Assembly (NCBI RefSeq): GCF_002574545.1
Contig: NZ_NUGT01000077.1
Span: 1-45,239 of the forward strand
DNA: 45,239 nucleotides
Direction: 5' to 3'
Source of the DNA: Bacillus sp. AFS055030
Lineage (GTDB): Bacteria > Bacillota > Bacilli > Bacillales > Bacillaceae_G
Shown: one piece after another, positions 1-45,239 of the stretch
How positions within the stretch are numbered: the first letter of the stretch is position 1
How the letters are laid out: each line of letters opens with the position of its first letter
The notes under the pieces: generated by a model
Seen by the model: the letters and a program-made list of their open reading frames with translations, nothing else
Database searches by the model: none
Told to the model about the DNA's origin: nothing
Translations under genes and position numbers: made by a program

Positions 1-54
1 CTCTATAGGGTACATTTTATAATCGGCTCATTCTTTTTATTTTTTACTAAATAG

Positions 55-100
55 AAAAAAGGCTGCCAAAAAGTCATTGATTCCGACTTTTAGGACAGCC
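55..100 (-). terminator. intrinsic terminator of pckA
   Basis: On the minus strand a hairpin with arms GGCTGTCCTAAAAGTC and GACTTTTTGGCAGCC is followed by a run of T. It lies 20 bases after the pckA stop codon. Confidence 0.85.
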
Positions 101-120
101 CTTACATTTTTCTTTTTAGA

Positions 121-1707
121 TTATTTTAAAGGTCCACCAAGTTCAGCTAATTTAGCATCAAAGCCTTCAAATTTTTTGAAGTTTTCTTTGAATTTGTTTA
201 CTAATTCAAGAGCTTTTTGATCATAAGCTGATTTATCTTCCCATGTTGTTGATGGAACTAATACGCTATCAGGTACACCAGGTACATGAGTAGGAATTGC
301 TAAACCGAAAAACTCATCTTGTGTAGTTTCAATATTGTTTAACTCACCTTCAAGTGCAGCGTGAACCATTGCTCTTGTGTAAGATAAGTTCATACGTTTA
401 CCTACACCGTATTCTCCACCAGTCCAACCAGTGTTTACTAAGAATACATTTACATTATGTTTTTCAATTTTTTCACCAAGCATTTTTGCATATTCTACAG
501 CTGGAAGCGGTAAGAATGGTGATCCGAAACATGTAGAGAATGTTACTTGTGGAGAAGTAACGCCACGCTCAGTACCAGCTAATTTGCTTGTAAATCCGCT
601 TAAGAAATGATACATTGCTTGCTCTTTTGTTAATTTACTGATTGGAGGTAATACTCCAAATGCATCAGCAGTTAAAAAGATAATCGCTTGTGGATGTCCA
701 GCAACACTTGGCTCAATGATATTTTGAATTGCTTGCATTGGGTATGCAGCACGAGTATTTTCTGTTAAAGTTGTATCATCATAGTCAGCTAAACGGCTAT
801 CAGATTTAACAACAACATTTTCTAACACTGTACCAAATTTAATTGCAGAGAAAATTTGTGGCTCTTTTTCAAATGTTAAATTGATACATTTAGCGTAGCA
901 ACCGCCTTCAATATTAAATACACCATTATCTGACCAGCCGTGCTCATCGTCACCGATTAACTTACGGTCTGCATCTGCAGATAATGTTGTTTTACCAGTT
1001 CCTGATAATCCAAAGAATAATGCCACATCACCTTCACTACCAACGTTAGCAGAACAGTGCATTGGTAAAACATTATTTTGTGGTAATAGGAAATTCATAA
1101 TTGAGAAGATCGATTTTTTCATTTCACCAGCATATTCCGTACCACCGATTAAGATTATTTTCTTCTCAAATGATATAATAACAAATGCCTCAGAATTTGT
1201 TCCATCTACCACTGGGTCTGCTTTAAATGTAGGAGCAGAAATAATTGTAAATTCTGATTCATGAGTTTGAAGCTCTTGCTCAGTTGGGCGAATAAATAAT
1301 TGGTGAGCAAATAAGTTGTGCCATGCAAATTCGTTAATTACTTGGATTGGTAAACGATACTCAGTATCAGCGCCAGCAAATCCTTTAAATAAGAATAATT
1401 CGTTACGATCTTTTAAGTAGTTAAGTACTTTGCTATACAATTTTTCAAATACGTCAGCAGAGATTGGTTGGTTTACTGAACCCCAATCGATTAAATTTTC
1501 AACAGATGCCTCTTTAACAATAAATTTATCTTTAGGTGAACGTCCAGTATATTTACCTGTTGAAACGCTAACTGCTCCTGTTGACGTTAAAATGCCTTCT
1601 TGTCTTGTTAAAACTTTTTCAACTAATTCAGAAACGCTTAGTTGGTTATACATTTGATTACTAGTAAGTAATTCGTTTAATTCAAAGTTTACATCAACTG
1701 TCTTCAT
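121..1707 (-). CDS. pckA: phosphoenolpyruvate carboxykinase (ATP)
   Basis: Cytosolic gluconeogenic enzyme that converts oxaloacetate and ATP to phosphoenolpyruvate, CO2 and ADP. The 528-residue product has the usual family length. The kinase P-loop GLSGTGKTT is at about residues 233-241 and the metal/nucleotide segment GDDEHGW at 252-258; EYRLP and YTGRSP match the substrate-binding parts of ATP-type enzymes. The ATG follows an AAAGGATG ribosome site. The gene diverges from metK, an arrangement shared with the B. subtilis region, and ends in a strong terminator. A CcpN-like site overlaps its probable -10, so glycolytic repression is inferred. Confidence 0.98.
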
Positions 1708-1763
1708 ATACTAATACCATCCTTTAAATATAATTTGTCTGCCATGTAGGTATCTCGATAAAT

Positions 1764-1817
1764 AGTATAACACATTTATTTTAATAGTGTATACTATTAG
1801 TTCGCAAAATGTGTTAT
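1764..1817 (-). promoter_or_regulatory. pckA promoter with paired CcpN-like sites
   Basis: On the minus strand TGTGTTATACT (1774 to 1764) matches the CcpN consensus TRTGHYATAYW, as I remember it, at all positions and contains the likely -10 TATACT. A second, inverted partial match, TGTGTTAT, lies on the plus strand at 1810-1817. Between them is the palindrome AATAGTGTATACTATT. No good -35 is visible. In B. subtilis CcpN represses pckA; regulation here is inferred. Confidence 0.5.
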
Positions 1818-1972
1818 GAATTTGATTAAAAAATTAATTTGAGTAAAATATACTTAATCTAAAGAAGAAATTTAGTAAATTGTAAGATAATAATTAGTAA
1901 TTTCCCTTTAAATAGAAATGAATGTAGAAATTAAATTATTGTAGAATTATGTCTAAGTAAGTATGAAAATTG

Positions 1973-2001
1973 TTGACAAGAAAGTGAAATTTTAATATGA
2001 T
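1973..2001 (+). promoter_or_regulatory. metK promoter
   Basis: TTGACA (1973-1978) and TATGAT (1996-2001) are separated by 17 bases, a near-consensus SigA promoter. The expected start point is near 2008, just before the SAM riboswitch. Confidence 0.8.
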
Positions 2002-2017
2002 ACTTTTCATACGGATA

Positions 2018-2199
2018 CTCTCTTATCCCGAGTAGGTGGAGGGATACAGGCCCTACGAAGCCCAGCAACCTCACTTTTAGTGAAAGGTGCTGAACCTGAT
2101 GCAAGACATTTTTTTATGTCTTGGACGATAAGAGCGAAAGGCAAATAACCAAGAACCCTTTCCTCATGTAATATTTGATAAGAGGAAGGCTTTTTTTTT
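2018..2199 (+). ncRNA. SAM-I (S-box) riboswitch with terminator
   Basis: The core has the canonical S-box sequences (GAGGGATACAGGCCC-like, GCAACC, GGTGC, ACGATAAGAG). P1 pairs CTCTTATC (2020-2027) with GATAAGAG (2127-2134). The terminator pairs 2158-2165 with 2182-2189 and is followed by nine T. The alternative antiterminator pairs GAG and GAAAGG (2132-2141) with CCTTTCCTC (2157-2165). SAM binding would hold P1 together and let the terminator form, shutting off metK. Confidence 0.97.
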
Positions 2200-2343
2200 G
2201 CTCAAAACTTAAATACAGTGGCAATTTCGTAATTTACACTGAGTTATCTTTATCTTAAATGGGAAACATAGGAATAGGAACAAACTTTTTATTCTTATGT
2301 TGAGAAAAAAGAGATCCGTCAATTCAATTTAGGAGGGGACTCA

Positions 2344-3540
2344 ATGTCACAACGTCGTTTATTTACTTCAGAATCAGTTACAGAAGGACATCCAGATAAA
2401 ATCTGTGACCAAATTTCAGATTCTATTCTTGATGCAATTTTAGCAAATGATCCGAATGCTCGTGTAGCAGCGGAAACTTCAGTTACAACAGGTTTAGTAC
2501 TTGTTGCAGGTGAAATTACAACTTCTACTTATGTAGATATCCCAAAAATCGTTCGCGAAACTATCCGTGAAATCGGTTATGACCGTGCAAAATACGGATT
2601 TGATGCAGATACATGTGCAGTTTTAACTTCTATCGATGAGCAATCAGCAGATATCGCTCTAGGTGTAGACCAAGCGTTAGAAGCTCGTGAAGGTAGTATG
2701 ACAGATGAAGAAATTGAAGCAATCGGTGCAGGAGACCAAGGTTTAATGTTCGGTTTTGCTGTAAATGAAACACCTGAATTAATGCCACTTCCAATTTCAT
2801 TATCACACAAAATTGCTCGCCGCTTAACTGAAGTTAGAAAAAATGAAACAGTTTCTTACTTACGTCCAGACGGTAAAACTCAAGTAACAGTTGAGTATGA
2901 TGAAAACAACAAACCAGTTCGTATTGATGCAATTGTTGTATCAACACAACATGGTCCAGAAGCTACTCAAGAACAAATTGAAAATGATATTAAAGAACTT
3001 GTAATTAAACCAGTAGTACCAGCTGAGTTAATTGATGAAAACACAAAATTCTTTATCAACCCAACAGGTCGTTTCGTAATCGGTGGACCTCAAGGGGATG
3101 CTGGTTTAACAGGTCGTAAAATTATTGTTGATACTTACGGTGGATATGCTCGTCACGGTGGTGGCGCATTCTCTGGTAAAGATGCAACTAAAGTTGACCG
3201 TTCTGCTGCTTATGCTGCACGTTACGTTGCGAAAAACATCGTAGCTGCTGGCTTAGCTGATAAAGCTGAAGTTCAATTAGCATATGCAATTGGTGTAGCT
3301 AAACCAGTTTCGATCGCGATTGATACTTTTGGTACAGGTAAAGTTTCAGAAGAAAAATTAGTTGAAGTAATTCGCAACAACTTCGATCTACGTCCAGCAG
3401 GAATTATTAAAATGCTTGACCTACGTCGTCCGATTTACAAACAAACTGCTGCTTATGGTCACTTTGGCCGTACAGATATCGATCTTCCTTGGGAGCGTAC
3501 TGATAAAGCAGAAGTTTTAAAAACTGAAGCAGGTCTATAA
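2344..3540 (+). CDS. metK: S-adenosylmethionine synthetase
   Basis: Makes S-adenosylmethionine from methionine and ATP in the cytosol, normally as a tetramer. The 398-residue product has the family signatures: [14 protein letters not shown] near the N-terminus, [10 protein letters not shown] in the middle (around residue 125) and [19 protein letters not shown] near residue 265. The ATG follows AGGAGGGGA with good spacing. Transcription passes through a SAM riboswitch, so the product should control its own synthesis. A hairpin terminator follows. Its SAM also feeds the speD pathway encoded about 10 kb away. Confidence 0.99.
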
Positions 3541-3552
3541 TAAAATGATTAA

Positions 3553-3588
3553 GGCTGAATATGGCATTTGCTATATTCAGTCTTTTTT
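3553..3588 (+). terminator. intrinsic terminator of metK
   Basis: GGCTGAATAT and ATATTCAGTC form a 10-bp stem, with one G-T pair, followed by TTTTTT. Confidence 0.9.
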
Positions 3589-3691
3589 GTTTTAGTTAGA
3601 ATCACGCTGTTTTATTCTACATATAGGTATACTTAAAAATCATTTTTCATAGGTTTAAATGACTAAATTAAAGTTAGTAATGGAGGAACCT

Positions 3692-4672
3692 ATGAAAGCG
3701 ATTATATGTACAAAATATGGTCCACCAGAAGTTCTTCAAATAGCAGAAGTTGAAAAACCAAAAATAAAAGATAATGAAGTATTAATTAAAATACACGCAA
3801 CAACTGTAACCGCGGGAGATGTAAAACTTAGAAGTTCCGATTTTCCATTTATGTATTGGCTGCTTTCACGTCTTATGTTTGGTCTTTCTAAGCCAAAAAA
3901 TAAAATACCAGGTTGTGAGCTTGCTGGAGAAATAGTGACTGTTGGCAAAAATGTAAGAAAGTTTAAACCAGGTGATCAAGTTTTTGGTTATAGTGGATTT
4001 ACTTTTGGGGCTAATGCCGAATATATAGCTTTACATGAGGAAAGTGTTCTAGCTAAAAAACCAATAAATATGTCGTTTGAGCAAGCGGCAGCAGTACCGG
4101 TTGGGGCGCTTACTGCATTACACTTCTTAAGAAGAAGTATTATACAAAATGGACAAAAAGTACTTATTTATGGTGCTTCAGGAAGTGTTGGAACATATGC
4201 AATTCAGCTAGCTAAATATTTTGGTACTGAAGTTACCGCATTATGTAGTACATCTAATTTAGAAATGGTAAAGACTTTAGGCGCAAATGAAGTAATTGAT
4301 TATACAAATGAAGATCTTTCTAAAAGTAAGAAGACATATGATATTATTTTTGATACAGTAGGCAAAAGTTCGTTTTCTAATTGTAGAACATTGCTAAACA
4401 AAGATGGCGTCTATTTATTAAGTGCAGTTTGGAAGCTTTCGGTGTATTTTCAAGCATTATGGAGTAATTTGATTAGCCATAAAAAAACGATACTTGGTGT
4501 GGCAAATATGAACAAAGAAGATTTAAACTATATAAAAGCACTTATTGAAGCGGATAAGTTAAAAGCGGTTATTGACCGACAGTACACACTTGATCAAATT
4601 GTTGAGGCCCATCGTTACGTAGAAAAAGGGCATAAGAAGGGGAATGTCGTTATTAACATTCGGGGGAACTGA
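3692..4672 (+). CDS. zinc-free medium-chain NAD(P)-dependent dehydrogenase / quinone oxidoreductase-like
   Basis: Member of the medium-chain dehydrogenase/reductase superfamily, 326 residues. A GroES-like N-terminal domain is followed by a Rossmann domain with GASGSVG at residues 161-167. The cysteine cluster of the structural zinc site is absent, which places it with the quinone oxidoreductase-like branch; the substrate cannot be read. An in-frame upstream ATG at 3659 has no ribosome site, whereas TGGAGGAACCT precedes the ATG at 3692 and the sequence MKAIICTKYGPPEVL is a typical family start. It stands alone between terminators. Confidence 0.85.
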   Translation: MKAIICTKYGPPEVLQIAEVEKPKIKDNEVLIKIHATTVTAGDVKLRSSDFPFMYWLLSRLMFGLSKPKNKIPGCELAGEIVTVGKNVRKFKPGDQVFGYSGFTFGANAEYIALHEESVLAKKPINMSFEQAAAVPVGALTALHFLRRSIIQNGQKVLIYGASGSVGTYAIQLAKYFGTEVTALCSTSNLEMVKTLGANEVIDYTNEDLSKSKKTYDIIFDTVGKSSFSNCRTLLNKDGVYLLSAVWKLSVYFQALWSNLISHKKTILGVANMNKEDLNYIKALIEADKLKAVIDRQYTLDQIVEAHRYVEKGHKKGNVVINIRGN

Positions 4673-4711
4673 GTCAGTTATCGTCTTTGTAAACATCCTG
4701 GGTCATACAAA

Positions 4712-4746
4712 GAAACCCCTCAAAATGACCTTTTGAGGGATTTCTT
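4712..4746. terminator. bidirectional terminator
   Basis: CCCTCAAAA and TTTTGAGGG form the core of a 14-bp hairpin with A and T tracts on both sides. It serves the dehydrogenase (+) and the small gene on the minus strand. Confidence 0.85.
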
Positions 4747-4911
4747 TTATAGATTTTCATTTTGCTGTCTGATTTCTTCTCCAGCTAAAATTATATTGGC
4801 TGTTTCAATTTTACGGTGCTCATCCACGGAATGCCCTGGATCGAGATTATTAAGGTCTGCTTGTATTTTCATTTGCTCTTTTTTAATGAGGGGCTTATTT
4901 TTTTCGCTCAA
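4747..4911 (-). CDS. small hypothetical protein, 54 aa
   Basis: A 54-residue hydrophilic, lysine- and glutamate-rich product with no signal peptide or membrane segment. The start chosen is TTG at 4911, because GGAGGT lies 7 bases before it; the longer in-frame version from 4956 has no such site and would translate the ribosome site itself. It contains NLDPGHSVDEHRKIETANII, which I do not assign to a family. It ends directly against the convergent terminator. Function unknown. Confidence 0.6.
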   Translation of the reverse strand: MSEKNKPLIKKEQMKIQADLNNLDPGHSVDEHRKIETANIILAGEEIRQQNENL

Positions 4912-5013
4912 TTTTATTACCTCCATATTATATAGTAGAAAGTCGATGAAACTCACCTTTTTTTAGTCTTAACGAATTGACTAACTTCATACAACAATTT
5001 AGGAGTTGGATTT

Positions 5014-5988
5014 TTACTTGCTTAATTCATTCACCAATTTTTGAAAGGTGAAATAAGCAGGCTTAGGAGTATAATCGTCCTTCATTATTCCAAATTGATG
5101 AAATAAATCGTCTTTTGAACTATCAGCATCCCTTAAACCAAAAAATTCATAATGAGTAATATTTAGTTCCTGACAAAGTGAATAAACCGTTCGTACAATT
5201 TTCTCAAGCACATTTGATTGTTGCTCATATGATCTTTCAATTTGTATAAAAGGATTTTTCCCGGTTGGCCATCCGTTCTCTGTAATGTGGATTGGTAGAG
5301 TAGAAGGGAAACCATTACGATTTAAAGTTTCTCGAAATTTACGTAGTATATTTTCTACGGAAACAGCAACTTCCTCGATTTTTAATGGTTCCTCAAATAC
5401 ATCCACATAAAAATTATGACCTACATAATCAATTGAACGAATTAATTCGTCCCCACCAATTTTTATTAAATTTTCCCAAAAATGTGGAAGTGTCTTTTCT
5501 CCCTCAGGAACCGAGCCGAATCCAATTTTAATAGGCAAATTGCTTTTTTGGATTTCTTCTTTAGCAGTTAGAACGCCTTGTACTAGAGCTTCTAATACAT
5601 ATGGTTTAGAACCATCCATAAACAATAAGTTAGGCTCATTCGTGATTTGAATTGAATCAAGGAAGGTGCCATACTCTTTAATTACTTTACGAACAAAATT
5701 TAACCAATAATCAAGTGATAAACTTGGATCCATAAGGCAGCCAATTGTTAAATCACCTAATAAACCTGCGTTTTTATATCGATTTAGTGCGTTAAATACT
5801 TTTTCTTCTGTTTCAGGTCCCATATAAACAGCATACATTCTTGGCAAAAGCTGATTTGCATTACCTTTTAGCTCTTTAAGAGCAGAAGATATTTTTTCAT
5901 AATTATCTTCAGGACCTATAGCTAATCCTATAGGTGTACCTGCTACGCTAAGGGGATAGATACCAAAAGTTAATCCAGTTGAATTCAT
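5014..5988 (-). CDS. clan GH-A-like glycoside hydrolase, cytosolic
   Basis: A 324-residue protein with features of a TIM-barrel glycosidase. ITNEP gives a candidate acid/base Glu118 after strand 4, and HITENGWPTG gives a candidate nucleophile Glu237 after strand 7; DYVGHNFY (188-194) and EFFGLRDADS (281-290) also resemble clan-A active-site loops. There is no signal peptide, so it probably acts on an imported or internal glycoside. The exact family is not clear; the WP after the nucleophile recalls GH17. The start is the ATG at 5988, 8 bases after AAAGGAG. It diverges from a MarR regulator, which may control it. Confidence 0.7.
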   Translation of the reverse strand: MNSTGLTFGIYPLSVAGTPIGLAIGPEDNYEKISSALKELKGNANQLLPRMYAVYMGPETEEKVFNALNRYKNAGLLGDLTIGCLMDPSLSLDYWLNFVRKVIKEYGTFLDSIQITNEPNLLFMDGSKPYVLEALVQGVLTAKEEIQKSNLPIKIGFGSVPEGEKTLPHFWENLIKIGGDELIRSIDYVGHNFYVDVFEEPLKIEEVAVSVENILRKFRETLNRNGFPSTLPIHITENGWPTGKNPFIQIERSYEQQSNVLEKIVRTVYSLCQELNITHYEFFGLRDADSSKDDLFHQFGIMKDDYTPKPAYFTFQKLVNELSK

Positions 5989-6010
5989 CAAAAACACTCC
6001 TTTGTTAAAT

Positions 6011-6028
6011 AGTAAATATATGTTTACT
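6011..6028. promoter_or_regulatory. palindromic operator candidate between hydrolase and MarR genes
   Basis: AGTAAATATATGTTTACT is an 18-bp near-perfect palindrome with one mismatched central pair, 23 bases upstream of the hydrolase start. MarR dimers bind such sites. The link to the adjacent regulator is inferred from position. Confidence 0.45.
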
Positions 6029-6146
6029 TATTAAGTTGATTTAACTAATTGATTTATGATATTATCAAATTGTAACGTGTAAATGATAAACTTTTATTTA
6101 CTATATGTCAAATCAGAATTTTTTTCCTAGAAAGGTTCGTAATAAA

Positions 6147-6602
6147 ATGAAAACAAATCCAAATCAAATAGCAGAGAAGTTTATCCAACTACTTCCTCTA
6201 GTTTTTAATAAGTTTAACAAGTCGGGTTCAAAAAATTCTTTAAAGAAAAAGCAGTCCGAGTTAACTCACTTACAAAGTCACATATTAGAAGAGTTGTTTC
6301 AAACAGTAGATGGAATTTCAATCACAGAGCTAGCTCAAAATATAAGCATTTCTAAACAGCAAATGACCCCATTAATTATGAAATTAGAAGAAAAAGAATA
6401 TGTATCTAAAATTCAAGACCCGAATGATAAACGTAGTGTAAAAATTATTCTTACTGAAAAAGGGAAAAAAGTTGTCACAAAACGCTGGGAAGATTTTTAT
6501 CATATTTTCTGTGAACGGATTGGTCAGCTTGATGAGGAAGACTTGCTTGATTTAGACTACTCAATGCACAAAATCATAAAAATCCTTGGGAAATTAGATT
6601 AG
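6147..6602 (+). CDS. MarR-family transcriptional regulator
   Basis: DNA-binding repressor of about 151 residues with the MarR winged helix: a helix-turn-helix around ISITELAQNISISKQQM and a wing at DPNDKRSVKIILTEKG. There is no conserved cysteine suggestive of redox sensing. A start at 6105 would add 14 residues but has no ribosome site; AGAAAGG precedes the ATG at 6147 at a somewhat long 11 bases. Divergent from the glycoside hydrolase gene, with a palindrome between them. The ligand is unknown. Confidence 0.88.
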   Translation: MKTNPNQIAEKFIQLLPLVFNKFNKSGSKNSLKKKQSELTHLQSHILEELFQTVDGISITELAQNISISKQQMTPLIMKLEEKEYVSKIQDPNDKRSVKIILTEKGKKVVTKRWEDFYHIFCERIGQLDEEDLLDLDYSMHKIIKILGKLD

Positions 6603-6639
6603 AGGTTGAGCACTTGTTATTGTTAAATCATGGAAATAC

Positions 6640-6668
6640 TTGAACATTACTTACTAATCATTTATTAT
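6640..6668 (+). promoter_or_regulatory. promoter of the adenine-riboswitch transcript
   Basis: TTGAAC (6640-6645) and TATTAT (6663-6668), 17 bases apart, just upstream of the purine aptamer. Confidence 0.6.
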
Positions 6669-6693
6669 CTTTTTATATAACAACATAAAAAAA

Positions 6694-6805
6694 TGTATAA
6701 CCTCATTGATATGGTATGAGGGTCTCTACCAGGAACCGTAAAATCCTGATTACGAAAAAGAATGTAATTTTATTTACATCCTTCTTCGTAATCAGGATTT
6801 TTTTT
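6694..6805 (+). ncRNA. purine riboswitch, adenine type, pbuE-like ON switch
   Basis: The aptamer has P2 CCTCAT/ATGAGG with loop TGATATGG, J2/3 GTCTCTACC, P3 CAGGA/TCCTG with loop ACCGTAAAA, and a short P1 (6694-6697 with 6751-6754). The specificity base before the 3' P1 strand is T (6750, equivalent to U74), which predicts adenine rather than guanine. A 17-bp terminator pairs 6740-6756 with 6785-6801 and is followed by T. Its 5' arm consists of the P3 and P1 3' strands, so adenine binding should prevent termination and switch the gene on. Confidence 0.93.
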
Positions 6806-6869
6806 ATTTTACTTTCAATAACGAGGTTTCTTTACTACAAAAATTAGAATTGACTTAGGAGGAAAAAGA

Positions 6870-8177
6870 ATGAAAACAGTCTATATAAATGCAACTTTTT
6901 TTACAATGGATCAAGATAATAATATCTTTGAAGAAGGTATGATGATTGTACAAGATCAAACGATTACCTATGTTGGAAATCATTCTGAAGAGCTAATGAA
7001 AAATGCAGATCAAGTAGTTAATCTTCAAGGAAAATGGGTAATGCCAGGATTTGTAAATACACATACTCATATTCTTATGACGCTTTTACGTGGTATTGGC
7101 GATGACATGCTGCTGAAGCCTTGGTTAGAAACTAAAATATGGCCAATCGAAAGACAATATACAACAGAAATTGCTTCAGTAAGTGCACAACTAGGTATTT
7201 TAGAAATGGTTAAGTCAGGAACGACAACATTTTCAGATATGTTTAACCCGAATGGACTCGATCCAAATGTTGTCATGGAGACGATTGGTGAAACTGGAAT
7301 TAGAGGAGCATTTTCATATTCAATATTTAGCTTTGGAACGGAAGAAGAACAAAGATTGAATCTGAAAGGTGCTGAGCAATTTTCAAAAGACTATAAACTG
7401 TTTGCTGACGGCCGTTTAACAACGATGGTTGCACCTCATAGTCCTTACGCTTGTACACCAAAAGCACTAATCGAAAGTTCACGTATTGCAAAAGAAAATG
7501 ATTTAATGATGCATATACATGTATCTGAAACAGACTATGAAATTCAAGATATAAAAGCTCGTTATTCAAACCGTCCTGTAGAACATCTTTGCAAATTAGG
7601 AGTATTTGATCAGCCGACAGTAATGGCTCACGGTGTAGTTCTAAATGATGAAGAAAGAGCGATCCTAAAAGAATATGATGTACGAGTTGCTCATAATCCA
7701 ATAAGTAATTTGAAGTTAGGTTCTGGAGTTGCTGATGTGGTTAGTTTATTAGACGCAGGAGTAAAAGTAGGGATCGCAACGGATAGCACAGCATCTAATA
7801 ACAATCTTGACATGTTTGAAGAAGTAAGAATAGCAGCATTGCTACAAAAGGGAATGTATAAAGATGCTACAAAATTCTCAGCGCAAACTGCATTAACTTT
7901 AGCTACACGAGGTGGCGCAGAAGCAATAGGAATGGGGCATACTGGCTCACTAGAAGCCAATAAAAAGGCAGACTTTATTACAATTTATCCATTTGATAAA
8001 GAGCATTTACAACCATTAAGTAATGCTTATTCACACTTACTATACGCTGCACGTGGAAGCGATGTATGTGATGTTTATATTGATGGGAAACAAATCGTAA
8101 AAGACCGCATTAGTCTAACAATTGACGAAGAAAAAGTAATCGCAGAAGTAAATCGATTACAAAGTAGATTTGCTTAA
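6870..8177 (+). CDS. mtaD: MtaD/SsnA-type amidohydrolase: 5'-methylthioadenosine/S-adenosylhomocysteine deaminase
   Basis: Zinc amidohydrolase of 435 residues that would deaminate adenine-containing nucleosides. Visible ligands and catalytic residues are the metal pair His65 and His67 in NTHTH, His217 and Glu220 in HIHVSE, His254 in MAHGVV and Asp305 in ATDSTASNNNLDMFEE, the pattern of characterised MTA/SAH deaminases. The start is preceded by AGGAGG. Expression is predicted to rise with adenine through the riboswitch just upstream. A related specificity, such as adenosine, cannot be excluded. The gene is followed by a hairpin terminator. Confidence 0.88.
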   Translation: MKTVYINATFFTMDQDNNIFEEGMMIVQDQTITYVGNHSEELMKNADQVVNLQGKWVMPGFVNTHTHILMTLLRGIGDDMLLKPWLETKIWPIERQYTTEIASVSAQLGILEMVKSGTTTFSDMFNPNGLDPNVVMETIGETGIRGAFSYSIFSFGTEEEQRLNLKGAEQFSKDYKLFADGRLTTMVAPHSPYACTPKALIESSRIAKENDLMMHIHVSETDYEIQDIKARYSNRPVEHLCKLGVFDQPTVMAHGVVLNDEERAILKEYDVRVAHNPISNLKLGSGVADVVSLLDAGVKVGIATDSTASNNNLDMFEEVRIAALLQKGMYKDATKFSAQTALTLATRGGAEAIGMGHTGSLEANKKADFITIYPFDKEHLQPLSNAYSHLLYAARGSDVCDVYIDGKQIVKDRISLTIDEEKVIAEVNRLQSRFA

Positions 8178-8192
8178 GAAACAGGAACAAAG

Positions 8193-8222
8193 AAGAGCAG
8201 GAAAGGATTGGCCTGCTCTTTC
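8193..8222. terminator. convergent terminator, mtaD and DinB genes
   Basis: AAGAGCAGG and CCTGCTCTT form a perfect 9-bp stem between two converging genes. Confidence 0.8.
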
Positions 8223-8226
8223 TAAT

Positions 8227-8742
8227 TTAGAAGTATCGTTCATTAATGATTTTTAAGTGATGTAATTCATGGCCTGCGATAATATAAGCAATAGCACGAG
8301 GTGTCGTTGGGTGATTTAGGACAATTCCTTCATTTACTAATGTGTCAATTGATAAATTTTCAAGCATTGATAAAGTTGCTTGTCGAACTGTTTGAAATTC
8401 ATTTATAAGTTGCTCTAGCTCAAGTCGGTTAAAATTTGCATAATCATTATAGGCATTCTCATCAAATGATGGTAAAGGAGTTTGATCTCCTCTTGCAATT
8501 GCCAATAGACGATAGCACATTATTCTCTCAGTATCTACTAAATGGCCAAGTACTTCCTTAATACTCCATTTTCCTTTTGCATATCGGTAGTCAGATTTTT
8601 CTTTCGGGATGGCTTTAAAAAAACTGATTGATTCCTCTAATTGCCTCCTCAAAATAGTTTGTAAGTCACCTTCAGGAACTAGTTCAATATAACCTCTAAA
8701 GTGTGGGTTATATTCGTTTGAATAGGGTCTTGCCATCATCAT
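8227..8742 (-). CDS. DinB-family protein, putative metal-dependent enzyme
   Basis: A 171-residue four-helix-bundle protein of the DinB/YfiT superfamily. Three histidines are in the usual places for a metal site: His67 in LGHLVD, and His158 and His161/162 in AGHELHHL near the C-terminus. Members include bacillithiol- and mycothiol-dependent transferases; the actual reaction is not readable from sequence. GAGGTG precedes three consecutive ATG codons, so the exact start could be up to two codons later. The neighbouring fosB also belongs to a thiol-dependent family, which makes a bacillithiol link tempting but unproven. Confidence 0.85.
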   Translation of the reverse strand: MMMARPYSNEYNPHFRGYIELVPEGDLQTILRRQLEESISFFKAIPKEKSDYRYAKGKWSIKEVLGHLVDTERIMCYRLLAIARGDQTPLPSFDENAYNDYANFNRLELEQLINEFQTVRQATLSMLENLSIDTLVNEGIVLNHPTTPRAIAYIIAGHELHHLKIINERYF

Positions 8743-8908
8743 TAATCACCTCAAAGTTTTTTTAAAGATTAAAAAAGCATAGTACAATAAGAAAATTATA
8801 TATTATGGTAAAATTAAGTAAATAGAAGTTTGAAAAATAAAAATATTATGGATGATCCGATGTGGATGATTTAGTAAAATTGATTAGCTATGAAATGAGG
8901 GAGTAATA

Positions 8909-9331
8909 ATGGAGATTAAAGGAATCAATCATTTGTTATTTTCAGTATCTAATCTTGAAACAGCAATTAATTTTTATAGAAACGTATTTGATGCAACGCT
9001 CCTAGTAAAAGGCAGAACAACAGCCTATTTTGATTTAAATGGAATTTGGCTTGCTTTAAATGAAGAAAAGGATATTCCTAGAAATGAAATTCACCATTCA
9101 TATACTCATATGGCTTTTACGATAGACGAAGACTCCTTTGAAAAAATGTATGATAAATTAGTTCAACTTAAGGTGAATATATTAAATGGACGAGAAAGAG
9201 ATAAACGAGATAAAAATTCAATTTATTTTACTGATCCAGATGGACATAAATTCGAATTTCATAATGGTACCATGCGAGATCGAATTGAATATTATAAGCA
9301 AACAAAGCCCTATATGGATTTTTATAGTTAG
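8909..9331 (+). CDS. fosB: FosB metallothiol transferase (bacillithiol-dependent fosfomycin resistance)
   Basis: A 140-residue single-domain vicinal-oxygen-chelate enzyme that opens fosfomycin's epoxide with a thiol, normally bacillithiol, using a divalent metal. The metal ligands His8, His67 and Glu116 are in place, and [30 protein letters not shown] and [15 protein letters not shown] match chromosomal Bacillus FosB closely. The start has a GAGGGAG site. It faces away from the DinB gene and precedes a pirin-OsmC pair. An AT-rich hairpin that also looks like an MhqR box lies 20 bases after its stop. Confidence 0.95.
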
Positions 9332-9349
9332 TTGCAGGGTAGAAAGTTT

Positions 9350-9384
9350 TTATAAAAAATATCTTGAAATAGAGATATTTTTTG
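9350..9384 (+). promoter_or_regulatory. MhqR-like box 1 / AT-rich hairpin after fosB
   Basis: TATCTTGAAATAGAGATA (9360-9377) fits the MhqR operator of B. subtilis (tATCTcgaAtTCgAGATa, from memory) at both arms. It is extended by A and T runs into an 11-bp hairpin followed by T, so it could equally be a weak fosB terminator. Confidence 0.45.
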
Positions 9385-9474
9385 ATACAATATACTTAAG
9401 AGATCGGTAAAATGAATGATAAAAATATTAATTTACAGTTAAAATAATAAGATATCTAGATGAGGTATTCTTTG

Positions 9475-9497
9475 TATAATATCTCGAATTAAAGATA
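9475..9497 (+). promoter_or_regulatory. promoter -10 with MhqR-like box 2 upstream of pirin gene
   Basis: TATAAT (9475-9480) is followed by TATCTCGAATTAAAGATA (9480-9497), which matches the MhqR operator arms and its CGAATT centre. The box would cover the transcription start, an ideal position for a repressor. The -35 region is weak. Confidence 0.6.
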
Positions 9498-9518
9498 AAA
9501 TAAAAGGAGCGATATACT

Positions 9519-10214
9519 ATGTTCGAAAAAATCAATAGTAAACAATTAGGTCACGCTGATCACGGTTGGTTAAAAACAAATTACCATTTTTCATTTGCAA
9601 ATTATTATGATCCAAGTAATACGAACTTTGGCGTATTAAGAGTATTAAATGATGATTTAATTAAACCATACAGAGGGTTCGGTACTCATCCACATAGTGA
9701 TATGGAAATTATAACATATGTAATTAATGGGAAATTAACTCACGCTGATAGTATGGGAAATAAACATGAAATTGGACGTGGTGATGTACAGTACATGAGT
9801 GCAGGTACTGGTGTGTATCATAGTGAACATAATATGGGTAGGGATTTATTAAGATTAATTCAATTATGGATTATTCCTGATAAAGCAGGTCATACCCCAA
9901 ATTACGGTGATTTACTATCAGATTGGGAAAAAAGAGAAGGAAAATGGTATCATATGGTATCTCCAGTTGAAGGGAGTGCCCCAATTAAAATTCACCAAGA
10001 TGCAAATATTTACTCGCTTGCATTAAATGATAATGATGAAATTACTTTTGAAATGAACGAGGGTCGACAAGCGTATTTAGTCCTATTGGAAGGAAATGCG
10101 ATTGTGAATGGAGAACGATTGGAAGCTAGTGATGCTGCAAAAATAATTGAAGAAGATATTAAAATACAATCAAAAGATTTTTCACATTATTTAGTAGTAG
10201 AAATGAAAAAATAA
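9519..10214 (+). CDS. pirin-family protein (quercetinase-like bicupin)
   Basis: A 231-residue pirin of the E. coli YhhW type, an iron bicupin with quercetin 2,3-dioxygenase activity in characterised members. The metal ligands His57, His59, His101 and Glu103 fall at the same positions as in YhhW (motifs GTHPHSDMEI and GVYHSEHN). AAAGGAG precedes the ATG. The gene is followed 35 bases later by an OsmC gene, probably in one transcript. The upstream MhqR-like operator suggests induction by quinones or other electrophiles; this is inferred. The true substrate is unknown. Confidence 0.92.
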   Translation: MFEKINSKQLGHADHGWLKTNYHFSFANYYDPSNTNFGVLRVLNDDLIKPYRGFGTHPHSDMEIITYVINGKLTHADSMGNKHEIGRGDVQYMSAGTGVYHSEHNMGRDLLRLIQLWIIPDKAGHTPNYGDLLSDWEKREGKWYHMVSPVEGSAPIKIHQDANIYSLALNDNDEITFEMNEGRQAYLVLLEGNAIVNGERLEASDAAKIIEEDIKIQSKDFSHYLVVEMKK

Positions 10215-10249
10215 TAGATGAAATTATCTATTTATTGGAGGATTAAGGA

Positions 10250-10675
10250 ATGAAAACAAGTATTAAATGGGATGGCAAGTTAGCTTTTTCAGGAATTGCA
10301 CCATCTGGCCATGAGATAAAAATGGATACTGCCGAGTCTTTAGGTGGAGAGAATAGCGCACCCACGCCAGTTGAACTTTTATTAAATGCAGTCGCTGGAT
10401 GTACAGCGATTGATATCGTATTAATCCTTGAAAAAATGAGATTAAAACTAACCTCATTTGAAATTGAAGTAAATGGTGAACGAGCTGAGGAGCACCCTAA
10501 GCGATTTACTGACATTCATTTGCATTATATTTTAGGTGGAGAGTTAGATACAGAAAAAGTTCGAAAAGCGATTAAATTATCAAAGGATAAATATTGCTCA
10601 GTAGCTCATTCTTTAAACGCTAACATAACAGCAAGTTTCACTTTAAATGGATCAAAGGATGATGAAGTACTGTAA
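10250..10675 (+). CDS. OsmC/Ohr-family thiol peroxidase-like protein
   Basis: A 141-residue OsmC-fold protein. The two cysteines characteristic of hydroperoxide-reducing members are Cys51 in AVAGCTAIDIV and Cys116 in DKYCSVAHS. The family detoxifies organic hydroperoxides and related electrophiles. It has a TTGGAGGA ribosome site and follows the pirin gene closely, so the pair is likely co-transcribed from the promoter near 9475. It resembles the YhfA branch of OsmC more than Ohr proper. A terminator follows. Confidence 0.9.
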   Translation: MKTSIKWDGKLAFSGIAPSGHEIKMDTAESLGGENSAPTPVELLLNAVAGCTAIDIVLILEKMRLKLTSFEIEVNGERAEEHPKRFTDIHLHYILGGELDTEKVRKAIKLSKDKYCSVAHSLNANITASFTLNGSKDDEVL

Positions 10676-10682
10676 TTAAAAT

Positions 10683-10727
10683 AGCTGTCTCTTGAGGTGA
10701 AATTACTTTTTGAGGCAGCTTTTTTTA
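10683..10727 (+). terminator. terminator of pirin-OsmC transcript
   Basis: AGCTGTCTC and GAGGCAGCT form a stem with one G-T pair, followed by seven T. Confidence 0.85.
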
Positions 10728-10736
10728 TTGCAAATC

Positions 10737-10759
10737 AAAAAACCAGCACAATGCTGGTT
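10737..10759 (-). terminator. terminator of speD-speA/speE operon
   Basis: On the minus strand AACCAGCA and TGCTGGTT form a perfect hairpin followed by a T run, 8 bases after the stop codon. Confidence 0.85.
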
Positions 10760-10766
10760 TTATGAC

Positions 10767-13097
10767 TTACTCTTCATTATCTAATTGTTTTTTTACATAA
10801 GTAGGGAGCATAAAGCACCCAACATGTAGGTCTGTATTATAATATTTTGTTTCGATTCCTAACTTATTCCATTCATCGGCTTTAATGTCTTTAATTGGGT
10901 CGTATTTTTTTGAAGCAAAACCGAATAACCAATGTCCAGATGGATAAGTTGGCATATGGAATTGATAAACTCTTGAGATCGGAAAAGTTTCTTTAATTTT
11001 GGAATGAGCACGTTTCATTTCATGTGCGTAACTAGCGTAATATGGACTTTCATGCTGGTTAATTAATATACCTTCTTCACTTAATACTCGTTTGCAATTG
11101 TTATAAAAAGCAACTGTAAAAAGTCCTTCACCAGGTCCAATCGGATCAGTTGAATCTACCAAAATTAGATCGTAATAACCTTCATCAGCTTCTTGTACGA
11201 ACTTTAGTCCATCTTCAAAATATAATGTTAATCGATTATCTTGATCTAATTTAGAAGCTGTTAAAGGTAAGTATTGTTGGCATAGTCTAACTACTCGCTC
11301 ATCAATTTCTACCATATCAACAACTTCCACACCTGGATAACGTAGTACTTCACGAGCAGTACCACCATCACCCCCACCGATAATTAGCACTTTTTTTATG
11401 GTTGGATTAACAGCCATTGATACATGCGTTATCATATCGTGGTAGATAAACTCATCCTTTTCAGTCACCATCATATAACCATCAAGAGTAAAGAATGTTC
11501 CAAATGTTTCACTTCTAAAGAAATCGATTTGTTGAAACTCACTTTTTTCAGAATGAATATGTTCTTGAACCTTTATGGAAAACTTCGTATCTTCTTGGTG
11601 ATTCTCCGTATACCATAAATCCATTAAATTTTCCTCCAAACTTCGATCGACGACTTTTATTATATAAGGATCGTCATCATCGTTGATTGTGATCGTTCCT
11701 TCTTCTTTTAAATAAAGATAATGCTGAATCAATTCTGTAGAAATTAGTTCACCAGGTATACAAAGAGGGATACCAGGAGGGTAAATCATGATTGATTCAC
11801 CACTAATTAATCCACTAGCATCATGAATTGAAATAATACGTTTTGGATGATAGTACGCCTCTCTAGGAGTCATGACCATTTTAGGGTTTTTTAATGCAAC
11901 ACTTATATCTGTATCAAGTTTTGGAAGTTTACCGTAATATCGGTCACTAATATCTCTTAAGGCATCAATTAATGTTTGAATGGTCTGTTCATTATCACCT
12001 AGCGAGATAATTGCTAAAATGACATTCGGTTCGGCAAGTTCGATTTGAATTTTATATTCTTCTGCAAGCATGTCGTATACTTTAAAACCAGACATTCCTA
12101 ATTCTGAAACTTTAACAACGAGTTTTAACTCATCGTAATCGAATACCCCAACTCCATTTTGATATGAATCTCGCGTAATACATTTTAATCCTTTTATGGA
12201 ATTAATTTCTTTTTTAGCTTTTCTCGTTAAATTGAGTAATTTTTCGAATCGCTCATGTCCTTCTAAAACTAATTTCTTTCTTGCAACATCAATAGAACAC
12301 ATAAGTAAATAGGAAGCAGATGTTGTTTGAAATAAATTAATGGTAGATCGGACCCTATTTTTAGTAATGATCCCATCATTATGTAGTAGAACGGATGCTT
12401 GTGTTAAGGCACCACCAGTTTTATGCAAACTAAGGGTAACAAGGTCAGCACCAAGAAGGGCAGCATTAGTTGGTAAATCAGGGTGAAACGAAAAGTGAGC
12501 ACCATGGGCTTGGTCTACTAAAACAGGAATCCCCCTAGAATGACCGATGTCGATAATTTGTTTTAAATCTGAAGTTGCTCCAAAATAAGTTGGATTTATA
12601 ATAAGGATGGCTTTAACATCCGAATTTAAATCTAGGGCATGGAGAACAGATTTTACTGAAACGCCATTTACAATTCCATACTCATAATCGATTTCTGGTT
12701 CGATAAATACTGGTTTAGCACCCGCTAAGATTAATGCATTGATTGCGGATTTATGTACATTCCTTGGCAGGAGAATTTTATCTCCTTGTTCAAGTGCGCT
12801 CATAATCATATATTGAACACCAGAAGTCGAACCATTTACTAACATATAAGCGTTATCTGAATGAAAGGCATCGGCTAATAAAGTTTCGGCTTCTTGGATG
12901 ACACCAGTTGGATGCGATAAGTTATCAACACGCTTTGAAGAATTGACATCCATTTTAAGAGCCATATCACTCCAAAGCTCTCTTAATTCCTCGAGTGAAT
13001 TACCTCTTTTATGCCCGGGAACATCAAAGCTTGTAATATCTTCCTTAGCATAACGGACTAATTCAGTTAAAAGCGGTGTTTTACTATGATCCATCAT
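10767..13097 (-). CDS. speA-speE: arginine decarboxylase-spermidine synthase fusion (SpeA-SpeE)
   Basis: A 776-residue single frame joining two polyamine enzymes. Residues 1 to about 486 are an aspartate-aminotransferase-fold PLP decarboxylase of the B. subtilis SpeA/YaaO type: FDVPGHKRG at 24-32, VDQAHGAH at 194-201, PLP lysine K226 in SLHKT, and the usual C-terminal [11 protein letters not shown]. Residues 492-776 are a complete spermidine synthase: LWYTE start, SAM-binding GGGDGG at 574-579, catalytic Asp648 in VDSTDPIGP and TYPSG at 717-721. The junction codes for SLEENL and is itself a ribosome site plus ATG. The first ATG overlaps the speD stop by 4 bases. Lysine or ornithine specificity of the first domain is not excluded. 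A sequencing error at a lost stop codon must be considered. Confidence 0.93.
11622..11637 (-). promoter_or_regulatory. internal ribosome-binding site and ATG at the SpeE domain start
   Basis: On the minus strand GGAGGA (11637-11632) lies 7 bases before an ATG (11624) that encodes Met492, exactly where free SpeE proteins begin. This could allow separate synthesis of the spermidine synthase. Confidence 0.75.
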
Positions 13098-13930
13098 CCA
13101 TCAATATCCTCCGCATCAGGACCATTCCATAAATTTTTACCGTAAAAGATTTCATCCATCTCATACTTCACTTTTTCTTCTATTTGTGAAATTTCATCCG
13201 CGTCTAATTTATCTTTTGTGTAGCCAAAAAGATAATTATCTAAATTAAATTGTTTCAACTTACATTTCGTATGAAAAATATTTTCTTGAAACACATTCAC
13301 ATCAATCATTTGATACATATCCTTTATTTTTTGAGGAATGTAATTTTGAATTGAGTTTATATCATGATCAATAAATAATTTATAACCACTAACATCACGA
13401 GTAAATCCGCGAACACGATAATCAATTGTCATTATATCGGCATCAAATTGATGAATTAAATAATTTAAAGCTTTTAAAGGAGAAATTTCTCCACAAGTAG
13501 ATACGTCGATGTCTGCTCTGAACGTACTAATTCCATCATCCGGATGATATTCTGGGTAAGTATGGACAGTAATATGACTTTTATCTAATGCTGCAACTAC
13601 TAGTTCCGGTAATGGACCAGGTGATTCGGAAAAAGTTTCAGATGAAGGGTTATCAACCGGACCTTCTGAAACGAGAATTGTAACGCTTGCTCCTTGAGGA
13701 TCGTAATCTTGTTTTGCAATATTTAAAATGTGAGCTCCAATGATATGTGTAACCTCGGTTAAAATTTTTGTTAAACGATCAGCATTATATTGTTCATCGA
13801 TGTACTGAATATAAGCTTCACGTTCTTCTTTCGTTTTTGTAAAGCAAATATCATACATATTAAAACTTAAAGATTTCGTTAAGTTATTAAAACCATAGAG
13901 TTGAAAATTATTTGACGATGAAATATTCAT
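13094..13930 (-). CDS. speD: S-adenosylmethionine decarboxylase proenzyme, class 1A (E. coli type)
   Basis: Pyruvoyl enzyme that decarboxylates SAM to the aminopropyl donor for spermidine. The 278-residue proenzyme has the self-cleavage site LDK-SHI at Lys117/Ser118, HTYPE at 123-127 and Cys146 in [17 protein letters not shown]. This matches the long E. coli-type enzyme, unlike the short class 1B form of B. subtilis. The ATG follows TAGGAGGACATTAG. It is the first gene of a two-gene operon and overlaps the SpeA-SpeE start by 4 bases, so translation is probably coupled. No agmatinase gene is present nearby. Confidence 0.96.
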
Positions 13931-13970
13931 CTAATGTCCTCCTAATTTTACAAAGTAAAAAAGTACGTAC

Positions 13971-14002
13971 GAAAAAGTAAAAGCGACCGTACAATAGTCG
14001 CT
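13971..14002 (-). terminator. hairpin with T tract in the speD leader
   Basis: On the minus strand AGCGAC and GTCGCT form a hairpin with a 9-base loop, followed by TTTTACTTTTT. It could terminate transcripts from the PAP2 gene or act as an attenuator before speD. Confidence 0.5.
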
Positions 14003-14146
14003 AGTGTAACTACTCAATATATATTGTTTGTTTTTGAATTATGCATTATTCACATAAGTTGATGAATGAGGAATTACTGATTGATAATGTTTTTTTTATA
14101 TTGTTTTAAATGTTCAGAAGAAACAAATCGTTAAACCTTCTCCTCC

Positions 14147-14680
14147 TTACAAATGATAGATAAAAAATTTTGAAAAAAATGTAGTAAATATACCAAGTAA
14201 AATTCCGAAAAACACATCTGTTGGATAATGCAAGCCAAGATATATTCGAGAGAAAGAAACAAACAAAACTAAAGGAAGTAAAATAAATGTTGTAAATGGT
14301 ATATAAATGATAATAGGAAGTGCGACAGAAATAATTGCCGTTGTATGACCTGAAGGGAAGGAGTGATCTTTTAAAGGATTTTTTAGCACAAAAGTACCTT
14401 CTAGTCTAAGATAAGGTCTTTTACGTGGATAAAAACGTTTAAGAAAATGAACAGGAATATGGCTAAGGCAAAGGGTACAGCAACATAAGATTGATGCTTC
14501 ATGCAATTCACCTTTGGAATATAGTAATAAAATAAAAGCTGATGCAATTGTAAAAGTAGCACCACCAAGATGGGTAATCGTACGAAAGAAAAAATTTAAG
14601 TAACGCCTATGGAATAATGAATTGACACGATAAAACAGTTGGCATTCATATGTGTGTATCTTTTGAAGAATTGCGCTCAT
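14147..14680 (-). CDS. PAP2-family membrane phosphatase
   Basis: A 177-residue polytopic membrane protein with the complete acid-phosphatase signature: KRFYPRKRP (81-89, the KX6RP motif), PSGH at 109-112, and SRIYLGLHYPTD at 144-155 with catalytic His112 and His151. Such proteins dephosphorylate lipid phosphates such as undecaprenyl pyrophosphate or phosphatidylglycerophosphate on the outer membrane face; the substrate here is unknown. GGAGG lies 7 bases before the ATG. Oddly, the stop codon is followed by a strong Shine-Dalgarno sequence with no evident gene behind it. Confidence 0.92.
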   Translation of the reverse strand: MSAILQKIHTYECQLFYRVNSLFHRRYLNFFFRTITHLGGATFTIASAFILLLYSKGELHEASILCCCTLCLSHIPVHFLKRFYPRKRPYLRLEGTFVLKNPLKDHSFPSGHTTAIISVALPIIIYIPFTTFILLPLVLFVSFSRIYLGLHYPTDVFFGILLGIFTTFFSKFFIYHL

Positions 14681-14848
14681 TTTTCATCCTCCATTTTGGT
14701 GATATTTGTAATTTCATTATAAAAAGGGTTTATGAATTTAAATAGAAGCTTATGTAAATGAATAATTTAGATATGTAAATTTTAATTAAACGAATCGGAA
14801 TGATGAAGATTAAGGTATTAGTACAATCAGTTCTATACAAAGTGCAAT

Positions 14849-14877
14849 AAAAAAAGAGAAGGCTCGGATTCCTTCTC
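14849..14877 (-). terminator. terminator of ytoA
   Basis: GAGAAGG and CCTTCTC form a perfect stem, followed on the minus strand by TTTTTTT. Confidence 0.85.
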
Positions 14878-14899
14878 AGTTTCAAACAAAGCTAAAAAT

Positions 14900-15427
14900 T
14901 TATTTAGACAGATTTTCTTCTTCTACTTTTTTATAGTATTGTCCTTTTTCGACATATTCTCTACGAATTCGATCCATATCAGCGATGTCTTCCTCTGTTA
15001 ATTCACGTACTACTTTAGCAGGCCTACCAAAAGCTAATGTGTTAGGAGGTATTACTTTTCCGCCTGGAACTAAGCTGCCTGCACCAATCATTGCACCTTC
15101 ACCAATTACTGCACCGTCTAAAACGATCGAACCCATGCCAACTAATGCATTCTTTTTAACTGTACAACTATGTAAAATAACACTATGTCCAATTGTTACG
15201 CCATCTTCTAAAATTAGAGGGCATTTTGGACTTTGATGAAGAACAGATAAATCTTGAACATTTACATCATTTCCAATGATTGTATCATTAACATCGCCAC
15301 GAATGACTGCACCAAAAAACACACTACTATTTGCTCCAATTGTGACAGAACCAGTAACAGTTGCAGTTGAAGCGATAAAAGCTGATGGTTCGATTTTGGG
15401 TTGTTTCCCTTTGTATGGTAATATCAT
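14900..15427 (-). CDS. ytoA: gamma-carbonic anhydrase-like hexapeptide-repeat protein
   Basis: A 175-residue left-handed beta-helix protein. Hexapeptide repeats run from about residue 17 to 150 (TATVTGSVTIGANSSVFFGA and onwards), with metal-binding histidines in LHQS, GHSVILHSC-type positions as in gamma-class carbonic anhydrases. It matches B. subtilis YtoA in its MILPYKGKQP start and general length. Whether it hydrates CO2 is unknown; many relatives are inactive until reduced or metal loaded. No strong ribosome site is visible before the ATG. It diverges from ytpB, an arrangement expected in this region of Bacillus chromosomes. Confidence 0.9.
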   Translation of the reverse strand: MILPYKGKQPKIEPSAFIASTATVTGSVTIGANSSVFFGAVIRGDVNDTIIGNDVNVQDLSVLHQSPKCPLILEDGVTIGHSVILHSCTVKKNALVGMGSIVLDGAVIGEGAMIGAGSLVPGGKVIPPNTLAFGRPAKVVRELTEEDIADMDRIRREYVEKGQYYKKVEEENLSK

Positions 15428-15584
15428 ACTATACCGTTGCCAAGTATATAAAAATGGTGATTGTTTAGCTAAAATTGTCTATACAACAAGGCAACATAGT
15501 TCACCTCCATAATATTTACTTCAATATGAGTATAACTTATTTTAACAATATGGTAATTAATGAAAAATAGGGAGGAGTGAAAAA

Positions 15585-16679
15585 ATGTCACTACCTAAAA
15601 ATCCGATACAATTAATGCCGAAAGTTTATAAAGCTGTTTTTCCTTTAGTGCATCAGGAATTAGACTATTGGAGAAATTTTGCAACGACAATCCCAGATCC
15701 AGAACTTAGAAAACAAGCATTAATGAGTATTGATACAAAAACATTCCATTGTGAAGGTGGTGCAATTTTAGCATTACTTTCTGAAAAAAATTTAAAACCA
15801 GTAATAGAGTTTATCGTTGCATATCAAACAATTAGTGATTACTTAGATAATTTATGCGATCGTAGTACTTCGCTTGATCCAGTTGATTTTGAAGCACTAC
15901 ATGAGTCAATGATTGATGCAGTAAAATGTCAAAAATCAGACCAAATGTATTATCGCTTCCGTGAAGAACAAGATGATGGTGGATATTTACGTGCACTAGT
16001 TTCAAAGTGTCATAGTAGTTTAAATCAATCAAAGCATTATGAGGGAATTAAAGAGTACTTAGTTCAGCTTGCTGATTATTATTGTAAGTTACAAATACAT
16101 AAGCATGTAAAAAAAGAAGAGCGAGTTCCTAGATTAACAAATTGGTTTGAAAAATATCAACCAGAGCTTTCTGATTTAGAATGGTATGAATTCTCTGCAT
16201 GCGCAGGTTCAACTCTTGGGATTTTTTGTTTAGTTTCTTATTCATTTAACGAAGAAATTTCTGAAAATTTATTTCAACAAGTATATAAGAGTTATTTCCC
16301 ATATGTACAAGGACTTCATATACTACTAGATTATGTAATAGATCAAAAGGAAGACGAAGAAGGCGGGGATTTAAATTTCTGCAGTTATTACCCTTCAAAA
16401 GATGTTATGTTAAATAGGATTAAGTATTTTTCAGCTAAAAGTGATCAGGCCTTAAAAGATTTAAAAGACTATCGCTTTCATCGAATGATCTGTCAAGGAT
16501 TGCTAGGCATTTACTTGGCCGATAAAAAAATGGCAGGACCAGACGAGATGAAAAAAATCAGAAGAGGGATAGTTAAGAACGGTGGCTTAACATCATTCTT
16601 TTTTTACGGAAATGCTAAGTTATACTTTAAATTAAAAGAGTTAAAGGCGAGCAATAGAAGAGTGAAGGAATCAGTTTAA
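15585..16679 (+). CDS. ytpB: tetraprenyl-beta-curcumene synthase
   Basis: A 364-residue DUF2600 protein, the terpene cyclase that turns heptaprenyl diphosphate into tetraprenyl-beta-curcumene, a precursor of C35 sesquarterpenes in Bacillus. The aspartate-rich motif DYLDNLCD is at 85-92 with HCEGGAIL before it, and a second acidic region DYVIDQKEDEEGGDLN lies near residue 250. GGGAGGAG precedes the ATG. It acts on a membrane-derived prenyl diphosphate, so a peripheral membrane site is likely. It is monocistronic and ends in a convergent terminator. In B. subtilis ytpA is its neighbour; that gene is not seen here. Confidence 0.95.
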   Translation: MSLPKNPIQLMPKVYKAVFPLVHQELDYWRNFATTIPDPELRKQALMSIDTKTFHCEGGAILALLSEKNLKPVIEFIVAYQTISDYLDNLCDRSTSLDPVDFEALHESMIDAVKCQKSDQMYYRFREEQDDGGYLRALVSKCHSSLNQSKHYEGIKEYLVQLADYYCKLQIHKHVKKEERVPRLTNWFEKYQPELSDLEWYEFSACAGSTLGIFCLVSYSFNEEISENLFQQVYKSYFPYVQGLHILLDYVIDQKEDEEGGDLNFCSYYPSKDVMLNRIKYFSAKSDQALKDLKDYRFHRMICQGLLGIYLADKKMAGPDEMKKIRRGIVKNGGLTSFFFYGNAKLYFKLKELKASNRRVKESV

Positions 16680-16708
16680 AAAAGAATATGTAGGTAATCA
16701 CGAAAAAA

Positions 16709-16746
16709 AGGGATGCCCCAAGAAGTTTATACTTTTTGGGACATCC
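16709..16746. terminator. bidirectional terminator ytpB / antiporter
   Basis: GGGATGCCCCAAGAAG pairs imperfectly with CTTTTTGGGACATCC across a short loop; A/T tracts flank both sides. Confidence 0.85.
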
Positions 16747-16750
16747 TCTT

Positions 16751-17893
16751 TTAATTTACAGCTTTACTTTTCTCAGTGAAAAATAACTTCATTAGTGGAG
16801 GCGTTACAATAGTTGTGACTAGTACGACTAGAACAAGGATCGCAAACAATTCCTTGCTTAAAAGATTATTTGCTAAACCAGTTGATGCCATAATCAGTGC
16901 GACTTCTCCGCGTGATACCATTGCGGAACCAATTCCTAGTGAATTTTTAGTTGGAAATCCCGCCAGTTTTGCGCCTAATGCTCCACCAATTAGTTTCGTT
17001 AAGATTGCGATTATACTTAATATAATAATCGTCGGAAACGAATGACTTAGCCCCGTAAATTGAACTGATACACCTATTAAAGTGAAAAACACAGGTACAA
17101 ATACAGAGTAAGCAATCGTTTCGACCTTTTCAAAAACCTCTTGTTTAAATTTAGTGACGGATATCGAAATTCCTGCGATATAAGCACCAATGATTGCAGC
17201 AATACCTGTTTGGTCTGCAAAGGCTGAGAATAAAAAGCAAATGATTAAAGCTGCAGAGATTAGTGTTTCTGAAACGTTTAGTTTTATAAACTTTTTTAGG
17301 AACCAAGGTACAATCTTCCATCCGATTAGTATGGCAAAAGTAAAAAAGATAAACTTTTTAAATAAAAGTATTGGTAAACTAACGGCGCTACCACTCAAAC
17401 TCATAACAAATGCTAATGCTATGATGACAACAATATCATCAATTACCGCAGCTCCTAAAATTGTGGCCCCATCTTTAGTTTTAAGTTTCCCCATTTCTTT
17501 TAATGTAGCAACAGAAATACTTACACTAGTTGCAGAGAGAATCAGCCCTAAAAAAATAGCTTCATATTGACTTAAGTTTATGGAGATTCCATAAAGATAA
17601 CCCGAGAATAATGGGAAGAGGATCCCCAGTACTCCTACATAAGAAGAAGCTTTACCAGTTCGTTTAAATTCATTTAAATCAGTCTCTAAACCTGCAATAA
17701 ACATAAGTAAAATGACACCAATTTCACTCATTTCTTGTAAAGTTTCTGTTTCAGTAATGATTCCAAGTACTGCTGGACCTAGGATGATCCCTATTAATAA
17801 CTTCCCTAAAACAGCAGGTTGACCAAGTTTTGTACTTAAATCCCCAAAAATTTTAGAGGCAATTAAAATAATCACAAGTTGTACATAAAGCAT
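16751..17893 (-). CDS. CPA2-family cation/proton antiporter
   Basis: A 380-residue membrane protein with about 12 helices, of the KefB/NapA-type CPA2 family. The ion-binding pair Asp152-Asp153 in AAVIDDIVVI is typical of electrogenic Na+/H+ exchangers, although K+/H+ exchange is also possible. There is no C-terminal RCK/TrkA-N nucleotide domain, which makes it a minimal antiporter. The start at 17893 is chosen because GGGAG lies 8 bases before it and MLYVQLVIILIASK begins the first helix; the ATG at 17908 lacks a ribosome site. A strong hairpin terminator stands just upstream. Confidence 0.92.
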   Translation of the reverse strand: MLYVQLVIILIASKIFGDLSTKLGQPAVLGKLLIGIILGPAVLGIITETETLQEMSEIGVILLMFIAGLETDLNEFKRTGKASSYVGVLGILFPLFSGYLYGISINLSQYEAIFLGLILSATSVSISVATLKEMGKLKTKDGATILGAAVIDDIVVIIALAFVMSLSGSAVSLPILLFKKFIFFTFAILIGWKIVPWFLKKFIKLNVSETLISAALIICFLFSAFADQTGIAAIIGAYIAGISISVTKFKQEVFEKVETIAYSVFVPVFFTLIGVSVQFTGLSHSFPTIIILSIIAILTKLIGGALGAKLAGFPTKNSLGIGSAMVSRGEVALIMASTGLANNLLSKELFAILVLVVLVTTIVTPPLMKLFFTEKSKAVN

Positions 17894-17918
17894 AAGTTCA
17901 TCTCCCATCAGAATGCAT

Positions 17919-17983
17919 AAAAAAAGAGCCTGTAACGATAGGGTAAGTAAATAATTACATACTTATCCCTATGTGACAGGCTC
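17919..17983 (-). terminator. strong terminator in the leader of the antiporter gene
   Basis: On the minus strand GAGCCTGT and ACAGGCTC close a long imperfect hairpin whose inner arms pair ATAGGGATAAGTA with TACTTACCCTAT-like sequence; seven T follow. It ends only 25 bases before the antiporter ATG. It may end the upstream membrane-protein transcript or act as an attenuator. Confidence 0.8.
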
Positions 17984-18076
17984 CTCCGAACAATGCATTA
18001 AATTTATTTTAAGTATAAACTAAAAATGAATTAGAAAACAAGGTTAAGTTTAATTTGGTAATAGATCAATAGAAAC

Positions 18077-18439
18077 TTAGTTTAATAGAATTAATAAAGT
18101 AAGCGAAATAAAATAAGCGAAATGAATAAGTATAAACGAAATAGCACTTTTAATTTTTCGAAAAAACAGCAAATATTTTATGAAAAATGAGTGTGCATAA
18201 ATTAATAGCATACTCCCGAAGAAACCATAAAAATACCCATAAATTACCCAAAGAGTCATCTGATTTACTTGTGAAGTTTCTGTATGAAATACTCTATATA
18301 ATGATACAAGGTAAAAAACTGACCAGAAATTGATGAACGCAATGAATCCAATTAATAATAATATCCAATTCGAATTTCGTAAAATGAACTGAAAAACTTT
18401 ACGAAATAGTTTATTCAAATTGTTTAGGTTTGTAGTCAA
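18077..18439 (-). CDS. hypothetical membrane protein, 120 aa
   Basis: I do not recognise this protein. It is 120 residues long, with about three predicted membrane helices (roughly residues 22-46, 62-84 and 97-119), a basic N-terminus and a Tyr/Phe-rich middle. The start is TTG at 18439, about 9 bases after AGGGG. It is read in the same direction as the antiporter, with 180 bases and a terminator between them. A partly palindromic sequence about 45 bases upstream may be an operator. Confidence 0.65.
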   Translation of the reverse strand: MTTNLNNLNKLFRKVFQFILRNSNWILLLIGFIAFINFWSVFYLVSLYRVFHTETSQVNQMTLWVIYGYFYGFFGSMLLIYAHSFFIKYLLFFRKIKSAISFILIHFAYFISLTLLILLN

Positions 18440-18480
18440 CTCTTCACGCCCCTAAAGTTGGTTTATCTCAATCAACTACA

Positions 18481-18506
18481 AATTGGTTTGTATAAACAAA
18501 TCAATT
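18481..18506. promoter_or_regulatory. 26-bp imperfect palindrome, operator candidate
   Basis: AATTGGTTTGT (18481-18491) and ACAAATCAATT (18496-18506) are inverted repeats with one mismatch, spaced by 4 bases. A TATACA on the minus strand lies inside it and could be a -10 for the membrane-protein gene. Confidence 0.35.
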
Positions 18507-18668
18507 AAGTGGTTATATCTTTACATAATATTCAATTAATTCCATGAATACGCCGTAATTAGATATTATTAATAATTTTTTGTGGATTTTTATAGATTCA
18601 GTTATTAGGTAAGGAAATTTAACTTTGGTCTGTTTATAGAACTTCTTAAGAAAACATGTAATTTAAAC

Positions 18669-18705
18669 AAAAAAAAGCCCCACTAAGTAAAGTTACTTAA
18701 GGGGC
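18669..18705 (-). terminator. terminator of the histidine-rich protein gene
   Basis: GCCCC and GGGGC with inner AAGTAA/TTACTT form a hairpin; on the minus strand a run of T follows. It lies 10 bases after the stop codon. Confidence 0.85.
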
Positions 18706-18715
18706 GCTTGTTATG

Positions 18716-19192
18716 TTAATTTTTAGTTGGTTCAATTTGAGTAAATATATCTCGATGAACTTTTTTCATTTCTTCAAAAAATTGCTCACGTTTAATATTA
18801 TTATTGTCTAATATTTCTTTAAATGAATTTGTTTTATTTTTTTGAGCGATGATATTTTCCAATGGTTTATTTGAAAGTTTTGATACCACTGCAATAAATA
18901 TTAATTTCTTCATTTTCAATTTATGTTGCTCAACAATTTTATTTAATTTAGCTTCAGGTTGGTTTAAGTATTTGGATAGATACTTAACAACCTCTTTTTT
19001 GTGCTTTTCTAACATTTTATGTGCCTTGTGGTGATGATGATGTCTATGATGTTCACCATGATCTGTTGTAGCATCATGGTCATGATGTGGATGAACATAA
19101 TAATTTGCTGCTGCGTTTGTTTCGGCATTTACAGCAATTGTGTTTAGTGTAAAGAGACTAACTACTGCACCCGCAAAAATAGCTTTTTTCAT
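18716..19192 (-). CDS. secreted histidine-rich protein, putative metal binder
   Basis: A 158-residue exported protein of unknown function. The N-terminus MKKAIFAGAVVSLFTLNTIA is a signal peptide with a probable AVNA-E cleavage after residue 23. Residues 34-58 are extremely rich in His and Asp (HPHHDHD, then HGEHHRHHHHHKAH), which suggests zinc, nickel or copper binding outside the membrane. The rest is a lysine-rich helical part with two similar segments (YLSKYLNQPEAKLNKIVEQ and VVSKLSNKPLENIIAQ). The start at 19192 follows AGAAGG; the upstream in-frame start at 19237 lacks such a site. No clear Zur or Fur box was found. Confidence 0.75.
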   Translation of the reverse strand: MKKAIFAGAVVSLFTLNTIAVNAETNAAANYYVHPHHDHDATTDHGEHHRHHHHHKAHKMLEKHKKEVVKYLSKYLNQPEAKLNKIVEQHKLKMKKLIFIAVVSKLSNKPLENIIAQKNKTNSFKEILDNNNIKREQFFEEMKKVHRDIFTQIEPTKN

Positions 19193-19334
19193 TTTGAAAA
19201 CCTTCTTTCTTTTTTTTGATTTTTTTATCTTTACCAATTTTCCAAGAAAAATTTACCATTAATTAATTTTTAATGATTTTTTAAGGTATTTATAATTATT
19301 AAGAAGAGGCAATTGTACTGTTGATAAAATTGAG

Positions 19335-19368
19335 GACAAAAAAAACTGTCTTTAAATAGACAGTTTTT
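19335..19368 (-). terminator. terminator of ytqA-ytqB
   Basis: AAAAACTGTCT and AGACAGTTTTT form a perfect 11-bp stem; on the minus strand T residues follow. It sits 2 bases beyond the ytqB stop. Confidence 0.85.
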
Positions 19369-19370
19369 TC

Positions 19371-19946
19371 TTAAGCTCTTTTTTCAATAGCTAATATAAA
19401 AGGAGGGTTATTTGCTTGATTAATAAATCGATAAGTTAATACATGTGCCAAGTCTTGAGGGATGTTTTGAGCAAAGTTCATTAATGCATCTTTTTCAATT
19501 TCTCCGCCTTCATGACCATGGTATATCACAACTACGATAATCCCTTCTGGGGCCATCATTTCAAGTATTTGTTCTATTGCTGAGATGGTTGACTCGGGTA
19601 CTGTGACAACTGATTTATCACTACCAGGTAAATAACCAAGATTAAAAATAGCACCTTTTAATTTCTCGTGTAATGAAGCTGGAATTACTTTGTTTACTTC
19701 TGCATGACTTTTTTGAAAAAGTGTAACTCGCTTGCTTAAATTTTCATTATTTATTTTTTCAGTCGTCTTTTGAATAGCTAATTCTTGGATATCGAATCCA
19801 TATACATGACCAGTTTCTCCAACCAATTTTGCTAAAAATACTGTATCATGACCATTACCTATTGTGGCATCGATGGTAATATCGCCTTCTTTAACTGTTG
19901 ACTGAAGAAGCTTTCTAGCATACGGTAAAATACGATCTAGTATCAT
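19371..19946 (-). CDS. mnmM: tRNA wobble-uridine methyltransferase MnmM (YtqB)
   Basis: A 191-residue class I SAM-dependent methyltransferase. The SAM site is DATIGNGHDTVFLA at 26-39, with acidic FDIQ at 51-54 and NLGYLPG near 100. It matches B. subtilis YtqB, which recent work assigns to the last methylation of 5-aminomethyl-(2-thio)uridine at tRNA position 34. It overlaps the ytqA stop by 4 bases (ATGA), so the two are translationally coupled. The older annotation was rRNA methylase. Confidence 0.9.
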   Translation of the reverse strand: MILDRILPYARKLLQSTVKEGDITIDATIGNGHDTVFLAKLVGETGHVYGFDIQELAIQKTTEKINNENLSKRVTLFQKSHAEVNKVIPASLHEKLKGAIFNLGYLPGSDKSVVTVPESTISAIEQILEMMAPEGIIVVVIYHGHEGGEIEKDALMNFAQNIPQDLAHVLTYRFINQANNPPFILAIEKRA

Positions 19947-20905
19947 GTTAATTGTACTCGATTTTTTGCGAATTTACCTTGCCAGCTATTTCTACGTTCG
20001 AATTCACGATCAATTGCGTTTAATACTTCCCATTTTTTTAAGCTCCACATTGGTCCGATTAATAAGTCAGGTGGACCGTCTCCAGTAATACGGTGTACGA
20101 TTACATCACTTGGAATGATTTCAAGCTGATCAACGACTAAGTTAATATAAGCGTCAAAATCCATGAATTCAACTAGTCCTTTTTCATATTGCTTCATCAT
20201 TGCAGTACCTTTTAAAAGGTGAAGTAAGTGAATTTTAATTCCTTGAATATCAAGCTTTGCAACTTCCATCGCCGTTTCCATCATCATTTCTGGCGTTTCA
20301 AGAGGTAATCCGTTAATTATATGTGAACAAATACGGATGTTGTGCTTCCTTAATTTTTCTACGCCTTCTACGTAAGTTTTATAATCGTGTGCACGATTAA
20401 TAATATTAGCAGTTTTTTCGTGAACGGTTTGTAATCCTAATTCAACCCATAAATAAGTTCGTTTATTTAAATCAGCAAGATATTCAACAACATCATCTGG
20501 TAAACAATCCGGTCTTGTTGCGATTGATAAACCGACTACGCCTTCTTGCTCTAATATTGGTTCGAACTTTTGTTTTAATACTTCAACTGGTGCGTGAGTA
20601 TTTGTGTAAGCTTGGAAATAGCCTAAGTATTTTCCGTTTTGCCATTTCTCATGCATTTTATCTTTTATTTTATGAAATTGAGTTACAACATCCTCAGCTC
20701 GATCACCTGCAAAGTCGCCCGAACCAGATGCGCTACAAAAAGTACAACCTCCAAACGCAACTGTACCATCCCTATTTGGACAATCAAATCCAGCATCAAT
20801 CGAAACTTTAAATACTTTTTCGCCAAATTGTTGTCTTAAATGATAATTCCATGAATGATATCTTTTATGATCTATTGTATATGGAAAAGGATTGTTTTTT
20901 GTCAT
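19943..20905 (-). CDS. ytqA: radical SAM protein YtqA (TIGR01212 family)
   Basis: A 320-residue radical SAM enzyme with cluster cysteines Cys42, Cys54 and Cys57, in the family's CX11CX2C spacing rather than the usual CX3CX2C. GLQTVHEKTANIINRAHDY and HIINGLPLETPEMM are further radical SAM strands. In B. subtilis the gene pairs with ytqB; recent literature links it (as MnmL) to tRNA mnm5s2U formation, which I recall but cannot check. It has a GGGAGGGATGAG ribosome site and is the first gene of the pair. Confidence 0.9.
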   Translation of the reverse strand: MTKNNPFPYTIDHKRYHSWNYHLRQQFGEKVFKVSIDAGFDCPNRDGTVAFGGCTFCSASGSGDFAGDRAEDVVTQFHKIKDKMHEKWQNGKYLGYFQAYTNTHAPVEVLKQKFEPILEQEGVVGLSIATRPDCLPDDVVEYLADLNKRTYLWVELGLQTVHEKTANIINRAHDYKTYVEGVEKLRKHNIRICSHIINGLPLETPEMMMETAMEVAKLDIQGIKIHLLHLLKGTAMMKQYEKGLVEFMDFDAYINLVVDQLEIIPSDVIVHRITGDGPPDLLIGPMWSLKKWEVLNAIDREFERRNSWQGKFAKNRVQLT

Positions 20906-21091
20906 TCCTCATCCCTCCCTTAATTTAAGTCAATATTATCGATTTTATCATGACCTAAAAAGAAATCCAAATGGAAAAACCTTTCTTATTTGTAAAGAAA
21001 TAATTGTACTCTGATTAAAAGGTTCGGAAATACTATCCTTGAGGTAACCTACATATCGGATACTTCATTAAGTCTCAAAGGAGGTATTTTC

Positions 21092-21361
21092 TTGGGAATA
21101 ACAGATCGTAACTTCGGACAAGAACAAGTACAAAAAGCGAAACAAGCATATGATTATGCAGTAGAGCAACTAGAGATTGGTATGAGACAAGAGCATTATA
21201 ATGATATTGAATATTCACAAGCACAAGCAGGGATTGAAGAAGCACTAATTGAGCTTGAAAAAGTTGCAAACCTTGCAAATGCAGAAAATAAGGATGAATT
21301 TTATCGTTTACGCAGACAATTAACACAGCTACAACATCAAATGATTATTACTCCGCACTAG
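21092..21361 (+). CDS. ytzC: YtzC-like small protein (DUF2524)
   Basis: An 89-residue, mostly helical hydrophilic protein. The stretch KQAYDYAVEQLEIGMRQEHY, then YSQAQ and FYRLRRQLTQLQHQMI, matches B. subtilis YtzC of the DUF2524 family, of unknown function. The start is TTG, 6 bases after a perfect AAAGGAGGT site. A small basic-protein gene follows 14 bases later and is probably co-transcribed. Confidence 0.85.
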   Translation: MGITDRNFGQEQVQKAKQAYDYAVEQLEIGMRQEHYNDIEYSQAQAGIEEALIELEKVANLANAENKDEFYRLRRQLTQLQHQMIITPH

Positions 21362-21375
21362 AAGGAGATTAAAAT

Positions 21376-21573
21376 ATGCAAGAATACGTTAAAGAATATG
21401 CGATCCTTGGGAGGAAACCAAAAATGGTTAAAAAGAAATCAAAAAGTAATAACCCTGAACAAAAAACAAAAAATAAAACCATAACAGAATTCTCAGGTGA
21501 ACTTTCAGCAGTCGATCAAGTCAAAATGAAAAATGCTAAAAAAGGTCAACCACAAAGATCAAAGCAAGGGTAA
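21376..21573 (+). CDS. small basic hydrophilic protein, 65 aa
   Basis: Not assigned to a family. The product is Lys/Gln/Asn-rich with no hydrophobic segment, a composition reminiscent of small spore proteins but without a motif I recognise. Two starts are credible: ATG at 21376 after GAAGGAGATT (65 residues) and ATG at 21424 after GGGAGGAAACC (49 residues). The C-terminal FSGELSAVDQVKMKNAKKG is the most structured-looking part. It lies downstream of ytzC and before a strong terminator. Confidence 0.65.
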   Translation: MQEYVKEYAILGRKPKMVKKKSKSNNPEQKTKNKTITEFSGELSAVDQVKMKNAKKGQPQRSKQG

Positions 21574-21578
21574 TGTAA

Positions 21579-21609
21579 GGAAAAAGGAAGGGGTGCCTTC
21601 CTTTTTCTT
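21579..21609 (+). terminator. terminator of ytzC transcript
   Basis: GAAAAAGGAAGG and CCTTCCTTTTTC form a 12-bp hairpin with a small loop, followed by T-rich sequence. Confidence 0.85.
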
Positions 21610-21782
21610 TTGGTAATTTTAGGGTAAACTTGATGGTTTTCTAATACATTCTAGATTTTTGATTTTTCTATCTCTTCTTACTTAATTCGTGCCTCTTGAA
21701 ACTAGGAAGATTCTCCTCTACAATTAATGAGTTAACGAGATAAAAATAGATAAAAAGGGACAGCTTTTGAGGGGAGTACGGG

Positions 21783-22982
21783 ATGCCAAAAAAACTATGG
21801 TTTTTGTTAATCGGTATGATTTTAAATGTAACAGGTAATTCTTTTTTATGGCCATTCAATACAGTATATATCCATACGTATTTAGGAAAGTCCTTGTCTG
21901 TTGCGGGGCTTATTTTAATGTTTAATTCATTGGCTGGTGTATTTGGTAATATGCTCGGTGGCTGGCTTTTTGATAAGTTTGGGGGATATAGATCAATCCT
22001 AACTGGCATTAGTATTACGTTTTTGTCGATTCTAGGTTTGGTTATTAATCATACTTGGACATTTTACAGTTGTTTCTTTGTCATATTAGGATTTGGTGTC
22101 GGTATTGTATTTCCATCAATGTACGCGATGGTTGGAGCGGCATGGCCAGAGGGCGGTCGTAAAGCTTTTAATGCAATTTATGTAGCGCAAAATCTTGGTG
22201 TTGCAATTGGTACGGCTTTAGGTGGAATTGTTGCAGATTTTAATATTAATTATATTTTCATTGCTAATTTGCTCTTATATATTATTTTCTTCTTAGTAGC
22301 TTTATTTGGATTTAAGGGTATAGGGGAAACTAAGCAAATAAAAGAAGCTCATATAGAAAATGTAGAAAAACAAAAATTTTCATTTACTCCTTCAATGAAG
22401 GCTCTGATGATTGTTTGTGTTGCGTATGTTTTATGCTGGTTAGTTTATGTACAATGGCAAACTACAATTGCTTCAGAAATGCAAAATCTACACATTGGCT
22501 TAAAAAAATATAGTCTCTTATGGACTATAAATGGTGCGCTAATCGTCTTAGCTCAGCCAATCGTATCAACTGCGATCCGTAAATTAGAGTTAAGTATGAG
22601 AAAGCAAATGTTGTTTGGAATTGGATTCTTTATCGCTTCGACTATTCTTGTGAGTACTGCTCATCAGTTCTCGATGTTTATGACAGGTATGATCATATTA
22701 ACGATTGGAGAAATGTTCGTCTGGCCTGCAGTCCCAACTATTGCAAATATGCTTGCTCCAAAAGATCGAATCGGTATGTATCAAGGGATTGTAAATAGTG
22801 CAGCGACAGTTGGAAGAATGCTTGGACCTGTAATTGGAGGGGCACTTGTTGATACGTTTAACATGAAGGTATTATTTATGATATTAATTGTCTTTTTAGG
22901 AATTAGTATGGTTTTCTCTGTACTTTATGAGAGATTAGCAAAAAAAGTAGTAAAAGTTGAAAATCAAACATTTGCTTCTTAA
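21783..22982 (+). CDS. yttB: MFS transporter YttB
   Basis: A 399-residue, 12-helix major facilitator. The first intracellular loop carries the family motif (GGWLFDKFGGYRS near residue 60), and a central hydrophilic loop around residue 195 separates two six-helix halves. It corresponds by content and position, just upstream of leuS, to B. subtilis yttB, a putative drug exporter of undefined substrate. GAGGGGAG precedes the ATG. The leuS promoter begins 18 bases after its stop, so the two are separately transcribed. Confidence 0.88.
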   Translation: MPKKLWFLLIGMILNVTGNSFLWPFNTVYIHTYLGKSLSVAGLILMFNSLAGVFGNMLGGWLFDKFGGYRSILTGISITFLSILGLVINHTWTFYSCFFVILGFGVGIVFPSMYAMVGAAWPEGGRKAFNAIYVAQNLGVAIGTALGGIVADFNINYIFIANLLLYIIFFLVALFGFKGIGETKQIKEAHIENVEKQKFSFTPSMKALMIVCVAYVLCWLVYVQWQTTIASEMQNLHIGLKKYSLLWTINGALIVLAQPIVSTAIRKLELSMRKQMLFGIGFFIASTILVSTAHQFSMFMTGMIILTIGEMFVWPAVPTIANMLAPKDRIGMYQGIVNSAATVGRMLGPVIGGALVDTFNMKVLFMILIVFLGISMVFSVLYERLAKKVVKVENQTFAS

Positions 22983-22999
22983 AAATAGGCTAGGTATAA

Positions 23000-23028
23000 T
23001 TGACCTTTTTCTTTGGTTATAATAAAAT
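23000..23028 (+). promoter_or_regulatory. leuS promoter
   Basis: TTGACC (23000-23005) and TAAAAT (23023-23028) with a 17-base spacer, before the T-box leader. An alternative -10, TATAAT, overlaps but has poor spacing. Confidence 0.55.
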
Positions 23029-23039
23029 AGTATAAATTG

Positions 23040-23288
23040 AATCTAAATGATCGGCTATGATTGGGAATAGTAGTGAATATGAAGAGGTTTAGAGAGTTGA
23101 CGGTTGGTGAAAGTCAATCCATTCTATTCATGAACTCGCCCATAAGCCACATTTGTGAACGGTTTTAACCAAGTAATAAATGTCGTGTTCCACGTTACGG
23201 AAACAAGTGAATGTATTTTTACATTAATTTGGGTGGTACCGCGGGAAATCCTCTCGTCCCTTTTGGGATGGGAGGATTTTTTTTATTG
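23040..23288 (+). ncRNA. T-box leader, tRNA-Leu (CUC specifier)
   Basis: Stem I contains the GAGAG and GGTTGGTGAAAG elements. Its internal loop has AATAGTA on one side and GAACTCG on the other, between helices GTGAATA/TATTCAT and GGG/CCC, so the specifier is CTC (23135-23137, Leu). The T-box TGGGTGGTACCGCGG is at 23230-23244; its UGGU fits tRNA-Leu with discriminator A. The terminator pairs AATCCTCtCGTCCC with GGGAtGgGAGGATT (23248-23280), then T. Uncharged tRNA-Leu should allow leuS expression. Confidence 0.97.
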
Positions 23289-23343
23289 TAGACCGTTAGG
23301 ACCACAGCCGAGCCATTTATATATGAAAAAAGGAGGCAATAAA

Positions 23344-25761
23344 ATGAGTTTTAATCATCGTACTATTGAACAGAAATGGCAGAAGTATTGGTTAGAAAAT
23401 AAAACATTTAAAACAACTGACGATACAAGCAAGCCGAAATTTTATGCACTTGATATGTTCCCTTATCCATCTGGAGCGGGATTACATGTTGGGCATCCAG
23501 AAGGGTACACAGCTACAGATATTCTTTCAAGAATGAAAAGAATGCAGGGCTATAATGTACTTCATCCAATGGGGTGGGATGCATTTGGTCTTCCAGCAGA
23601 ACAATATGCATTAGATACAGGTAATGATCCAGCTGAGTTTACTGAAAAGAATATTAATACTTTCCGTAATCAAATTCAGGCACTTGGATTCTCATACGAT
23701 TGGGATCGTGAAGTAAATACAACTGATCCTAATTATTACAAATGGACTCAATGGATTTTCCTAAGAATGGTTGAAAAAGGATTAGCTTATGTAGATGAAA
23801 TTCCAGTAAACTGGTGCCCAGCACTTGGTACAGTTTTAGCTAATGAAGAAGTAATCGATGGTAAAAGTGAGCGTGGAGGACATCCAGTTGAGCGTCGTCC
23901 GATGAAGCAATGGATCTTAAAAATCACGGCTTATGCGGATAGATTATTAGAAGATCTAGAAGAATTAGATTGGCCTGAAAGCTTAAAAGAAATGCAACGT
24001 AACTGGATCGGCCGTTCGGAAGGTGCTGAAGTTTACTTTAATGTTGATGGATTCGATGAAAAAGTTACAGTATTTACAACGCGTCCAGATACATTATTCG
24101 GTGCAACTTATGTTGTATTAGCTCCAGAACATGCTTTAGTTAATAAAATTACAACAGCTAATCAAAAAGATGCAGTTGATGCTTATATCGATTCAGTTAA
24201 ATCGAAAAGTGATTTAGAAAGAACTGATTTAGCGAAGGATAAAACAGGTGTTTTCACAGGAGCATATGCAATTAATCCTGTAAATAATGAAAAGCTTCCA
24301 ATTTGGATTGCTGATTATGTTCTTGCAAGCTATGGAACTGGTGCAGTTATGGCAGTACCAGGACATGATGAGCGCGACCATGAATTTGCAGTTAAATTTA
24401 ATTTACCAATCATTGAGGTTGTTGAAGGTGGAGACGTTCAAAAAGAGGCTTACGCTGGAGATGGCAAACATGTTAACTCTGATTTCTTAAACGGTTTAAA
24501 TAAAGAAGAAGCACTTGAAAAAATTATCGAATGGTTAGAATCTTCAAATGCAGGTGAGAAAAAAGTTACGTATCGTCTACGTGATTGGTTATTCTCTCGC
24601 CAAAGATATTGGGGAGAGCCAATTCCAGTAATTTTCTGGGAAGATGGTACAATGACAGTTGTTCCTGATGAGGAATTACCATTAATTCTTCCGAAAACAG
24701 AAGATATTCGTCCAAGTGGTACTGGAGAGTCACCATTAGCGAATATTGATGATTGGGTTAATGTAGTTGATCCAGTAACAGGTAAAAAAGGAAGACGTGA
24801 AACAAATACAATGCCACAATGGGGCGGAAGCTGTTGGTATTACTTACGTTATATTGATCCAAATAATAACGAAGCAATCGCAGATTCTGAATTATTAAAG
24901 CATTGGTTACCAGTAGATGTTTATATTGGAGGAGCAGAGCATGCAGTTCTTCACTTACTATACGCTCGTTTCTGGCATAAATTCCTTTATGATTTAGGTG
25001 TAGTTCCTACAAAAGAGCCATTCCAAAAGCTTTTCAACCAAGGAATGATCTTAGGGGAAAATAATGAAAAAATGTCTAAGTCTAAAGGAAACGTTGTAAA
25101 TCCTGATGATATCGTTAATAGCCACGGTGCTGATACATTACGTTTATATGAAATGTTCATGGGTCCATTAGATGCATCTATCGCTTGGTCAGAAAATGGA
25201 TTAGATGGTTCTCGTCGATTCTTAGACCGAGTATGGCGTTTATTTGTAACTGATAATGGAGAGCTTTCAGATAAAATTGTTGAAGGCATTACTTCTAGCA
25301 GTCTTGAAAAAACATATCACCAAACGGTAAAGAAAGTAACAGAGGACTTTGAAGGTTTACGTTTTAACACTGCAATTTCACAAATGATGGTGTTTATTAA
25401 CGAAGCATATAAAGCTGACCAATTACCAAAAGAAATGGTTGAAGGTTTCGTAAAATTAATCGCACCAGTTGCACCTCATATCGGTGAAGAACTTTGGAGT
25501 AAACTTGGGGCTAGTGATTCAATTGCATATGCTACATGGCCAGCATACGATGAAGCTAAACTTGTAGAAGACGAAATTGAAATTGTAGTACAAATTAATG
25601 GTAAAGTAAAAGCAAAATTACGTGTTGCAAAAGATGCTTCTCGTGAGCAAATGGAGCAAATTGCATTATCAGACGACGCAGTTAAGGAACAAGTTGAAGG
25701 CAAAACTGTTCGAAAAATCATTGCTGTACCAGGTAAATTAGTCAATATCGTTGCGAACTAA
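23344..25761 (+). CDS. leuS: leucyl-tRNA synthetase
   Basis: Class I synthetase that charges tRNA-Leu; 805 residues, the normal bacterial length. HVGH at 48-51 is the HIGH motif and KMSKS is at 576-580. The editing domain ([14 protein letters not shown], near 243) and the C-terminal anticodon and tRNA-binding parts are complete. The frame is open back to 23155 within the T-box, but AAAGGAGG before the ATG at 23344 and the start [16 protein letters not shown] fix the true start. It is controlled by the upstream T-box and ends in a terminator. Confidence 0.99.
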
Positions 25762-25773
25762 ATAGATCATTCG

Positions 25774-25800
25774 AAAAAACCTCTTTTGAGGTTTTTTCTT
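25774..25800 (+). terminator. terminator of leuS
   Basis: AAAAAACCTC and GAGGTTTTTT form a perfect stem with loop TTTT. The following 230 bases up to the rhodanese gene show no other convincing structure. Confidence 0.85.
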
Positions 25801-26037
25801 TGTTTATTTTTTTTTTCTAATGCTCTCTTTATAAATAAGTCAATTTAAAGATTTAGCATACTAACACGTTGACTTTTTAGAAAAACTATAGTTGGCCAGG
25901 TAATGGTGTCCACTTCGCCTTAAAGAATTTTAAAAATAAAACTATTTATGTTTAGCAAATATATCCGATCAAACTTACTTTTTGCATAGAAAATAATTAG
26001 TTGTTAAGATGTTGCTATAAAGAAAGGATGAGCATTG

Positions 26038-26334
26038 ATGAATACGATTTCTGCAAATGAAGTGAAAGAGCGTTTAGAAACAGGAGAAACGCTATTTTTA
26101 GTAGATGTACGAGAGGATTATGAGGTTGAGTATGGGAAAATTCCAGAAGCAGTTCATATTCCAATGGGACAAATTCCTAGCAAGTTAGATGTTTTTAATA
26201 AAGAATTTGAATACATTTTTATTTGTAAGGCAGGCGTTCGTAGTGAGAATGTTTGTGAATATTTAAATGAGCTAGGCTATAAGGCGATTAATATGGAAGG
26301 CGGTATGATGGCCTGGGAAGGCGAGATCGAATAA
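26038..26334 (+). CDS. ytwF: rhodanese-domain protein
   Basis: A 98-residue single rhodanese domain, a sulfur carrier/transferase of the cytosol. Active-site Cys63 opens the loop CKAGVR, with the usual LVDVREDYEVEYGKIPEAVHIP in front and the closing GGMMAWEG. It corresponds to B. subtilis ytwF downstream of leuS. ATG at 26038 is preferred over the in-frame TTG at 26035; AAAGGATGAG lies upstream. It stands alone, followed by a hairpin terminator. Confidence 0.9.
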   Translation: MNTISANEVKERLETGETLFLVDVREDYEVEYGKIPEAVHIPMGQIPSKLDVFNKEFEYIFICKAGVRSENVCEYLNELGYKAINMEGGMMAWEGEIE

Positions 26335-26370
26335 AAAATAAGTCTTTATCAATAGTTTGATTAACTACTG

Positions 26371-26397
26371 AAATCCAACGTTTATGTTGGATTTTTT
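26371..26397 (+). terminator. terminator of the rhodanese gene
   Basis: AATCCAAC and GTTGGATT form a perfect stem with a 6-base loop, followed by T. Confidence 0.85.
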
Positions 26398-26528
26398 TAT
26401 ATAGATTAAATTAGGCTAATGTTTTTTAGTATAAGGTATATTAACGATGGAGTTGTGACATATATTAAAGTAGAACCTCATATATTTTTTCATTGAGGTC
26501 TTTGCTTGTTAGAAAGGAGGGGGTTGAT

Positions 26529-26744
26529 TTGCCTAAAACATTGAAAATTGATATTACGGATAAAATAATTGGTAAATTTAAAGATGGGCATATGGAGTTG
26601 TATTCTTCAAAGTATTTAATTGGAAAGTTTTACTTTAAAGATTTAAAACAATCTTTCCAATTGGCAGATGGGTATGTTGAAGAGGATGGACGATTCTATT
26701 TATTAGTGAACTTGCAACACGAACAATCGAACGCTCGCCTTTGA
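26529..26744 (+). CDS. small hypothetical protein, 71 aa
   Basis: Not recognised with confidence. The 71-residue product has alternating hydrophobic residues that suggest a small beta-rich fold (KIDITDKIIGKFKDGHMELY, then KYLIGKFYF, then YVEEDGRFYLLVNL). It lacks a signal peptide. The start is TTG at 26529, 8 bases after AAAGGAGG; the longer version from 26493 would translate the ribosome site. It follows its own promoter region after the rhodanese terminator and is followed by a structured inverted repeat. Confidence 0.7.
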   Translation: MPKTLKIDITDKIIGKFKDGHMELYSSKYLIGKFYFKDLKQSFQLADGYVEEDGRFYLLVNLQHEQSNARL

Positions 26745-26768
26745 CCTTAAATTAGGGACGGTGGATTT

Positions 26769-26942
26769 GTGCCAAAGAAAAATATAATAATTGAAAAGCA
26801 TAAGGAAAAACTAGAAAATCAGTTTGATTGTTTTACGAGTAAAACGATGGCAATAACCTTGGGTACTAAATGTTTAGCTTTTCTTAAGTTTTACATGAAT
26901 CAATTCTTATGCTTTTCGATCAGTAAAGATTATAGGACCTAG
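26769..26942 (+). CDS. possible tiny ORF, 57 aa, within an inverted repeat
   Basis: GTG at 26769, preceded by GGTGG, opens a 57-codon frame that ends with TAG at 26942. It begins MPKKNIIIEKHKEKLENQFD and contains a hydrophobic middle. Nearly all of it lies in a long imperfect inverted repeat, so its codons may be a by-product of RNA or DNA structure. No family is recognised; treat it as doubtful. Confidence 0.25.
   Translation: MPKKNIIIEKHKEKLENQFDCFTSKTMAITLGTKCLAFLKFYMNQFLCFSISKDYRT
26791..26919. repeat. long imperfect inverted repeat / structured RNA candidate
   Basis: Outer arms TTGAAAAGCATAAG (26791-26804) and CTTATGCTTTTCGA (26906-26919) pair with one G-T. Inside, AAAACTAGAAAA (26807-26818) pairs with TTTTCT-TA-AGTTTT (26879-26892), with a 2-base bulge. 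An inner hairpin joins ATTGTTTTAC (26827-26836) and GTAAAACGAT (26839-26848). It lies between convergent genes. Confidence 0.6.
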
Positions 26943-26972
26943 CGAAAAAATGTATTCGTTTAGGTCCTTTGT
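26934..26972. terminator. convergent hairpin before ytfP
   Basis: AGGACCTA and TAGGTCCT form a perfect 8-bp stem with a long AT-rich loop; the T tract is weak on both strands. It probably ends ytfP transcription. Confidence 0.5.
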
Positions 26973-26979
26973 TTATTTG

Positions 26980-28251
26980 TTAAAAATTTGTTTGAGCGTA
27001 TTCCGCAGCTGATGCACCTGCTAATCTACCAGTTACTAAAGCAGCGGTTATGTTATAGCCACCAGTGTAACCATGAATATCTAATATTTCTCCACAAAAA
27101 TAAAGCCCATTCATGATTTTAGATGACATTTCTTTTGGATGAACTTCCTTAGTAGAGACGCCACCACCTGTTACGAATGCTTTTTCGATCGAAAGAGTTC
27201 CGTTTACTACAAATGAAAAACCTTTAAATAATTGGACAAGCTCTCTTAACTTCATAGTAGCAATTTCATTACAAGGTGTTGCCTCATCAATCCCACATTT
27301 TGAAAGTAAAAATAGTAAATATCTTTCAGGTACATAACCTTTAAGAACATTCTTAATCGCTTTTTTTGGTTCTTCTTTTAGAATACTGTGTATGTCTTGA
27401 AATAGTGATTCCTCGTTTTGGTCTGGGAAACAATCAATCGCCATCGTTACATTTTTTGTTTTAAACTTTTGTTGTACTTTATATACAAATTGGCTACAGC
27501 GTAGTGCGGCTGGGCCCGAAATTCCAAAATGAGTAAAGAGCATGTCCATTTTATGGGCTATCACTTTTTTGCCTTTTGGATTTAATACGCTTAATTCTAT
27601 GTCTCTTAAAGCAAGGCCTTGCAATGATTTATTTTGAATGAAATCTTCACTTGAAGTAATAGGTACTTCTGTAGGAAAGAGTTCCGTAATTGTATGACCA
27701 GCTTTTTTTGCCCACGCATATCCATCACCAGTCGAACCTGTGTGTGGAACAGATTTACCGCCTACCGCTAGGACAACGCTTTTTGAGTGAATGACAGTTC
27801 GATCATCCAATATGATTCCTACTACTTTACCATCTTCATAGAGTACGTCTTTAACAGCTCTATTGGTCTGAATATCTACATGATGTTTTTTTAGTTTTTG
27901 CATTAATGCATTTAATACTGATTTAGAGTCATTTGATACAGGAAACATCCTCCCGTGATCTTCTTCTTTTAACGCAACTCCCATGTTTTCAAAAAACTGT
28001 ATGATATCTTCGTTATTATATATTGAGAATGCGCTATATAAAAAACGGCCATTTCCAGGTATATGTTTAATCACTTCCTCTATAGGTAAGCGATTTGTCA
28101 CGTTACAACGACCACCGCCTGATATAAGAAGTTTTTGTCCTAATTTAGTTCCTTTTTCAAGTAAAAGTACTTTAGCTTTGTTTTCAGCAGCGCTAATTGC
28201 AGCCATCAGACCGGAAGTTCCGCCACCAATTACAATCACGTCATAAACCAT
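26980..28251 (-). CDS. ytfP: FAD-dependent oxidoreductase, HI0933 family (YtfP)
   Basis: A 423-residue flavoprotein of the HI0933/aminoacetone oxidase-like family. The dinucleotide-binding motif [10 protein letters not shown] is at 9-18, [16 protein letters not shown] near 38-53 is the family signature, and the C-terminal FAD contact [16 protein letters not shown] is intact. The cellular substrate is unknown; the family has NAD(P)/FAD reductase-like members. No strong ribosome site precedes the ATG. By content and position it is B. subtilis ytfP, divergent from ytgP/murJ. Confidence 0.9.
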
Positions 28252-28400
28252 TATTTCACTACTTTCGTTACAAATTTCTTTTAGTCAGTTTACCATTATT
28301 TCAAGTAAGCTCCAACTTCTTATCATTTTTTAATTTTTTCTTTTTATATGATATGGTAAGATAGATTAGTTAGTTTGATCGAAATGGTAGGAGGCAGTTT

Positions 28401-30020
28401 ATGTCAGATTCAAAGTTGCTACGGGGTACCTTCATATTAACTGCTGGTACGTTTTTAATAAAATTTCTAGGAATGATTTATACATTTCCTTTTTATGCAT
28501 TAGTTGGTTCACAAGGGTCTGCATTATATAATTATGGCTACGTTCCATATACTTTGTTCATCAGTATAGCTACTGCAGGTGTACCGTTAGCTGTAGCAAA
28601 GTTCGTTTCGAAGTATAATGCGATTGAAGAATATGAAACAAGTAGAAGGCTTTTTCATGCAAGTCAATTACTCTTAATATGTACAGGTATTTTTTCGTTT
28701 TTAACGTTATACATGATTGCACCTTATATTGCACCCCTTATGATTCCAAAGGATGCAAAAGGTAATAGTGTAGAAGATGTTGTTACTGTTATGCGAATAG
28801 TAAGTACTGCATTAATATTAGTACCTTCTCAAAGTTTATATAGAGGTTTTTTCCAGGGGCATCAATCAACTGGCCCAACAACTGTTTCTCAGCTAATTGA
28901 ACAAATTGTTCGTATCGTATTTACATTAGTTGGTAGTTATATCATTTTAAAAGTGCTAGGTGGAACGATTACTCAAGCAGTCGGATTATCGACATTTGCA
29001 GCAACAATTGGTGCTGTAGGTGGTATCTTAAATTTACTATGGTATTGGAAAAAGCGAAAAGTTCATTTAGATGAACTTCTTCCAAAATCAAAAGGATTAA
29101 TACATCCTTCTAAAAGAGAAATGTTTAAAGAGTTATTTTCTTATTCAATTCCATATGTTTTTGTTGGACTTGCAATCCCGTTATATCAGTTAGTGGATCA
29201 GTTTACATACAATAGAGCAATGGAATCAATTGGATTAAAAGATATTGCAGAGAATACTTATGTAATGTTTTCATACACAAGTCACAAACTAGTAATGATT
29301 CCAGTTTCATTAGCAACGGCATTTGGTTTAACGCTTGTTCCTGCTATAACTGAAGCATTCGTAAATAACAATCATAAAAAACTACAAAGTCAAATTACTC
29401 AAACCTATCAGGTGGTATTCTTCTTAACTCTACCTGCTGTAGTAGGAATATCTGTTTTGGCTGAACCAATTTATAGTGCTTTTTATCAAGAAAGTACTCT
29501 AGGTGGAAGAATACTAGGCTTTTATGCTCCAGTAGCTTTATTGTATTCACTTTTCACAGTAAATGTAGCCATTTTACAAGGTTTAGATAAGCAAAAATAT
29601 GCGATTATCGGATTAATAGGCGGAGTAATTTTAAAAATTGTATTAAATGTTCCATTAATTTATTTATTTAAAACATATGGTGCGGTATTAGCAACTGCAT
29701 TAGGCTATTTATTTTCAATCGTATATAATTTCTATTATATTCGTAAAAATGCCCAGTTCTCTTTCAATAAAGTGTTTAGAAGGATCATCTTTATGATTAT
29801 CTTAGCTGTGGTAATGGCCGGAGCGGTTTATGCTGTAGAATACTTATTAGGATTCTTTTGGACTTATAAAGATGGCCGACTGATTTCAATGCTGCTTGTC
29901 ATCATTGGAGCAATTGTGGGGGCTATTGTTTATTTAGGAGTTGCATATAAATTAAACTTAATTGAAGTTATTTTAGGAGCTCGTTTAAAGAATCGTTTTA
30001 AGTTTGGAAAAAGAGGATAA
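28401..30020 (+). CDS. murJ: lipid II flippase MurJ (YtgP), MOP superfamily
   Basis: A 539-residue polytopic membrane protein with about 14 helices, of the MOP/polysaccharide transporter group. It moves lipid-linked peptidoglycan precursor across the membrane. The start LLRGTFILTAGTFLIKFLGM, the conserved GSQGSALYNYGY segment and the position between ytfP and ytzG match B. subtilis YtgP, shown to act as MurJ. Bacilli also have paralogues (SpoVB, YkvU, YabM), so the assignment rests partly on context. GTAGGAGGC precedes the ATG, and a terminator follows. Confidence 0.87.
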   Translation: MSDSKLLRGTFILTAGTFLIKFLGMIYTFPFYALVGSQGSALYNYGYVPYTLFISIATAGVPLAVAKFVSKYNAIEEYETSRRLFHASQLLLICTGIFSFLTLYMIAPYIAPLMIPKDAKGNSVEDVVTVMRIVSTALILVPSQSLYRGFFQGHQSTGPTTVSQLIEQIVRIVFTLVGSYIILKVLGGTITQAVGLSTFAATIGAVGGILNLLWYWKKRKVHLDELLPKSKGLIHPSKREMFKELFSYSIPYVFVGLAIPLYQLVDQFTYNRAMESIGLKDIAENTYVMFSYTSHKLVMIPVSLATAFGLTLVPAITEAFVNNNHKKLQSQITQTYQVVFFLTLPAVVGISVLAEPIYSAFYQESTLGGRILGFYAPVALLYSLFTVNVAILQGLDKQKYAIIGLIGGVILKIVLNVPLIYLFKTYGAVLATALGYLFSIVYNFYYIRKNAQFSFNKVFRRIIFMIILAVVMAGAVYAVEYLLGFFWTYKDGRLISMLLVIIGAIVGAIVYLGVAYKLNLIEVILGARLKNRFKFGKRG

Positions 30021-30028
30021 AAATATAG

Positions 30029-30063
30029 GGTGAACCTTCTTTTGTAGTGGTTCACCTTTTTTT
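30029..30063 (+). terminator. terminator of murJ
   Basis: GGTGAACC and GGTTCACC form a perfect 8-bp stem followed by seven T. Confidence 0.9.
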
Positions 30064-30092
30064 ACATACAATGAATGTGAAGAAGCGACGTA

Positions 30093-30139
30093 GTAGACAT
30101 TTAAATAAATGCTACAAAGCTCGCTAAATGGCGAGTTTT
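30093..30139 (+). promoter_or_regulatory. tandem hairpins in the ytzG leader
   Basis: GTAG-CATTTA pairs with TAAATG-CTAC (30093-30115), and CTCGC pairs with GCGAG (30120-30135), followed by TTTTC. The second resembles an intrinsic terminator placed 35 bases before ytzG. Role unknown. Confidence 0.35.
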
Positions 30140-30173
30140 CTTAAACTTATTTAGAAAGAAAAGGTGTAAATTA

Positions 30174-30896
30174 ATGAGAATTGATAAAATTTTGTCCAAT
30201 ATGGGATATGGCAGTAGGAAAGAAGTAAAGTCTCTTCTAAAACAAGGTATTGTAAAAGTTGGAGATAATATTGTAAAAAGCCCAAAAGAACATGTTGATA
30301 TAAATCAGCAAGTTGTAACGGTAAATGGTGAAGTAGTGGAGTATAAAGAGTTTGTTTATTTAATGATGAACAAACCACCAGGTGTTATCTCTGCTACAGA
30401 AGATTCTGAGCATGAAACTGTCATCGGATTATTAGAATATGAAGATATCATTTTCGAGCCGTTTCCAGTTGGACGTTTAGATAAAGATACTGAAGGATTG
30501 TTATTAATTACGAATGATGGTCATTTAGCTCATCAATTACTTTCTCCTAAAAAACATGTACCAAAGAAATATTATGCACAAATTGATGGAGAAGTAACTG
30601 AAGCTGACATTAAAGCATTTGAAAAGGGCGTAACATTAGAGGATGGTTATTTAACGAAACCTGGGTATTTAACGATTCTTAATTCAGGAGAAAAATCTGA
30701 GATTGAATTAGTTATTATGGAAGGTAAATTCCATCAAGTTAAAAGAATGTTTGAAGCAGTAGGAAAGAAAGTTACTTACTTAAAAAGACTAGAGATGGGT
30801 CCTTTAAAGTTAGATGAAGATTTAGAGTTAGGAGAATACCGTGAACTAACTGATGAAGAGATTGACCTATTAAAGTCGGTTAACGAAGAGAAATAA
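30174..30896 (+). CDS. ytzG: RsuA-family 16S rRNA pseudouridine synthase
   Basis: A 240-residue pseudouridine synthase with an N-terminal S4 RNA-binding domain (about 1-60) and a RsuA-type catalytic domain. Catalytic Asp103 lies in GRLDKDTEGLLLITNDG. RsuA enzymes modify one uridine of 16S rRNA in the small subunit; the exact site in this organism is inferred from the family. AAAGGTG precedes the ATG. It follows murJ in the same order as in B. subtilis and meets ytzE in a convergent terminator. Confidence 0.92.
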   Translation: MRIDKILSNMGYGSRKEVKSLLKQGIVKVGDNIVKSPKEHVDINQQVVTVNGEVVEYKEFVYLMMNKPPGVISATEDSEHETVIGLLEYEDIIFEPFPVGRLDKDTEGLLLITNDGHLAHQLLSPKKHVPKKYYAQIDGEVTEADIKAFEKGVTLEDGYLTKPGYLTILNSGEKSEIELVIMEGKFHQVKRMFEAVGKKVTYLKRLEMGPLKLDEDLELGEYRELTDEEIDLLKSVNEEK

Positions 30897-30924
30897 CGCT
30901 AGTATATACTTAACTGAGAGCCAA

Positions 30925-30987
30925 AAGAAAAACAAAAACCCTTGATTAGACGTCAGACATGACAACCATAGGTTTTTGTTTTCTTTT
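30925..30987. terminator. bidirectional terminator ytzG / ytzE
   Basis: ACAAAAACC and GGTTTTTGT form the core of a stem of about 13 bp with a long loop and A/T tracts on both sides. Confidence 0.75.
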
Positions 30988-30988
30988 T

Positions 30989-31210
30989 TTACGAAGAAGC
31001 TTTTACTTTTTTCCCTGTTACGGCCCATTTTCCCCTACTTGGACTATAAACTAGATTATTAAACTCTAAAATGTTTAAATCTCGTTGGATTGTTCTAGGT
31101 GTAATACCAAACTCCTCCACTAGGTCTTTTGTAGAAACGGTGCCATTTTCACTAATATACATGTAAATGGCTTTAATTCGAGTCAGCATTCGAGAAGTTC
31201 CAGAATTCAA
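30989..31210 (-). CDS. ytzE: DeoR-type small HTH regulator (YtzE)
   Basis: A 73-residue protein consisting almost only of a DeoR-family winged helix-turn-helix: TRIKAIYMYISENGTVSTKD, then LVEEFGITPRTIQRDLNIL, the recognition helix. No ligand-binding domain is attached, as in B. subtilis YtzE. Its target is unknown. The start is TTG at 31210 after AAAGGAG. It is divergent from pepV; the 286-base gap between them is AT-rich with no recognisable RNA motif. Confidence 0.88.
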   Translation of the reverse strand: MNSGTSRMLTRIKAIYMYISENGTVSTKDLVEEFGITPRTIQRDLNILEFNNLVYSPSRGKWAVTGKKVKASS

Positions 31211-31496
31211 AAAACCACTCCTTTACCTACCGCATTGTTTCATAACAGGTTAGTTAAGTATTTTACTAGTTAAGCTTATATTTTCATTTTACTCTTTTTC
31301 AGTAGTTTCATAACGAAATTTATGAAAATAATACAAAAAATTAATGAAAATTTGCGCAAACGTAATCATTTTGCAAGTTTAAGGTAATATATTCTACAAA
31401 GAGTGTCATATTCCTTCTTTTTTCGTTCCATTTATTAATAAATTATGTTTAAATTTTAAAAGATGATAAACTATTTATATTAAAGGAGGTATTTCA

Positions 31497-32900
31497 ATGA
31501 CACAAATTAATTGGATGGAAGAAGTTTTAAAACGTAAAGACGATTATTTAAAGCAAACGATTGAACTGCTTAATATTGAAAGCGTTTATGATGAAACGAC
31601 AATTACAAAAGAAGCACCTATGGGCAAAGGGATTAATGAAGCACTTACATACATGTTAAATTTAGGTGAAAAAGACGGTTTTATTCCAAAAAATGTTGAT
31701 GGATATGCTGGCCACTTAGAAATGGGAAGCGGTGAAGAACTAGTAGGAATTCTTTGTCACTTAGATGTTGTTCCTGCTGGTGATGGCTGGTCTCATGATC
31801 CATTTGATGCAATTATTAAAGATGGAAATATTTATGCACGAGGCGCAATTGATGATAAGGGCCCTACAATGGCTGCTTATTATGCAATGAAGATTGTCAA
31901 AGAATTAGGATTGCCTATTAATAAACGTGTACGTATGATTCTTGGAACAGATGAAGAAAGCCAATGGCGTTGTGTTGATCACTACTTTGAAAAAGAAGAA
32001 ATGCCAACAATGGGCTTTGCACCTGATGCAGATTTCCCGATTATTTATGCTGAAAAGGGAATATTAGATATTAATTTCAAACAAGTACAGCTAAATGAAG
32101 ATAAAGAGAGTACATATAAATTAGTATCATTCTCTTCAGGTAGGAGAGTAAATATGGTACCTGATTATGCAAAAGCTATCGTTTCAGGACCTAATTTTGA
32201 TCATGAAGCATTTACAAAACATATTAGTGAACTAGGCTGTAAAGCTCAAGTTTCAAGCGAAAATGGACATCAAGTTCTAGAAGTAGAAGGCGTTTCAGTA
32301 CATGGAATGGAACCTGATAAAGGTAAGAATGCAGGTATTGCATTAGCAAGCTTCTTAAATCAATTTGAATTTAATGTTAATGCTGATCGATTCTTAACAT
32401 TTATCGTTGATAACTTCAAAGGTGACTCTCGTGGTAAAAACATGGGTGTTGCATTTAATGATGATATTACTGGAGACTTAACAATTAATTTAGGAATTAT
32501 GCAATACGAAGAAAATAAAGGTGGTTCATTTGGTTTAACTTTACGTTATCCAGTGACAACTGATATTGACTTTGTTATTTCAACGCTTACTGAACGTGGA
32601 CGTAAATATAGCTTTGAATATAATGAAATCAAAAATTCGAAGCCTCACCATGTTCCAAAAGATCATCCATTAATTCAAACTTTACAAAAAGTATATGAAG
32701 AACAAACGGGTGAGGAAGCAACATTATTAACAATCGGTGGTGGCACATACGCACGTTCATTAAGTGCAGGTGTAGCTTTTGGACCATTATTCTTAGGAAA
32801 ACCAGAAGTAGCTCACCAAAAAGACGAATATGCTGAAATTGATGATTTATTAAAAGCAATTGCAATTTATGCACAATCTATTGCCGAATTAGTTAAGTAA
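31497..32900 (+). CDS. pepV: dipeptidase PepV (YtjP), M20 family
   Basis: A 467-residue zinc dipeptidase that cleaves dipeptides in the cytosol. Metal and catalytic residues are seen at His88 and Asp90 (CHLDVVPAGDGW), Asp119 in GAIDDKGPT, Glu153-Glu154 in GTDEESQW, and the late His in PEVAHQKDEY. A perfect AAAGGAGGT precedes the ATG. It corresponds to B. subtilis ytjP in the same neighbourhood. A terminator with GGGGAG/CTCCCC arms follows. Confidence 0.95.
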   Translation: MTQINWMEEVLKRKDDYLKQTIELLNIESVYDETTITKEAPMGKGINEALTYMLNLGEKDGFIPKNVDGYAGHLEMGSGEELVGILCHLDVVPAGDGWSHDPFDAIIKDGNIYARGAIDDKGPTMAAYYAMKIVKELGLPINKRVRMILGTDEESQWRCVDHYFEKEEMPTMGFAPDADFPIIYAEKGILDINFKQVQLNEDKESTYKLVSFSSGRRVNMVPDYAKAIVSGPNFDHEAFTKHISELGCKAQVSSENGHQVLEVEGVSVHGMEPDKGKNAGIALASFLNQFEFNVNADRFLTFIVDNFKGDSRGKNMGVAFNDDITGDLTINLGIMQYEENKGGSFGLTLRYPVTTDIDFVISTLTERGRKYSFEYNEIKNSKPHHVPKDHPLIQTLQKVYEEQTGEEATLLTIGGGTYARSLSAGVAFGPLFLGKPEVAHQKDEYAEIDDLLKAIAIYAQSIAELVK

Positions 32901-32971
32901 TCAACGTTTTAGACTGATTAAACGACTCGATTTTTTAAAGAATAACGAAAAGCGAGCGTTTATCGTTAAGT

Positions 32972-32999
32972 AAGGGGAGAAATTTTCCTCCCCTTTTTT
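32972..32999 (+). terminator. terminator of pepV
   Basis: AAGGGGAG and CTCCCCTT form an 8-bp stem followed by T. Confidence 0.85.
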
Positions 33000-33027
33000 A
33001 TGTAATTTTTAGGAGTTGAGAATAAGT

Positions 33028-34215
33028 TTGAACACATTACAAGCACATAAAAATAGCATCTTACTTATTTTTAAGGGCTATTATTTTTGTTTATTTTTTG
33101 CAATAGGATCGCTAGGACCATTACTTTCTTCGTACTTTAAAAATGTGTTGGATTTATCTACTTCACAAATTGGAATATTAATGTCTCTAACACCAATCGT
33201 TGCTATTTTTTCACAGCCATTATGGGGTATGGTTAGTGACATGACGCTTAATCCTAAAAAAATGTTGCTTATAGCGCAAATCTCCACAATCGTAATTGCA
33301 CTTTTCTATTCCACAATCACTTCGTATGGCATGCTTTTATTTGTTGTCATCATATTATCAATGACACAAAGTGCTTTAATTCCTCTTTCAGATAGTATTG
33401 CACTGAATTATGTCCAAAAAATTGGTGGGAATTACGGAGCTATTCGATTATATGGCTCAATTGGTTTTGCATTTGCTGTATTAGTTTCGGGAAGATTAGC
33501 TGAAGTTTTCGGTTTAGTCATTATATTTTTCGTATTTGCATTTTGTATTTTAGTCGGTTTAGGTATTTCAATCTTTATTCCTAATGCTATGACAATTAGT
33601 AAAAGGGAGCCAATCTTAAAAGGAGTTCCGATTTTGCTATCTAATAAAAGATTTTTATTATTTTTAATTTGTGCCTTTTTAGTTTTTGGACCAATTAGTG
33701 CAAATAATACTTACTTCGGTTTATATATTCAATCATTAGGTGGAACATTAACAGGTGTTGGTATTGCATTCTTAATTTCTGCAGGTAGTGAAGCACCATT
33801 TTTGCAAGTAGCTAAGCGATTAATTAATCGTTTTGGGATCTATAATATATTAATGATAACCGCCTTAGTATCGGCATTAAGATGGTATTTTTATTTTACA
33901 AATCCTCCGATTTCAATTCTTTTTTTATCCTGTCTTACACAAGGACTATCGGTTGGATTATTTATTCCTGCAGCTCTTCAATTTGTAAGAGATCAAGCAC
34001 CGGATTCATTAAAAGCAACGGCTGTAACCATGTATTCTGGTTTAGGCTTAGGGATGGGAGAATGGTTCTGTACTTTTATAAGTGGATTTATATCAGAGGC
34101 ATTTTCAATTAAAGCAATTTATATTTTATTTGGTTCTCTTAGTATAGTTGCAGTTGGAATCATGCAATACTTAAAAAAGGATTCTAACATAAAAGATAAA
34201 AAGGAGATTGCATAA
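33028..34215 (+). CDS. MFS transporter, LacY/nucleoside-symporter-like
   Basis: A 12-helix membrane transporter of about 395 residues. Features are GPLLSSYFKN in the first helix region, GMVSDMTLNPKK as the A-like loop motif, and GAIRLYGSIGFAFAVL in helix 4, typical of the MFS_1-like/phenylpropionate and nucleoside symporter group. The substrate is unknown. The TTG at 33028 is the likely start, 12 bases after AGGAG; an in-frame TTG at 33016 directly abuts that site and cannot use it. It is followed 1 base later by thpR, so the two are probably co-transcribed. Confidence 0.82.
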   Translation: MNTLQAHKNSILLIFKGYYFCLFFAIGSLGPLLSSYFKNVLDLSTSQIGILMSLTPIVAIFSQPLWGMVSDMTLNPKKMLLIAQISTIVIALFYSTITSYGMLLFVVIILSMTQSALIPLSDSIALNYVQKIGGNYGAIRLYGSIGFAFAVLVSGRLAEVFGLVIIFFVFAFCILVGLGISIFIPNAMTISKREPILKGVPILLSNKRFLLFLICAFLVFGPISANNTYFGLYIQSLGGTLTGVGIAFLISAGSEAPFLQVAKRLINRFGIYNILMITALVSALRWYFYFTNPPISILFLSCLTQGLSVGLFIPAALQFVRDQAPDSLKATAVTMYSGLGLGMGEWFCTFISGFISEAFSIKAIYILFGSLSIVAVGIMQYLKKDSNIKDKKEIA

Positions 34216-34216
34216 A

Positions 34217-34768
34217 TTGAGTGAACATTATTTTCTTGCTGTTCCTTTGCCAATACAAATAAAAGAAATTTTGGATGATTATTCGAAAAGATGGTTTACA
34301 AAGTTACCTTTAAAGAAATGGACTTTTAAAGATGATTTTCATATTACTTTAGCATTTTTAGGTCCAGTTACATATACAAAAAGTGAAGAGCTTATGGATC
34401 AAATACAAAAAGAACTTAACGATTTTAAAAGTTTCGATTTGTCGATTCATCAGTTGGGTATCTTTGGTAGTAACTTACAGCCTCGTGTATGGTGGTTTGG
34501 TTTAGAGAATAGTGTTGAATTAATGGAGTTACAAAATAGAATTCGTAAGATCTGTGAAGAAATCGGTTTTTCGATTGATAAACGTCCATATAATCCGCAT
34601 ATTACAATTGCAAAGAAATATAATGATAAGTTCGATAAAGAATTTGAAATCCCACTTAGTTGGGAAGGCGAACCTTTAAAGTTTAAAGTGGATGAAGTAG
34701 TTTTATATAAGATTGAGCCATCTGAAAAACCAAGTTACCATATAGCAAATTCAATAAAATTAAAATAA
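34217..34768 (+). CDS. thpR: RNA 2',3'-cyclic phosphodiesterase ThpR (YtlP)
   Basis: A 183-residue member of the 2H phosphoesterase family, historically 2'-5' RNA ligase. The two HXTX motifs are at His42-Ile-Thr44 (DFHITLAF) and His128-Ile-Thr130 (NPHITIAKK). It opens 2',3'-cyclic phosphates of RNA. The start is TTG at 34217, 10 bases after AGGAG and 1 base after the MFS stop, so translation is coupled. It corresponds to B. subtilis ytlP. Confidence 0.9.
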   Translation: MSEHYFLAVPLPIQIKEILDDYSKRWFTKLPLKKWTFKDDFHITLAFLGPVTYTKSEELMDQIQKELNDFKSFDLSIHQLGIFGSNLQPRVWWFGLENSVELMELQNRIRKICEEIGFSIDKRPYNPHITIAKKYNDKFDKEFEIPLSWEGEPLKFKVDEVVLYKIEPSEKPSYHIANSIKLK

Positions 34769-34974
34769 ATAGTAGTTGATATCTTGAACAACTTGATGAA
34801 TTAATAGAAATATTTTAAAAGATTAACGAATACTTTCTAAAGCGGAATATGAATTGACATTCAAATTAAGTGGGTAGCATGAATCCAATTGGTCTCATTG
34901 TGAATATACTAATCATATCGATTTAATAAATAACTCTGAAAGTTTTAAATTTATAGTCTGGACGGTGAATAGCG

Positions 34975-37140
34975 TTGTTTCATATTAAAAGGGCTTTTGA
35001 AGCTTATATAGATGGATTTCAAGAAATAACAATGATTATTCCCAAATCGAACAAACATACAGTGCAGTCATATTTTGAACTAATTGAAGAGGATGGAGGG
35101 AGAACTAAGCTTCCTGTCGTATCTAGAATCGAGTTTGATCGATTTTTTAAATATACTGTTTTGACTTCTGAAGTCCTTTTGTTAGAAAAAAAATATGAGA
35201 TTGAAGATGAATTTGGAATTCGCACAGATTTACAAGTAGGTGGAGTTATTCGTTCAAAGGACTTTGATGAAAAATATGCTTATGATGGAGAGGATTTAGG
35301 TGCAGTTTACACAAGTGAATCTACACAATTTAAATTATGGGCACCTACTGCTTCGAAGGTTAAATTAAGAATTTATAAAGAATACGGTGAAGTAGAAAAG
35401 TTTACGGAAATATCTATGGATCGAGATGGAAAAGGGACATGGAAAGCAGTAATCGAGCGTGATTGTGAAGGTTTAGTTTATAATTTTTTAGTGTGTGTGA
35501 ATCTGATTTGGCGAGAAGCTGTCGATCCTTATGCAAAAGCAGTTACTGTAAATGGTAAACATAGTGTAGTAATTGATTTATCGAAGAGTAGCAAAGTTAG
35601 TAAAGTAAATAGCGATCCTCCAAGTAAGTATACTGATTGTATAATTTACGAAGCTAGTATTCGAGATTTTACTTCTCATCCTTTAAGTGGGATTCAAAAA
35701 AAGGGTTCTTATCAAGGATTTCATGAAAAAGATACGAGTTACAATGGTTTTTCAACAGGTTTAGATTATCTATGCAATCTAGGCGTTACACATATTGAAT
35801 TATTACCATTTTTTGATTTTGAAGGAATAGATGAAAATAATCCTTTCCAAAGCTATAATTGGGGCTACAATCCATTGAATTTCAATGCACCAGAAGGTAG
35901 TTATAGTTTAAAACCGGATGAACCAATCGAAAGAATAAATGAATTAAAGAAACTTATTTCAGTTTATCATGAACATGGTCTACGGATTATTATGGATGTT
36001 GTTTACAATCATGTTTATGAATTACAAACTAGCCAATTTGAAAAAATTGTTCCAGGATATTATTTTAGGCAAGATGAACGTGGTTTACCATCAAATGGTA
36101 CGGGTGTAGGGAATGATTTTGCATCTGAAAGATTGATGGCTAGACGTTTTATACTGCAATCCATAAAATATTGGACGAAAGAATATGACATTGATGGGTT
36201 TAGGTTTGATTTAATGGGAATTTTGGATACGGATACAATGAATGAAATTGTAACTGAACTGAAAATGTTAAAACCAGAAATAATCATTTTTGGAGAGGGT
36301 TGGGATTTAAATACATCATTAAGTCCATCTTCTCGAAAAGCAACAATAAACCAAAGTCACCAACTACCAATGGTCGGGTTTTTTAATGATAAATTTCGTG
36401 ATGGAATAAAAGGAAGTACGTTTTCATTTCAAGAAATAGGGTTTATACAAGGTAATAATATTCATAATGATTACTTGTCCGATTTGCTATTAGGAAGTGT
36501 AGGGATTAATAAACAAGTAAATTTATTTAAAGAACCATATCAATCAATCAATTATGTTGAATCACATGATAATCACACTATGTGGGATCGATTAAAGCTT
36601 TCCAATCAAAAAGAGAATGAGGAAATACTAAAGAAAAGGCATTTACTTGCAACTAGTATTGTATTATTTTCGTTTGGTGTACCGTTTCTTCATAGTGGCC
36701 AGGAGTTTTTTCGAACAAAAAATGGAATCGAAAACAGCTATAATTCAGGCGATACGATAAATAGTATTGATTGGGCAAGGGCAGAACGTGAAGCGTTATC
36801 AGTTAAAACTGTGAAAGAATTTATCAAAATTCGAAAGCGCTTTAAAAGTCTCCGTTTCTCTTTAAAAGAAGAAATAGAAAAGTATGTAACGACAGTCAAT
36901 ATTCACCGAAATCTAATCGGGTACCGAATAAGCAACTTAGAAGAAATAGACCAAGTTAGAGAAATCATGGTGTTATTTCATAATGGTCTTACTGATATTC
37001 ATGTTGATATAGGAAATGAAGAAGACAATTGGGAATTTATATGGGATGGTCATAATCATTATGTTAATAAAGGGATAAAAGTGAAATGTAATAAATTACC
37101 AATACCTACCCTTTCGACTGTTGTATTAGTAAAATACTAG
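34975..37140 (+). CDS. amyX: type I pullulanase
   Basis: A 721-residue GH13 debranching enzyme hydrolysing alpha-1,6 links of pullulan and glycogen-like polymers. An N-terminal CBM48-like domain (about 110-200, FKLWAPTASKVKL) precedes the barrel, which has the type I signature YNWGYNP, Asp412 in GFRFDLMG, Glu441 in FGEGWDL and Asp532 in ESHDNHTMWDR. No signal peptide, so it is intracellular like B. subtilis AmyX. The start is TTG at 34975 after GGTG, a weak site. It is monocistronic; the 206-base upstream gap shows no clear catabolite-response element. Confidence 0.94.
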   Translation: MFHIKRAFEAYIDGFQEITMIIPKSNKHTVQSYFELIEEDGGRTKLPVVSRIEFDRFFKYTVLTSEVLLLEKKYEIEDEFGIRTDLQVGGVIRSKDFDEKYAYDGEDLGAVYTSESTQFKLWAPTASKVKLRIYKEYGEVEKFTEISMDRDGKGTWKAVIERDCEGLVYNFLVCVNLIWREAVDPYAKAVTVNGKHSVVIDLSKSSKVSKVNSDPPSKYTDCIIYEASIRDFTSHPLSGIQKKGSYQGFHEKDTSYNGFSTGLDYLCNLGVTHIELLPFFDFEGIDENNPFQSYNWGYNPLNFNAPEGSYSLKPDEPIERINELKKLISVYHEHGLRIIMDVVYNHVYELQTSQFEKIVPGYYFRQDERGLPSNGTGVGNDFASERLMARRFILQSIKYWTKEYDIDGFRFDLMGILDTDTMNEIVTELKMLKPEIIIFGEGWDLNTSLSPSSRKATINQSHQLPMVGFFNDKFRDGIKGSTFSFQEIGFIQGNNIHNDYLSDLLLGSVGINKQVNLFKEPYQSINYVESHDNHTMWDRLKLSNQKENEEILKKRHLLATSIVLFSFGVPFLHSGQEFFRTKNGIENSYNSGDTINSIDWARAEREALSVKTVKEFIKIRKRFKSLRFSLKEEIEKYVTTVNIHRNLIGYRISNLEEIDQVREIMVLFHNGLTDIHVDIGNEEDNWEFIWDGHNHYVNKGIKVKCNKLPIPTLSTVVLVKY

Positions 37141-37280
37141 CAACTACTTGCAGATTCTAATTAAACGATGTAAACTTGTAAAAGATGGCTTATTACAGCT
37201 GATTGTAATAGGCTATCTTTCTTTTTGTAATAAAATAATATTAATTACAAACATATATAACAACAAGGAACGGAAGAACA

Positions 37281-38069
37281 ATGGATAATCATATACAAGA
37301 AATACTCGGAAAAGAATGGACAATCTCGCCAGCCGGTGGATTTACTGGTGAAGCGTATATAGCTGAAAATCATGATAAGAGATTATTTCTAAAACGAAAT
37401 TCTTCTCCTTTTTTAGCAGTTTTATCAGCAGCTGGCTTTGTTCCAAAATTAGTTTGGACTAGAAGACTAGAAAATGGTGATGTACTTACTGCTCAAGAGT
37501 GGGTGATTGCACGTAGTTTAGAACCTTATGAGCTTTCAGCGAAAGGGGTTGCACAATTTTTATATCGTATCCATTCTTCCAAAGAATTGTTATATATGTT
37601 AACGAAGCTAGGAATTAATCCTCTAGAACCTCAGGATTTGCTGCAAACAATAGTAGGTAATCTTACTGAGGAGTTTACACAAAGCAAGATTATTGTAAAA
37701 GGTATCGAATATTTAGAGGAAAATATGCCATCTTTTGATTCAGAGGATTTAGTCGTTTGTCATAGTGATTTAAATCATCATAATTGGTTACTAACCGAGA
37801 CGAATAATTTATATTTAATCGATTGGGATGAGGCAATTATTGCTGATAAAGCTTTTGATTTGGGCATGTTTTTATTCACTTATGTAGAGCAGAACGATTG
37901 GGAAAAATGGCTTCGAAATTATGGAATAAAATTAACTGAAGACCTCTTAAATCGAATGACTTGGTATGTAGTCGCTCAAACAATCATTTGGATTAAATGG
38001 TATACTCTTCGTGAAAATGAAAAGCAGACCCAAAAAATGAAGAGCCTGCTTGAGAATATATTAAATTAA
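37281..38069 (+). CDS. ytmP: YtmP-like phosphotransferase (choline kinase/APH fold)
   Basis: A 262-residue protein with the aminoglycoside/choline kinase fold. The catalytic loop HSDLNHHNW has Asp163 and Asn168, and LIDWDEA has metal-binding Asp181. The N-lobe lysine is probably in LFLKRN. The substrate is not known; it matches B. subtilis YtmP upstream of ytzH-trmB. AAGGAACGG precedes the ATG. Confidence 0.87.
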   Translation: MDNHIQEILGKEWTISPAGGFTGEAYIAENHDKRLFLKRNSSPFLAVLSAAGFVPKLVWTRRLENGDVLTAQEWVIARSLEPYELSAKGVAQFLYRIHSSKELLYMLTKLGINPLEPQDLLQTIVGNLTEEFTQSKIIVKGIEYLEENMPSFDSEDLVVCHSDLNHHNWLLTETNNLYLIDWDEAIIADKAFDLGMFLFTYVEQNDWEKWLRNYGIKLTEDLLNRMTWYVVAQTIIWIKWYTLRENEKQTQKMKSLLENILN

Positions 38070-38100
38070 ATAAAAATTTCCTCGGAAATTGTCATATACA

Positions 38101-38379
38101 TTAAGAATACGTATTAAAATCAGTCACCCATTGAGAGAGTTGATTTTGGTGGTTTGTAATGTGCTGATCTAAATCAGCAGAATACTTTCCAGACTGACTA
38201 TAGTAATAAACGTCATTTAACATGCTTTTTACATCATCTGTTATTTGGTCGTTCGTTAATAAGGATTGAACAAGTCTTTCTAATTGCTCACATTCTGAGA
38301 TAGTTCCACAACAGTCAGATTGATGATTCATTAAAATATCACGTAAAATTGTTAATTGATGTTCATGGTTTAAAGGCAT
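38101..38379 (-). CDS. ytzH: YtzH-like small protein
   Basis: A 92-residue hydrophilic helical protein of the YtzH family, with no known function. MPLNHEHQLTILRDIL, the Cys-rich CCGTISECEQLERLV and the C-terminal QHITNHQNQLSQWV are recognisable. ATG at 38379 is chosen because AAAGGATG lies 7 bases upstream; the frame open from 38409 lacks a site and would exceed the family's length. It lies between ytmP and trmB on the opposite strand, as in B. subtilis. Confidence 0.86.
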   Translation of the reverse strand: MPLNHEHQLTILRDILMNHQSDCCGTISECEQLERLVQSLLTNDQITDDVKSMLNDVYYYSQSGKYSADLDQHITNHQNQLSQWVTDFNTYS

Positions 38380-38454
38380 AAATTCACATCCTTTTTTTAT
38401 TGAGTACACTTGAAATAGTTTGTGTTACAATGAATGATTTTATACTATACATGA

Positions 38455-38485
38455 ATAACCGAGTGCCAAAGTGCTTGGTTTTTTC
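38455..38485 (+). terminator. hairpin with T tract before trmB
   Basis: AACCGAGTGC and GTGCTTGGTT form an imperfect stem followed by TTTTTTC. It may end transcripts entering from ytmP or act in the trmB leader. Confidence 0.5.
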
Positions 38486-38529
38486 TTTGAAAAAATATAA
38501 ATTGCAAAATCGAGAGGGAGTAAAATCTT

Positions 38530-39171
38530 ATGAGATTAAGACATAAGCCAGGTGCGGCAGATCAAGTTAAACAAAATGCTCATTATGTAATTCCAAATCC
38601 GACTGAACAAAAAGGAAAATGGAAAGAAGTTTTCCAAAATGATCAACCAATTCATATCGAGGTTGGTACTGGTAGAGGTCGTTTTATGGTCGGTATGGCT
38701 AAAGCCAATCCTCATATTAATTATATTGGTATTGAGAAATATACAAGTGTCATTTCTGATGCATTAGATAAATTAATTGAAGCTGATGTACCGAACTTAA
38801 AGCTGTTAAATGTAGATGCTCAAAAATTAACAGATTTCTTTGAGGACGGAGAAATAGATCGAGTTTATTTAAACTTTTCTGATCCATGGCCAAAAGCTCG
38901 TCATGAAAAACGTCGATTAACATATAAAACATTTTTAGAAATGTATCAACAAATCATGAAAAATGATGGGGAAATTCATTTTAAAACAGATAATCAAGAT
39001 TTATTCGAGTTTTCAATTATGAGTATGGCGAACTACGGAATGACAATGCATTTTCTAAGCTTAGACCTTCATAATAGTGATTTTGAAGGAAATATTATGA
39101 CTGAATACGAAGAAAAGTTTTCTTCAAAAGGTAACCGTATTTACCGAGTTGAAGCTGCTTATAGAAACTAA
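38530..39171 (+). CDS. trmB: tRNA (guanine-N7-)-methyltransferase
   Basis: A 213-residue enzyme that methylates G46 of tRNA with SAM. The SAM site is [15 protein letters not shown] (around 38-52), and the family signature [20 protein letters not shown] is in the middle. RLRHKPGA is a typical N-terminus. GAGGGAG precedes the ATG. It follows a hairpin that may be a leader element, and ends in a strong terminator. It corresponds to B. subtilis ytmQ. Confidence 0.97.
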
Positions 39172-39182
39172 ACCTAATTTAA

Positions 39183-39221
39183 AAGACTATCGTGATCGAT
39201 TGATCATGATGGTCTTTTTTT
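39183..39221 (+). terminator. terminator of trmB
   Basis: AGACTATC and GATGGTCT pair with an inner GATC/GATC, followed by T. Confidence 0.88.
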
Positions 39222-39356
39222 ATTTTTTTACATACAATAAAAATTATTTTTAAGTAAGTAGAAATCCTTTCTTTCTCGCTGCAGACCTTAAAATATTCAG
39301 TAAATTCGTAAAAGTGGTATAATATTTAAGGCAACTAAATAAGAAGGAGGATAAGT

Positions 39357-40199
39357 ATGGAACAGTTAAAAATTGGAACCTGTACAATTCAGTGGCTTAC
39401 TGGTGGAAATACCCATTTAGATGGTGGAGCAATGTTTGGAGTTGTTCCAAAAGCACTTTGGTCAAAAAAATATATAGTTAATGAGAAAAACCAAATTCCA
39501 TTACGTACTGATCCGGTATTTATTCAAACAAATGGTTTAAACATACTAATCGATAGTGGAATTGGTGTTAACAAACTAAATGAGAAGCAAAAAAGAAATT
39601 TCGGCGTTACTGAGGATTCAATGGTAGAAGAATCATTAGCGAAGCACGGATTAAAACTAGACGATATTGATTATGTCATTATGACACATTTGCATTTTGA
39701 TCATGCAAGCGGATTAACGAGATTTGAAAATGAAGGATTCAAACCTGTATTTGCTAATGCAAAAATTATTACTTCTCAAATTGAATGGGATGAGATGAGA
39801 AATCCAAATATTCGTTCAAGCAATACATACTGGAAAGAAAATTGGGAAGCAATTCAGCACCAAGTAATTACGTTTGAAAAAGAATATTCACTAACAGATG
39901 AAATAACGATTATTCACACTGGTGGACATAGTGAAGGTCACAGTATTATAAAAATTGAAACTGAAGATGAGCAATTACTGCATATGGGGGATTTAATGCC
40001 TACACATGCACATAGGTCACCATTATGGGTTATGGCATATGATGATTACCCAATGACATCTATTTACGCAAAAGAAAAATGGGTTAATTTAGGGATGCAA
40101 AAAAAATCTTGGTTTACGTTCTATCATGACGATGTATTTAGAGCAATAAAATGGAGCGCTGAAGGACAAGTATTACAGTCGATCGAACGCTCCAAATAA
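39357..40199 (+). CDS. ytnP: MBL-fold hydrolase YtnP (lactonase-like)
   Basis: A 280-residue metallo-beta-lactamase-fold hydrolase. The dinuclear zinc motif HLHFDHA provides His111, His113, Asp115 and His116, with later ligands in HSEGHS and MGDLMP. It matches B. subtilis YtnP, reported as a lactonase that quenches Streptomyces signalling; activity here is inferred. AGAAGGAGG precedes the ATG. Confidence 0.93.
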
Positions 40200-40213
40200 T
40201 TTGATGATTGTCG

Positions 40214-40525
40214 TTAAACAATTTGAGCAGAAATTAGCTCGCCATTTACAGCATTAATGATGAATGAATAGTTTGTAGTATCATTATCTGATTCTACTAC
40301 TGTAAAACCACCTTCATATACATCACCTTCATAATCAGGTAAATCTGCCCACTTCGGTTCTGAGTGAATCCAAGTTCCAGTTACATTACCATATGAAAGA
40401 AATACTGGTTTAATTGCTTTTAATGCTTTTTCTGCTGGAATATACTGTGAAGATAATTTTTTTTGTAAATATAGTCCACCAGCAACACCTAAACCTAAGC
40501 CAATTAAGACGCGTTTAAGTTTCAA
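40214..40525 (-). CDS. ytzB: PepSY-domain protein YtzB
   Basis: A 103-residue protein with one N-terminal hydrophobic helix (VLIGLGLGVAGGLYL) and a C-terminal PepSY-like domain ending NYSFIINAVNGELISAQ. Probably membrane-anchored. The start is TTG at 40525, 8 bases after GAGG; a GTG at 40534 lies within that site. It corresponds to B. subtilis ytzB between ytnP and ytoP. PepSY domains are thought to inhibit peptidases or sense the environment; no target is known here. Confidence 0.85.
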   Translation of the reverse strand: MKLKRVLIGLGLGVAGGLYLQKKLSSQYIPAEKALKAIKPVFLSYGNVTGTWIHSEPKWADLPDYEGDVYEGGFTVVESDNDTTNYSFIINAVNGELISAQIV

Positions 40526-40686
40526 TTGTACCACCTCTATTTATGTATTATGTGCTTTTAAAAATATTCTACTACTTATCTTAGTCAAACCGGGGCAACA
40601 TTTCAATGATTAGCATTGGTATTATATGTTATTTTTAGATAAAATAAAAAAAGAAGATATGATTTGTACAGAGAGGAACTTTAATT

Positions 40687-41757
40687 ATGAATCAAGACAC
40701 TCTACAGCTTTTTAAATTTTTAACAGAATTACAAGGTGCACCAGGATTTGAGCATGAAGTGCGTCACTTCATGAGAAAAGAACTTGAAAAATATACGAAT
40801 GAAATTGTACAAGATCGTTTAGGAAGTATTTTTGGAGTTAAACGTGGAACTGAAGATGGACCTACTGTTATGGTGGCAGGTCATATGGATGAAGTTGGTT
40901 TCATGGTTACTCAAATTACAGACAATGGGATGTTAAGATTTCAACCACTAGGTGGCTGGTGGAGCCAAGTATTGCTTGCTCAAAGAGTTCAAGTAATGAC
41001 AGATCAAGGACCAGTTATTGGAGTTATCGGTTCAATTCCACCACATTTATTAAGTGATGAGTTAAGAGCTAGACCAATGGATATGAAAAATATGCTAATC
41101 GATATCGGTGCAGATAACAAAGAAGATGCACTAAAAATTGGCGTTCGTCCAGGTCAACAAATTGTACCGGTATGTCCGTTCACTCCTATGGCTAATGAGA
41201 AAAAAATCATGGCAAAAGCCTGGGATAACCGTTACGGTTGTGGACTTGCGATTGAATTATTAAAAGAAGTTCAAAACGAGACATTACCAAATATTTTATA
41301 TTCTGGTGCTACTGTTCAAGAAGAAGTTGGACTAAGAGGGGCACAAACAGCAGCAAATATGATTAAACCAGATATCTTTTATGCATTAGATGCAAGCCCA
41401 GCAAATGATATGTCAGGAGCAAAATCTGAGTTCGGTCAATTAGGTAAAGGTGTCTTATTACGAATTTTAGACCGTACGATGGTTACTCATAAAGGAATCC
41501 GTGAATTTATTCTAGATACTGCAGAAACGAATAAAATTCCTTACCAATATTTTGTGTCACAAGGTGGAACAGATGCTGGACGAGTACATGTTTCAAATGA
41601 TGGCGTACCATCTGCTGTAATTGGTATTTGTTCTCGTTATATTCACACTGCCGCATCGATTATTCATGTTGATGATTATTTAGCTGCAAAAGAATTACTT
41701 GTTAAGTTGGTTAAAGCGACTGATAAAACGACTGTTGATACATTACGTAATTATTAA
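40687..41757 (+). CDS. ytoP: M42-family aminopeptidase YtoP
   Basis: A 356-residue metalloaminopeptidase of the M42 (glutamyl aminopeptidase/endoglucanase M) family, forming large self-compartmentalised complexes in relatives. Metal ligands include His66 and Asp68 in AGHMDEVGF, Asp in AWDNRYGCG, and the catalytic Glu pair in [19 protein letters not shown] precedes the ATG. It matches B. subtilis ytoP and ends in a hairpin terminator. Confidence 0.94.
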
Positions 41758-41764
41758 GTTAGGG

Positions 41765-41789
41765 AGCCCTCTAAAAAGGGCTTCTTTTT
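41765..41789 (+). terminator. terminator of ytoP
   Basis: AGCCCT and AGGGCT form a 6-bp stem followed by TTCTTTTT. Confidence 0.75.
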
Positions 41790-41853
41790 ACGTTTGAGTC
41801 ATAAAGGATTCGTGAAAAATAGTAATAGATTCAAAATGAACGGAGTAGTTGTA

Positions 41854-42369
41854 ATGAAAATAACAATTGGTTCTTTAAATCCAACTAAGGTAGGAGCGGT
41901 GGAAAATGTATTTAAACATTTTTCGATTTTAGGGTTAAATGTTCCCTCAAATGTTTCGAATCAACCTTTGACTGATCAAGAAACTATGCAAGGTGCTATA
42001 AATAGAGCTCATAATGCAAGGATCGCAGGTGACTCGGAAATTGGCATTGGATTAGAAGGTGGGGTCATTATAGAAAATGATCGACTTTTTCTTTGTAACT
42101 GGGGAGCACTTGTATATGAAGATGAAGTAATATTAGCCAGTGGAGCAAAAATATTATTACCTAGCGAATTTATTAATGAGCTGCGAAATGGAACTGAGCT
42201 AGCTGTATTAATGGAACGATATACAAATGAAAAAGATATCCGTAGTAAAGAAGGGGCAGTAGGGGTATTTACAAATGGCCGAATTACTAGGACAGAAATC
42301 TTTGAACATATTTGTGAATTACTATTTGGACAATATGAATTCAAGAAACGAAAAGAAGAAATCAATTGA
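41854..42369 (+). CDS. inosine/xanthosine triphosphatase-like protein (DUF84)
   Basis: A 171-residue member of the DUF84/YjjX family, which hydrolyses non-canonical purine nucleotides such as ITP and XTP. It has the start KITIGSLNPTKVGAV and GIGLEGGV, AVGVFTNGRITR. The frame is open from 41794, but GGAG 8 bases before the ATG at 41854 fixes the start where the family begins. It lies between ytoP and ytpP. Confidence 0.87.
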   Translation: MKITIGSLNPTKVGAVENVFKHFSILGLNVPSNVSNQPLTDQETMQGAINRAHNARIAGDSEIGIGLEGGVIIENDRLFLCNWGALVYEDEVILASGAKILLPSEFINELRNGTELAVLMERYTNEKDIRSKEGAVGVFTNGRITRTEIFEHICELLFGQYEFKKRKEEIN

Positions 42370-42439
42370 GAGCCGTCCTTTTTGCATATCGATAAAAATA
42401 AGATAAAATAAAAGAAAACGAATTAAGTGAGGGAAAAGA

Positions 42440-42757
42440 ATGGAAAAAATTACATCAGTTGAACAATTCGAACAAGCGAAACAAGGAGAAAAAGTGGTTT
42501 TCCAATTTTCTGCAAATTGGTGTCCGGATTGCAGATTTTTAGATATGTTCTTCCAAGAAATAATTGATGAAAATAAAGATTTTACGTTTTATTATGTAGA
42601 TCGTGACCAATTTATTGAGTTATGCCAAAATCTAGATATCTTTGGAATACCAAGTTTTGTAGCGTTTAATAATGGTGAAGAAATTGGTCGTTATGTTAAT
42701 AAAGATCGTAAAACAAAAGAACAAGTAGAAGAGTTTCTTGAAGGATTAAGAGGCTAA
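42440..42757 (+). CDS. ytpP: thioredoxin-like protein YtpP
   Basis: A 105-residue thioredoxin-fold protein. The active site is Cys28-Pro-Asp-Cys31 in SANWCPDCRF, unlike the CGPC of true thioredoxin; the cis-Pro loop is FGIPSFVAF. Relatives are linked to thiol redox, possibly with coenzyme A or bacillithiol. GTGAGGGA precedes the ATG. It is the first gene of the ytpP-ytpQ-ytpR cluster, 17 bases before ytpQ. Confidence 0.93.
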   Translation: MEKITSVEQFEQAKQGEKVVFQFSANWCPDCRFLDMFFQEIIDENKDFTFYYVDRDQFIELCQNLDIFGIPSFVAFNNGEEIGRYVNKDRKTKEQVEEFLEGLRG

Positions 42758-42774
42758 TAAGGTAGGTAAAACAA

Positions 42775-43590
42775 TTGGCTAAAAAAACAACACTAGACTT
42801 AAAAAAAATGATCGAAAACCGCCTTGGAAATGAGGAATGGCGCTTTATCTACGATCGCGAAAAAGAAGACCTTCGAATTGAAGGGATTGAAAGTAAAAAA
42901 GGGATGAGTGTCTCTTTAAATAGTGCAGTAGCAAAGTATGAAACAGAAGGTGAAGAGGCATTTAATGAATTAATTTATTATATAAAAGAAGCACTTTCTG
43001 CAATGCACTCTGAAACTGTATTTCTTGAAGAACAAATTCGACCTGTTATTCGTGCTACATCGTTTCCGACAGAGAAGGAAGAAGGAAACTTATTTGTAAC
43101 GGATGAGCATACTGCAGAAACTAGAATTTACTATGCGATTGATTCAGAAAAAACGTATCAACTAATTGATGAAAAATTATTAGTAAAATCAGGATATACA
43201 AAAGAGCAGCTACATTCGATCGCTTTATTTAATTTAAGAAAGATGCCTGTTCAAGTAAAAGAAGATCTTGTTGCAGATAATACTTTTTATTTTGTCCGTA
43301 CAAATGATGGATACGATGCGAGTAGAGTGCTAAATAGTACTTTTCTAAAAGAAATTCAATCAAAAGTAAAAGGTGAATTATTAATAGGAATTCCTCATGG
43401 AGATGTACTAATCCTTGCTGACATTCGAAATAACATAGGTTATGATATAATGGCGCAAATGAATATGAGCTTTTTTGCAAGTGGGAAAATACCAATTACA
43501 TCATTGTCATTTGCTTACGAAAATGAGAAGCTAATGCCAGTATTTATTTTAGGGAAACAAAAGAAGCAAGAGAGAGGAAGAAATCAGTGA
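42775..43590 (+). CDS. ytpQ: DUF1444 protein YtpQ
   Basis: A 271-residue cytosolic protein of the DUF1444 family, of unknown biochemical role. It has a mixed alpha/beta composition with the conserved central KMPVQVKEDLVADNTFYFVR and GDVLILADIRNN. The start is TTG at 42775 after AAGGTAGG. It overlaps the next gene by 4 bases and matches B. subtilis ytpQ by context and length. Confidence 0.88.
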   Translation: MAKKTTLDLKKMIENRLGNEEWRFIYDREKEDLRIEGIESKKGMSVSLNSAVAKYETEGEEAFNELIYYIKEALSAMHSETVFLEEQIRPVIRATSFPTEKEEGNLFVTDEHTAETRIYYAIDSEKTYQLIDEKLLVKSGYTKEQLHSIALFNLRKMPVQVKEDLVADNTFYFVRTNDGYDASRVLNSTFLKEIQSKVKGELLIGIPHGDVLILADIRNNIGYDIMAQMNMSFFASGKIPITSLSFAYENEKLMPVFILGKQKKQERGRNQ

Positions 43591-44192
43591 ATATTTTTTA
43601 TAACAAAGAAGGAATCGGCGATACTCTTTTAATTACATTAAAACAAATTCCATCAGAAGATCGTCAAGTTGAACGAAAAGGGAATATTGCACGTGTATAT
43701 AGTGTAGTTACGAATGAAACGGTTGCTATTAATGTGTTTGAGGCATCTACTTATGTAGATGTTCAAGAAAATGGTGTAGTTACAATTACTGAACACATTG
43801 TAAATACGGTTAATGAACTACTTGCAAAAGAAGGATTTGAAGATAAGTTAGTATTAGATCTTTCACCTAAATTCGTTATTGGTTATGTGATTGAAAAAGA
43901 AAAACATCCAAATGCTGATAAATTAAATATTTGTAAAGTAGATGTTGGAACAGAGACATTACAAATTGTTTGTGGTGCTCCAAATGTGGAACAAGGTCAA
44001 AAGGTTGTTGTAGCAAAAGTTGGTGCGGTTATGCCATCAGGATTAGTTATTAAAGATGCTAATTTACGTGGTGTGGATTCATTCGGTATGATCTGCTCTG
44101 CACGTGAACTTGATTTACCTGATGCTCCTCAAGAAAAGGGAATCTTAGTTCTAGAAGCTGATGCTGAAGTTGGAAAAGCTTTTTTTAACTAA
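43587..44192 (+). CDS. ytpR: YtpR, C-terminal tRNA-binding-domain protein
   Basis: A 201-residue protein. The C-terminal half (about 92-201) is an EMAP-II/Trbp111-type OB-fold with HPNADKLNICKVDVG, IVCGAPN and SFGMICSARELDL, as in the N-terminal part of PheT; the N-terminal DUF4479-like half is of unknown function. The start is GTG, overlapping the ytpQ stop (GTGA), with AGAGAGGAAG upstream. It probably binds tRNA or another structured RNA. Confidence 0.9.
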   Translation: MNIFYNKEGIGDTLLITLKQIPSEDRQVERKGNIARVYSVVTNETVAINVFEASTYVDVQENGVVTITEHIVNTVNELLAKEGFEDKLVLDLSPKFVIGYVIEKEKHPNADKLNICKVDVGTETLQIVCGAPNVEQGQKVVVAKVGAVMPSGLVIKDANLRGVDSFGMICSARELDLPDAPQEKGILVLEADAEVGKAFFN

Positions 44193-44210
44193 ATAATATG
44201 TTGTATGAAT

Positions 44211-44240
44211 ACTAGGCCATTAATAGGTCTAGTATTTTTT
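44211..44240 (+). terminator. terminator of ytpPQR
   Basis: ACTAGGCC and GGTCTAGT pair (two G-T), followed by ATTTTTT. Confidence 0.8.
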
Positions 44241-44406
44241 ATGTTTTTCATAAAAGAATCATTATTTTAATAATAATTTGATTAAGTTACATAATTGATA
44301 TCGAAATATGAATGAACTAGCGTAATTTGTAATAATAATGTGTTTTTTGTCATTATGTCACATGGTAAAATAGAAGGTATGAAAAGAAATAGAGAGAGTG
44401 AGAAAA

Positions 44407-45239
44407 ATGAAAAAATGGTTAAAAAGCCTTTTTAAGACGAATAGCCTTAATGAGATTGAAGATGAGTTTGAAGAAAAGCCCGTTGAGGAGAAAGTAGATC
44501 AATCACACTCTATCGAAAAAAAGAGAAACGCTTTAAATGAGCGTCCTAATTTTAGATTTCCAATTGAATTAGATGAAGAAATACCGCCACCAAAACCGAT
44601 AAAGGAAACAAAAGTTGAACCAGTCTTTAAACAAGAAAAAATTGACGACATTTGGCAAAAGTCATCAAAAAATTTAAATAAAGAATTTAAACCTACATAT
44701 AACGAGAGTACTAATTTGGTAAGGAATACTATTCAAAGTAATCTATTCGATAAAAGTAATTTATCTAGTCGACTTGAAACAAAACAAGACTCAAAAAGTG
44801 AGAAAGAACAAACAAAAGTAGAAAAGGAAGAAAAGGTTGATATTGTCTTTCGTCCGAAAAGAAAAACACCATTTCGACCAAGTGAATATATTTCACCGAT
44901 TTATGGTTATCAAAGGCCTCCGAAAAGAGAAGAAAGTAATACTCATTCTAAACATACTTCAATTATAGAAGAGAGTGTTGAGGCTTCTCAGATTAGTAAT
45001 GTACTTGAAAATTCGTTCAAACAAGTTAAAATCGACAATTTTGAAAAAGAGAGTTTCAATAATCAAAATCATAAAAGTATTGAAGTATTAAATCTAGTTG
45101 AAAAAGAAGAAAGTAAAACTGAAGCTACTCAAGTTGGGAATATAGAACTTCTAGTTAAAGAACATCAAAATGAAATAAAACATGCGTTGAAAGTTGAAGA
45201 TGTACAACTTGAAACCCATGAAATTAAAGTTGAAGAGAC
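44407..45239 (+). CDS. sftA: SftA (YtpS) DNA translocase, N-terminal part, cut by the window end
   Basis: The frame starts with ATG at 44407 after GAGAGAGTGAG and stays open for 277 codons to the window end. Visible are a basic N-terminus (MKKWLKSLFK), a long acidic, Glu/Lys-rich disordered region and the motif PFRPSEYISPIYGY near residue 157, which also occurs in the N-terminal part of Bacillus SftA. The FtsK-like motor domain must lie beyond the window. SftA is the soluble FtsK/SpoIIIE paralogue that moves DNA from the closing septum; assignment rests on the motif and position after ytpR. Confidence 0.85.
   Translation, partial: MKKWLKSLFKTNSLNEIEDEFEEKPVEEKVDQSHSIEKKRNALNERPNFRFPIELDEEIPPPKPIKETKVEPVFKQEKIDDIWQKSSKNLNKEFKPTYNESTNLVRNTIQSNLFDKSNLSSRLETKQDSKSEKEQTKVEKEEKVDIVFRPKRKTPFRPSEYISPIYGYQRPPKREESNTHSKHTSIIEESVEASQISNVLENSFKQVKIDNFEKESFNNQNHKSIEVLNLVEKEESKTEATQVGNIELLVKEHQNEIKHALKVEDVQLETHEIKVEE

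Follow-up and report, generated by a model that had tools for sequence, protein, structure and literature searches.

The window analysed here is a stretch of 45,239 nucleotides from Bacillus sp. AFS055030, whose genome we counted as Gottfriedia. It contains a 776-codon frame that starts with ATG and has no internal stops (Table 1). A sequence-only reading of the window had reported this frame and was silent on its strand; it lies on the minus strand. Pfam domains OKR_DC_1 (residues 7-370) and OKR_DC_1_C (400-465) are found in its decarboxylase half, followed by Spermine_synt_N (494-546) and Spermine_synth (549-731) in its spermidine synthase (SpeE) half. The residue numbers given in that reading were confirmed by alignments. 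Lys226 is located in the motif SLHKTGG, and Asp648, which we take to be the catalytic aspartate of the SpeE half, is located in VDSTDP. The SpeE half is complete. Both spermine/spermidine synthase domains, the GGGDGG motif and VDSTDP are present, and the curated models NF002010 (379.5 bits, cut-off 260) and TIGR00417 (290.1 bits, cut-off 249.55) in NCBIfam are passed.

The junction between the two halves reads AGT TTG GAG GAA AAT TTA ATG, as described before. It places a GGAGGA Shine-Dalgarno sequence ahead of Met492, with a spacer of 7 nt. In an alignment with the SpeE chain of B. subtilis (1iy9), residue 493 of the fusion pairs with residue 2, so that a product started at the internal ATG would equal a whole SpeE. 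A structure model of the fusion was built with 77 window and locus sequences. Its mean pLDDT is 88.4 and its pTM is 0.66, and residues 489-492 are below 50. In the model, the fusion is composed of two folded halves joined by a loose link at residues 489-492. A structure look-up aligned the model to solved decarboxylases and solved spermidine synthases, which confirmed both folds.

The gene speD is located upstream of the fusion in the window. The Shine-Dalgarno sequence of the fusion is found inside the end of speD in most, though not all, of the 15 fused loci examined. The terminator-like hairpin ahead of speD may be either the end of the upstream gene or an attenuator in the speD leader. Other polyamine genes in the window genome include a speA-like gene (C20), a yaaO-like gene before tmk (C24), a speE-speB pair (C3) and a second, small speD. 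The fused unit is therefore additional to the usual set.

Table 1. Features of the fusion locus in the window.
Feature	Position	Strand	Basis
Fusion frame, decarboxylase::spermidine synthase, 776 aa	10767..13097	-	ORF, translation, Pfam
Decarboxylase half, residues 7-465; PLP Lys226 codon 12422-12420	11703..13079	-	Pfam OKR_DC_1 and OKR_DC_1_C
Spermidine synthase half, residues 492-776 and stop; Asp648 codon 11156-11154	10767..11624	-	Pfam, alignment to 1iy9, NCBIfam
Internal Shine-Dalgarno GGAGGA, codons 487-489	11632..11637	-	Sequence; conservation across fused sequences
Internal start codon ATG, Met492	11622..11624	-	Sequence; conservation; alignment to the start of B. subtilis SpeE (1iy9)
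speD, S-adenosylmethionine decarboxylase, E. coli type; 4-nt overlap with the fusion start	13094..13930	-	TIGR03331 above cut-off
Shine-Dalgarno GGAGGA of the fusion gene itself, within the 3' end of speD	13107-13112	-	Sequence
Terminator-like hairpin directly past the fusion stop	10739..10761	-	Consensus match; 3 found in the region against 1.7 expected
Terminator-like hairpin, 52-72 nt ahead of speD	13982-14002	-	Consensus match

In total, 27 genomes contain the fused junction; G066 and G081 among them are nearly identical, and several are metagenome bins. Thirteen are Gottfriedia (the window genome and 12 others), and 14 are Epulopiscium-type or other Clostridia, with fusions 65-75% identical to that in the window. 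The sequence-only reading had suggested a check of related genomes for the same frame. The frame is whole and free of stops in all 13 Gottfriedia genomes (12/12 besides the window genome) and in 12 of the 14 others. In G068, one of the 14, the fusion is cut by the end of a contig. In G078 an interruption near residue 322 splits the decarboxylase half. The part before it terminates in stops, and a transposase-like gene is located past them (L189, 103-2932, minus strand). The remaining decarboxylase region is located on another contig (L188, 1-1452, plus strand), in which the SpeE half and the internal start are intact. That a sequencing or assembly error deleted a stop is practically inconceivable, because 13 Gottfriedia and 12 other genomes, each assembled separately, share the frame, the single-contig G011 among them. 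We therefore rejected sequencing error.

Among 391 evenly drawn Clostridia genomes, 14 gave a match at 1e-200 or below. Thirteen of them carry internal stops, and the only stop-free one is G060, which had been found previously. No joined full-length match was present among the matches listed for six genomes of other genera in the family and 41 genomes of other families in the order. The scan of named genomes covered the best 80 of 429 relatives, so that a rarer fusion of lower rank could be missed. Candidates for additional independent fusions in G090, G103 and G168 (frames of 808, 913 and 951 aa) proved to be separate genes with intervening stops. A phage origin was also rejected: a viral collection gave four pattern-matching stretches, none of which encodes a relative.

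Unfused decarboxylase-speE pairs are common in Clostridia and are also present in Bacilli and Synergistaceae. L055 and L056 were counted as split; L071 was left out, as its speE-like match is not downstream on the same strand. These operons, which often include speD and speB, encode the same two enzymes in the same order. They have a stop between the two genes, whereas in the window the stop is gone and the frame is continuous. We compared 66 distinct unfused junctions. The speE Shine-Dalgarno sequence is located within the upstream gene in 36 of them, as it is in the fusion. It overlaps the stop of that gene in 4 and is downstream of the stop in 22, and in the other 4 no such sequence was found. 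GTG GAG GAA TAA, followed by ATG, is a frequent arrangement. Where the signal is already inside the upstream gene, an in-frame loss of the stop leaves it in place. This is in agreement with the earlier proposal that two adjacent genes merged through loss of the upstream stop and that the start signal of speE survived. The locus L182 in G103 (1-4375, minus strand) contains, in this order, a decarboxylase gene, a small speD-like gene (157 aa), speE, a speB-like and a metK-like gene, named by sequence. A different type of speD thus separates the genes whose counterparts are joined in the window.

All 26 fused decarboxylase rows group in a single clade (SH-aLRT 99), and on this tree the decarboxylase half is of single origin. 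An operon with speD, a decarboxylase gene and speE, in this order, probably lost the stop between its last two genes once, in or near the Epulopiscium/Lachnospiraceae part of Clostridia. The result would have been a single frame encoding the decarboxylase::spermidine synthase. The Gottfriedia sequences are located among Clostridia sequences in the decarboxylase tree, with an SH-aLRT of 92 at that fork, from which we infer horizontal transfer into the genus. Gottfriedia probably acquired the unit in this direction and keeps it beside its native polyamine genes.

GGAGGA and an ATG at codon 491 or 492 are present in 65/65 fused locus records, several of which are repeats of one genome. With near-copies left out, the codon tests were carried out on 17 sequences from the 27 fused genomes (4 of the 13 Gottfriedia and 13 of the 14 others). 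The nine Gottfriedia and one other genome outside this set likewise have GGAGGA and ATG. Six different amino acids (L, Q, M, T, K and V) are encoded at codon 487, and the third base of this codon is G in 17/17, a behavior that is unique among 185 variable columns. Codon 488 is GAG in 17/17 and is the only such column among 14 invariant Glu columns, the next of which reaches 53%. The internal ATG is present in all 17, at codon 491 in nine and at codon 492 in eight. A tree of 16 sequences was built without the junction, with the fragment L188 left out. On this tree codon 487 underwent at least six amino acid changes and no third-base change. Among 131 columns with at least five amino acid changes, it is the only one with zero third-base changes, and the mean over all 774 columns is 4.9. 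When codons 487-489 were redrawn from the synonymous codons of each gene, GGAGG was expected in 1.5 sequences, compared to the 17/17 observed. Folding at the junction is below the gene mean in 16/17, a weak test with base composition uncontrolled. Together, the codon patterns indicate that the Shine-Dalgarno sequence and start codon are kept beyond the needs of the protein, and the internal start looks selected.

The fusion could instead be the sole product, with a silent internal start, and GGAGGA and the Met could be remnants, or could result from codon use and the acidic nature of the linker. Consistent with this, Glu-Glu/Asp at 488-489 is conserved at the protein level, and a start-like motif can be inherited. 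In addition, codon 488 by itself is unexceptional, as 11 of 137 invariant two-fold columns have no third-base change. However, this explanation is at odds with the fixed third base of codon 487 through repeated amino acid changes, with an ATG that moves between two codons yet is never absent, and with the excess of GGAGG. We regard it as quite improbable.

Our analysis thus favors a gene with two products. We consider it likely that a single stop loss created the fusion, that the internal start was kept, that both the fusion and free SpeE are made, and that Gottfriedia gained the gene horizontally. Selection appears to have retained the old speE ribosome site and the in-frame ATG, so that ribosomes probably make both products. 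These would be a fusion of about 87 kDa and a free SpeE of about 32 kDa from one message, the sizes being those given in the sequence-only reading. That reading had suggested that the cell could make both, which the conservation of the internal start across the fused genes strongly implies. The dual-product reading now has comparative support, at the level of sequence, across distant lineages.

The free SpeE would provide extra aminopropyltransferase or partner subunits. It could also be a needed partner that co-assembles with the fused chains and thereby keeps the oligomeric decarboxylase and the dimeric or tetrameric SpeE from cross-linking into polymers. The decarboxylase would have a changed substrate (T324L, N359V), and one particle would make and aminopropylate a diamine. 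We consider this proposal unlikely. If it is true, the strength of an internal ribosome site sets the make-up of a metabolic enzyme complex.

The internal start may also have outlived the fusion. Six free speE genes located behind speD, in genomes near the fused ones, nest inside the fused group in the speE tree, with partly weak support. They are again located inside it in a tree of speD plus speE, and an AU test, made once the pattern was apparent, rejects a topology with the fused rows kept in one group (p 6e-5). In five of the six, an ATG is found at the codon-491 position behind a GGAG-type site. In the sixth, L175, the start would be at codon 494. Most simply read, the trees would reflect a single fusion, after which two or more lines lost the decarboxylase half, with speE apparently continuing from its old start. 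GGAGGA sites are present on both sides of the decarboxylase half, which offers a possible route to its precise loss. Repeated transfer is a possible alternative origin of the nested free speE genes.

The first half had been called a SpeA-type PLP decarboxylase. The decarboxylase Pfam domains and Lys226 bear out the PLP decarboxylase, whereas the SpeA assignment is an inference, since this half forms a separate branch with fixed changes at conserved positions and reaches the cut-off of no curated NCBIfam decarboxylase model. The NCBIfam decarboxylase models match it below their cut-offs (for example, 96.1 of 968 bits), and those listed are long forms. The ancestral-form decarboxylases of the AAT fold (aADC, aODC and aLDC) described in the available text of PMC8503589 match the first half in fold, length and PLP motif. 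The fused half differs from them in its separate branch, in T324L and other fixed changes, and in the attached SpeE. According to the same text, the preferred substrate of ancestral-form enzymes may be arginine, ornithine, or both ornithine and lysine (PMC8503589), so that the name 'arginine decarboxylase' is no more than a fair guess.

Lys226 is retained in the fused decarboxylases, as are Asp195 and His198 in the six fused rows inspected. Conservation across 78 unfused and 14 Bacilli sequences defines 86 columns, of which the fused sequences keep 77 and differ in 9. Residue 324 is Leu in 26/26 fused rows and Thr in all filled unfused and Bacilli rows. Other changes include N359 to Val and E196 to Gln or Met. 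These fixed changes make arginine uncertain as the substrate. The fusion most likely decarboxylates arginine, and the SpeE half would aminopropylate putrescine or agmatine.

Alternatively, the decarboxylase half may have switched to ornithine, lysine or another amino acid, and the SpeE half may use the diamine product directly. The changes at 324, 359 and 196 are consistent with a switch, as is the preference of known ancestral-form enzymes for ornithine or for ornithine and lysine in the available text of PMC8503589. So is G064, in which neither a ureohydrolase nor an agmatine deiminase was found. However, an agmatine enzyme is present in 13 of the 14 fused genomes outside Gottfriedia (a ureohydrolase in nine, a deiminase in four), as expected if agmatine is made. 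The YaaO-type protein 2x3l also has Leu at the 324 position. We consider a switch possible but not probable.

The sequence-only reading had proposed that the fusion passes agmatine directly to its SpeE half. The product would be N1-aminopropylagmatine, which a ureohydrolase would convert to spermidine. This is reasonable, since agmatine is commonly accepted by spermidine synthases: N1-aminopropylagmatine was made by 17 of the 18 bacterial enzymes tested, in the available text of PMC11107197. The nine non-Gottfriedia fused genomes with a ureohydrolase-family gene have no agmatine deiminase, and in eight of them the gene adjoins the fusion, which is in favor of the proposal. The remaining five of the 14 speak against it. 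No ureohydrolase was found in them, and four have an agmatine deiminase; some of the fused genomes are bins, which makes an absence in them soft. The deiminase route runs via putrescine, as the available text of PMC8503589 describes it. Where it is the sole route, agmatine has to be released by the fusion and comes back to it as putrescine, which argues that direct hand-over is not the common purpose of the fusion. In the three deiminase genomes with surroundings examined, the deiminase gene is followed by a further gene, which we took for an N-carbamoylputrescine amidohydrolase by its sequence. The 13 Gottfriedia genomes each contain three to five ureohydrolase-family genes and no agmatine deiminase. 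However, no ureohydrolase gene adjoins the fusion among the window ORFs. Channelling to N1-aminopropylagmatine is therefore not established, and as the general reason for the fusion we find it doubtful.

Fusions of S-adenosylmethionine decarboxylase (AdoMetDC) with ornithine decarboxylase (ODC) are known. Two other polyamine enzyme fusions resemble the one in the window. In Fusobacterium, an aODC is likewise followed by a second polyamine-type domain, which is arginase-like and probably inactive, and the available text mentions no internal start (PMC8503589). In Ca. Pelagibacter, a decarboxylase is likewise located ahead of an aminopropyltransferase, and both halves were shown to be active; the substrate of its decarboxylase is S-adenosylmethionine rather than a basic amino acid (PMC11107197, available text). 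In-frame internal starts are described for Cas11 in a cas gene (PMC11899642) and RpnS in rpn (PMC10327210), where a long protein is accompanied by a separately translated C-terminal one. As far as the available parts of these reports describe it, the shorter protein acts as a small subunit or antidote, whereas in the window it would be a complete metabolic enzyme derived from a gene fusion. The gene thus combines two kinds known from the available texts, a polyamine enzyme fusion (PMC8503589, PMC11107197) and a gene with an in-frame internal start. A search of the literature, with few subscription journals covered and sources available in part, found no fusion of a basic amino acid decarboxylase to spermidine synthase with an internal start.

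Enzyme fusion and separate synthesis are usually viewed as alternatives, and here one lineage seems to keep both over long divergence. The fusion seems permanent, with a second half that keeps its own start, and in relatives the first half has apparently been lost with the old start still in use. This gives a natural setting in which the need of a fused enzyme for free copies can be tested. The known polyamine fusions are extended by a basic amino acid decarboxylase::spermidine synthase, and the question of agmatine channelling becomes testable.

Several regulatory elements are found elsewhere in the window, all on the plus strand. A SAM riboswitch (2020-2134) precedes a metK-like gene (2344-3540), judged by sequence, about 9 kb from the polyamine operon. 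A purine riboswitch (6673-6772) precedes a gene resembling MTA/SAH deaminases (6870-8177), which scores below the model cut-off. MTA is a by-product of SpeE. In this riboswitch, the C position of the family consensus GACUA is U, which we take to mark adenine-binding aptamers. A T-box leader (23048-23264) is located ahead of a leucyl-tRNA synthetase-like gene (23155-25761). The start of this ORF overlaps the T-box, so that the true start is probably further in.
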